Of a stretch of DNA of 42,960 nt, positions 1 to 42,960 are shown piece after piece. Position numbers and translations under genes: made by a program. A model generated the notes under the pieces. That model was not told the DNA's origin, did no database searches, and saw nothing but the letters and a program-made list of their open reading frames with translations. Source of the DNA: Dehalococcoidia bacterium (GTDB taxonomy: Bacteria > Chloroflexota > Dehalococcoidia > GIF9 > AB-539-J10); NCBI GenBank assembly GCA_030602785.1, contig JAUVZB010000014.1, positions 1-42,960 of the forward strand, read 5' to 3'. Numbering within the stretch: the stretch's first letter is position 1; every line of letters begins with the position of its first letter.

Positions 1-180
1 CCCATCATCAGGCACGGGCTGTCGCTGTTGCTCTCATCCGTGCTCTCCGGTTGATACTGAGCGTCTTCGACGCCGGACCAACGGCCCATCACCGTCCAAG
101 AAACCGCCTCAGCGTGGCGGCAAAGCCCACATGCACCCACCGTTCCCATCAATCCACGGATTACGGAACTCCGACTCCCC

Positions 181-210
181 TTGACCCTCCCCTGCCACAT
201 ACGATAGAAT
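181..210 (+). promoter_or_regulatory. Promoter of speH-speE
   Basis: TTGACC at 181-186 and TAGAAT at 205-210 are 18 bp apart, a good match to a housekeeping sigma-70 promoter. Transcription would start near 217, leaving a leader of about 60 nt before speH. The 180 bases to the left of it show no credible gene. Confidence 0.55.
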
Positions 211-279
211 TCAACGTTGCCCAGCGCTGCCGGGCATATCCCCTTTTGACTTCTACTGGTGCAAGGGAGGGATGGTGAT

Positions 280-657
280 TTGTATGCGTTGGGACGACAT
301 CTTCTTATAGAGCTCACAGGCTGCAATTGTGACCTTCTTGACGATCTCGAGTTCCTCAAGGAGTGCCTCCACACTGCAGCTGTTCGGTGCGGCGCCACGG
401 TTGTCGGCGATTCTTTCTACCACTTTTCTCCACAGGGAGTGAGCGGCGTCGTCAATATCGCCGAGTCTCACATATCGATTCACACCTGGCCCGAATGCGG
501 CTACGCTGCGCTGGACGTGTTCACCTGCGGAGACACCGTCGAGCCCGAGGAGGCCGCGCGCGTCATCTTCGAGTCACTTCAGGCGAAACACTGCTCGCTG
601 GTCGAGTTGAAGCGCGGCCTGTTGCAGGGAAGCACGGTCAACTGCGCCACGCCATGA
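280..657 (+). CDS. speH: S-adenosylmethionine decarboxylase proenzyme (SpeH type)
   Basis: Pyruvoyl enzyme that decarboxylates S-adenosylmethionine to give the aminopropyl donor for spermidine synthesis. The 125-residue chain has the class 1B layout: an N-terminal LGRHLL segment and the self-cleavage site ESHISIHTWPE. I place the start at TTG 280 because a strong Shine-Dalgarno, AAGGGAGG (263-270), lies 9 nt upstream. With this start the pyruvoyl serine is Ser63, with His68 and Cys83 downstream. As I recall, these are the numbers of the catalytic residues in the Thermotoga enzyme. A GTG at 259 would add seven residues but lies upstream of the Shine-Dalgarno. The stop overlaps the speE start (ATGA), so the two are translationally coupled. 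Confidence 0.95.
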   Translation: MYALGRHLLIELTGCNCDLLDDLEFLKECLHTAAVRCGATVVGDSFYHFSPQGVSGVVNIAESHISIHTWPECGYAALDVFTCGDTVEPEEAARVIFESLQAKHCSLVELKRGLLQGSTVNCATP

Positions 658-1577
658 GCAAGACCGGACCAGTCAGACGGACCTGGTTCCACGACAGCCT
701 GACTTCCGACCTCGAGATGGCGCACAGGGTCGAGAAAACCCTGTACGCCGGCCACAGTGCGTACCAGTCGATCGAAGTCATCAAGACCCGCAGTTTCGGC
801 TCGTGCCTCGTCCTCGACGGCAAGATACAGTCGAGCGAGGCAGATGAGTTCATCTACCACGAGCCTCTGGTGCACCCGGCTATGATTGCCCATCCCGGCC
901 CCCGGCATGTGCTGATCGCCGGAGGCGGGGAAGGTACTACGCTTCGCGAGGTTCTACGACACAAGACCGTCCAGCAGGCAACGATGGTCGACCTCGACGA
1001 ACAGGTCGTCTCGGTCTGCCGCCAGTGGCTGCCGTCCTTCAGCGCAGGTTCCTTTGAGGACCCGCGCACGGAGCTCATCGTCGGCGATGCCAGGAAGTTC
1101 GTCGAGGAGAGCGCGAAGACCTTCGACACAATCATCATTGACCTCCCCGATCCCCTTGAGGTCGGCCCTGCGCAGATGCTGTACACCCGCGAGTTCTACA
1201 GCGCCGTCAGGAACCGACTCGCGCCCGGAGGCATTGTCGCGGTCCAGTCCGAGTCGTCCTGCTGGTACGACCTGGCGGCGTTCGCTGCCATCGTCCGAAC
1301 CCTCCGCGAGGTCTTCGTCCACGTAGCTCCATACCAGGCCCATATACCATGTTTCTCCGGTCTCTGGGGCTTCACCGCCGCTTCCGACACGCTCGACCCC
1401 ACATCACTTCTCCCCGGGGAAATCGATGAACGCGTCGCGAGGCGAGTCGCAGGAGAGCTTCGTGCGTACGACGGGCTGACACACGTGGGCCTGTTCGCCC
1501 TGCCCAGACATCTCCGCTCGCAGATCGAGGCGGCAAGCAAGGTGATAACCGACGAGGAGCCGCTCCGCGTCTACTAG
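654..1577 (+). CDS. speE: Spermidine synthase (polyamine aminopropyltransferase)
   Basis: Transfers the aminopropyl group of decarboxylated SAM to putrescine or a related amine. It is 307 residues, the usual family length. Near the start are the beta-sheet domain and the substrate-binding segment with YQSIEV and LVLDGKIQSSEADEF. The SAM fold follows: the glycine loop GGGEGTTLREV near residue 92, the acidic VDLDEQVV, GDARKF and the catalytic-loop DLPDP. The ATG overlaps the speH stop, so the pair is one operon driven from 181-210. An in-frame extension back to 363 is only a shadow inside speH. The substrate (putrescine or agmatine) cannot be told from the sequence. Confidence 0.95.
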   Translation: MSKTGPVRRTWFHDSLTSDLEMAHRVEKTLYAGHSAYQSIEVIKTRSFGSCLVLDGKIQSSEADEFIYHEPLVHPAMIAHPGPRHVLIAGGGEGTTLREVLRHKTVQQATMVDLDEQVVSVCRQWLPSFSAGSFEDPRTELIVGDARKFVEESAKTFDTIIIDLPDPLEVGPAQMLYTREFYSAVRNRLAPGGIVAVQSESSCWYDLAAFAAIVRTLREVFVHVAPYQAHIPCFSGLWGFTAASDTLDPTSLLPGEIDERVARRVAGELRAYDGLTHVGLFALPRHLRSQIEAASKVITDEEPLRVY

Positions 1578-1596
1578 CCGCCTCACACCCCCAGAT

Positions 1597-1625
1597 TTCA
1601 CCTCGACCGAGCCCGATGTTATAAT
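1597..1625 (+). promoter_or_regulatory. Promoter of pcrA/uvrD
   Basis: TTCACC (1597-1602) and a perfect TATAAT (1620-1625) are 17 bp apart. The -10 box overlaps the first possible ATG (1624). A transcript from here would begin about 1632 and could only use the ATG at 1639, giving a leader of a few bases. Confidence 0.6.
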
Positions 1626-1638
1626 GCCGCCTATTCGT

Positions 1639-3810
1639 ATGGACCTCCTGTCTTCTCTGAATCATGCCCAGCGCGAGGCCGCCCAGACCACCAGCGGCCC
1701 CCTTCTCATCATCGCGGGACCGGGTAGCGGCAAGACACGCGTCATCACCAGCCGCGTGGCCTATATGGTCGACTCGTGCGGCGTGAGTCCCCGCAGCATC
1801 ATGGCAGTCACGTTCACCAACAAGGCCGCCCGTGAGATGCGGGGCCGCCTTGAACAACTGCTCGGTAGCGCCTGTGCAGCGCTCACCGTCGGCACGTTTC
1901 ACGCCATCTGCTGCCGCATACTCCGGGTCGACGGTGAGGTCGTCGGCCTGAGCCACGGCTTCGTGGTCTACGATGATGAGGACCAGGTCAATCTCATCAA
2001 GCAGAGTCTGCAGGATCTCAAACTCGACCCGAAGCAATACTCTCCCCGGGTTATTCAGGCCGCCATAAGCGCCGCCAAGAGCCGCCTGCTCTGTGAGCAG
2101 GACCACGCCGCAGGCGTGAACAGCTACTTCGAGGAGATTGTCCAGCGCGTTTACCAGCGATACCAGTCGCGCCTGTCGCAGAGCGACGCTGTGGACTTCG
2201 ATGACATCCTGCTGAAGACAGTACACCTGTTCCAGACCCAGCCGGAAATACTCGATCTCTATCAGTCACGATACGTCCATCTACTCGTCGACGAGTTCCA
2301 GGATACGAATCTCGCCCAGTTCGAACTCGTGAAGCTCCTCTCAGGAAAACACAGGAACCTCTGTGTGGTTGGCGACCCCGATCAGTCCATCTATTCCTGG
2401 CGCTGTGCCGACCTGCGCAACATCCTCAGCTTCGAGCACGAGTATCCGGATGCCAAGGTGGTCATACTTGAGCAGAATTACCGCTCCACGAAGACAATCC
2501 TCGGCGCCGCGACCCAGGTCATCTCCGACAATGCTCTCCGCAAGGACAAGAGCCTCTGGACCGAGAACGACATCGGCAAGCCGGTCGTGCTCGCCGAGTG
2601 CCTGAACGAGAAAGACGAGGCGCAGATAGTTGTCGCCACAATCGACAAACTCGTGCAACACGACGGCCTGTCGTACAAGGACTGCGCGGTCCTGTACCGT
2701 ATCAACGCACAGTCCCGCGCCCTCGAAGAAGGCCTTATGCGCTTCGGCGTACCGTACAGGCTGGTCGGAGGAACGCGCTTCTACCGCAGGCAAGAGATTC
2801 GCGACCTCATCGCCTACCTCAGAGTCATCCACAACCCTCACGACAGCCTCAGCCTTGCCCGTATCATCAACACTCCAGGCCGGGGCATCGGCCAAGGAAC
2901 CCTCGCCAAGCTTCAGGCCTCGGCCAGCAAGCGTGACGAGTCCCTCTACGACGCGCTCAGGGAGATGGCGGCAAGGCCGGACCTCGCGGCCCGGGCCAGC
3001 AATGCGCTTGGCCGCTTCCTCGATCTTCTCGACGGTCTGCTCGAACGGAGCAAGGAGATTGCTCTGCCCGACCTCGTCGCGGAAATCCTCGTGCGGACCT
3101 CGTACCGCGGATACCTCATGGAGCACGACGACGGCGAGAGCCGCTGGGAGAACGTGCAGGAACTGAAAACGGTCGCTGCCGACTATGCCAACCTCGCCCA
3201 CGGCGAGGCCCTGCCGGCCTTCCTCGAGAAGGTCAGCCTCGTGTCAGACACTGACGAGATGAACGGTGCTTCTGATGTCGTGACGCTCATCACACTCCAT
3301 CAGGCCAAAGGACTGGAGTTCCCGGCCGTGTTCATCATCGGGATGGAGGACGGCGTGCTGCCGTACCGCAAGTCGTTCGAGGACCCCGCTCAGATGGAGG
3401 AGGAGTGCAGGCTCTGCTACGTCGGCATGACAAGGGCTAAGCAGTATCTCTTCCTGTCCCGTGCGCACCGCCGCAGCCTGTTCGGGAACGGATTGGCCAA
3501 CCCTCCGTCCCGCTACCTCAATCGCATCAATCCTGAACTCATCACAACGCGCGGCCTCTGGGGCGATGACGGTGTCACCGTCGGCGGAGCCGTGTACGCA
3601 CAGCCGCTCGCCTACGGCGCGTCCGACGATGAGTTCCGCATTGGCGATTGGGTCCATCACAAGAAATTCGGCCAGGGGGTGGTCATGGACTGCTTCCCCG
3701 ACAGGAACGACCTTGTCGTCACCGTCTCCTTCGAGGACGCAGGCGTGAAGCAGCTGCTGCTCAGCCTCGCGCACCTCGAGAAGACCGAGAGCTTCAACAG
3801 TCTCCCTTGA
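1639..3810 (+). CDS. pcrA: UvrD/PcrA-type superfamily 1A DNA helicase
   Basis: ATP-driven 3'-5' DNA helicase of repair and replication restart. It has 723 residues, the normal PcrA/UvrD length. Motifs appear in order: Q motif and Walker A (AGPGSGKT) near residue 25, TFTNKAAREM (Ia), DEFQDTN (II), GDPDQSIYSWR (III), QNYRST (IV), LITLHQAKGLEF (V) and YVGMTRAK (VI). The last 50 residues form the Tudor-like C-terminal domain (IGDWVHHKKFGQG) that in PcrA binds RNA polymerase. I prefer ATG 1639 to ATG 1624 because a TATAAT box covers 1620-1625. mutL follows 44 bp downstream with its own promoter, so this is a mismatch/excision repair neighbourhood. Confidence 0.93.
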   Translation: MDLLSSLNHAQREAAQTTSGPLLIIAGPGSGKTRVITSRVAYMVDSCGVSPRSIMAVTFTNKAAREMRGRLEQLLGSACAALTVGTFHAICCRILRVDGEVVGLSHGFVVYDDEDQVNLIKQSLQDLKLDPKQYSPRVIQAAISAAKSRLLCEQDHAAGVNSYFEEIVQRVYQRYQSRLSQSDAVDFDDILLKTVHLFQTQPEILDLYQSRYVHLLVDEFQDTNLAQFELVKLLSGKHRNLCVVGDPDQSIYSWRCADLRNILSFEHEYPDAKVVILEQNYRSTKTILGAATQVISDNALRKDKSLWTENDIGKPVVLAECLNEKDEAQIVVATIDKLVQHDGLSYKDCAVLYRINAQSRALEEGLMRFGVPYRLVGGTRFYRRQEIRDLIAYLRVIHNPHDSLSLARIINTPGRGIGQGTLAKLQASASKRDESLYDALREMAARPDLAARASNALGRFLDLLDGLLERSKEIALPDLVAEILVRTSYRGYLMEHDDGESRWENVQELKTVAADYANLAHGEALPAFLEKVSLVSDTDEMNGASDVVTLITLHQAKGLEFPAVFIIGMEDGVLPYRKSFEDPAQMEEECRLCYVGMTRAKQYLFLSRAHRRSLFGNGLANPPSRYLNRINPELITTRGLWGDDGVTVGGAVYAQPLAYGASDDEFRIGDWVHHKKFGQGVVMDCFPDRNDLVVTVSFEDAGVKQLLLSLAHLEKTESFNSLP

Positions 3811-3817
3811 GGACCTG

Positions 3818-3846
3818 TTGACACTCTACACGTAACCGTGTAGACT
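3818..3846 (+). promoter_or_regulatory. Leaderless promoter of mutL
   Basis: A perfect TTGACA (3818-3823), a 17-bp spacer and TAGACT (3841-3846). The predicted start site is about 3853, only about 2 nt before the GTG at 3855, so the mutL message should be leaderless. No Shine-Dalgarno is present. Confidence 0.7.
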
Positions 3847-3854
3847 CCAGTGAA

Positions 3855-5546
3855 GTGGAACTTCACATACTGCCGCCCGATGTCGCCTCACGCATAGCAG
3901 CCGGCGAGGTCGTGGAGCGCCCCTCGTCCGTCGTCAAGGAACTCGTCGAGAACTCCCTTGACGCCGGTGCGAGCAAGATCGACATAGAGTGCCGACGAGG
4001 CGGCATCGACCTCATCTGCGTCGCCGACAACGGGTCCGGCATTCCCGCGTCACAGGTAGAGCTGGCTTTCCAGCGCTATGCAACGAGCAAGATCGACTCC
4101 ATCGACGACCTCGTAAACGTCCGGAGCCTTGGTTTCCGGGGTGAGGCGCTGCCGAGCATAGCCGCGGTCGCCGACGTTGAGGTGTCGACCCGCGCCGCAG
4201 GAGAAGAACTGGGCAACTACGTCTACCTCCACGGCGGAACGGTCGCACAGAGCGAGGGCAGACCTCGCGCCATCGGAACGACCATCGCCGTGAGGCGACT
4301 GTTCCGGCATTTCCCTGCTCGACTCAAGTTCCTCAAGTCCGAGGGCACCGAGAACGGCCACAGTGCGCTCGTAGTGAGCCAGTACGCGCTCGCTTTCCCC
4401 CTTGTGAGCTTCAGCCTGCTGCTGGAGGACCGCCTTGCACTTCGCAGCCCCGGCAGTGGTGACGCTCGCGACGTGGTTGCGCAGCTCTATGGCTCTGAGC
4501 TCGCTCGAGCGATGGTCCCGGTGGAGCTGTCCGCCGATTCCCTGGTCATCACAGGCCTCGTCGCTCCGGCATCCCTCTCGCGAGCGGGACGCGGACACCA
4601 GAGTACATTCGTCAACCATCGTTGGGTGCGCAGCCCGCTGCTGCAGCGTGCCATCGATGATGCGTATCGCGGCCTGTTGCCCGAGGGGCGGCACGCGATT
4701 GCGGTCCTCGACATCCAGCTCCCTGCGGACCGCGTCGATGTGAACGTGCACCCGAGCAAGGCGCAGGTGAAGTTCGCCGACGAGCAGCTGCTCTTCCGCC
4801 ACGTTCGCGATGCGGTGAGCGCTGCGCTCGGCAAGACCCGCATCGCCAGCGAGGCTCAACACCTGGCCACACCGGGGACCGCAGCCCGGCAGACAGCATG
4901 GTCGGTGAGCGAGCAGGAGCCACTGGGGTCATCCTTCGGCACATTCTCGATGGCTCCCTCCGCGGGCTCGACTTCCCTTCCTCCGTTGCGCATCCTCGGC
5001 CAGATACTAACGACCTACATCGTCGCAGAAGGTCCCGACGGCATGTACGTCATCGACCAGCACGCGGCACACGAGCGAGTCGTCTATGACCGCCTCCTCA
5101 AGCAACACGGGGCACACAGCCCGGAGATCCAGGGACTCCTGGAACCACTCACGATAGAACTCAGCCCAGCCGAGGACGCAGCGCTCTCCGGCCTCATGGA
5201 CGAGCTTGCGACGCTGGGGTTCGCGCTGGAGCCTTTCGGTGCACGCACGCATCTGCTCCGCAGCATCCCCGCATCTCTCGCCGACAGTGATGTGGCCGCG
5301 ACTCTGCGGGGGATACTACAGGACATGTCCCAGGGTGGTCAGGGGGAGTCCTTCGAGAGGCTGGCGGAATCGATAGCGTGTCACGCCTCAGTTCGCGCGG
5401 GACAGCAGCTCACGCCGGAGGAGATGAGACAGCTTGTCCGGCAGCTCGAGGAGTGCGCCCAGCCAAGGACCTGTCCTCACGGACGCCCGACAATAGTCCA
5501 CTTCAGCGTGCCTCAGCTCGAGAAGCTGTTCGGGCGCAGGACCTAG
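3855..5546 (+). CDS. mutL: DNA mismatch repair protein MutL with endonuclease motifs
   Basis: Mismatch-repair GHKL ATPase. The N-terminal half (about 1-320) has the MutL signatures AAGEVVERP, ENSLDAG, DNGSGI and GFRGEAL. The C-terminal half carries the nicking-endonuclease motifs: DQHAAHERV near residue 400, ACHASVR near 510 and CPHGRPT near 540. It should therefore nick the strand itself, as in bacteria without MutH. At 563 residues it is a little shorter than many MutL proteins because the linker (about 330-370) is short. It starts at GTG directly behind the promoter. No MutS is in the window. Its last bases overlap the convergent gene at 5543 by 4 bp. Confidence 0.95.
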   Translation: MELHILPPDVASRIAAGEVVERPSSVVKELVENSLDAGASKIDIECRRGGIDLICVADNGSGIPASQVELAFQRYATSKIDSIDDLVNVRSLGFRGEALPSIAAVADVEVSTRAAGEELGNYVYLHGGTVAQSEGRPRAIGTTIAVRRLFRHFPARLKFLKSEGTENGHSALVVSQYALAFPLVSFSLLLEDRLALRSPGSGDARDVVAQLYGSELARAMVPVELSADSLVITGLVAPASLSRAGRGHQSTFVNHRWVRSPLLQRAIDDAYRGLLPEGRHAIAVLDIQLPADRVDVNVHPSKAQVKFADEQLLFRHVRDAVSAALGKTRIASEAQHLATPGTAARQTAWSVSEQEPLGSSFGTFSMAPSAGSTSLPPLRILGQILTTYIVAEGPDGMYVIDQHAAHERVVYDRLLKQHGAHSPEIQGLLEPLTIELSPAEDAALSGLMDELATLGFALEPFGARTHLLRSIPASLADSDVAATLRGILQDMSQGGQGESFERLAESIACHASVRAGQQLTPEEMRQLVRQLEECAQPRTCPHGRPTIVHFSVPQLEKLFGRRT

Positions 5547-6988
5547 CCCGCGGTGCCTCTACGAACGGCAGCCCTCGCGTGATAGCGCAGGAGGCGGTTG
5601 CAGGAGCGCGACGCGTGCCGAATCGAGTTGTACACGGCGATTCCTGCCATGTAGCACTTCTCCCTCGCCTCCACCATCCATTCGTAGTGCTCCGGGAAGG
5701 TCATCATCTGTATGACCACGATTACCGGCTTGCCGAAATCGGTATGCGCCCGCACAACATCGTCGACAAGCTTGTTCCAGATCTCGGTGTGTACCTCCGG
5801 TGGCCGAGCGATGAGACCCACGGACAGATGTACTATCGTGAAGTCTATTTCGTCGTACTCGCTGAACGCCTTGAGTATGGGGTAGTAGCCGACGGTCCAC
5901 GCCTCGGCCGAGAGGTCCATCGGGTTGTTGATGATGGTCCCCGCCTCGGAGCCCAGGAGGCCTGCGGTGCTTTGCAGCAGCTCGTCCGAAAAGCGGGGGA
6001 TGACGAGCCCCTCCTTCGAGGCCTCATCCCCTGCCAGCACCGTCGCTCCGCCGCCAAGCCCGAGCAGCGCCACTCTCCTGCCCACGGGCTCGGCAAAGAA
6101 TGAGAAGGTGACCGCCATGTCGATCCACTCCTCTATTGTGTCCACGCGGACCGCGTTCACCTGCTCGATCATTCCGTCCCAGACCCTGTCTGCTCCCGCT
6201 AGAGAGCCGGTATGAGACGCGGCGGCACGGGCGCCTGACTCTGTTACACCAACCTTGAGGACGATGACCGGCTTGCGACTCGCCGCGCGTTCAAGCGCGC
6301 GCTTGAAGCCCGCGCCATCCTTCACGCCCTCAATGTACGCCATGATGATGCCGGTCTCCGGGTCATCCGCCATGTACTCCATGAGATCGGTCTCGTTGAC
6401 ATCGCTTGCGTTCCCGTAGGACACGACCTTGCTGAAACGGACCCCTCTGCGAGCGGCCTCTCGAGCTACGTAGATGGCATTGCCGCCACTCTGGCAGATC
6501 ATGCCCACCCGCCCCTTCTCCTTGCACAGGTCCGACAGGAACGAGACTCCCGACCCGGGACAGTACACCCCCATGCAGTTGGGGCCCACCACGCGTATGC
6601 CATGCTCTCGCGCTATCGATAGGACCTCACGTTCGAGCTGTATGCCGTCCTCCTTGCCGAGCTCGGAGAATCCGGACGTGAAGAAGTGAACCGCCTTCAC
6701 CCCCTTTGCAGCACAGCCCTCCATCAACTGAAGTGCGCCGGAAGCGGGAATCGCTGAGACAACGTAGTCCACGGGACCGGGGATCTCCGTCACACGTGGA
6801 TAGACCGTCAGTCCGAGCACCTCTCCACCCTTGGGATTCACAGGGTAGAGCTTGCCCTTGAAGCCGCATCGCATCATCGCATCCAGGTAGCCCCTGCCAC
6901 CGAGTTGATTCTCACGCCCCCGCGTCGAGACTCCCGCAATCGCGATCGCTGCCGGGTGGAATATGGCGTCGAGGTTTGATGTGCTCAT
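5543..6988 (-). CDS. Acyl-CoA synthetase (NDP-forming), CoA-binding/alpha-type subunit
   Basis: Member of the acetyl-CoA synthetase (ADP-forming)/succinyl-CoA synthetase superfamily, which makes acyl-CoA from acid plus nucleotide or recovers ATP from acyl-CoA. It is 481 residues. An N-terminal Rossmann CoA-binding domain (AIAGVS near 16, YPVNPKGGEVLG) is followed by a succinyl-CoA-ligase-like domain (GPNCMGVY near 150, QSGGNA near 188) and the phosphohistidine segment AASHTGSLAG near 280. The ATP-grasp beta domain found in fused homologues is absent, and no beta gene is adjacent. A partner must be elsewhere, or the protein works differently. ATG 6988 is preceded by AAGGAG. The acyl substrate is unknown. 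Confidence 0.82.
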   Translation of the reverse strand: MSTSNLDAIFHPAAIAIAGVSTRGRENQLGGRGYLDAMMRCGFKGKLYPVNPKGGEVLGLTVYPRVTEIPGPVDYVVSAIPASGALQLMEGCAAKGVKAVHFFTSGFSELGKEDGIQLEREVLSIAREHGIRVVGPNCMGVYCPGSGVSFLSDLCKEKGRVGMICQSGGNAIYVAREAARRGVRFSKVVSYGNASDVNETDLMEYMADDPETGIIMAYIEGVKDGAGFKRALERAASRKPVIVLKVGVTESGARAAASHTGSLAGADRVWDGMIEQVNAVRVDTIEEWIDMAVTFSFFAEPVGRRVALLGLGGGATVLAGDEASKEGLVIPRFSDELLQSTAGLLGSEAGTIINNPMDLSAEAWTVGYYPILKAFSEYDEIDFTIVHLSVGLIARPPEVHTEIWNKLVDDVVRAHTDFGKPVIVVIQMMTFPEHYEWMVEAREKCYMAGIAVYNSIRHASRSCNRLLRYHARAAVRRGTAG

Positions 6989-7024
6989 GGTGCTCCTTGC
7001 GGCGCGTGTCAGCAGCGCGAGGCG

Positions 7025-7053
7025 ATTGTACTATCCACACCCCTGCGCTTCAA
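7025..7053 (-). promoter_or_regulatory. Promoter of the acyl-CoA synthetase gene
   Basis: On the minus strand TTGAAG (7053-7048), a 17-bp spacer and TACAAT (7030-7025). The leader to ATG 6988 would be about 30 nt and contains the Shine-Dalgarno. Confidence 0.6.
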
Positions 7054-7085
7054 ACTGAAGCCTCGCCACCATCAGGGCCATCTGC

Positions 7086-7121
7086 TGCCGCGAACACTGC
7101 CGCGACCACTGCCGCGACCAC
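7086..7121. repeat. Three tandem 12-bp units upstream of asd
   Basis: TGCCGCGAACAC (7086-7097) is followed by two exact copies of TGCCGCGACCAC (7098-7109 and 7110-7121). The array ends 3 bp before the -35 box of asd and lies between the divergent promoters of asd and the acyl-CoA synthetase gene. Confidence 0.8.
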
Positions 7122-7124
7122 AGC

Positions 7125-7152
7125 TTGCGCTCGCCGGTCCGTATGCTACACT
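7125..7152 (+). promoter_or_regulatory. Promoter of asd
   Basis: TTGCGC (7125-7130), a 16-bp spacer and TACACT (7147-7152), followed by a short leader with CAGGAGG before ATG 7186. Confidence 0.5.
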
Positions 7153-7185
7153 GTACGGCTCGCGGATACGTTCACAGGAGGCGCC

Positions 7186-8268
7186 ATGATCAGAGCAGCG
7201 ATAGTCGGAGCCACGGGGATAGTCGGCCAGCAGTTCCTGGTCGCCCTCAAGGGGCACCCCTGGATCGAGGTGAAGGCACTCGCGGCTTCGGAGAGGTCTG
7301 CCGGCAAGAGCTACCGTCAGGCAATCACCGACCAGTCCTCCGGCGCCTTCAGATGGTTCTGCGATGAACCGCCCGTCGAAGAAGTCATGGACATGCCCGT
7401 CGTGAACGCGTCCGAGCTTTCGACCGATGGAATCGACGTGGTGTTCTCCGCAATCGATTCCGGGCCGGCGAAGCTGCTGGAGCCGAAGTTCGCTGCAGAG
7501 GTGCCTGTTGTCAGCACGGCATCGGCGTTCCGCTATGAGGATGACGTCCCGATACTGATACCGGGAGTGAATCCCGACCATGCGCGACTGCTGGAGATAC
7601 AGCGCAGGCGGCGGGGCTGGAAGGGCTTCGTCACACCCGACCCTAACTGCACAACCATCGGCCTGGCCATCACTCTCAAACCGCTCCTCGACAGCTTCGG
7701 TCTCAACTCGGTCATCATGACCTCGATGCAGGCCATGTCGGGCGCAGGCCGGAGTCCGGGAGTCATCGGCCTCGATATCCTGGACAACGTCATCCCGTTC
7801 ATCCCCGGAGAGGAAGAGAAGGTGCAGCACGAGACGCAGAAGATCCTTGGCACAATCGAGGGAGATGGGATACGACCCGCCCCGTTCACGGTGAGCTGCA
7901 CCTGCACGCGCGTTTGTGTCCTGGAAGGCCACACCGAGTCCGTCTTCGCGTCGACGCAGAAGCCCTGCGACGTGGATTCAATCGTGAAGGCAATGAGAGA
8001 GCACGACGGAGGTCTCGCGGGGGCGGGGCTGCCGTCCGCGCCGAAGAACCTGATACTCGTCAACGAGGACCCGTTCAGGCCTCAGCCACGGCTTGACCGG
8101 AACAACGACGGCGGGATGGCAACCACGGTCGGTCGCGTTCGCAAGGACGAAGCCATGGACAACGGCATTAAGTACGTCCTCGTCTCCCATAACACGAAGA
8201 TGGGCGCCGCCAGGGGGGCCATCCTCACAGCGGAGATGCTCATCAACGACGGGTACATCTCGGGCTGA
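7186..8268 (+). CDS. asd: Aspartate-semialdehyde dehydrogenase (archaeal/fungal type)
   Basis: Reduces aspartyl phosphate to aspartate semialdehyde, the branch point to lysine/diaminopimelate, threonine and methionine. It is 360 residues. The NADP-binding GATGIVGQQF starts at residue 8, the catalytic cysteine is in PDPNCTT near 155, and CTCTRVCVLEGHTESV is the substrate/hinge segment near 240. Spacing and the RNNDGGMA segment fit the archaeal/fungal branch rather than the E. coli type. ATG 7186 follows CAGGAGG. Reading further upstream would run through the promoter and the 12-bp repeats. It ends 5 bp from the convergent nitrilase gene. Confidence 0.93.
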   Translation: MIRAAIVGATGIVGQQFLVALKGHPWIEVKALAASERSAGKSYRQAITDQSSGAFRWFCDEPPVEEVMDMPVVNASELSTDGIDVVFSAIDSGPAKLLEPKFAAEVPVVSTASAFRYEDDVPILIPGVNPDHARLLEIQRRRRGWKGFVTPDPNCTTIGLAITLKPLLDSFGLNSVIMTSMQAMSGAGRSPGVIGLDILDNVIPFIPGEEEKVQHETQKILGTIEGDGIRPAPFTVSCTCTRVCVLEGHTESVFASTQKPCDVDSIVKAMREHDGGLAGAGLPSAPKNLILVNEDPFRPQPRLDRNNDGGMATTVGRVRKDEAMDNGIKYVLVSHNTKMGAARGAILTAEMLINDGYISG

Positions 8269-8273
8269 AGCGC

Positions 8274-9212
8274 CTATTCGTCCGGCGACATCGGGGCCAT
8301 GCGCGTGCGGTTCACCCGGAGTGAGAACACGTCCGGACGCGAGTAGTGCCCCGCGACATCGAGCAACTGCTTCTCCTCGGGCAGCCGGTTCAGGTCTATG
8401 TCGGCGTAGACGATTGTCTCACAGTCGTAGACCGGCCCCGCGACAAATCGTGCGTCGGGCCCTATCACGGCGCTACCGCCGCGACAGAGCAAGTCGGGGA
8501 ATTCCTCCATCTCCTTGCGCAGCGGGAAGTCGTCCGGCAGCATCGCCTTCTCGAGATAGCTGGCCGCCGCGACCACGAACAACCTCCCCTCGAAGGCCAT
8601 GGTGCGACACGAGAGAAGGAAGGTCTCGGTCGCGCTGGGCCAGAGCGCCGCGTGGACCTGCTCGCCCTCGCAGTACAGAGCGTAGCGGGCGAGTGGCATC
8701 CAGTGCTCCCAGCACACGAGCCCGCCCAGGCGGCCCAGCTCCGTGTCGAACACGGAGAGCGTCGAGCCCTCGCCCCTTCCCCAGACCATGCGCTCATGGT
8801 AGGTCGGCACGAGCTTCCTGTGCTTTCCCAGCAGCTCGCCATTGCGGTCTATGAAGACGATGGTGTTGTACAGCGTTCCGGTTGGAGTCCGTTCGTTGAT
8901 GCCCATAACGACCGCGACCCCGTGCTGCCGCGCCGCCTCGCAGAGCCGCGACACGGCAGGCCCGTAGTTCCAGCGGGCGTCGGCGTTCGTCCACACCGGG
9001 TATCCCGGCAGCCATGTCTCGGGGAACACCGCCAGCGAGGCCCCCTGAGAGGCTGCCTCGGCAATCAGCCGGCAGCCTTTCTCCACCGTGGCGTCCCTGT
9101 CGAGGAAGACAGGGGCTGCCTGGACAGCCGCCACCCGGTAAGCGGGCAGCCTGTCTCCGGCATTCGCCGACTGTGAGGCCGCCTTCTCGATAGAGTTGTC
9201 CGCTTCTGACAT
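8274..9212 (-). CDS. Nitrilase-family carbon-nitrogen hydrolase
   Basis: Hydrolyses a nitrile (or cyanide-like or amide) carbon-nitrogen bond to the acid and ammonia in the cytosol. It is 312 residues. The triad is visible: Glu in FPETWLPGYPVW near 65, Lys in GKHRKLVPTYHER near 145 and Cys in VCWEHWMPLARYA near 180. The CWEH motif and the PTYHER lid are typical of true branch-1 nitrilases, rather than of omega-amidases or carbamoylputrescine hydrolases. ATG 9212 has GGAGGAG just upstream. The first 25 residues are polar and likely disordered. Nothing next door names the substrate. Confidence 0.87.
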   Translation of the reverse strand: MSEADNSIEKAASQSANAGDRLPAYRVAAVQAAPVFLDRDATVEKGCRLIAEAASQGASLAVFPETWLPGYPVWTNADARWNYGPAVSRLCEAARQHGVAVVMGINERTPTGTLYNTIVFIDRNGELLGKHRKLVPTYHERMVWGRGEGSTLSVFDTELGRLGGLVCWEHWMPLARYALYCEGEQVHAALWPSATETFLLSCRTMAFEGRLFVVAAASYLEKAMLPDDFPLRKEMEEFPDLLCRGGSAVIGPDARFVAGPVYDCETIVYADIDLNRLPEEKQLLDVAGHYSRPDVFSLRVNRTRMAPMSPDE

Positions 9213-9269
9213 GGCTCCTCCGTGATTCTCTCTCCAATACGATGGTATCTATCGTTCGGGGCAAGGCAG

Positions 9270-9298
9270 AGTATAGTGGGGCCTCGAGACAGGGTCAA
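9270..9298 (-). promoter_or_regulatory. Promoter of the nitrilase gene
   Basis: Minus-strand TTGACC (9298-9293), a 17-bp spacer and TATACT (9275-9270), giving a leader of about 50 nt with a Shine-Dalgarno before ATG 9212. Confidence 0.65.
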
Positions 9299-9351
9299 TT
9301 GGCGCGAGCTCTCGATTTCGCAGTGGTTGTCCCCATACCACCCTGCCGAGC

Positions 9352-9357
9352 TATAAT
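9352..9357 (+). promoter_or_regulatory. -10 box of the RHH gene
   Basis: A perfect TATAAT. TTGTCC at 9327-9332 is the only -35 candidate and is 19 bp away, so the pair is weaker than others here. Confidence 0.45.
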
Positions 9358-9394
9358 GACTGCGCGTGTGAGTGCGGACCTAGGAGCTTGCCGA

Positions 9395-9634
9395 GTGGAC
9401 GACAAGGTAACTATTGAAATTGCCATCCCGCAGACCCTTCTCTCCCGGGTGGAAGAGCAGAGCAGGGAACGCGACGAGAGCGTGAGTCATTTCTTCTGTC
9501 GCGGCGCCGAGACCCTCCTGCGCCGCCACAAAGAGAGACGCATGCTCGAGCAGTACGTTGAGGCGCGCACCAGGATGCCCGATTCCGAAGAGGTGAAGGA
9601 GGCGCGAAAGGAGCTCGACGAGAAGCCCGACTAG
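9395..9634 (+). CDS. Small ribbon-helix-helix-like protein
   Basis: A 79-residue charged protein. The beginning reads as a beta strand (KVTIEIAI), then two helices (TLLSRVEEQSRERDES, then SHFFCRGAETLLRRH), the pattern of CopG/Arc DNA-binding proteins and many antitoxins. The tail is an acidic helix with a KEARKELDEKP end. I chose GTG 9395 because TAGGAG (9381-9386) lies 8 nt upstream. An ATG at 9356 overlaps the -10 box, and GTG 9368 would be a leaderless alternative. No toxin gene is adjacent. The next gene, convergent, encodes a VWA protein. It could be an autoregulator or an orphan antitoxin. Confidence 0.62.
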   Translation: MDDKVTIEIAIPQTLLSRVEEQSRERDESVSHFFCRGAETLLRRHKERRMLEQYVEARTRMPDSEEVKEARKELDEKPD

Positions 9635-9652
9635 AAGGCCTGCCAGCCCGCC

Positions 9653-11371
9653 CTACCGATAGAGCCGTGGCAGAAGTCGAGTCAGCACGCCCGGCAGTTC
9701 CGAAACCGTGTAGGCCACCTCGCACTTGCCGGCGCCATAGAGCGCCTCCTGGGGTGCTCCTATCGACACAGTCAGCACATCGACCCCCTCCCTGCGGCAC
9801 AACTCGAGCGCCTGTCGCACGACATACGTGTCCTTGGGGTGCCCGTCCGTGAAGTGCAGCACGAGCTTTCTTGCCGCCCTTCGCCCCCTCAACTCCAGCA
9901 GCGCGGCAGCCACGGCCTCTCCCGTGGGGGTTCCTCCATCGCTCCAGACATCGCGCAGCGACAGCGGTTTGCCTGTCGAGGCGAGCCGCGTCAGTTGCAC
10001 CGGAGCTCCGGGGCGAAGCCCTCCGCTGGTGTATGTCAGGACCTCATACCAGACCTGTGGTGCAAGCCCCCGCAACGCCTCCGCAACGACGCAGGCGGCC
10101 CGGTCGACAACCGCCATGTACGAGCGCATCGAGGCCGAGACGTCAACCAGGAACACCAGCGCCATCGACGTGCGATGTCTTCTGTCACGGAGCTTGAAGA
10201 CACTCGACTTGCCTGCTGCCACCTTCGAAAGGCTCCTCCCGTCCAGCTTGCCTCGCCGCAGGCCATGCCGCCAGCGCGACTCAGCGTCCTCCAGCCGGGC
10301 AAAGAGGCGCCGCACGGACTCTATCTCCTGCGTCACCTGCGCGCGCACACGCTCGTAGTCGTCCGGGTCGAATCGCGCATCCCGGATCATCGTTGTCGCG
10401 GCGCGGACACCCAGGTCGCGGAGCTCTCCTGTGACAACAGCGACGCCCTCTCCAGCTTCCTCCCCCCCACCATTAGCCTCCTCAGGAGATACAAGTCGAG
10501 GGGCGTCCACAAGGTACACACTCAAATCCATGAAGCTCCCTGTCTCTCCTCCTCCCAGCACGTTCTTGCGCATCCGGGCGCGAGCCGACTCCGCCTCACT
10601 GTCCCTGCCGGACTCAAGGCCTTCCTCTCGCTCCCAGCCGAGTTCCGTGAGACCGCCTCCTGCTCCGGGAGGGAAAGTCTTGAGCCAGCGCCAGACCTCC
10701 CCCGCCTGCCCGAGCCTGTGATGAGGGTCGCGCGTTCCGACATAAGTTCGCCCCATCTCGCGGAGAGTCTCCACTGCCACCAGCAGTTCTCCGCTCACAT
10801 CGGCCGGCAGTTCTCCTCCATACAGCACCATTCCCAGCCACAGATCGAGCACAGCGCCTCTCGTCACGGAGCCGCCGCTATCCGACAGGACGCGGCGCGG
10901 CATCCCGGGCGCCAGCATGGTTCTCATGGCCACCAGATACTCACCCAGCACCGGGGACACGCGCATCAGTCGGGCTGAGATGAAGACGTCTTCGAGCACA
11001 CGGTGGACGTGCGAGAACTCAATGCGTTCACCTTCGGTGAGGGAGCCCCAGTGCTCCCAGTCCGAGCTTTCGGCCGACAGCTCGCGGCAGGCTGCCTCCC
11101 GGACGGCAAGCCCCACCAGGCAGTCCACCACGGACGCCGGAACAGGCGCCGCGAAGCCGCTCAGCAGCTTCGGGTCAAGGACGATGGGAGAGATGGCCTC
11201 GCGGCGAGCACCAGGACGGGCCTGCCGCAGCCTCGTCTGCACTAGCTCTGCCTGCGACGCCGCACCTCCCAGTACGGAGGCCAGTTCGCGGGAACGGTCA
11301 TCCGACCTGTCTATGCGCCAGTAGCCGGAGAGGCTCAGTGCACTCCGTCCACAGGCGCCATCAGCTCTCAT
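9653..11371 (-). CDS. VWA-domain protein, partner of the MoxR ATPase
   Basis: A 572-residue cytosolic protein with a C-terminal von Willebrand A domain (about 385-572). The metal-ion adhesion site is complete: DVSAS near 400, a Thr in GGTPTGEA near 475, and FTDG near 500. The first 380 residues have no motif I recognise. They include a polar, glycine/glutamate-rich linker around 250-320. No signal peptide or membrane segment is seen. It overlaps the upstream MoxR gene by 11 bp. Known MoxR-VWA pairs (NorQD, CbbQO, RavA-ViaA) act as ATP-driven assembly or activation machines. The client here is unknown, and no oxidoreductase or Rubisco gene is adjacent. Confidence 0.8.
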   Translation of the reverse strand: MRADGACGRSALSLSGYWRIDRSDDRSRELASVLGGAASQAELVQTRLRQARPGARREAISPIVLDPKLLSGFAAPVPASVVDCLVGLAVREAACRELSAESSDWEHWGSLTEGERIEFSHVHRVLEDVFISARLMRVSPVLGEYLVAMRTMLAPGMPRRVLSDSGGSVTRGAVLDLWLGMVLYGGELPADVSGELLVAVETLREMGRTYVGTRDPHHRLGQAGEVWRWLKTFPPGAGGGLTELGWEREEGLESGRDSEAESARARMRKNVLGGGETGSFMDLSVYLVDAPRLVSPEEANGGGEEAGEGVAVVTGELRDLGVRAATTMIRDARFDPDDYERVRAQVTQEIESVRRLFARLEDAESRWRHGLRRGKLDGRSLSKVAAGKSSVFKLRDRRHRTSMALVFLVDVSASMRSYMAVVDRAACVVAEALRGLAPQVWYEVLTYTSGGLRPGAPVQLTRLASTGKPLSLRDVWSDGGTPTGEAVAAALLELRGRRAARKLVLHFTDGHPKDTYVVRQALELCRREGVDVLTVSIGAPQEALYGAGKCEVAYTVSELPGVLTRLLPRLYR

Positions 11372-12242
11372 TGACCTGCGCTAGAGACGGGTCTTCCTCT
11401 ATCCACTGGAGGGCCTGGAGCGCGACCTTCTCCAGGGAGACATCGTCAATCCCGAAGATGACGGAGGTCTCCACCGCCTCACGTAGCGATGCTCCTTCGC
11501 ATATTTCCTCTGCGGCCACGAGCAGCTGCCTGGTAGAGACGTGGACCGGGCGTCCCGCCGTGCGCAGCGTGTGCGCGAAATCCGTGAGCTTCTCGGACAG
11601 CCGCAGGGACAATCCGTGCGCGCGCAGTATGTTCGCTTCCTCCCTGCGGGGAGGGTAATCAAGCCTGACCGTCCGCGGGAAACGGTCCCGGATGGCGGCA
11701 TCGAGCGGATTGACGCCGTAGAACTCCTCGCCCTCGTTGATGGTGGCGAAGAAGACGACGCCCGGAGCCACGCCCACCTCGTAGGTGAGATCATCGCTCC
11801 ACATCGAGCGCCTCCAATCCAGCAGGCCGAGAATCGCGTTCAGCACTTCCGGGTGAGCGCGATTAATCTCGTCGAGCAGCACGACGCAGCCCGGTGTCTC
11901 CACTGCATGTATGAAGCGTGCCTTCCGGTACCATGTCTCGCCCCCGTTGAGCCTGTCCTTGCCGAACCACTGCTCGGCATCGACGAAGGCTCCGCAGTGA
12001 ACTTCGTAGAAGGGGCGCGCCCACCTCGCGGCAAACACACGTGCAAGGGTGGTCTTGCCACAGCCCTTCGGGCCACGCACGAGTACATTCACCTGTTCCC
12101 CGCGGTCAGCCCGAGAGGCTGCCCTGCCGAGGCGCTCAAGGTTTCTCGACGATACCCAGAACCCTTCTTCGTCCGGGGGAACCGGAAGTCCGGGGTTTCC
12201 CTGCTGCAACCCTTGCTGAAAGCTTCCTTTGTCTGAAGTCAT
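11361..12242 (-). CDS. MoxR-family AAA+ ATPase
   Basis: A 293-residue AAA+ ATPase of the MoxR/CbbQ/NorQ class. Walker A is GPKGCGKTTLA near 55, Walker B VVLLDEINRAHP near 120, sensor 1 FFATIN near 165, and the arginine-finger region DAAIRDRFPRTV near 180, followed by the lid helices. It is the first gene of a two-gene unit with the VWA protein, which starts inside its 3' end. It presumably remodels or activates a target together with that partner. The leader from 12243 to about 12290 contains two overlapping palindromes (12262-12282), suggesting regulation. Confidence 0.88.
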   Translation of the reverse strand: MTSDKGSFQQGLQQGNPGLPVPPDEEGFWVSSRNLERLGRAASRADRGEQVNVLVRGPKGCGKTTLARVFAARWARPFYEVHCGAFVDAEQWFGKDRLNGGETWYRKARFIHAVETPGCVVLLDEINRAHPEVLNAILGLLDWRRSMWSDDLTYEVGVAPGVVFFATINEGEEFYGVNPLDAAIRDRFPRTVRLDYPPRREEANILRAHGLSLRLSEKLTDFAHTLRTAGRPVHVSTRQLLVAAEEICEGASLREAVETSVIFGIDDVSLEKVALQALQWIEEDPSLAQVNES

Positions 12243-12261
12243 GCCGTATCCTGCCGTTCCC

Positions 12262-12282
12262 GGTTGTCCACAACCGCGGTTG
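12262..12282. promoter_or_regulatory. Overlapping palindromes in the moxR leader
   Basis: GGTTGT-CC-ACAACC (12262-12275) overlaps the perfect 12-bp palindrome CAACCGCGGTTG (12271-12282). The first also contains TTGTCCACA, a DnaA-box-like 9-mer. The site lies between the -10 box and the start codon, where a bound repressor or an RNA fold would affect expression. Confidence 0.45.
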
Positions 12283-12296
12283 CTCTTCCACGTCTC

Positions 12297-12325
12297 ATTC
12301 TACGCGCCGCCGCGTGCAGCGCCAA
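12297..12325 (-). promoter_or_regulatory. Promoter of the moxR-VWA operon
   Basis: Minus-strand TTGGCG (12325-12320), a 17-bp spacer and TAGAAT (12302-12297). The same two hexamers and spacer recur at 13672-13700. Confidence 0.55.
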
Positions 12326-12347
12326 GCGTGACGCGCTCGACTTCCCT

Positions 12348-13640
12348 TCACCTCTTCCCCTCCCGCACGGGGAGAAGCCGTGCGGGCGCGACCAGCCGGA
12401 CAAGCAGTCCGCATGTCGTGAGCGCCGCCAGGAGCAGAAAGAGCGACGCCGTGTAGCTCCCGGTGATGTCGTGCATGTAGCCCGCCAGCCAGGGACTCAC
12501 TGCGCCGCCGAGGGAAACACCGAGCACCATCATCCCGAGTATGGCGCCGTAGGACTTGCCGTGGAAGAGGTCCGACCCCGTTGCAAACAGCACAGGGGGC
12601 ATGGCCCCAAGTCCTACACCGAAGCAAGCTGCGAAGAGTTGCGCCATCCATGGCTGGGTGCTGTCCTGAATCACGAACAGCAGGCCAACGGCAGCAATAC
12701 TGAGGCCGCACGCGGGCAGGTATACCTTCTCGCGGCCCAATCTGTCCGACACCGAGCTCGCCAACGTCCCCAGCACGAAGAATATGCCGAACACGCTGTA
12801 GAACAGCGCGGCATCCATCGCGTCGTACCCCACATCCCGGAAGAAGTACACCTGGTGGGCAATCGCAATCTTCTCCGCGATTCCTATCTGAAAGAACCCT
12901 GCCAGCCACAGCATCCAGAACTGCGGAGTCTTGAGGGCATCCGCGAGCGACCAGCCCCCGTGCTGCCACCCACTGCCGTCCACTGCAGCAACCTTCTGCT
13001 CTCCCATCGGGGCATGTGCCCCGGTCGACTCGATTGCGGGCGCTCGCCTTATGAAGAGCATCGTCAGAGGAACCACCAGGGCAATGACTGAGAGACCGGT
13101 GATGAAGTAGGCGTGCCGCCATCCGAACGTCGATATCAGATACTGTACAAGGGAAGCCGACACAAGGCTGACGCCAAAACCCGAAGCGAGGATGCTGAAC
13201 ACCAGTCCACGATTTCTTGTGAACCATGGCGTGACAATCGTAGCGAGCGGCGCGACCCCTATCAGCGCACATCCGATGGCCACAATCACGCCGTAGAGAA
13301 GGTAGAAGTGCCAGTCGCTCGTCGCGAAACCGCAGAGTACGCCTCCACCTCCAATGATGACGATGCCGAGGGAGAGCAGAAGTTGCGGTTTCAGCCGGTC
13401 GACCAGCCCGCCAACGACCGGGGAAAGAAGGCCGTACACAAGGATATTCAGTGAGAACATCGCCGCAGTTCCCCCCCTGCTCCAGCCGAAGTCCTCGACT
13501 ATCGCAGGATAGAACACGGAGAAGGCGTTGCGGAGGCCAAATCCGAGGGCCATGACCAGGAATCCCACAGCCAGCACCACCCAGCGGCGATGGAGACGCG
13601 ATAACGGGTTCTCGGGGCGACGCTGCGAGGTATCGCTCAT
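12348..13640 (-). CDS. MFS transporter (oxalate/formate or monocarboxylate type), copy 1
   Basis: A 430-residue permease with about 12 membrane helices. It starts with a short basic N-terminus, then RRWVVLAVGFLVMALGFGLRN, which is typical of the oxalate:formate antiporter/monocarboxylate branch. The loop motif GGLVDRLKP lies between helices 2 and 3 and SDRLGREKVY between helices 8 and 9. It is a close paralogue of the next gene and collinear throughout. I set the start at ATG 13640, which gives exactly the length of the paralogue. Longer starts overlap the -10 box. It likely exchanges or imports a small organic acid; the substrate is not readable. Confidence 0.85.
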   Translation of the reverse strand: MSDTSQRRPENPLSRLHRRWVVLAVGFLVMALGFGLRNAFSVFYPAIVEDFGWSRGGTAAMFSLNILVYGLLSPVVGGLVDRLKPQLLLSLGIVIIGGGGVLCGFATSDWHFYLLYGVIVAIGCALIGVAPLATIVTPWFTRNRGLVFSILASGFGVSLVSASLVQYLISTFGWRHAYFITGLSVIALVVPLTMLFIRRAPAIESTGAHAPMGEQKVAAVDGSGWQHGGWSLADALKTPQFWMLWLAGFFQIGIAEKIAIAHQVYFFRDVGYDAMDAALFYSVFGIFFVLGTLASSVSDRLGREKVYLPACGLSIAAVGLLFVIQDSTQPWMAQLFAACFGVGLGAMPPVLFATGSDLFHGKSYGAILGMMVLGVSLGGAVSPWLAGYMHDITGSYTASLFLLLAALTTCGLLVRLVAPARLLPVREGKR

Positions 13641-13671
13641 GACGCGGGAGCTTCGTGCTGCACTGCGGCCC

Positions 13672-13700
13672 ATTCTACGTGTTCGGATTCGCCTCGCCAA
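13672..13700 (-). promoter_or_regulatory. Promoter of MFS copy 1
   Basis: Minus-strand TTGGCG (13700-13695), a 17-bp spacer and TAGAAT (13677-13672). It lies in the 79-bp gap between the two paralogues, so copy 1 can be expressed on its own. Confidence 0.5.
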
Positions 13701-13719
13701 ACCACGCAACGAGAGAGGG

Positions 13720-15012
13720 TCAACCTGCCCTGTTGGACCGCACAGGATTCAGCCTCCGGGGAGCTGCCAGCCAGACCATGCTTCCGCACACCACAAGGGC
13801 GGCCACGAGCATGAAGAGCGTTGACGTGTAGCTGTTCGACACGTCGTGGAGATGGCCCGCCAACCACGGGCTGAGAGCACCACCCAGCGAGAACCCGAGC
13901 GCGACCGTGCCCATGATGGCGCCATAGGACATTCCGTGGAACAGGTCCGCCACCGAAGCGAACAGCACCGGAGGCATGGCCCCCATCCCGGCGCCAAAGA
14001 GCACCGCGAATAGGTAGGCCATCCACGGCTGCGACGCATCTCGTATGCCGAAGAGCATGCAGGCAGCTCCGATGCTGAGGAGACACGCGGGGATGTAGAC
14101 CTTCTCCCGCCCCAGTCTGTCCGAGAAGAAGCTCGCCAGGTTGCCGCCAACGAACACGATTCCGAACACGCTGTAGATAGACGCGGCCGCCACGGGGCTG
14201 TAGCCGGCGTCCTGGAAGAAGTAGACCTGATGTGCAATCACCATCTTCTCAGCGATACCCAACTGGCAGAACGCCGCGATCCACAACATCCAGAACTGCG
14301 GGGTCCTGAGGGCCCGCCGCAGAGTCCAGCCAGTGGCATGCCAGTTCGAAGTGCCGCCCTCGCTCACTTCTTCTCCCGATGCCTTCTGAACCGGACGGGA
14401 CAGGGCGCGAGGCGCCCGACGGATAAGGACAAGGGTGAGCGGCACCATAACGACGGCGACCGAGAGCCCTGCAATGACGAAGGCGCTCTGCCAACCGTAC
14501 ACGGATATGAGCAACTGCACCACCGATGCCGACACGATGCTCACCCCGAACCCGGCAGCCAGGATTCCGAACACAAGCCCGCGGTTCCTTTCGAACCACG
14601 GGGTGACAATCGCTGCGAGCGGAGTGATGCCTATCATGCTGACTCCACCGGCGGCCACTCCCCCGTATAGCACGTAGAACTGCCACTCGCTGGTCGCGAG
14701 CCCGCACAGGGCAATGCTGCAACCGAGTATGCCGATGCCGAGCGCGAGCACGAATTGCGGCCTGAACCTGTCCACGAGACCGCCTACGACCGGCGATAGC
14801 AGGCCGTAGACAAGGATACTGAGCGAGAACATGATGGCCGTGTTCCCCCTGCTCCAGCCGAATTGCTCCACGATGGCTGGATAGAACACGGAGAACGAGT
14901 TGCGGAGGGCGAAGCCGCTGGCCATCACAAGGAAAGCCACAGCGAGTACGACCCAGCCACGATGGACGCGAGACATCCGATTGGTCGCATGAGTGTTGTC
15001 GCTGTTGCTCAT
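13720..15012 (-). CDS. MFS transporter (oxalate/formate or monocarboxylate type), copy 2
   Basis: A 430-residue permease, the tandem paralogue of the preceding entry. The two share long near-identical stretches (FSVFYPAIVE, GWSRG, VYGLLSPVVGGLVDR, VTPWF, AHQVYFF). The same 12-helix fold, the DRF/DRL loops after helix 2 and SDRLGREKVY in the second half are all present. Differences concentrate in the central loop (about 195-225) and in helices 4-5, so substrate range could differ. ATG 15012 has no strong Shine-Dalgarno. It has its own promoter at 15069-15097. Confidence 0.85.
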   Translation of the reverse strand: MSNSDNTHATNRMSRVHRGWVVLAVAFLVMASGFALRNSFSVFYPAIVEQFGWSRGNTAIMFSLSILVYGLLSPVVGGLVDRFRPQFVLALGIGILGCSIALCGLATSEWQFYVLYGGVAAGGVSMIGITPLAAIVTPWFERNRGLVFGILAAGFGVSIVSASVVQLLISVYGWQSAFVIAGLSVAVVMVPLTLVLIRRAPRALSRPVQKASGEEVSEGGTSNWHATGWTLRRALRTPQFWMLWIAAFCQLGIAEKMVIAHQVYFFQDAGYSPVAAASIYSVFGIVFVGGNLASFFSDRLGREKVYIPACLLSIGAACMLFGIRDASQPWMAYLFAVLFGAGMGAMPPVLFASVADLFHGMSYGAIMGTVALGFSLGGALSPWLAGHLHDVSNSYTSTLFMLVAALVVCGSMVWLAAPRRLNPVRSNRAG

Positions 15013-15068
15013 TGGCCGAGGGGCTCCGGCATCTGTTCGATTCTCCCGGAGGGGAGACAGGACCAGCT

Positions 15069-15097
15069 AGTGTAGCAGTCGTACGTTCAGCCCGCAA
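15069..15097 (-). promoter_or_regulatory. Promoter of MFS copy 2
   Basis: Minus-strand TTGCGG (15097-15092), a 17-bp spacer and TACACT (15074-15069). Confidence 0.5.
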
Positions 15098-15188
15098 CGC
15101 GGCGAATGCATGGTCTCACAGTGCTGCCGCAATCGAGATCTTGCCCCTCAAGGCTCCCGTTCTTTCGCGCAGCGCCCGGCTGTTTCGC

Positions 15189-15223
15189 AAAAGAGGGGGG
15201 CGCCACTCCGGGCGGCGCCCCCC
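15189..15223 (-). terminator. Intrinsic terminator after the amino-acid permease
   Basis: A perfect 10-bp GC stem, GGGGGGCGCC (15195-15204) with GGCGCCCCCC (15214-15223), and a 9-nt loop. On the minus strand it is followed by CTCTTTTGCG, a short T tract. It sits 22 bp past the stop of the permease gene. Confidence 0.7.
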
Positions 15224-15244
15224 TTGTAGTTCGAATCGCCTTCC

Positions 15245-16396
15245 CTAGTCCATCTCGGAAGGCATGCGCTGCATCAGCTTGTCGAGGGAGACTCCCTCTT
15301 TGGCAAGCTGCTTTCTTCTCAGAAGAAACACTATTGCTCCAATGACCAGCCACACCGCTGTCCACAGCATCGCCTCGGGCTCCTGGAGTGCCATGAAAAC
15401 GACCGTGACCGCGATGGCAACAATGGGCAACACGAAGCGCCAGTTCCCCTTCAGCTTGATGGGGGCATTCTCGTACAGGTCGGGTTTCCTCGATTTGAGC
15501 AACATGGTCGCCACCATCACCAGTATGTAGCTGAACAGGAAGGTGAGGTTGGACGTATAGCACGCGAAGACCAGGCCCTTGCCCGAGAAGACGAAAATCA
15601 GCGCTATCACTACCGTCGCGGTGAGGCCCCAGACCGGCGTCCCGAAGCGGGAGTTCACCGAGCTGAGCCGCTCGGGGACGGCGCGGTCGCGCCCCAGGCT
15701 CATCACGATTCGTGAGGCGGCAAGCTGGAAGCCGTTCTGCGAGGTGCTGACCGCCAGGACCACGATGAGCAGCAGGATGGTGGAGGCGACCGCCGGCAGC
15801 ACAAGCTTTGCAGCATCGTAGATGGGCGTGCTGCTGCTAGCCTGCTCCGACCAGAGAAGGTTGCCGGAGGCGGTAATCGACATGAGCACGTAGAGGACTA
15901 TGCACGCGCCAAGTCCCAGTATCATCCCGAGAGGGACATTGCGTGCGGGGTTCTTCACTTCCTCTCCAATCTCCGCCGCTGCGGTGAACCCGACATAGGC
16001 GAAGAACAGCAGGGCCGCGGCCTGCACGGCCCCCGAAATGCCGAAGGGCATCATCGGGCTGAAGTTCTCAGCCTGGATCTTCGGCAGTCCTGCGCCGATG
16101 AACACCAGGAAGCCGGCGACAAGTATGCCGAACATCACCATTTGTGCCATCGCCGATATCTTGACGCCCAGCACGTTCAGTACATAAAAGACTCCGATGA
16201 AGCCGACCATCAGGAGCGGTGCCGAGAGTCCCGGGGCCACCGTCTGGATATGGTCCGAGAAGACGAAGGCCGTCAGCGCCAGCGGCGTGATGTATGCCAG
16301 CCATCGCGACCAGCCGGCAAGAAAGCCCCGGGACGGGGCCAGCACGTCACCCTGAACGAAGTGAGTGTTCTCAGCATGGATGTGCCATGTCGTCAT
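15245..16396 (-). CDS. APC-family amino-acid permease lacking its N-terminus
   Basis: A 383-residue amino acid/polyamine/organocation permease with about 10 membrane helices. Recognisable segments include APSRGFLAGWSRWLAY near 20, VGFTAAAEIGEEVKNPARNVP near 160 and SRIVMSLGRDRAVPERLS near 240. Full-length members have about 450-480 residues. Here the first two helices, with the glycine-rich unwound helix 1 that binds substrate, are missing. The 320 bases upstream contain only short open frames broken by stops. The gene is either a truncated pseudogene or the product of a rearrangement at about 16396. The strong terminator behind it suggests it was once a normal unit. Confidence 0.75.
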   Translation of the reverse strand: MTTWHIHAENTHFVQGDVLAPSRGFLAGWSRWLAYITPLALTAFVFSDHIQTVAPGLSAPLLMVGFIGVFYVLNVLGVKISAMAQMVMFGILVAGFLVFIGAGLPKIQAENFSPMMPFGISGAVQAAALLFFAYVGFTAAAEIGEEVKNPARNVPLGMILGLGACIVLYVLMSITASGNLLWSEQASSSTPIYDAAKLVLPAVASTILLLIVVLAVSTSQNGFQLAASRIVMSLGRDRAVPERLSSVNSRFGTPVWGLTATVVIALIFVFSGKGLVFACYTSNLTFLFSYILVMVATMLLKSRKPDLYENAPIKLKGNWRFVLPIVAIAVTVVFMALQEPEAMLWTAVWLVIGAIVFLLRRKQLAKEGVSLDKLMQRMPSEMD

Positions 16397-16683
16397 CGGC
16401 CGGCGATTCCCACAGTGGTTTGAACAGGACGCCTCAATGAGCGGATTTGCAGGGCATGCTGCGCCCTGAACAGGGTAACGACGTGTTGGTGGGACGTCTC
16501 CAGCGGAGAAGCTGCCAGCCCTATCAGGCCAGCAGCCCGATACCGACGCCGACTAGAGGGCTCCGAGAGGACCCGATTCCGCGGACCGGAGGAACGTATG
16601 TGGTCGCGCGAGTTCCCATGTAGTTGAGCATTATGGTCGCGCCTTTTCCCACTGTCAATGCTCGTACCCGACGAATCGCTGTG
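16397..16683. other. Region between the truncated permease and the next promoter
   Basis: About 290 bases without a supported gene. The minus strand should carry the first two helices of the permease, but all three frames contain stops (for example TGATAGG near 16520 and TGA near 16395) and no membrane-like run longer than about 12 residues. No RNA gene or repeat was seen. Confidence 0.4.
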
Positions 16684-16713
16684 TTGCAGACAGCGGTTTT
16701 CTCACCTTACAAT
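16684..16713 (+). promoter_or_regulatory. Promoter of the U32-like gene
   Basis: TTGCAG (16684-16689), an 18-bp spacer and TACAAT (16708-16713), with a leader of about 50 nt to ATG 16770. Confidence 0.55.
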
Positions 16714-16769
16714 GAGTGACCGTTAATGCAGCCGGAGCCGGGCACCCGGCAGGCAAAGGAGACAAGCCG

Positions 16770-17714
16770 ATGAGCACGTTGAAGGAGATTCGCGATTTCA
16801 TGGAGACGATGGGCATACCCGGCCGCGACCTCTGGGAGCTGCCTGACTCGCCCATGACCTTCCCTGACGGGACGCACTGGAGGGTTGAGATTTCCGGCGT
16901 TGAGCGGGCCTCCACGATGGAGGCGATGATAGATGAGGCCCGGAAGCGGGACATCCCCGTCCACAGGGCCATCGCGACCGTCGGAGGCTCCACGTTCCTT
17001 GATACGGCCGAACTCCGCGCAATGGCGCAGATGGCGCACGACGAAGGCATCGAGATAATCATGGCCATCGGCCACCGCAAGGCCTGGGACGTCGGCTCCA
17101 AGGAGATGTCCACCTGGGAAGGGGGTATGTGGGGCGCGCGGCTCCGCGGCTCCGACAACGTCTCCTACTGGCTCGCCGACATGATGAGGAACATCGAGGC
17201 AGGCATCCGGGGATTCCTCGTCTACGACGAAGGCGTGTTGTCAATCGTCAACCAGATGCGTGAACAGGGGTTGGTGCCGAAAGAGACCGTGTTCAAGTGC
17301 TCGGTCTTTGCAGGGCACTGCAGTCCTGCGGGAGCGCGTGTCATCGAGTCGCTCGGCGCGGACACGTTCAACCCTTCGTCGGACGTCTCCCTGCCCATCC
17401 TGGCCGCCATCAGGAAGGCCGTCGGCATGACCCTGGACGTGTACGTGGCGATAGTCGACTCGATGGGCGGCGAGTACAGGGTCATGGAGACGCCGGAGAT
17501 TGCGCGCGTCGCATCGCCCTGCTATTTCAAGATTGAGCCGGGAAAGTCAGAGCCGGATATCTACAAGCCCTGGGTGGAGGAGAGTTGGCACGCAGGGTTC
17601 GTCCGTGAGAAGGTCAAGATGGCCGACATCATACGCGAGGTCATGACAAGGCACGCACCGCAGCTTGTCCTCTCGGGCAAGCGCCCCGCCGACCTGGCCA
17701 TTCCTGTCGCCTGA
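16770..17714 (+). CDS. TIM-barrel protein resembling peptidase family U32
   Basis: A 314-residue soluble protein. Alternating short strands and helices (VHRAIATVGGSTF, IEIIMAIGHRKAW, GFLVYDEGVLSIV, VFKCSVFAGHCSPAGAR, LDVYVAIVDSMGGEYR) fit a TIM barrel. The middle (GADTFNPSSDVSLPILAAIRK) and the region before SPCYFKIEPG remind me of U32-like proteins, which despite the name often act in hydroxylation or modification pathways rather than as proteases. The functional call is weak. ATG 16770 follows AAAGGAG; the upstream GTG 16716 overlaps the promoter region. A 54-residue gene with a strong Shine-Dalgarno starts 32 bp downstream and is probably co-transcribed. Confidence 0.55.
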   Translation: MSTLKEIRDFMETMGIPGRDLWELPDSPMTFPDGTHWRVEISGVERASTMEAMIDEARKRDIPVHRAIATVGGSTFLDTAELRAMAQMAHDEGIEIIMAIGHRKAWDVGSKEMSTWEGGMWGARLRGSDNVSYWLADMMRNIEAGIRGFLVYDEGVLSIVNQMREQGLVPKETVFKCSVFAGHCSPAGARVIESLGADTFNPSSDVSLPILAAIRKAVGMTLDVYVAIVDSMGGEYRVMETPEIARVASPCYFKIEPGKSEPDIYKPWVEESWHAGFVREKVKMADIIREVMTRHAPQLVLSGKRPADLAIPVA

Positions 17715-17746
17715 GAACGAAGCTTCGCAGATCAAGGAGGAATAGC

Positions 17747-17911
17747 ATGAGCATTCCGGACTTGGTCGGAAAGGCACAGACCGTACTCGGTCCCGGCTAC
17801 GCGCACATCCTGAACAACGTGGTGCCGCTGATGCGCCAGAAAGGGATGACGCAGGAGCAGATTCAGACCCTGATGGTGGTAAACCCGGGACGACTGCTCA
17901 CGTTCGTGTGA
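17747..17911 (+). CDS. Micro-gene matching the C-terminal end of phosphotriesterase-like hydrolases
   Basis: A 54-residue frame with the strongest Shine-Dalgarno in this stretch (AAGGAGGAA at 17734-17742). From residue 17 it reads PGYAHILNNVVPLMRQKGM then TQEQIQTLMVVNPGRLL. In the PTE/amidohydrolase family this is the last helix pair before the C-terminus. The first 16 residues do not look like that family, and the barrel with its metal ligands is entirely absent. It could be a deletion remnant that kept or gained a start, or a small subunit completing another barrel. The preceding gene encodes a TIM-barrel protein, which makes the second idea worth testing. Confidence 0.55.
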   Translation: MSIPDLVGKAQTVLGPGYAHILNNVVPLMRQKGMTQEQIQTLMVVNPGRLLTFV

Positions 17912-17982
17912 GCAGCCGCAATTGCCAGGCGTGGAAACCTGCCTCCAGGCGGACATCGGGAGCGCGAACGTGCGACGGCAGG

Positions 17983-18011
17983 TTGACACCCCGCCCCCGT
18001 TCCCATAGTAT
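17983..18011 (+). promoter_or_regulatory. Leaderless promoter of marC
   Basis: A perfect TTGACA (17983-17988), a 17-bp spacer and TAGTAT (18006-18011). The ATG at 18018 coincides with the expected start of transcription, and there is no Shine-Dalgarno. Confidence 0.7.
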
Positions 18012-18017
18012 CGCGGC

Positions 18018-18617
18018 ATGCCGGAGTGGCTGCCGATTTTCACGCTCGCCTTCGTGCCGCTCTTCATAGCCATCGACGCACTGGCGCTGCCTCCCTTCAT
18101 CATCTCCCTGAGCGAGGGTCTCACGGTGAAAGCGCGCCGGAAGATGGTGCACCTCGCCGTGCTTACAGCGCTGCTGGTCGGGCTCGTCTTCCTCTTCTTC
18201 GGTCAACTGGTCCTCACGTTGATGGGCATCTCTGTGGGAGCCTTCGCCATAGCCGGCGGCCTCATCCTCCTCGTGCAATCCATCCGCAACATGACGCTGG
18301 GGCGGATGGTCGACGCCGCGAAGGAGGAGATGGTCGCCATCGTCCCCATCGGGACGCCGCTGCTCGCCGGACCCGCCACCATTACGACGCTGCTCCTCCT
18401 GGCAGCACAGCAGCCGCTCTCCATCGTCCTCGCGGCATTCATGGCGAACGTCCTGCTGGCGTGGCTCATCTGTCTCTCGAGCTTCCGCATCCTGAAGCTC
18501 ATGGGGCAGGGGGGCCTCCGCGCCATCTCGCGCGTGTTCAGCCTTCTGCTCGCCTCAATCGCGGTGAGCATGGTCCTCAAAGGACTCGCCATGCTCGACA
18601 TCATCTCCCTTCCCTGA
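18018..18617 (+). CDS. MarC-family integral membrane protein
   Basis: A 199-residue protein with six predicted membrane helices. The family layout is clear: an N-terminal helix with the PLFIAIDALALPPF segment, the VPIGTPLLAGPATITT loop in the middle, and a C-terminal helix ending in MVLKGLAML. The role of MarC/UPF0056 proteins is not settled, and the antibiotic-resistance link once proposed for E. coli MarC is not supported. It appears to be a single-gene unit with a leaderless promoter. The 170 bases downstream hold nothing I can name. Confidence 0.87.
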   Translation: MPEWLPIFTLAFVPLFIAIDALALPPFIISLSEGLTVKARRKMVHLAVLTALLVGLVFLFFGQLVLTLMGISVGAFAIAGGLILLVQSIRNMTLGRMVDAAKEEMVAIVPIGTPLLAGPATITTLLLLAAQQPLSIVLAAFMANVLLAWLICLSSFRILKLMGQGGLRAISRVFSLLLASIAVSMVLKGLAMLDIISLP

Positions 18618-18789
18618 TGGGTGCACCCAGGCCATCCTGGCACCCGCCAGCGTCATTCCTGAACGAGCCCGGTGCAGTCGCCACATGGAGCGTGAAGCCC
18701 TGTCGAGGTGACGCTTCCGCTCGGCTAATCCGGCCGCGAAGTCGTCGCCGGGCTCGCCCTCAGCGCCACAGCCGTGCTAATCTCCTTCC

Positions 18790-19503
18790 ATGGCCGACCG
18801 CGAAGACTCCGCTCGCTCGAGTCCCGACGTGTCGGAGTCGTTCTACCGCCACCACGCCCGTCGCTACTCCGAGGTGTCACACGCGTTCCTCCAGTCGGTG
18901 TACACAGACGCCTCGCACTCCGGCCTGCACAACGATTGGGACCTCCTGGAGCGCGCCAGGTCACTGACGCCCGGCAAGCGCTGTCTTGATGCCGGCTGCG
19001 GCGCCGGCGCCCGCGACGTTTATGCACTCTGGCAGGCGGGCTACGACGCCTACGGTGTCGATGCCGTGCCCGAGAACATCGAGGTCGCCAGGGAGATGCA
19101 CGCCGCGATTGCCGGCCGCGTGGCTGTGGCGGACCTCCGGCAACCGCTGCCTTTCGAGGACCTCTCCTTCGACCTCGTCCTCTGCAACGCCGTCATTCAG
19201 CATATCCCTCACGAGGACGTCATGGCCGTCACGCTGCCGGAGTTGGTCCGTGTCCTGCGTCCTGCCGGAATACTCCAGCTGATGTTCAAGAACGGAGACG
19301 GTGTTCTCTCTCTCTACGACGCCCACTATGCCGCACCGCGGTCATTCCTGCTCTACGACGAGCACGCCGTGCTCGCTGCGCTTGCAGGGCACGGCATGGA
19401 ACTCGTGGCGTCAGACACCGAGGGCGGCCTCGGCGGCGTGATGTACTTCACCGACCCCAAGGGCGCGCGCCACTGTGTCTTCCACATGCGGAAGAAGGCC
19501 TGA
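18790..19503 (+). CDS. Class I SAM-dependent methyltransferase
   Basis: A 237-residue Rossmann-fold methyltransferase of the UbiE/methyltransferase-11 type. Motif I is CLDAGCGAGARDVYAL near 65, the acidic residue after strand 2 is in YGVDAVPENI near 90, motif II is FDLVLCNAVIQHIPHEDV near 130, and LVRVLRPAGILQL is motif III. The last 70 residues are variable and would set the substrate, which cannot be inferred. No clear Shine-Dalgarno precedes ATG 18790, and GCTAAT (18777-18782) just upstream may be a -10 box. The 69-bp gap to the convergent next gene contains two short GC hairpins that could end transcription both ways. Confidence 0.82.
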   Translation: MADREDSARSSPDVSESFYRHHARRYSEVSHAFLQSVYTDASHSGLHNDWDLLERARSLTPGKRCLDAGCGAGARDVYALWQAGYDAYGVDAVPENIEVAREMHAAIAGRVAVADLRQPLPFEDLSFDLVLCNAVIQHIPHEDVMAVTLPELVRVLRPAGILQLMFKNGDGVLSLYDAHYAAPRSFLLYDEHAVLAALAGHGMELVASDTEGGLGGVMYFTDPKGARHCVFHMRKKA

Positions 19504-19572
19504 GAGCAGGGCCATGCCAGACCCTGCCGCGAAACGAGACCGGGCTCCGGGCCCCATTTACGCTACAGCCGT

Positions 19573-20112
19573 TCAGTCGATCTCTTCGAAGACCGTCTCA
19601 CAGTACGGGTCGCCCCAGGTCAGCAGAGAGCGGCAGTAGATCTTCACCTTGGGGTTGTGAGTCCTGCAGACTTCTTCTTCGAAGCAGTCCTCCGCGAGGC
19701 AGAACGCCGGTGGAATGTCCAGGTCGGGGAACCAGAGGCACGGTGGATAGAGCCTGTAGACCACTTTCTTCGGCCCTTCCTGGATAAGCTCGGTCTTGTA
19801 GCCGACAACGTCGCCCGTGGCAAGCTTGAAGTAGCTCGCGAGTGACCACGCGTCGTTCCCCTCAATGCCGAACTTCTCCATCGACGCATCGAAGTACCTG
19901 TGGGCCATGCCCTTCATCAGCTTGCAGAGAATGCCGGCGGCCTGTTCCTCTCCGATTTCCTTGTGGAGCAGCTTCACAAGCTCCCTGTAGTACGTCCAGC
20001 CGGTCTTTGCGGACGCCTTCGCCTTTCTCAGTTCCGTCCAGCCCTCGGGCAATTCCGGCTGTTCCCTCTCGACTCGAGGGAGCCTCTCGTCGTCTCGCCT
20101 GATTTCAGTCAC
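19573..20112 (-). CDS. L-2-amino-thiazoline-4-carboxylate hydrolase-like protein
   Basis: A 179-residue soluble protein. The end of the chain (YCRSLLTWGDPYCETVF, with more cysteines at FCLAEDCFEEEVC) fits the ATC-hydrolase-like family, in which GD.YC..(V/F)F is the conserved tail. An N-terminal helical part (AKASAKTGWTYYRELVKLLHKEIG) precedes it. Anaerobes carry many of these proteins, most without a proven role. It starts at GTG 20112 behind AAGGAGGA, and a TACAAT box lies on the minus strand at 20178-20173. The true substrate is unknown. Confidence 0.55.
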   Translation of the reverse strand: MTEIRRDDERLPRVEREQPELPEGWTELRKAKASAKTGWTYYRELVKLLHKEIGEEQAAGILCKLMKGMAHRYFDASMEKFGIEGNDAWSLASYFKLATGDVVGYKTELIQEGPKKVVYRLYPPCLWFPDLDIPPAFCLAEDCFEEEVCRTHNPKVKIYCRSLLTWGDPYCETVFEEID

Positions 20113-20245
20113 TGGGTCCTCCTTCCTTGGGCCGCGACCTCTTGTTCACAGTTCTGCCGGCACTGGCCTGCCATTGTATCGGATTCCTTTCTACCCGAAC
20201 AGGCAGCCGTCCGGGGGCAGGCCACCACCGAGAACCTCTCCCGCG

Positions 20246-20274
20246 TTGCGGCCCGCAGGCGGCAGGACTATAAT
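20246..20274 (+). promoter_or_regulatory. Promoter of DUF401 copy 1
   Basis: TTGCGG (20246-20251), a 17-bp spacer and a perfect TATAAT (20269-20274). The leader to TTG 20310 is about 30 nt. Confidence 0.65.
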
Positions 20275-20309
20275 GGCCGCTCTGTCATGCATTCCGGAGA
20301 GCAGCCCGA

Positions 20310-21515
20310 TTGAGCCCTTCCCTTGCGCTCATTCTCTCCATTGTGACTGTCCTTTCTCTCTTGCGTTTCAAGGTCCATCCGGGCCCTGCGGTTTTCGTCG
20401 GCAGTCTCCTCCTGTCATTTCTCGTACTGCCACCCGCCGAGACGCCTCGGCTTATCCTCGACGCCATCATTGACCTGCAGACTCTCAGACTACTGGGCAT
20501 CGTCCTCTGCGCGCTCACAATGAGCCGCATCATGGAGATGAAGGGGATGCTCGTGAGGCTGGCCAACGCGCTCGAAGCTGTCGGGCCAAAGCTGGCGATA
20601 CACGTCACGCCGGTCGCCATCGGCCTCATGCCCTTGCCGGGGGGCGCGGTTATCTCCGCGGCCGCGATGAAAGACCTCGTCCGGCGCCTGGGGCTCTCCG
20701 CGGAGCAGGCGACGTTCATCAATTTCTGGTTCCGGCACCTCTGCGAATTCGCCACCCCAGTCTACCCCGGCGTCATCATGGCGGGCGTCTTCCTCGCCGT
20801 GCCGCTATCTGTCATCCTGCTGCACCTGGCGCCTGTCTGGATACTGATGCTCATTTCCGGCGCCCTGCTCAGTTGGCGCATCCTGCGTGACGCGCCGGGT
20901 TCCGACCGCGCGGAGGCCACGCGCACAAGCGTGGTCAGAGAACTGGCGAGGTCCGCATGGCCGGTTGCGCTCGTCTTCGCCCTCGTGCTTCTCGGCTTGG
21001 ACGCGGCGCCGGCCTTCCTTGTCACGGTCCTCTCCCTCGTGCTGCAGCAGAGACTGACTCTTCAGGAAGTCGAGCGCGGGCTGGCGTACGGGTTCGACCT
21101 CAAAATCATCTTCCTGCTGTGCGCCGTGATGGTGTTCAAGAGCGTCGTCGAGGCCTCGGGCGCCGCAGAGGATCTGTTCACCGAGATGCAAGGAGTCGGG
21201 ATGTCCCCGCTCATCATACTCATCGTCCTCCCAATGCTCATCGGGTTCTCCACAGGCCTCTCGTCGGCAATGGTCGGCATCTCCATTCCCCTCGTTACGC
21301 CGTTCATTCTGGCTGGAGGAGAGGTAAACGGGCTGGCCCTCATGGTTGCCTACGGGGCGGGCGGGATGGGATATCTCCTCTCTCCTCTGCACCTCTGCCT
21401 CATCCTGTCCGCAGAATACTTCAAGGCCCGGCTCGCCAGTGTCTACCGCTATCTCCTGCCCCCTGCCGCGGCCGTACTGGCAGGACTCGTAATCATCTAC
21501 CTGCTATTCGCCTGA
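20310..21515 (+). CDS. DUF401 family membrane protein, copy 1
   Basis: A 401-residue polytopic protein with about 10-11 membrane helices. It carries the DUF401 hallmarks: KVHPGPAVFVGSLLLSF after helix 1, MPLPGGAVISAAAMKDL near 110, and NFWFRHLCEFATPVYPGVI near 145. The second half mirrors the first (LIGFSTGLSSAMVGISIPL, then LSPLHLCLILSAEYF near 365). Internal symmetry and the paired PGG/SPLHLC re-entrant-like segments resemble ion-transporter superfamily carriers, probably for an organic anion, though no DUF401 substrate is established. It starts at TTG 20310 with GGAGA upstream. A tandem paralogue follows. Confidence 0.85.
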   Translation: MSPSLALILSIVTVLSLLRFKVHPGPAVFVGSLLLSFLVLPPAETPRLILDAIIDLQTLRLLGIVLCALTMSRIMEMKGMLVRLANALEAVGPKLAIHVTPVAIGLMPLPGGAVISAAAMKDLVRRLGLSAEQATFINFWFRHLCEFATPVYPGVIMAGVFLAVPLSVILLHLAPVWILMLISGALLSWRILRDAPGSDRAEATRTSVVRELARSAWPVALVFALVLLGLDAAPAFLVTVLSLVLQQRLTLQEVERGLAYGFDLKIIFLLCAVMVFKSVVEASGAAEDLFTEMQGVGMSPLIILIVLPMLIGFSTGLSSAMVGISIPLVTPFILAGGEVNGLALMVAYGAGGMGYLLSPLHLCLILSAEYFKARLASVYRYLLPPAAAVLAGLVIIYLLFA

Positions 21516-21556
21516 GCCCTGTCCCACCCGCCGCGAGTCGCTCGCGGAGGGCCGCG

Positions 21557-21585
21557 TTGTCCTTCGTATTCTCGTCGACTATAAT
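21557..21585 (+). promoter_or_regulatory. Promoter of DUF401 copy 2
   Basis: TTGTCC (21557-21562), a 17-bp spacer and a perfect TATAAT (21580-21585). The leader to TTG 21750 would be about 160 nt, unusually long for this window, with no clear structure seen. Confidence 0.6.
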
Positions 21586-21749
21586 GGCGTCAGCTTCCAC
21601 GCCCTCCGGGGTTCAGGTATGTCCGTGGTGACTATCCTGAGACAAATCCATTCACTGGCAGCCGTTGCGACGGTTTGCCCGCAGGCGCCGGCGACTCCAC
21701 CCGCGGGCAGGCAGGCGCGAACCTCTCGCGTCGAGAGCGGGCCTCCTCG

Positions 21750-22951
21750 TTGAGCCCCTCAGTTGCCCTCCTGCTTTCGCTCGCGAGCGTGCTTCTGCTC
21801 CTGCGGCTCAAGGTGCATCCCGGCCCCGCCGTGTTCCTGGGCAGTCTCATCCTCTCATTCCTGGTGCTACCGGCCCGCCAGGCGCCTGTTCTGATGCTCT
21901 CGACCCTCACAAGCCTCCAGACCCTGCGCCTGATTGGAATAATCATCTGTGCGCTCTCTCTCAGCAAACTGATGGAGTTGAGGGGGCTCCTGCTGAAGCT
22001 CGCCCACACGCTCGAGTCGATAGGCCCCAGACTGGCGATGCATGTCGTGCCGTCTGTGATAGCAATGGTTCCCATGCCGGGAGGGGCGCTCGTCTCAGCC
22101 ATTGCCCTGAAGGACCTTGCCCGGCGCCTCGGCCTTGCTCCTGCCCAGGCAACCTTCATCAACTTCTGGTTCCGGCACATCTGGGAGTTGGCGATACCCG
22201 TATACCCTGCCGTCATCGCCGCCAGCGTGGTCCTGTCCGTTTCCCTCTCCAGCATCGTCACAACGATGTGGCCCGTAATTCCCCTGATGGCTATCTTCGG
22301 CGGCATCGCCAGCTACCGCATCCTCAGGAACTCCCACGTTGAGCGCGCGGAGAGCCTTGCCGGCTCCCGGCTTGTGGTCGAGCTGTTTCGCGCGTCCTGG
22401 CCGGTACTGCTTCTAATCGGACTGGTCCTCGGCGGTATCGAAGCGGCCCTTGCGTTCCTGGCGGCCGGACTCCTGCTCGCAGTGCAGCAACGCGCCTCGA
22501 AGGACGAGATCAAGCAAGCGCTCAAGTACGGCTTCGGCCCCAGGGTCCTCTTCCTGCTCTACTCGGTCATGCTGTACAAGGGCATCGTCGAGCAATCGGG
22601 CGCGGCCTACGCGCTATTTACGGATATGCAGACCATAGGGATGCCACCGGCCGTAATCCTGGTGATGCTCCCCGCCGTGGTCGGATTCGCCACAGGCCTC
22701 TCGATGGCCTTCGTCGGCATCTCCTTTCCTCTGCTCCTTCCGTTCATGTCCGTGTCGGGTGATATCAGCGGTTACGCACTCTTCCTTGCCTACGGGGAGG
22801 AGGAGTGGGCTACATGCTCTCCCCCCTTCATCTCTGCCTTACCCTCTCGTCGGAGTTCTTCGGGGCCCGCCTTGAGGACGTCTATCGCCTTATGGTGCCC
22901 CCCCTTCTGGCAGTGCTCGCCGTGGCCCTTGTTGCGTATCTGTCCTTCTGA
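21750..22951 (+). pseudogene. DUF401 family membrane protein, copy 2, frameshifted
   Basis: Paralogue of the preceding gene, collinear over its whole length (KVHPGPAVFLGSLILSF, MPGGALVSAIALKDL, NFWFRHIWELAIPVYPAVI, GFATGLSMAFVGISFPLL). The TTG start matches the paralogue's. The frame breaks after LFLAYG. The expected continuation (GGVGYMLSPLHLCL, then SSEFFGARLEDVYRLM) resumes in another frame from about 22799 and ends at the TGA 22949-22951. Exactly one more G in the GGGG run at 22794-22797 would restore a 400-residue protein beside a 401-residue paralogue. Without it, the frame runs on into the next gene and gives a false permease/decarboxylase fusion. The cause is either a real mutation or phase switch, or a sequencing error. 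Confidence 0.8.
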
Positions 22952-22961
22952 CCCCCCCCCC
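22952..22961. repeat. Ten-cytosine homopolymer
   Basis: An unbroken run of 10 C directly after the stop codon of DUF401 copy 2 and 30 bp before the -10 box of the next gene. It is the longest homopolymer I noticed in the window. Confidence 0.85.
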
Positions 22962-22990
22962 AACAGAGGACACACCGCTCCTCGCCTGTA

Positions 22991-22996
22991 TATAAT
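22991..22996 (+). promoter_or_regulatory. -10 box of the CMD-like gene
   Basis: A perfect TATAAT in the extended context TGTATATAATCGG. No convincing -35 hexamer is present 16-18 bp upstream. Confidence 0.5.
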
Positions 22997-23030
22997 CGGT
23001 CTACGAAACACGGAGAGGAGGACCACAGCC

Positions 23031-23381
23031 ATGTCATCCACAGGAGACCAGCAGCACTACCTCGACCAACTCGAGGCCATGAAAGAGGAGGTCCTCCGGC
23101 AGGACCCCGCATTCCTTGCTGCCTGGGGGGAACTCAGTCAACTGTCGAAGAAGCCGGGGGCCATCAGCCTCAAGACGAAGGAACTCATGTGTGTAGCGCT
23201 TTCCATAGCCGCCCGCTGCGGCTACTGCATCGCAACGCATGTTCACAAGGCGATAGACAACGGCGCGACGAGGGATGAGATTATGGAGACTGGATTCGTT
23301 GCCGTCTCCATGGGAGGAGGGCCCTCGCTCGCCTACCTCGCGCAGGTGGTTCAGGCTTGTGACGAGTTCGGGGCACCCTGA
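23031..23381 (+). CDS. Carboxymuconolactone decarboxylase/AhpD-like protein
   Basis: A 116-residue all-helical protein. The central segment ISLKTKELMCVALSIAARCGYCIATHVHKAIDNGAT contains the CxxC...H pair (Cys-Gly-Tyr-Cys, then His four residues on) of the AhpD/CMD family. This motif provides a thiol redox or peroxidase-type site, whereas the true decarboxylase lacks the cysteine pair. It probably acts as a small alkylhydroperoxidase-like or thiol protein. ATG 23031 is preceded by AGAGGAGG. It has its own -10 box and is not fused to the permease upstream; the apparent fusion is created by the frameshift. Confidence 0.87.
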   Translation: MSSTGDQQHYLDQLEAMKEEVLRQDPAFLAAWGELSQLSKKPGAISLKTKELMCVALSIAARCGYCIATHVHKAIDNGATRDEIMETGFVAVSMGGGPSLAYLAQVVQACDEFGAP

Positions 23382-23399
23382 CGCCCTGCCCTTTGTCTC

Positions 23400-24599
23400 T
23401 CAGGACCGGCGAACGACAGGGTGGCGGGCAAGCAGAGCTATCGTGAAGCTCAGGCCCGCGCTCACTACGAAGACAACGGAAAGCTCGGCGGTCTCGGCAA
23501 TAAAGCCCGAGACTACCGGGCCCGCCATCATGCCGGCTGCGTAGACCGCCTGGTAGACTCCCATCGCGGTCGCTCTTGCGCCCGGCGGAGCCGACTTGAT
23601 GCTCAGGGCCATCAACAGTGTTGCGAGGCTGCCCCTTCCAAAGCCGCTGAAAAGCTGAACCAGCGCGAGCGTCGCAGGCGTGAGTGTAAGTGGCACGAGG
23701 AGCAGGGACGCCCCAAGTACAACTGCCCCACTAACGAGCGCCGCTGAATAGCCGATGCGCTCCGCCAGTCGCACGGATGTGTAAGCGGCGACAGCCGACG
23801 CAGCGAGTGTCAGCATCGTGATAAGGCCAAGCTGGCTGCTCGACGCGCCAATACGAGCACCGTATACCGGAATAAACCCGAAGACACTGGCGAAATTCGC
23901 AAAGTGCAGCAGGACCGCCATCGCCGCGGCCGCGACGAGCAACGGCCGGGTTGCCACGTGTTGAAGCTGCCGCTTCATCACGCTGCCAGCCTCTACAGCA
24001 GGTTCTCGGGCGAACGCCAGCACAAACAGCCCCAGCAGGGCCAGCAGGGCAGCCACGACGAAGGTCGCATGGTAGCCTCCTGCCTGTGCCAGCACTCCTC
24101 CACAGCCTGTGGCTACAACGAGTGCCACCTGGTTCACGGAATTGATGGTCCCTATTGCGCGTGCAGACGCAGCGGACTCGTAGTATCTCGTGAAGAACAC
24201 CGTGAAAGCCACCCAGCCGGCGGCGCCGATACCGGTCACGGCGCGAGCCAGGACAAGCGACCACGCGCCATCGGCAAGCGCGAGGCCTGCGGCTCCTCCT
24301 GCACACATCACCAGGCTCAGTGCCACCAGGGGCTTTCGCCGCGGCGTCGAATCGAAGTACAGGCCGATGGGTATCCGTAGAAGGAGCTGCGGCAGCGCGT
24401 ACGAGGCAATCACGATTCCGACCATGGATAGCTTCCCCACCACCGACTCGGCATAGACCGGTAGTGTCGGCACGTAGAGGTAGAGGGAGGCCCAGTAGAA
24501 GAAAGTGACCACACAGAAGAGCACACGGCTCCTCCGCAGCAGGTGTCCACCGCAGGAAGGCGGAGTTCCGGACGGCCGACCCGCAGTGTCGTCTGACAT
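23400..24599 (-). CDS. MFS transporter, drug-efflux-like
   Basis: A 399-residue permease with 12 predicted helices. The helix 2-3 loop reads PIGLYFDSTPRRKPL, a variant of the DRxGRR motif. Motif C-like glycines lie in helix 5, and there is a central loop near residue 205. It belongs to the broad multidrug/sugar-efflux DHA1-type group; the substrate is unknown. I place the start at ATG 24599: a TAGAAT box on the minus strand (24615-24610) would start transcription about 4 nt upstream, another probable leaderless gene. In-frame ATGs at 24611 and 24653 overlap or precede that box. Confidence 0.82.
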   Translation of the reverse strand: MSDDTAGRPSGTPPSCGGHLLRRSRVLFCVVTFFYWASLYLYVPTLPVYAESVVGKLSMVGIVIASYALPQLLLRIPIGLYFDSTPRRKPLVALSLVMCAGGAAGLALADGAWSLVLARAVTGIGAAGWVAFTVFFTRYYESAASARAIGTINSVNQVALVVATGCGGVLAQAGGYHATFVVAALLALLGLFVLAFAREPAVEAGSVMKRQLQHVATRPLLVAAAAMAVLLHFANFASVFGFIPVYGARIGASSSQLGLITMLTLAASAVAAYTSVRLAERIGYSAALVSGAVVLGASLLLVPLTLTPATLALVQLFSGFGRGSLATLLMALSIKSAPPGARATAMGVYQAVYAAGMMAGPVVSGFIAETAELSVVFVVSAGLSFTIALLARHPVVRRS

Positions 24600-24773
24600 A
24601 CGGACGGCCATTCTATCACCCCGCGGTCGCAACGAGGCCCGGCTCAACTTCAACGCGTGCCATCACGACTCCGCCGAATGGTCCCCTCCGTCGGCAGGTC
24701 CGGCCTCTCACGGCTGAACTCCGGCACCAGGCACTCCGGACATCCGGCATGTCGCATGCCGCGCTCCCCCATG

Positions 24774-24802
24774 TTGCCTCCAGGGAACTTTCCGTCTATA
24801 GT
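24774..24802 (+). promoter_or_regulatory. Promoter of the HD-domain gene
   Basis: TTGCCT (24774-24779), a 17-bp spacer and TATAGT (24797-24802). The leader of about 34 nt contains the Shine-Dalgarno. Confidence 0.55.
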
Positions 24803-24842
24803 CTAGGCTCGGATTCCCACTCTCGACCAAGGAGGCAGGAGC

Positions 24843-25409
24843 ATGCAGGAACACATTCCGACCCACGACGAGGCTCTCGCAATCCTCAAGGAGTTCAACA
24901 AGAGCGACAGCCTGCTCAAGCACGCCTACTCGGTGGAGGGCGTCATGAGGCACATAGCCCGCAAGCGCGGCGAGGACGAGCAGAAGTGGGCCATCGTGGG
25001 GCTGATACATGATCTCGACTACGAGCGTTATCCGTCGGAGCACTGCAGGAAGACCCGAGAGATCCTCTCGGAGCGCGGCTGGCAGGAGGAGTACATACAG
25101 GCTGCCGTCTCTCATGGCTGGGGCATCTGCACCGACGAGGAGCCCACAACCGATATGGCTAGGACGCTCTACGCCGTGGACGAGCTCACCGGCCTCATTA
25201 CGGCCGCAGCGCTCGTCAGGCCTTCCAGGAGTGTGGCTGACATGGAGGCAAAGTCGGTCATCAAGAAGTGGAAGGACAAGTCGTTCGCAGCCGGAGTGGA
25301 CCGGTCCATCATTGAGAAGGGCGTGGGGCTGCTTGGAGTCGAACTCCGCGACCTCGTCACGGACGCCATTATGGGTATGCGCGAGGTCAAGGACAAGATC
25401 GGGCTCTAG
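24843..25409 (+). CDS. HD-domain metal-dependent phosphohydrolase-like protein
   Basis: A 188-residue helical protein. The metal ligands of the HD superfamily can be placed: His27 in LLKHAYSVE, His56-Asp57 in GLIHDLDYERYP, and an Asp near 113 in YAVDELTGL. The family hydrolyses phosphate esters, often of nucleotides; this subgroup (KHAYSVEGVMRHIA) is common in anaerobes and has no assigned substrate. It begins at ATG 24843 after CAAGGAGGCAGG. It forms a single-gene unit and ends 12 bp from the convergent reductase gene. Confidence 0.85.
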   Translation: MQEHIPTHDEALAILKEFNKSDSLLKHAYSVEGVMRHIARKRGEDEQKWAIVGLIHDLDYERYPSEHCRKTREILSERGWQEEYIQAAVSHGWGICTDEEPTTDMARTLYAVDELTGLITAAALVRPSRSVADMEAKSVIKKWKDKSFAAGVDRSIIEKGVGLLGVELRDLVTDAIMGMREVKDKIGL

Positions 25410-25421
25410 CCGGCCTCTGTC

Positions 25422-27341
25422 CTACAGCGTCGCTCCCACCGTGTAGCCCTCCCGCACAGCATCGCCTATCTCCCGGGGCTCCACACAGTCGCCTACGGCG
25501 TACAACTCGGCAACCCTGCCCTTGAGGCCTTCGTACAGGCTCGTGTCGGGGACAGAGCCTGCGGCAAGCACGAGCGTGTCAGTCTCCAGTATCCGCGTCC
25601 GGCCGTCAGGTGTCCCGACGACGAGAGCCCCTGGCCGCGCCTCTTCATAGCGCACGCCGGGCAGCAGCACTATGCCCTTCTGCTGCAGTCTCTCGAGAAA
25701 GAACTGCCTCAGAGAGGGGCCGACCCTGGTTGCCATCTCCTTCCCTCGGCGTGTCACAGTGACGCTCTTGCCATGCTCCGCCAGGTACTCTGCGGTCTCG
25801 CACCCGACGAGTTCACCGCCTATGACGACAACCCGCCTGCCGGTCTTCGCGCTTCCGTCGAGGACAGCCCCCGCCGTCACGGGCTTGCACTCGTCGAGAC
25901 CCGGTATGTCTGGCAGGGCTGCATGTGCCCCTGTTGCCAGCACCACCGCATCCGGCCTCTCATCCATAATCGCCTCTATCGTGGCATCCCGCTGTAGCTC
26001 GGTGGCGACGCCCTGACGCTTGAGTTGGGCTTCGAGATAGCGTGTGAAGCAGGCCATGCGGTCCTTGTGAGGAGGAACAGCCGCCTGGAGCAGTTGCCCG
26101 CCGAGACACTGCCCCTTCTCCCAGAGAGTCACAGTGTGTCCCCTGGATGCCGCCGCCGTGGCAGCTGCCATTCCGCCCGGCCCTCCACCCACCACCAGTA
26201 CGCGCTTCACAACTGCAGCGGCAGCCGGTGCGGGCTCGTGGTCCCTGCCCAGTCTCGGATTCACCTGGCACCTGATGCCCAGCGTATCCGGAGCCATCAG
26301 CGTGTCGCGACAGTGCATACAGGCGATGCACGGGACGATATCCTCCTCTTTCCCTGCCGCCAGCTTGTTGGCCAACTCGGGCTCTGCGAGGAGCGCCTTC
26401 CCGATTGCCACCAGGTCCGTACTTCCTTCCTCCAGGAGCTCTTCGGCCGCTTCCGGAGTGATGCGTCCTACGGCCATCACCGGCATCTTCAGAGCCCCCT
26501 TCATCGCCGCGGCCAGATACGCAATCACCGCGGGCTTGAAGACAGCCGTGGTCCTGTTCGTCGGCGTCGAGGGGCCATAGGCAGATACGTGCACCGCCAG
26601 AGAACCCGCCTGCTCGGCAAGCTTCGCCACTTCCACCGCCTCTTGCAGTGACGTTCCCTCCCCTACTCCGTACTCGCGGCCATTCGTCCTGATCCAGAGG
26701 GGATATTCCGCTCCTGTCGCGGCGCGCACCGCCGCGATGACCTCGATGAGGAAGCGAGCCCGGTTGGTGATGTCGCCGCCATACTCGTCGGTCCGCTTGT
26801 TCGCCGCCCTGGAGATGAATTCGTCTATCAGGTAGCTGTGCGCCCCGTGAATCTCCACAGCGTCGAAGCCTGCCTCCTTCGCACAAACCGCAGCACGAGC
26901 GAACGAGTCTACTGCTGACCTTATGTCCTTCACACTCAGCTCCCTGGGCAGCTCGCCTCGAGGGTCCGCGATTGCCGACGGGGCGACCGGCTGCATGCCC
27001 GTGAGGCTTGACTTCGCCATCCGGCCCCCGTGATGGAGCTGGATCGCCGCCACGGCGCCGTGCCGCTTGATGACGTCGGCCAGGTCCCGCAGGCCCGGCA
27101 GCAGCCCGTCGTCATAGATGCCGAGCTGATTCGCGAACGCCTGACCCACAGGGTCAATGTAGGACGCCTCCACGATGATGAGCCCCGTTCCGCCTCGCGC
27201 GCGCGTCTCATAATGCGCCTTGAGTTGCTCCGTCACACGGCCCTTCTCGTCGGCGTACTGGCTCGTGATGGGGGCCATCACAAGTCTATTCCGAAGCGGG
27301 AGCGGTCCCAGATGGAAGGGTTCCAGTATGCGTCTCGTCAT
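25422..27341 (-). CDS. NADH:flavin oxidoreductase / 2,4-dienoyl-CoA reductase-type enzyme
   Basis: A 639-residue three-domain flavoprotein. The N-terminal Old-Yellow-Enzyme barrel (about 1-340) has RNRLVMAPITSQYAD, QLHHGGR near 103 and EIHGAHSYLIDEF near 170. A 4Fe-4S site follows, CIACMHC then CQVNPRLG near 335-355. The C-terminal half has FAD and NAD(P)-binding glycine loops (VVGGGPGGMAAA near 382 and VVIGGELVGCETAEYL near 500). The layout is that of FadH-like dienoyl-CoA reductases, bile-acid BaiCD and trimethylamine dehydrogenase relatives, which reduce enoyl or enoate double bonds. The substrate is not readable. fmt lies 38 bp upstream on the same strand, so the two may share a message. 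Confidence 0.88.
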   Translation of the reverse strand: MTRRILEPFHLGPLPLRNRLVMAPITSQYADEKGRVTEQLKAHYETRARGGTGLIIVEASYIDPVGQAFANQLGIYDDGLLPGLRDLADVIKRHGAVAAIQLHHGGRMAKSSLTGMQPVAPSAIADPRGELPRELSVKDIRSAVDSFARAAVCAKEAGFDAVEIHGAHSYLIDEFISRAANKRTDEYGGDITNRARFLIEVIAAVRAATGAEYPLWIRTNGREYGVGEGTSLQEAVEVAKLAEQAGSLAVHVSAYGPSTPTNRTTAVFKPAVIAYLAAAMKGALKMPVMAVGRITPEAAEELLEEGSTDLVAIGKALLAEPELANKLAAGKEEDIVPCIACMHCRDTLMAPDTLGIRCQVNPRLGRDHEPAPAAAAVVKRVLVVGGGPGGMAAATAAASRGHTVTLWEKGQCLGGQLLQAAVPPHKDRMACFTRYLEAQLKRQGVATELQRDATIEAIMDERPDAVVLATGAHAALPDIPGLDECKPVTAGAVLDGSAKTGRRVVVIGGELVGCETAEYLAEHGKSVTVTRRGKEMATRVGPSLRQFFLERLQQKGIVLLPGVRYEEARPGALVVGTPDGRTRILETDTLVLAAGSVPDTSLYEGLKGRVAELYAVGDCVEPREIGDAVREGYTVGATL

Positions 27342-27379
27342 CGTCTTTGCTCCTCCGGTCTTTTCCTCAGCCGCTTTCT

Positions 27380-28336
27380 CTACTTCATGAGAGACGACCC
27401 GATGAAGTCACCATGCCCACGAACGAACTCCTCCGCTGAAACCTGGCGCTTTCCTTCGAGCTGTACCTCTCCAAGGCCAAGAAGTCCTTCCCCGGTCACA
27501 ACTCCGATTCGGAGCGCTGAGGTGGCGGGCAATTCCACCACTCTCCCCACATCTCCTCTCTGCCACCCCTGAAGCGGCCGACCGCTGAGTATCTTCAGTC
27601 GCTTCCCTTCCCATGTCGTGTAGCATCCAGGCCATGGATGATACGCCCTTACCCGCCTCCAGAGCTCCACAGCGGGCAGGCTCCAGTCGAGCTCCGCGTC
27701 TTTCGCTCGAATCAGTTCACTCGAGGTAGCGAGCGCTTCATCCTGCGGCCGGGGCACAAGGTCTCCTTCAATCCACTTCCAGAGGGTGGAACACAGCAGG
27801 CGAGCCCCCATCTCAGACAGGGCCTGTGTCAGGCCACCGGTGGTATCACTCTCGCTGATGCTACGCGACTCCTGACTGAGCACCGGCCCTGTATCCAGTC
27901 CCTCATCCATGAGCATTATTGACACTCCCGTCTCAGCATCACCGCGCAGCAGCGCTGTTGCCACGGGCGACGGCCCTCTGTAACGAGGCAGAAGCGATGG
28001 GTGAACATTCAGACACCCCTGGCGGGGCACCTCCAGCACTTCCCGGGGAAGCAGATACGCGAATGCCGCAACCACGACGACCTCCGGCCGGAACTCTGCA
28101 AGCGAGACGACACTCTCCTGTCCGCGCATTGTCGAGGGCTCAATGACCCGAAAGCCGTGCTCAAGTGCAGCTCGTTTGACAGGCGATGGAGCCATGTGCC
28201 GCCCACGTCCCGCCGGACGCTCCGGCCGAGTGTATACAGCGACTATCTCGCAGGGGCTGCGTGCGAGCTCTTCCAGGACTGGCACGCCGAATTCCGGCGT
28301 CCCCATGAAAACAATTCGAGGATTCACGTAAGGCAC
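27380..28336 (-). CDS. fmt: Methionyl-tRNA formyltransferase
   Basis: Formylates initiator Met-tRNA using 10-formyl-tetrahydrofolate. It is 318 residues, the normal length. IVFMGTPEFGVPVLEEL starts near residue 8. The catalytic Asn-His-Asp set lies in NVHPSLLPRYRGPSP near 108 and DEGLDTG near 145. A C-terminal OB-like tRNA-binding domain begins near 205 (AYHPWPGCYT). The likely start is GTG 28336; GTG 28327 is an alternative. The deformylase gene def, which often accompanies fmt, is not adjacent. It is divergent from dnaA with 179 bp between them. Confidence 0.95.
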   Translation of the reverse strand: MPYVNPRIVFMGTPEFGVPVLEELARSPCEIVAVYTRPERPAGRGRHMAPSPVKRAALEHGFRVIEPSTMRGQESVVSLAEFRPEVVVVAAFAYLLPREVLEVPRQGCLNVHPSLLPRYRGPSPVATALLRGDAETGVSIMLMDEGLDTGPVLSQESRSISESDTTGGLTQALSEMGARLLCSTLWKWIEGDLVPRPQDEALATSSELIRAKDAELDWSLPAVELWRRVRAYHPWPGCYTTWEGKRLKILSGRPLQGWQRGDVGRVVELPATSALRIGVVTGEGLLGLGEVQLEGKRQVSAEEFVRGHGDFIGSSLMK

Positions 28337-28515
28337 ATTTTCGGGGATTTGTCCTATTTATGTCAAAGCGTCCCTAGAGAAGCCCGGGGGCCTTTGCTAA
28401 ATTGATATCCATGCTCGTGACCCCCGCTAGGTCCGTCAGAACCCCCGCTCTTCTTGCATAATCCTTCCCTCGTATTCGTCCTGGGCAACTGCATCTATTT
28501 GATATCTGTGGAGGC
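28337..28515. other. fmt-dnaA divergent intergenic region
   Basis: A 179-bp gap between divergent genes, so it must hold both promoters. TTGACA is present on the minus strand (28366-28361) for fmt, but its -10 is unclear. CATAAT at 28457-28462 is the best -10 candidate for dnaA. No consensus DnaA box was seen here. Confidence 0.4.
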
Positions 28516-29850
28516 GTGTTGGAGTCGGCACACGAGACTTGGCAGAAGGCCTTAGGCGAACTTCAAACTCAAGTAAGCCGTGTCAACTACAACACGTGGC
28601 TGCGCAATAGTCACGGGGTGTCCTGTGACAACGGCGTGTTCATCGTCGGGACACGGAGCGCGTTTGTCGCCGAGTGGCTGACCAAACGTCTCCGCTCGCT
28701 TGTGAAGAAGACTCTCACGCACGTGGTCGGCTACGACACCGAAGTCGAGTTCGTTGTCCGCGACAAGCTCCCTCCTCAGCGCAGGCCGCAACTGCAGTCA
28801 GCGCTGGCCGATGGCGGCGTCAGCACAAGAGCCCGCGTTGAGGCACCCGACTCTCGATTCACTTTCGACAACTTCGTCGTGGGCAGCTGCAACCGACTCG
28901 CTTGCGCCACGGCCCTCGAGATTGCAGAGAACTCCCCGAGCTCCTTCAACCCCCTGTATCTGTACAGCGGCACCGGGCAGGGAAAGACACATCTGCTCCA
29001 GGCAATCGGCCATGCAGCACGCTTGAGTGGCCGCCAGGTGCTCTACATAACGGCAGAGCGCTTCACAGATGAGTTCGTCCTTGCCGTGAGGCAGAAACGC
29101 GTCGAAGAGTTCAGTTCGAAATTCAGAGCACTCTCGCTGCTCCTTTTCGACGACATCCAGTTCCTTGCCAACAAGCGCCAGACCCTGCAGTGCTTCTACC
29201 ATATCTTCGACGAGCTTCATCAGAAGGACTGCCAGATAGCCGTTGCGGGCGATCGTCATCCCCGGGACATGCACATGCTCGGCGACAAGCTCAGGAGTCG
29301 TCTGGAAAGCGGCATGGTGGCCTGCATTCAGCCTCCTGAGTGCGAGACCCGACTCTGTTTCCTGGAGGCCAGAGCGGCCGAGGCTGACAGCTGCATACCT
29401 GCCGACGCCCTCTGGATTCTAGCCCAGGAAGTGCGCGGAAACATGCGACAACTGGAAGGCGCCCTCGTCTACCTGGCCGCCCAGGCCAGACTGACCGGGG
29501 ATGATATCAATGCACAGTCTGTCAACAATCTCCTCACCACCATTTCCTCCACAGGTGACACCGGGGCCATCGTCCACGAGGTCGCCGACTCCTTCGACGT
29601 CCCAATGGAAGAGCTGCTCGGCAAGAAGAGAGACCGGAAGACCGCTCTCGCGAGGCACGTTGCCATGTACCTCCTGCGCACTGAGACCAGCTGTTCTCTC
29701 TCGGAGATTGGTCGACAACTCGGCAACCGTGACCACGCAACCGTCCTCCACGGCCACAACAGGATTTCCGTAGAACTGAAACAGAACCCGAAACTGAGCA
29801 AGAAAGTTGCCAGGATTCGGGAGCGGCTGGCGCAGGACAAAGGTCTGTAG
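28516..29850 (+). CDS. dnaA: Chromosomal replication initiator protein DnaA
   Basis: ATP-dependent initiator that opens the replication origin. It is 444 residues with the four-domain plan. Domain I holds WQKALGELQTQVSRVNYNTWL; a short linker follows. The AAA+ domain starts with FTFDNFVVGSCN near 115, with Walker A SGTGQGKTHL at 151-160, Walker B LLLFDDIQFLANK near 208-220 and sensor ITAVAGDRHPRDM-like residues near 245. The C-terminal helix-turn-helix carries the signature GNRDHATVLHGHNRI near 410. The sequence is divergent: usual forms read GGxGLGKTH and SDRPP. GTG 28516 lies very close to GGAGG (28510-28514), so TTG 28519 may be the true start. Confidence 0.95.
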   Translation: MLESAHETWQKALGELQTQVSRVNYNTWLRNSHGVSCDNGVFIVGTRSAFVAEWLTKRLRSLVKKTLTHVVGYDTEVEFVVRDKLPPQRRPQLQSALADGGVSTRARVEAPDSRFTFDNFVVGSCNRLACATALEIAENSPSSFNPLYLYSGTGQGKTHLLQAIGHAARLSGRQVLYITAERFTDEFVLAVRQKRVEEFSSKFRALSLLLFDDIQFLANKRQTLQCFYHIFDELHQKDCQIAVAGDRHPRDMHMLGDKLRSRLESGMVACIQPPECETRLCFLEARAAEADSCIPADALWILAQEVRGNMRQLEGALVYLAAQARLTGDDINAQSVNNLLTTISSTGDTGAIVHEVADSFDVPMEELLGKKRDRKTALARHVAMYLLRTETSCSLSEIGRQLGNRDHATVLHGHNRISVELKQNPKLSKKVARIRERLAQDKGL

Positions 29851-30036
29851 ACAACCTGTTGATAGGCTTCCGATACCTGCGGTAGATGCTGTCGACAACC
29901 GACTCGGGCCATCTCACAACTTGTGCTTCTATCGAACGCGACTGTTGACTCTGACTCGACTTATCCATCCAGCCTATGACTACTATCTCTGATGTTATAC
30001 TCCTGTACCTTAATCCAATATGTATATAGGATAGTA
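29846..30036. other. oriC: Candidate replication-origin region between dnaA and nadD
   Basis: Two DnaA-box-like 9-mers in the same orientation, TGTAGACAA (29846-29854, overlapping the dnaA stop) and TGTCGACAA (29890-29898), are followed by TTATCCATC (29961-29969). A stretch rich in A and T follows from about 29975 to 30036 (ATGTTATACTCC, TATGTATATAGGATAG), clearly different from the GC-rich surroundings and suitable as an unwinding element. CACAACTTGTG (29915-29925) is palindromic. Only one box is near the TTATCCACA consensus, and local gene orientation does not diverge from this point, so the call is tentative. Confidence 0.35.
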
Positions 30037-30639
30037 ATGAGGATAGGTATTCTCGGCGGTACATTCGATCCGGTACACGTGGGTCACATATTCGTTGCGG
30101 AGGAGGCGCGTATCCGGCTCTCTCTGGACCTGGTGCTGTTCGTTGTCGCAGGGAATCCATGGCTGAAGGTGGAGCGGGTCATCAGTCCTTCGGAGCACAG
30201 GATAGAGATGGTTCGTCTGTCGATAGCGAAGCACAAGCAGTTCGACATCTCGACTGTGGAAGTGGAACGGGGTGGGCCATCCTATACGGTCGATACGCTG
30301 GACGAACTGCGTAGCACCACGGGTGAAAACGAGTACTACTTGATTCTGGGGCGGGATAGCTTCACTGAACTGCCTCTGTGGAAGGAGCCCGAGAGGATCG
30401 TGGAGATATGCAAGCTCGTCGTGGTTCCGAGGATTGGAACGAATCTACCGGAACTGAGAGAGGTGGCGGCGCGTATCAGGGGATTGTCAGGGGAAAACGT
30501 GGTTACACTGGACTCTCCGATGATAGGAATCAGCTCTTCCGGCATACGGGAACGCGTGGCGAGAGGGCTTCCGATTGACTACCTGGTTCCTGGTGAGGTA
30601 GAGAAGTACATAGTGGCCCACGGCCTGTACCGTGGCTGA
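30037..30639 (+). CDS. nadD: Nicotinate-nucleotide adenylyltransferase
   Basis: Joins nicotinate mononucleotide with ATP to give deamido-NAD, the adenylylation step of NAD synthesis. It is 200 residues. The nucleotidyltransferase signature GGTFDPVHVGH lies at residues 6-16, LILGRDSF near 100 and the ISSSGIRERV motif near 170. The start is ATG 30037. An upstream ATG (29992) would place the AT-rich region in the coding frame and add 15 residues of no family likeness. TATATA (30023-30028) just before it may be a -10 box of a near-leaderless message. It converges on gyrB with 6 bp between stops. Confidence 0.95.
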   Translation: MRIGILGGTFDPVHVGHIFVAEEARIRLSLDLVLFVVAGNPWLKVERVISPSEHRIEMVRLSIAKHKQFDISTVEVERGGPSYTVDTLDELRSTTGENEYYLILGRDSFTELPLWKEPERIVEICKLVVVPRIGTNLPELREVAARIRGLSGENVVTLDSPMIGISSSGIRERVARGLPIDYLVPGEVEKYIVAHGLYRG

Positions 30640-30645
30640 TGGTTG

Positions 30646-32619
<1,974 letters not shown>

Positions 32620-32641
32620 TTAGGGTCCCGGGTTGGAGGAG

Positions 32642-32677
32642 TGTGGACAACGTAGCTGGAGACACTAGCAAATTGTA
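32642..32677 (-). promoter_or_regulatory. gyrB promoter box with an adjacent DnaA-box-like site
   Basis: Minus-strand TACAAT (32677-32672) lies in the gap between hisS and gyrB; no good -35 is seen. TTGTCCACA on the minus strand (32650-32642) lies just downstream of the expected start site. It differs from the DnaA consensus at one position. A leader of about 100 nt would precede gyrB. Confidence 0.4.
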
Positions 32678-32698
32678 CCACATTTGGGAAGGATTCAG

Positions 32699-33982
32699 CT
32701 ACGAGGAAGCGCTATCCGGTGAGCAGTCAACAGGCCTGCCGAGGTGTTCAACCAGTTCGTCCTGAGGCAGCGTCGATTGCTCGTTGCGTGCCATGTCCCG
32801 GACGACAGCCGTGCGCGCCTCAACTTCGTTGTCTCCCAGGATTATCGTGTATGTCACCCCCAGGGAGTTGGCCTGACGAAGCTGCGCCTTGAAGCTCTTG
32901 GTGCCCGTGGAAGCCAAAACGCCGATACCTGCCCCCCTCAGCCTTCTTGCCAGGCTGACGGCTGTCTGCCGGGCCGGCGTGCCCACGTGCGCAATATAGA
33001 CGCGCGGCCCTGGAGGCACGGGCACATCGAGTCCCTGTTCCTTGATGTTGAGAATTACTCGCTCCAGGCCCATGGCGAAGCCCACGGCAGGCGTGGGCTT
33101 GCCGCCGATTTGCTCAATCAATCCGTCATATCGGCCCCCGCCCACGATGGCGCTCTGGCTCCCCTGGCGCTGAGGCAGAATCTCGAAAACCGTTCTGGTG
33201 TAGTAGTCGAGTCCCCGCACGAGAGTGTGGTTGAGCGCGAAAGGAATTCCGAGAACCTTTAGCTGTTCCTGAACCTCGCGGAAGTGGTCCTTGCACTCGG
33301 GACAGAGGTAATCGGAGATGTGCGGCGCAGCGTCTACGATACGTTTGCACGCGGACTGCTTGCAGTCGAGCAGTCTCAAGGGGTTCCTCACCATGCGAAC
33401 CCGGCAGTCGGAACACACATCGGCGGAGAATGCCTGGTAGTATTGCTGGAGCACCTCGACGTAGGCGGGTTGACATTCACGGCACCCGATGCTGTTGAGC
33501 AGCACTGAGAGCCGTGTCAGGCCAAGCGACTCCAGGAAGCGTATGGCGAGCTCGATAACCTCGACGTCGAGTATTGGCGAGGCGTCGCCGAGCGCCTCGC
33601 AGCCGAACTGGTGATGCTGGCGGTACCTTCCCGCCTGGGGACGCTCGTAGCGAAAAGTGGGCCCGATGTAGTAGAGGCGCACCGGCTGCGAGAGGTTGAA
33701 GAGACCGTGTTCCACATACGCCCGGCATACGGGAGCCGTGTTCTCGGCCCTGAGCGCGAGCTTCTGCCCGCCCCGGTCTTCGAAGATATACATCTCCTTC
33801 TCCACAAGGTCGGTCCCCTCCGCATCGGTACGCGCGAAGAGTCCGTAGTCCTCGAAAGCCGGAGTGTCGATTCGCTCGTAACCGTAGAGCAGGCACACCT
33901 CTGCAGCGCGCTGCTGCACGTGAGCCCAGTATGCCTGCTCGCCAGGCAGTATGTCGGTAGTCCCTCTCGGTGCCTTGTACAC
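32699..33982 (-). CDS. hisS: Histidine-tRNA ligase
   Basis: Class II aminoacyl-tRNA synthetase that charges tRNA-His. It is 427 residues. Motif 1 lies in the first 60 residues (APRGTTDILP, then RIDTPAFED), motif 2 is GPTFRYERPQAGRYRQHHQFGCE near 107-130, the histidine-specific LVRGLDYYTRTVFE lies near 255, and motif 3 GFAMGLERV near 305. The C-terminal anticodon domain begins near 325. A cysteine-rich insertion (CSDCRVRM, then CKQSACKRI and CPEC, about 190-230) may bind zinc. The start is GTG 33982 with no Shine-Dalgarno. TTGACA (minus, 34006-34001) suggests a promoter of its own, though a -10 is not clear. Confidence 0.94.
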   Translation of the reverse strand: MYKAPRGTTDILPGEQAYWAHVQQRAAEVCLLYGYERIDTPAFEDYGLFARTDAEGTDLVEKEMYIFEDRGGQKLALRAENTAPVCRAYVEHGLFNLSQPVRLYYIGPTFRYERPQAGRYRQHHQFGCEALGDASPILDVEVIELAIRFLESLGLTRLSVLLNSIGCRECQPAYVEVLQQYYQAFSADVCSDCRVRMVRNPLRLLDCKQSACKRIVDAAPHISDYLCPECKDHFREVQEQLKVLGIPFALNHTLVRGLDYYTRTVFEILPQRQGSQSAIVGGGRYDGLIEQIGGKPTPAVGFAMGLERVILNIKEQGLDVPVPPGPRVYIAHVGTPARQTAVSLARRLRGAGIGVLASTGTKSFKAQLRQANSLGVTYTIILGDNEVEARTAVVRDMARNEQSTLPQDELVEHLGRPVDCSPDSASS

Positions 33983-34019
33983 GACTGCTTAGATACGCTG
34001 TGTCAACGCCCGGGTCCGC

Positions 34020-34628
34020 CTATGAGACGGCCTTGATGCCCCTTGACAGTGCCTCGAAGTTGAGTTCGAGCCGGTCCGGCGGCAGGTTGTCCCGCAGTTC
34101 CGCCTTGATGTCCTCGACGTTGAGAGATAGCTGTCCAGTCCCGAGGAGGGCGCCGACCATGACGATGTTCATCGCGATGGGGGCGTTCAACTCAAGGGCA
34201 ATGCTCGTTGCGTCGACAAACCAGGCTGCCGCGGACATGTCTGTGACCGCCTTCTTGAGGGGCTCGATGTCAGGGTAGCTCTCCTTGGCGGCTGAAACGC
34301 TGGCGGGGATGACGGGATAGGTATTGCTGATGCAGACAGTCTCCGGGTTGCCGTACTTCTCCAGGAGCCGCAGGGTCTCAAGGGGCTCGAGGCCCAAGAT
34401 GAGATTGGCATGGCCCTCGGGCATGAGAGGGCCAGCCTCTCTCTTCTTGGAGACGCGCACGGTGCTGAAGACCGCGCCACCGCGTTGGGCCGCGCCGAAC
34501 GTCTCCCCGATGGTGACGTAGTAGCCCTTCTTGAGGTAGGCGCCACCAACGATTCCCGAAAGGAGGATATTGCCCTGTCCTCCCACTCCGCAGATGACGA
34601 GGTTCAGGGGATCAGCAGTGATAGCCAT
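34020..34628 (-). CDS. iorB: Indolepyruvate ferredoxin oxidoreductase, beta subunit
   Basis: Gamma-domain subunit of the 2-oxoacid:ferredoxin oxidoreductase family, partner of IorA. It is 202 residues, with the nucleotide-fold start NLVICGVGGQGNILLSGIVGGA near 10, then TFGAAQRGGAVFSTVRVSK near 45. The GVGGQG motif binds a cofactor at the subunit interface in related enzymes. Its ATG overlaps the iorA stop (TAATG), so both are made in equal amounts. The complex oxidatively decarboxylates aryl pyruvates to aryl-acetyl-CoA, passing electrons to ferredoxin, in amino-acid fermentation. Confidence 0.93.
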   Translation of the reverse strand: MAITADPLNLVICGVGGQGNILLSGIVGGAYLKKGYYVTIGETFGAAQRGGAVFSTVRVSKKREAGPLMPEGHANLILGLEPLETLRLLEKYGNPETVCISNTYPVIPASVSAAKESYPDIEPLKKAVTDMSAAAWFVDATSIALELNAPIAMNIVMVGALLGTGQLSLNVEDIKAELRDNLPPDRLELNFEALSRGIKAVS

Positions 34629-36541
34629 TATGCGAGTTCCTCCTTCACGATCGCCTTGCTGGGGCACAGGTCGGCGCAGAGACCACACCCGACGCAAAGG
34701 GCCTCCTGGATCTTGGCCTTCCCAGTCGTCTTGTCGTAGCCGATTCCGGGGCAGCGCAGTATGCGGTAGCAAAAGCCGCACTTGTCGCCAATGCACTTCT
34801 CGGTGTCGACCCACATCTTGTACGGATGCTTTCTTTCCTGACGCATGCGGAGCAGCTCGCACTTGCGCCGGACAATCAGGACTTTGATGCCTTTGTCGTC
34901 CTTGAGCAACTCCTGAAGCTTGGCAGTCGTTGCCTTCGTATCGAACGGGTCGACCACCTCTACGCGGCAGCCAAGGGTGCGACACAGCGCTTCCGCATCC
35001 ACCGTAGGAGTGGCCTCCTGGGTCGCGGTTCTTCCGCTCCCTGCGTGAGGCTGGAAGCCGGTCATCGCCGTGATTGCATTGTCGAGCAGGATGAGAGTCA
35101 TGTTGGACTTATTGTAGGCCGCGTTTATGAGAGCCGGTATGGAGCCATGGAAGAACGTAGAGTCGCCGCAGATGCCTATGACCGGCTGGTCGAAGCCCAG
35201 ATCGCCCAACTGGCCGAATCCGCAGGCTTCACCGACACCGCCACCCATGCAGTGGAGGGTGTTGGCCACCTGGGGGCCGTCCGGGAATACATCCATCGTG
35301 TAGCACCCGATGTCGCTTGTGACAACTGCGCTTCGACCATCGCGCTTGATGGCGTTGCCGATGGACAGGAAGGTCGCCCTGTGGGGGCAACCCGGGCACC
35401 AGATGAGTCCTCGACTGGCCACCATAGGTTTGATGACTTCGTTGATTCTCTTCTGGTAGTCGGCATCGCGCGCCGCATATTCGAGACCAAAGACCTTGCA
35501 CAGTGCGGCTATGACCTTGTCGGGGTTGTTCTCGCCGATGTAGCTCATGTGTCCCGAGGCCTTGCCGAGAATCTCGGGAGCGTCCGCGAGTCTCGCCTCT
35601 GCGACGGCCTCCTTGGCGTGAGTCTCGACGTACGGGTCAACTTCCTCGACAATGAGGACCTGTTTGGCCTTCTCGATGTGGGAGACCACCAGACGGGACG
35701 GGAATGGCCACAGTGTCCCCAGCTTCAGCATTCCGACTCGACTACCCAGACCAAGCTCCTCTATGGCGTCCAGCGAGCAGGGCTCGCCGCTGCCGCTGCA
35801 GATGATGAGGAGTTCCGGCTTCTCGGGCCCGTTGTATGTGTTGAAGGGGGACTCCTCGGAGCGCTCGCGAATCTTGGCCATCTTCTCCACGAGGATGGCG
35901 TGCTTCGGAGGCGCGATGTAGGGCGTGAATACCTTGGTCGTGTCGTACTTCGGCTTCTTCGTAGCTTTCTTGTACTCGCCAACTTGTACTCTGCCCCGGG
36001 AGTGAGCCAGTCGGGTGTAGTCGCGCAGCCAGCAGAAGATATTGAACTCCTCGGAGAGGTCGAAGAGGTACTTCGTCATCTCATATGCTTCTTGAAAACT
36101 CGAGGGCTCCAGGAGTGGCGCATTCGCCATCTGGGCCACCCAGCGGGTATCTTCCTCGTCGCCGCTGGCGTGTGACTGCGGGTCGTCGGCCACTACGACG
36201 AGCATGGCGCCGCCCTGATCTCCCAGCGTGGCCAGGTTGATATGCTGGAGCGTATCCATGGCCACGTTGAGGCCGGCGTTCTTCATCGAGCTGATGGCGC
36301 GAAGACCGGCGTAGGTAGCGGCCAGCGCTGCCTCTGCGGCGACCTTCTCATTTGTTGACCACTCGGCGTGAATCCCGGTTTCTTTGGCTACTGCAGCCAG
36401 ATTCGTGAGAATCTCGGTGGAAGGCGTGCCGGGGTAGGCAGCCGAGTACTGGACGCCTGCCTCGAGCGCCCCCCTGGCGATGGCTTCGTTTCCCTGCAGG
36501 AGGTAGCATGACCCCGCTGCAAGTTTGGCGATATTCGGCAT
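34628..36541 (-). CDS. iorA: Indolepyruvate ferredoxin oxidoreductase, alpha subunit
   Basis: Catalytic subunit, 637 residues. Order: a pyrimidine-binding domain (GNEAIARGALEAGVQYSAAYPGTPSTEI near 18, then the Glu-containing EWSTNEKVAAEAA near 60), a transketolase C-like domain near 240-330, and the thiamine-diphosphate-binding domain (CPGCPHRATF near 385, GDSTFFHGSIPALINAAYNKSNMTLILLDN near 450). A C-terminal ferredoxin domain has CIGDKCGFCYRILRCP and CVGCGLCADLCPSKAI. The second cluster is a classical 4Fe-4S motif. The first has CxxxxCxxCxxxxxCP spacing, altered from the standard. No transcription stop is seen between it and the hydratase gene 59 bp upstream. Confidence 0.95.
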   Translation of the reverse strand: MPNIAKLAAGSCYLLQGNEAIARGALEAGVQYSAAYPGTPSTEILTNLAAVAKETGIHAEWSTNEKVAAEAALAATYAGLRAISSMKNAGLNVAMDTLQHINLATLGDQGGAMLVVVADDPQSHASGDEEDTRWVAQMANAPLLEPSSFQEAYEMTKYLFDLSEEFNIFCWLRDYTRLAHSRGRVQVGEYKKATKKPKYDTTKVFTPYIAPPKHAILVEKMAKIRERSEESPFNTYNGPEKPELLIICSGSGEPCSLDAIEELGLGSRVGMLKLGTLWPFPSRLVVSHIEKAKQVLIVEEVDPYVETHAKEAVAEARLADAPEILGKASGHMSYIGENNPDKVIAALCKVFGLEYAARDADYQKRINEVIKPMVASRGLIWCPGCPHRATFLSIGNAIKRDGRSAVVTSDIGCYTMDVFPDGPQVANTLHCMGGGVGEACGFGQLGDLGFDQPVIGICGDSTFFHGSIPALINAAYNKSNMTLILLDNAITAMTGFQPHAGSGRTATQEATPTVDAEALCRTLGCRVEVVDPFDTKATTAKLQELLKDDKGIKVLIVRRKCELLRMRQERKHPYKMWVDTEKCIGDKCGFCYRILRCPGIGYDKTTGKAKIQEALCVGCGLCADLCPSKAIVKEELA

Positions 36542-36600
36542 CTTGTCCCCCTATCCTGATGTGGCATTCACTTGCGGAATATGCCTGTCCGGCATGTTGA

Positions 36601-37389
36601 CTACTCGAAACGGACCGACACGGAGCCGAGGCGGTCGAACGTCGCTCGGAAGGACGCTCCTGCTTCAACCGGCACCGCCTTCACGAGGCTGCCTGACATC
36701 ACGAACTCGCCCTTCTTGAGACTGATATCGAACTCGGCCAGCTTGTTCACGAGCCACGCAACGGACTCTGCCGGGTTGCCGAGTACGGCAGCGCCGGCTC
36801 CCGTGCTGACAACCTCGCCGTTCTTCTCCAGCACCAGGCCAATCAGCCGCAGGTCGAGGTCCTTGATTGATGTCAGTTTGCCGCCAAGTATCATCGTGGC
36901 AGCTGACGCGTTGTCCGCGATGGAGTCTTTGACCGTTATCTTCCAGTCCTTGAACCGGCTGTCAATCACCTCGAACGCGGGGAGGACGCCCTCCGTCGCA
37001 TCGAGGACCTGCGCGACGTTGACCCCCGGCCCTTTCAGGTCGCTCTTCAGCAGAAACGCTATTTCGGGCTCGATTCTCGGCAGGATGAGACTGCTCATCT
37101 GCAGGGGGGCTCCTTCGCGGACAACCATCTGGTCGACTATCATGCCGTAGTCCGGCTCTCGTATACCGAACTGGTCCTGCATGGGCTTGCTCGTCAGCCC
37201 AATCTTCTTCCCCACGATGACGGCGCCCGATTTCACCTTCGTGTCGAAGGTCGTCAACTGGACTGCATAGGCGTCCTCGTAGGCTACTTCCTTGAATCTG
37301 TCTGTGAGGGCGACTATGGGCAGACAGGACTTCTCAGCCTCAACTAGTTCGCTGGAGATTTGCTCTATCTGCTGTTTGCTGAGTGCCAT
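36601..37389 (-). CDS. 2-keto-4-pentenoate hydratase/4-oxalocrotonate decarboxylase-type protein
   Basis: A 262-residue protein of the fumarylacetoacetase-related MhpD/DmpE/DmpH group, which hydrates 2-hydroxypentadienoate or decarboxylates oxalocrotonate in meta-cleavage pathways. Visible features are GKKIGLTSKPMQDQFGI near 67, EPDYGMI near 85, the metal-binding acidic set in RIEPEIAFLLKSDL near 112, and FEVIDSRFKDWK near 145. No ring-cleavage dioxygenase or aldolase is adjacent, so a role in that pathway is inference only. ATG 37389 has AAGGAGG upstream, and a TACAAT box lies at 37443-37438. The iorAB pair follows 59 bp downstream. Confidence 0.87.
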   Translation of the reverse strand: MALSKQQIEQISSELVEAEKSCLPIVALTDRFKEVAYEDAYAVQLTTFDTKVKSGAVIVGKKIGLTSKPMQDQFGIREPDYGMIVDQMVVREGAPLQMSSLILPRIEPEIAFLLKSDLKGPGVNVAQVLDATEGVLPAFEVIDSRFKDWKITVKDSIADNASAATMILGGKLTSIKDLDLRLIGLVLEKNGEVVSTGAGAAVLGNPAESVAWLVNKLAEFDISLKKGEFVMSGSLVKAVPVEAGASFRATFDRLGSVSVRFE

Positions 37390-37437
37390 CTGACCTCCTT
37401 GCCGAGCGAAATCTGTCGATGCGGCGGGCGCGCCAGT

Positions 37438-37443
37438 ATTGTA
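37438..37443 (-). promoter_or_regulatory. -10 box of the hydratase gene
   Basis: Minus-strand TACAAT, followed by a leader of about 40 nt that ends in AAGGAGG. The -35 is poor (TGTATC at 37466-37461). Confidence 0.45.
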
Positions 37444-37592
37444 GCAGAGGAGATTGCGGCGATACATAGGGGGAAGGGGAAGTGTCCCACGTCACAAGCC
37501 CGGGGCGAGGAAGAAAGACCTGCGCGGGCAGCCTGTTTTCGGTGGCGCCGCAGGACCAGATGCCGAGTTGATCTTCATCGAGCAGCAGAAGG

Positions 37593-37621
37593 CCTTCGGG
37601 AACCCCAAGGGTTCCCGAAGG
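37593..37621 (-). terminator. Perfect 13-bp hairpin after the LarA-type gene
   Basis: CCTTCGGGAACCC (37593-37605) pairs perfectly with GGGTTCCCGAAGG (37609-37621) around a CAA loop, 38 bp past the stop of the LarA-type gene. The T tract expected for an intrinsic terminator is missing, so it may instead protect the 3' end or stop polymerase without poly-U. Confidence 0.6.
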
Positions 37622-37658
37622 CACAGCGTTCCTTCAAGTCGGGTGGACGCGCGGGAAC

Positions 37659-38894
37659 CTACTCGGGGAAGTACTGGACCGTGACGTCGGGGATAACCGC
37701 GACCTTTGCCTTGTCCCCGTATGTGGCCTTGAGCGATTCAATCGTGTCAGGCCAGTTCCTGGTGAAGTTGATCTGGTCGTAGGGCGCCACCCAGTCACCG
37801 CCGACGTAGTCAGGGTATGGCTGCATGACGGTGAGTCTCTTAGTGTTCGCCGGGAGTTCGGTCTTGGGCGCGAAATTCCTTCCTCCCAGGTTCTTGCCGA
37901 AGCTCCTGCTCCAGTAGTGGTTGATCTGTCCCTCGGGTGTGACAACCACTATCACGAAGTCTCCTCCGCTCTGCTTGAGCAAGGGGGTGGCTACGTAGGG
38001 TGCGAGCACCATCTCGTTGGCTTTCGCAAAGCAGTTGGCCACGACGATGTCGCAGTCCTCTACCATGTCAGAGGCGTAGAAATCCTTCGCGACCTTCACG
38101 CCTGCAACATGTTCGTCCACGACATCTCCCACGAACAGGTGGGTGACCTGCCGCTTCAGGTTGAAGATGCAGTCGACCTTCACGTCAAGGCCGGCCATGC
38201 GGGCCGCATCGTTCATGTCGAGCTTGAGGATATTGCCCTCGTACTTGCCTATTCCACAGGTCTCGCTGGGGCCGAGGCGCGTGTGATTCAGGTCAATGGT
38301 GGTGATGGACGCCACGCCGGGCAGGATTATCTTGCTGCCGCCGCCGTAGCCGCTCATGGGGTGAGGGACGATGGCGCCGATGCCGATCTTCAGGTCGCAC
38401 ATCATCACTTCGGCGTTGAACTGCATCGGGATGCCCTGCGGGCTGGGGCCGACGGATGTGCAATTCTCGTAAGGGTTGTGGTTGTAGACCGGGAACCGGG
38501 CCATGACGTCCGAGCCCAGTTTCTTGGTGAAGTCGATGGCGGTCATCGAGCCGTGGGCGCCAATGGCGGCCACGAACCGGATCTGGCCATCCTTGATGCC
38601 TGCTGCGGCCAGCTCCTCAAGGACGTAAGGGACGATGTCCGCAGAGGGAGTGCCCCTGGACATGTCGTCGAACAGGATTACGACCTCTTTCTTGCCCCTT
38701 GCCATCTCTCGAATGGTCTTAGTGCCGATGGGGTTCGCAAACGCCTTTCGGAAGCCTGCGTCATCCAGGGGAGGGGTTCCCTCGCCTTTCATGTTGCAGA
38801 CGGTGACATCCCAGGAGGCCGGAAAATCGACCTCAAGCTCGGTGTCGCCGTACCATGCCAGTATCGGAAGGGTGACTTTCTTCGTTTCGCTCAT
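37659..38894 (-). CDS. LarA-family (DUF2088) nickel-pincer racemase/epimerase
   Basis: A 411-residue homologue of lactate racemase LarA, which uses a nickel-pincer nucleotide cofactor to invert 2-hydroxy acids. The ligands can be placed by spacing. His178, Lys188 and His204 (in VPHPMSGYGGGSKIILPGV, then DLNHTR) have the same 10- and 16-residue gaps as His174, Lys184 and His200 of the Lactobacillus enzyme as I recall it. His114 (GAHGSM) and Asp77/Arg80 (DDMSR) fit His108 and Asp72/Arg75. A functional racemase fold is therefore likely, but specificity is open. The cofactor genes larB, larC and larE are not in the window. It is the last gene of the operon led by the glycerate kinase and starts at ATG 38894 after GGAGGA. 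Confidence 0.85.
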   Translation of the reverse strand: MSETKKVTLPILAWYGDTELEVDFPASWDVTVCNMKGEGTPPLDDAGFRKAFANPIGTKTIREMARGKKEVVILFDDMSRGTPSADIVPYVLEELAAAGIKDGQIRFVAAIGAHGSMTAIDFTKKLGSDVMARFPVYNHNPYENCTSVGPSPQGIPMQFNAEVMMCDLKIGIGAIVPHPMSGYGGGSKIILPGVASITTIDLNHTRLGPSETCGIGKYEGNILKLDMNDAARMAGLDVKVDCIFNLKRQVTHLFVGDVVDEHVAGVKVAKDFYASDMVEDCDIVVANCFAKANEMVLAPYVATPLLKQSGGDFVIVVVTPEGQINHYWSRSFGKNLGGRNFAPKTELPANTKRLTVMQPYPDYVGGDWVAPYDQINFTRNWPDTIESLKATYGDKAKVAVIPDVTVQYFPE

Positions 38895-38918
38895 TGTTCC
38901 TCCTGCTGCCACATATCG

Positions 38919-40073
38919 CTACGCGAGTGGGCCTACGATGAAGATTCCATTATAGCTTGACTGGTCGAGTATCTCAGCCTTCGTCTGCTTGCCGGACGCG
39001 ACCTCGAGTGCCTCCGCATACAGGGCCTCGCCTATCTCCTTCATGTGGTCCTTGCTGGCAAGGTCCACGTAGAAATCCATGTTGTCCTTCATTTTCTCAT
39101 AAGTGGGGCCGTTGGCAGTGACCTTGATGACCGGGACGAATGGCGAGCCAAGAGGAGTTCCTCTTCCTGTCGAGAAGAACATGACAGTCGAGCCCGCCGC
39201 GGCAAGCGCCGTCAACGAGGGGGCGTCGTAGCCCGGACCATCAACGATGGACAGGCCGCCCTTCTTTGGCCGCTCTCCGTACTCGTACATCTCCTGGATG
39301 GGCTGACTGCCGCCCTTCGAGATGGCCCCGAGGGACTTCTCTTCGATAGAGGTCAGCCCTCCCTCGATGTTGCCCTTCGTGGGGTTGGTGCCCCTCATGT
39401 CCACGCCCTTCTCAAGGAAGCGCTCCTCGTAGCGGCGCACCATGTCCGTTATCTGCTTCCCGACCTCCGGGGTCACGGCACGCTGCGCCAGAAGATGCTC
39501 GGCCCCGATGAACTCTGTCGTTTCGCTGAATACCGCGCTGCCGCCCTTCTTGACGAGGATGTCGAAGGCGGAGCCGATTGCAGGGTTGGCCCCCAGGCCG
39601 GATGTTGTATCCGAGCCGCCACACTCCGAACCGAACATCAGCCTCGACTCGTCGAACTGTTCCCTCTTCACCAGTGAGGCGTCGCTCACCATGTGGCGGG
39701 CGATGCGCACGCCCTTCTCAACGGTGGCAATCGTGCCACCCACCTGCTGTATCACGAGCTTTTCGACGGGCTTCCCTGATTGCGCGATGGCCTCAGCGAT
39801 GCCATCGACATCGATTGGCTCGCAACCCAGGCTGACGAGCACGACGGCCGCGATGTTCGGGTTCAGGGCGAGGTTGGTGAATGTCCGGTTGACGAGCTCG
39901 AGGTCATACGGAGCGAGTGCACATCCCTGGTGGTGCAGAAAGGGCACCGTGCCCTTGACGTTGTCGCTTATCTGCCGCGCGGTAGCGGCCGAGCACACCA
40001 CCGTCGGAATCACTGCCACATAATTCCGGGTGCCAACGGAGCCATCGGAGCGAGGGTAGCCCCAGAAGCTCAC
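38919..40073 (-). CDS. UxaA-family dehydratase/lyase, large subunit
   Basis: A 384-residue C-terminal domain protein of the altronate/galactarate dehydratase family. It has GTRNYVAVIPTVVCSAATAR near 15-35, HHQGCALAPYD near 47, VSLGCEPID near 78, CGGSDTTSGLGANPAIG near 150, GNIEGGLTSIEEKSLG near 235 and STGRGTPLGS near 305. The four conserved cysteine regions likely hold the iron centre. In UxaA this is fused to a SAF domain of about 100 residues. Here it is a separate gene whose start overlaps the SAF gene by 4 bp, as in the sulfolactate sulfo-lyase pair SuyA/SuyB. The SLGAISKGG and YDAPSLT segments look more like UxaA. Substrate: a sugar acid or a 2-hydroxy sulfonate. Confidence 0.87.
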   Translation of the reverse strand: MSFWGYPRSDGSVGTRNYVAVIPTVVCSAATARQISDNVKGTVPFLHHQGCALAPYDLELVNRTFTNLALNPNIAAVVLVSLGCEPIDVDGIAEAIAQSGKPVEKLVIQQVGGTIATVEKGVRIARHMVSDASLVKREQFDESRLMFGSECGGSDTTSGLGANPAIGSAFDILVKKGGSAVFSETTEFIGAEHLLAQRAVTPEVGKQITDMVRRYEERFLEKGVDMRGTNPTKGNIEGGLTSIEEKSLGAISKGGSQPIQEMYEYGERPKKGGLSIVDGPGYDAPSLTALAAAGSTVMFFSTGRGTPLGSPFVPVIKVTANGPTYEKMKDNMDFYVDLASKDHMKEIGEALYAEALEVASGKQTKAEILDQSSYNGIFIVGPLA

Positions 40074-40375
40074 TTTGCTGCTTCCTTCACCACATCGCCG
40101 CGCCCACGGGTGCTTGCCACGTTGTGAACGTGCACGTGTTCTCCTGCCTTGATGTCTTTCGTTGCCTCCCCGATGACCTCACCATATTTCAGGATACTTG
40201 AGCCGAGCTTGATGTCGACAAGGCTGAACTTGTGACCGAACAGTATCGAGTTCACAAGCTTCACCGACAACTGGTTCTTGTCTACCTCCAGCGCGACGCT
40301 GTCGCCCGCGCTCAGGTCTGCAAGTGCGGTAGCTACGTTGTCCTTGCCGTTCAGTACGATTGCGGTTCTCTCCAT
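40070..40375 (-). CDS. UxaA-family dehydratase/lyase, small SAF-domain subunit
   Basis: A 101-residue SAF-domain protein. It starts RTAIVLNGKDNVATALADL, then a core with GHKFSLVDIKLGSSILKYGEVIG near 47-70 and the AGEHVHVHNV end near 80, as in the N-terminal module of altronate and galactarate dehydratases and in SuyA. The histidine in HVHVHN is conserved in the family. It overlaps the large-subunit gene by 4 bp (ATGA), so the two act together as one enzyme. AAAGGAG precedes ATG 40375. The kinase gene ends 21 bp upstream. Confidence 0.88.
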   Translation of the reverse strand: MERTAIVLNGKDNVATALADLSAGDSVALEVDKNQLSVKLVNSILFGHKFSLVDIKLGSSILKYGEVIGEATKDIKAGEHVHVHNVASTRGRGDVVKEAAK

Positions 40376-40396
40376 GATTCTCCTTTCCGGAAAGCG

Positions 40397-41785
40397 TTAT
40401 GTTTCACACAGCCAGACCATTATATCATTCACATTAGTGCCTGTCGGGCCCGTAATGTTCAGGAACTTCTCGCCTGTCCGTGCCTCCATGTCTCTGAAGA
40501 AGCCATACGAGTCGTAGGAGTCAAGATACTCTGCCGGGGTGAGTCCGTGCTGTTCCGCGAGGCGCAGAGTGTCTCCGGTTACGACTGCCCCCGCTGCCGG
40601 CGAAGTGCCGTCAATGCCATCGGTCCCCGATGCCAACACTGCCCAAGGCGTGCCCGCAATCCTGGTTGCCGCCAGCAGCGCGTAGTGAAGCATGCGGCCA
40701 CCTGTTCCGTGTGCATGCCCGGGGACGGTGACAATCGGCTCTCCTCCGCATAGCACGAGCGTGGGATGCGCGGAGCCTGCAGCCAGCCCAACGGCGTGGC
40801 TGTAATGCTGTTCCAGGGCTTCCTCGACCGGGCCCGTGACGGGCTTCTGCTCCAGGTGCACGCATGCGGCCAGGTCCCGGTGTTGGGCAAGGGAGAGTTC
40901 TTTCAAGAGGGAGTCTAGCAGCACTGCGTTGGAAGCGACGACGATACTCTGCGTGCGCGGCATCAGTTGGTCTCGCCACAGGCTGGCCCTGGAGTCCTCG
41001 TCCGGGTCGCCACGCAGCAGGCACGCGCGGGATGCCTCGGGGATGCGCTCCCAGAGACCGTGGTTTTCCAGGACGCGAACGGCGTCGCGATACGTCGTCG
41101 GGTCAGGCACGGTAGGTCCTGAAGCGATGCTGGACAGGTCGTCTCCAATGACGTCTGACAGGACAAGCGTCAGGAACTCGGCCCGGGGCGCCGCCATGCG
41201 GAGCCGCCCTCCCTTCACCCGGGACAGGTGCTTCCTCACGGTGTTGATTTCCTGAATGGTTGGCCCGCCCGTGACCAGAACGCGATTGGTCGCGCGGAAA
41301 TCCTCAAGGGAGATTCCCTCCTGTGGGAGGGAGAGCAGAGATGAGCCTCCGCCGGAAATCAGGGCCACTACGAGGTCGTTGGAAGAGGCTGCTGAAAGCA
41401 GCTCCAGGGCCGCCCTGGCGCCCTGGACGCTGGCATCGTTGGGGTTGGGGTGGTCGGCGGCGAAGAGTCTGGCCTTCGGAATCCTGGCGTCAGCCTGGTC
41501 TCTGTAGACGTTGAGGGTGCCGCCCACGAACTTGGCCCACAGGCGGGCATCTTGCTTGAGCACGTCGGTGACCGCCCTGGCCATTTGGACACCGGCCTTA
41601 CCGGCGCCAACGAGGAAGATGTTCTCAATGTGGGCCAGTGCGTAGCTTCTCGCACCGGCAGCGAGGACCTGCTCTTGTGGCTCCCAGAGGAGGGCTCTAC
41701 GAGTCGCCAGATAGGCGTCAGCAAGGGGCAGAACGGTATCCCTGAAGAGGGCGAGGAGCTTCTCCGCGCTGCTGCCTTCTTGCAT
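40397..41785 (-). CDS. DUF4147-type glycerate 2-kinase
   Basis: A 462-residue kinase of the GckA/MOFRL type, which makes 2-phosphoglycerate from glycerate. The N-terminal domain (about 1-240) has VGAGKAGVQMA near 65, ADHPNPN near 110, ISGGGSSLLSLP near 140, and the loop INTVRKHLSRVKGGRL near 180. The MOFRL domain near 320-430 carries CGGEPIVTV and ASGTDGIDGTSPAAGAV. Glycerate is the usual end product of sugar-acid or tartronate routes, which fits the downstream dehydratase. I start at ATG 41785 (AAGGAAG upstream). An earlier GTG/ATG near 41842-41836 would add about 17 residues, and the open frame up to 41962 overlaps the promoter. Confidence 0.9.
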   Translation of the reverse strand: MQEGSSAEKLLALFRDTVLPLADAYLATRRALLWEPQEQVLAAGARSYALAHIENIFLVGAGKAGVQMARAVTDVLKQDARLWAKFVGGTLNVYRDQADARIPKARLFAADHPNPNDASVQGARAALELLSAASSNDLVVALISGGGSSLLSLPQEGISLEDFRATNRVLVTGGPTIQEINTVRKHLSRVKGGRLRMAAPRAEFLTLVLSDVIGDDLSSIASGPTVPDPTTYRDAVRVLENHGLWERIPEASRACLLRGDPDEDSRASLWRDQLMPRTQSIVVASNAVLLDSLLKELSLAQHRDLAACVHLEQKPVTGPVEEALEQHYSHAVGLAAGSAHPTLVLCGGEPIVTVPGHAHGTGGRMLHYALLAATRIAGTPWAVLASGTDGIDGTSPAAGAVVTGDTLRLAEQHGLTPAEYLDSYDSYGFFRDMEARTGEKFLNITGPTGTNVNDIMVWLCET

Positions 41786-41881
41786 GGTCGGGACTTCCTT
41801 CTCCTCAAAGAGGGAGGGCAGGGCCTCCTCGCCCAACATCTGCACGGCGTCCGGCCCGGCGCGAAGAGGCGAGTCGCGCGA

Positions 41882-41887
41882 AGTATA
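41882..41887 (-). promoter_or_regulatory. -10 box of the hydroxy-acid operon
   Basis: Minus-strand TATACT, placed about 100 nt before the kinase start. No good -35 is present at the expected spacing, so expression may need an activator. Confidence 0.45.
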
Positions 41888-41963
41888 GCATGGGCCTATG
41901 CGGGTTGCACGGAGCGAGATGGGCCGGGCGCCGGAGGCCAGTCCTCTCGCGCAACTGAGCATC

Positions 41964-42024
41964 GTGACACCTATGTTGCTGTCCAGCGATAGTGTCCGCT
42001 TAAGCGGTCAGCGATCGTGTCACC
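41964..42024. repeat. Back-to-back IS-end-like inverted repeats
   Basis: GTGACAC (41964-41970) and GTGTCAC (42016-42022) flank two AGCGAT copies and a central near-palindrome GTCCGCTTAAGCGGTC (41994-42009). Read outward from its centre, each side begins TAAGCGG. The layout resembles two terminal inverted repeats of transposable elements joined head to head. No transposase gene is present. Confidence 0.4.
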
Positions 42025-42785
42025 TCTGCCCGGTGGCGGCATGTGACCGCGGCCGCCTTCACCACCCACCCGGTTGGCCCGGGAGGGCGGTCCATTGTAG
42101 GGGCGGACCTCTGTGTCCGCCCGTCGGGCATGGTTTGTCACGTAGGGGCGGACCTCTGTGTCCGCCCGTGGTGGTGTGGTGGGGTGGTTTCGAATGTAGG
42201 GGCCTGGCATGCCTGGCCCGTCGCCATGTCGTCACGCAACGCCGCAAAGGTCAACACAACCGTGAACGGCACACTACCCTGCGGGCGGACACGGAGGTCC
42301 GCCCCTACACAGGAGCCACGCAACGCCGCAACGGTCAACACAACCGTGAACGGCACACAACCGTGCGGGCGGACACGGAGGTCCGCCCCTACACAGGAGT
42401 CACGCAACGCCGCAAAGGTCAACACAACCGTGCGGGCGGACACGGAGGTCCGCCCCTACACAGGAGTCACGCAACGCCGCAAAGGTCAACACAACCGTGC
42501 GGGCGGACACGGACGTCCGCCCCTACACAGGAGTCACACAACGCCGCAGAGGTCAACACAGCCTTGAACGACACACTACCCTGCGGGCGGACACGGAGGT
42601 CCGCCCCTACACAGGAGTCACGCAACGCCGCAAAGGTCAACACAACCGTGAACGGCACACAACCCGACGGGCGAGGCATGCCTCGCCCCTACGGCTACGC
42701 TTGGGCTCGTGGTCACCGGCCTCTTCCACCCCTTCCTGTTCAACATCACCATCTCCTGCATGCGGACATTTTCGCTGAACGCTTA
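42001..42785. mobile_element. Candidate non-coding element bounded by inverted repeats
   Basis: TAAGCGGTCAGCGATCG (from 42001) and the reverse complement of the segment ending at 42785 (TAAGCGTTCAGCGAAAA) match at about 18 of 24 aligned positions. They face each other and enclose the palindrome array. The 785-bp interval codes for nothing credible and could be a decayed insertion sequence or a non-autonomous derivative. No target duplication was identified. Confidence 0.3.
42097..42692. repeat. Array of 27-bp palindromic repeats
   Basis: The core is a perfect 8-bp inverted repeat, GGGCGGAC-ACGGAG-GTCCGCCC, followed by CTAC. Two inverted copies lie at 42097-42123 and 42142-42168. Five direct copies lie at 42282, 42366, 42433, 42500 (with ACGGAC in place of ACGGAG) and 42584. 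Two variant palindromes with other arms lie at 42196-42220 (CCTGGCATGCCTGG) and 42668-42692 (GCGAGGCATGCCTCGC). Start-to-start distances among the direct copies are 84, 67, 67, 84 and 84. The linker is a conserved GTCACGCAACGCCGC then AAAGGTCAACACAACCGTG, and the long units carry an additional 17-bp AACGGCACACAACCGTG. Confidence 0.85.
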
Positions 42786-42821
42786 GGGGAGGACAGAATC
42801 GTAGACCGTTAACAAGCATCG

Positions 42822-42838
42822 CCGTAATCCGTGGATTG
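42822..42838. repeat. 17-bp repeat, inverted copy at 150-166
   Basis: CCGTAATCCGTGGATTG here is the exact reverse complement of CAATCCACGGATTACGG at 150-166. Both copies are intergenic, one near each edge of the window. Confidence 0.7.
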
Positions 42839-42873
42839 GAGAGCATGTGCAGCTATGAACCACACGTGGTAAG

Positions 42874-42894
42874 TTGTCACCCAGGAGGTGACAA
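42874..42894 (+). promoter_or_regulatory. Hairpin over the ribosome-binding site of the last gene
   Basis: TTGTCACC (42874-42881) and GGTGACAA (42887-42894) form a perfect 8-bp inverted repeat with loop CAGGA. The Shine-Dalgarno AGGAGGTG spans the loop and 3' arm, and the start codon begins at the end of the 3' arm. Folding would hide the ribosome site; as DNA it could be an operator. Confidence 0.5.
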
Positions 42895-42960
42895 TGAGAA
42901 AGCCATCGGATCGCCTGGGCTTCAAGATAGTCGGTGACCTGGAAGAGACCGCTACTCCCT
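42894..42960 (+). CDS. Start of an unidentified gene, cut by the window edge
   Basis: ATG 42894 sits 5-6 nt after a near-perfect Shine-Dalgarno (AGGAGGTG). The 22 visible residues begin MRKPSDRLGFKIVGDLEE and run open to the edge. Too little is present to name a family. The start is overlapped by the 21-bp hairpin described above. Confidence 0.5.
   Translation, partial: MRKPSDRLGFKIVGDLEETATP

Follow-up and report, generated by a model that had tools for sequence, protein, structure and literature searches.

LarA and its relatives make up a superfamily of lactate, malate, 2-hydroxyglutarate and gluconate racemases or epimerases (Desguin 2020, PMC7583248; JBC 2024, PMC11770544), more than half of which has a predicted function (PMC11770544). 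Where a homologue is without H174 or K298, inversion of a stereocentre may not take place (Desguin et al., PMC7583248). The UxaA/GarD dehydratases conserve four cysteines that are not conserved in SuyAB, and a two-gene, heteromeric L-fuconate dehydratase is known from Paraburkholderia mimosarum (PMC6336799). Characterised class II (MOFRL) glycerate 2-kinases produce 2-phosphoglycerate, and the enzyme of Thermoproteus tenax belongs to the non-phosphorylative Entner-Doudoroff branch (PMC2063504).

The window analysed here is a stretch of 42,960 nucleotides whose host is a sediment Dehalococcoidia bacterium. It contains members of all three families in four intact open reading frames on the minus strand (Table 1), separated by gaps of 21, -4 and 24 bp, the 4-bp overlap between the genes for the SAF and large UxaA subunits being GTGA. 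The Pfam domains of the four products are DUF4147+MOFRL, SAF, GD_AH_second+GD_AH_C and Lar_N, and no transporter is encoded in the operon. The LarA-like gene starts with an ATG at 38894, with AGGAGG ahead of it. The extended -10 element TGCTATACTT is expected 0.01 times by chance in the window, as estimated by shuffling. Across the four genomes compared, the leader is unconserved except for TGnTATACTT, which all of them retain. At the other end, a standard terminator scan missed the hairpin because no T run follows it; in the corresponding gap of five relatives, two have a different perfect hairpin (L087 and L088) and three have none. An earlier note on this DNA had described the same four genes, gaps, -10 element and hairpin, and all are confirmed.

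Table 1. Position and assignment of the features in the operon and the neighbouring unit.
Feature	Position	Strand	Basis or remark
Extended -10 promoter element TGCTATACTT, in front of the kinase gene	41881..41890	-	Conservation and shuffling
Class II (MOFRL) glycerate 2-kinase, GLK	40397..41785	-	Pfam DUF4147+MOFRL
SAF-domain small subunit of split UxaA-type dehydratase	40070..40375	-	Pfam SAF
Large subunit of split UxaA-type dehydratase	38919..40073	-	GD_AH_second + GD_AH_C, cysteines, trees
LarA-superfamily nickel-pincer 2-hydroxy-acid racemase/epimerase (predicted), unnamed subfamily	37659..38894	-	Lar_N, residues, AlphaFold model
Perfect hairpin, 14-bp stem, 3-nt loop	37592..37622	-	Probable end of the four-gene operon
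Second extended -10 element TGCTACAATACT, before FAH-IorA-IorB	37435..37446	-	Conserved in alignment of relatives
FAH-superfamily hydratase/decarboxylase (4-oxalocrotonate decarboxylase / 2-oxopent-4-enoate hydratase type)	36601..37392	-	Pathway membership uncertain
Indolepyruvate-type 2-oxoacid:ferredoxin oxidoreductase alpha, IorA	34628..36541	-	TIGR03336 580.8 bits, under the cut-off of 650.9
2-oxoacid:ferredoxin oxidoreductase beta, IorB	34020..34610	-	Family search

The AlphaFold model of the LarA-like protein (pLDDT 84) has the two-domain LarA fold and superimposes on LarA (8ezf) over 387 aligned residues (Z 41.5, rmsd 2.5). D77, R80, H114, H178, K188 and H204 are invariant in 24 subfamily members. 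K188 and H204 correspond to the cofactor-tethering lysine and the Ni-ligand histidine (K184 and H200 in LarA), H114 and H178 to the two catalytic histidines (H108 and H174), and D77 and R80 to D72 and R75 near the LarA active site. The NPN genes larC-larB-larE lie on contig C133 of the same genome, LarC and LarE being found by family search and the LarB-like reading frame between them recognised from its sequence by eye. Fold, residues and cofactor genes together support the nickel-pincer-type racemase that the earlier note had proposed.

The C-terminal half differs from that of LarA. None of the 24 members matches Pfam LarA_C, and the set Y294, Q295 and K298 is not conserved in the subfamily when its profile is aligned to L. 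plantarum LarA; racemisation is therefore not guaranteed. The subfamily has its own invariant set in this half, including near-invariant K-x-N-E and PxGQxxH motifs and the conserved K291, N293 and E294, and its pocket lacks lactate/glycerate-type residues. Against the NCBIfam equivalogs, the window protein falls far under every cut-off (best score 215.6 versus 500 bits), and its branch does not match any curated subfamily against which it was tested. Judged by its sequence, it is a member of the superfamily and is not filed as a lactate racemase. The branch, with 306 relatives in GTDB contigs, is present in MAGs of Chloroflexota, deltaproteobacteria, Actinomycetota and Bathyarchaeota; LarA matches on plasmids are all of distant canonical types.

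The dehydratase carries the SAF, GD_AH second and C-terminal domains on two polypeptides. The small subunit shares 49% identity with the E. coli UxaA N-terminal domain across 80 aa, and the large subunit matches GarD in the PDB (6u7l, E 6e-59). C27, C51, C84 and C151 of the large subunit align with the cysteines of E. coli UxaA and GarD, whereas a SuyB identified by its context (L167, next to a TauE/SafE sulfite exporter and an Ldh-family dehydrogenase) lacks three of the four. In the fuller tree, the large subunit and the SuyB reference fall in different groups; in a smaller, careful tree SuyB forms a long branch of unsure placement. By its sequence, this two-part enzyme is thus a dehydratase of the UxaA type and not a Suy-type sulfo-lyase. 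Of the 'split UxaA/Suy-type lyase' suggested earlier, the split UxaA-superfamily enzyme is supported and the Suy-type character is not.

In trees that do not include the heteromeric L-fuconate dehydratase and other assayed dehydratases of the D-altronate family, the large subunit lies in a clade of split enzymes outside the clade of E. coli UxaA and GarD, and among the assayed members that could be placed none falls in this clade. The closest split relatives outside the genus with informative context are accompanied by genes for 2-keto-3-deoxygluconate permease, alpha-ketoglutarate-semialdehyde dehydrogenase and DHDPS-family proteins, a sugar-acid setting.

The kinase, a glycerate 2-kinase as the earlier reading had it, is of class II, with homology to the solved glycerate kinases PH0495 (1x3l) and TM1585 (2b8n). 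Two of the three GLK copies in the genome adjoin enolase, which is consistent with 2-phosphoglycerate as the product. The copy in the window differs from the T. tenax enzyme in its bacterial host and in sharing an operon with LarA and UxaA, an arrangement found only within the genus.

Gene order is kept in five genomes of this genus, with GLK in the four whose contig extends that far. However, hisS-gyrB synteny is equally well kept there, a sign of high background synteny, and we discount within-genus order as functional evidence. The SAF-UxaA-LarA part, by contrast, is conserved far beyond the genus. With adjacency defined as same strand and a gap of at most 400 bp, 14 of the examined LarA rows have the subfamily gene next to UxaA/SAF genes, in several genera, one of them an Actinomycetota; two loci with the genes on opposite strands or several kb apart (L107 and L165) are left out of this count. 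The order SAF-UxaA-LarA occurs in the window genus and in L095/L102, and in three Dehalococcoidales (L123, L130 and L134) together with a Zn-alcohol dehydrogenase; LarA-SAF-UxaA is found in L053, L054 and the Actinomycetota L163.

Adjacency requires five changes on the LarA tree. The adjacent dehydratases do not form one clade (AU p 6.7e-7), with well-supported branches forcing five label changes; the LarA-UxaA pairing therefore formed repeatedly. A rough binomial estimate, only indicative because the clade number is itself an estimate, puts the probability of chance adjacency in 5 of 40 clades at about 2e-5, if 0.8% per gene is assumed. Since it recurs in several unrelated lineages, the pairing is probably the sign of a genuine step of inversion followed by dehydration, which supports the previous suggestion that racemase and lyase share a substrate. 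The refutation test set by the earlier note did not overturn its reading: no characterised clade containing the dehydratase and no known identical operon was found, and the gene order is partly kept beyond the genus. A search of open-access papers, with subscription journals and supplementary tables outside its range, returned none that contains both COG2721 and COG3875; the association may appear in Table S1 of Desguin 2020.

The most likely reading, with somewhat better than even odds, is that the operon forms a module in which polyhydroxy acids are first epimerised and then dehydrated. We infer a reaction for each enzyme on one common substrate of this class. The larC-larB-larE products would supply the nickel-pincer nucleotide to the LarA-family protein, which would invert a 2,3-dihydroxy (sugar-type) acid at C2. 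From the right epimer, the heteromer of SAF and large UxaA subunits would then form a 2-keto-3-deoxy acid by dehydration, to be cleaved or oxidised by the products of remote genes. Where cleavage gave a C3 fragment, D-glycerate could be converted to 2-phosphoglycerate by the class II kinase and passed to enolase. Because the kinase is linked to the operon only within the genus, this exit, which the earlier note had proposed, is no more than a possibility. The earlier note had been concerned that no aldolase or dehydrogenase of the classical galactarate route is present. As to the aldolase, the concern is eased by three DHDPS-family genes in the genome, one adjoining a sugar-kinase-like gene, and by several FAD-linked hydroxyacid oxidases.

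The role of the genes further downstream bears on this proposal. A FAH-IorA-IorB unit (34020-37392), which the earlier note did not mention, follows the operon in the same genomes. Racemase and dehydratase could instead open a longer cluster: they would make a 2-oxo acid, and the neighbouring FAH and IorAB (ferredoxin oxidoreductase) proteins would take it to an acyl-CoA, the kinase being incidental. The order through IorB is kept in the genus, SAF-UxaA-FrhB-IorA-IorB forms one cluster in other Dehalococcoidia, with LarA in front in L053, and IorA lies near LarA in several other loci. However, FAH-IorAB has its own conserved promoter with the hairpin ahead of it, and in L228 it occurs with neither UxaA nor LarA nearby. 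We therefore did not adopt a single operon, and regard the longer route as unlikely, though the strongest of the alternatives. Somewhat less likely again is a unit centred on glycerate, in which the racemase converts between L- and D-glycerate to supply a D-specific kinase and the dehydratase takes an independent step. Kinase and racemase do share an operon, and efficient glycerate racemases are known among LarA homologues (LarAH43, PMC11770544), but outside the genus the subfamily occurs with UxaA and not with the kinase, and the make-up of its pocket argues against such a substrate.

The unconserved Lys298, Gln295 and Tyr294 and the separate C-terminal motifs would also suit a protein that uses the nickel cofactor for a different hydride transfer and not for C2 inversion. 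The invariance of the cofactor-tethering lysine and both catalytic histidines makes this improbable. A sulfolactate pathway, with the racemase feeding (2R)-3-sulfolactate to a SuyAB-type sulfo-lyase, seems highly improbable. SuyAB belongs to the same superfamily and likewise has two subunits encoded by two genes, but the window enzyme has all four dehydratase cysteines, lies away from SuyB in the fuller tree and sits in another gene context: neither a sulfite exporter nor a sulfolactate dehydrogenase is among the identified genes of the operon and the FAH-IorAB-hisS-gyrB neighbourhood.

If the epimerisation-dehydration reading is right, it offers concrete chemistry for the use of stereochemically mixed hydroxy acids by uncultured Dehalococcoidia; a study of the SAR202 pangenome proposed a similar role for enolase-family racemases (PMC6946804). 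With a sugar-acid dehydratase as recurrent partner, the search for a substrate narrows to polyhydroxy acids, and a coupled assay makes the proposal testable. More tentatively, and with the chances somewhat against it, this hitherto unnamed branch of nickel-pincer proteins, which has a C-terminal active-site set of its own, may have been enlisted time and again to supply two-part UxaA dehydratases with epimerised polyhydroxy acids. Anaerobic sediment bacteria would then have a general means of channelling several stereoisomers into one dehydratase.

Most of the LarA relatives found are not beside UxaA and have LutBC-like, HpaB, AOR, IorAB or transporter genes nearby, so the subfamily probably serves several substrates. 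A plasmid cluster of Sporomusa termitida (TTT transporter, Lar_N-domain protein, SAF, UxaA) resembles this operon and lies outside Chloroflexota, but is left out of the count because its Lar_N protein fails to match the LarA-like profile. Canonical LarA adjoins SAF-UxaA in L232, and in the window's own genome (L061) a canonical LarA lies near UxaA with FAD-linked oxidases. The LarA-UxaA pair of L095 is adjoined by a PTE-family gene (possibly a lactonase), a 2-hydroxyacid dehydrogenase and mandelate-racemase-family genes.

The four minus-strand genes form an operon as the earlier note had observed: all are intact and tightly spaced, at 21, -4 and 24 bp from kinase to larA. The element TGnTATACTT 5' of the kinase gene is kept in four genomes, the remaining leader not being conserved, and larA is followed by a perfect 14-bp hairpin. 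A separate conserved element, TGnTACAAT, precedes the downstream FAH-IorA-IorB unit (34020-37392; an FAH-superfamily hydratase/decarboxylase and a 2-oxoacid:ferredoxin oxidoreductase), so a four-gene boundary is reasonable. In one close relative an inserted DUF169-like gene separates larA from the FAH gene (L039:7009-7824), and a match to it also lies 5' of FAH-IorAB at L228. In related Dehalococcoidia (L217, L218, L223, L053), SAF-UxaA-FrhB-IorA-IorB is a single cluster. Upstream of the operon, 42231-42673 holds imperfect tandem repeats with periods of 67, 84 and 151 (unit GGGCGGACACGGAGGTCCGCCCCTACA).

Genes of the operon
Product	Coordinates	Strand	State
Class II glycerate kinase	40397-41785	minus	intact ORF
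SAF small subunit	40070-40375	minus	intact ORF
UxaA large subunit	38919-40073	minus	intact ORF
LarA-like protein	37659-38894	minus	intact ORF

By Pfam, the LarA-like protein contains the Lar_N domain alone, and its score is far under every NCBIfam LarA equivalog cut-off. The 24 members compared from its subfamily, an unnamed LarA branch, all hit an identical set of LarA models, and Pfam LarA_C matches none of them. Nevertheless, D77, R80, H114, H178, K188 and H204, the counterparts of LarA D72, R75, H108, H174, K184 and H200, are invariant across the 24, and 387 residues of the AlphaFold model (pLDDT 84) align to LarA (Z 41.5). The C-terminal half has invariants specific to the subfamily (N287, E294, PxGQxxH, FG, GR and PDxTxQY), and the LarA Lys298 position is not conserved. 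Because residues and fold are kept while these features differ, we place the protein in the LarA superfamily, do not class it as a lactate racemase, and predict a distinct substrate pocket. Matches to the subfamily in GTDB contigs number 306, and the 80 best come from MAGs of Dehalococcoidia, deltaproteobacterial, Actinomycetota, Bathyarchaeota, Dethiobacter, Peptococcaceae and other lineages; in a broad phylum sample the subfamily is sparse (6 of 400 genomes, strict threshold).

Among loci fetched by LarA, 14 LarA rows have UxaA or SAF as a same-strand neighbour of LarA; they comprise the window genus, L095/L102, L123/L130/L134 (SAF-UxaA-LarA-Zn-ADH), L053/L054 and the actinomycetotal L163. 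L056 holds a further LarA-UxaA-FAD oxidase cluster. Mapped on the LarA tree, adjacency requires five changes; for the dehydratases, a tree test rejects a single clade of LarA-adjacent enzymes (AU p 6.7e-7), and well-supported branches of their tree force five changes. That the same pair formed repeatedly is the strongest argument for a substrate shared by racemase and dehydratase. Canonical LarA is also paired with UxaA at L232 and, more loosely, at the C22 locus of the genome from which the window comes. Other frequent subfamily neighbours (IorAB, LutB/C-like proteins, FAD oxidases, AOR and 2-hydroxyacid dehydrogenases) fit 2-hydroxy-acid metabolism, and their variety indicates that the substrate would differ between loci.

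At L095:10-4373, a mandelate-racemase-family gene, FAD oxidoreductase, PTE-family gene and LarA lie in one row, convergent with LarA-UxaA-SAF. A Sporomusa termitida plasmid carries TTT transporter-Lar_N-domain protein-SAF-UxaA (L082:5335-8161); the LarA profile does not hit this Lar_N protein, perhaps a different enzyme. At L072, L047 and L096, LarA relatives adjoin corrinoid proteins and UroD/MttB-family methyltransferase genes, which suggests methylated hydroxy-acid or amine substrates.

The dehydratase had been read as a split UxaA/Suy-type lyase. Four cysteines are reported to be conserved in UxaA/GarD dehydratases, sulfolactate sulfo-lyase excepted, and an L-fuconate dehydratase encoded by two genes is noted (Watanabe et al., PMC6336799). 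The window large subunit has all four (C27, C51, C84, C151), whereas Methylobacterium oryzae SuyB, assigned from its sulfite exporter and Ldh-family dehydrogenase neighbours, lacks three; the two also lie apart in the fuller tree, which argues against a Suy-type lyase. GarD (6u7l) is the closest solved structure. In the trees, the subunit groups with split enzymes from its own and related genomes, outside the clade of E. coli UxaA and GarD. Elsewhere, its closest relatives with an informative context adjoin genes for 2-keto-3-deoxygluconate permease, alpha-ketoglutarate-semialdehyde dehydrogenase and DHDPS-family proteins, pointing to sugar-acid substrates. Most likely, the nickel-pincer enzyme would epimerise C2 of its substrate, with UxaA-type dehydration following. 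The operon makes the function of this unnamed nickel-enzyme branch directly testable.

The earlier interpretation is supported in part. The kinase accompanies LarA-UxaA in the window genus only, making its place in the pathway the weakest step. Class II glycerate kinases characterised to date form 2-phosphoglycerate (PMC2063504), and two of the three copies in the window's genome adjoin enolase (L060:2893-6681, L215:6200-8958), which fits D-glycerate feeding into lower glycolysis. One of these also has a PTE-family (possible lactonase) gene as a neighbour and lies on contig C133, which holds six UxaA genes and the lar genes. Candidate aldolases are remote from the operon: three DHDPS-family genes, the one on contig C36 adjoining an ORF identified by eye as a PfkB-like sugar kinase.

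This MAG (2.57 Mb, 141 contigs), which its relatives place in Dehalococcoidia, has ten UxaA-family copies. Its contig C133 (L059, L060) includes a hydroxy-acid catabolic region with six of the family's genes, a TRAP transporter, IlvD/EDD dehydratase, FAD-linked oxidase, enolase and glycerate kinase. After this UxaA-rich stretch come LarC and LarE genes, which flank a LarB-like ORF; upstream of them lies an ORF for an ABC-type ATPase.
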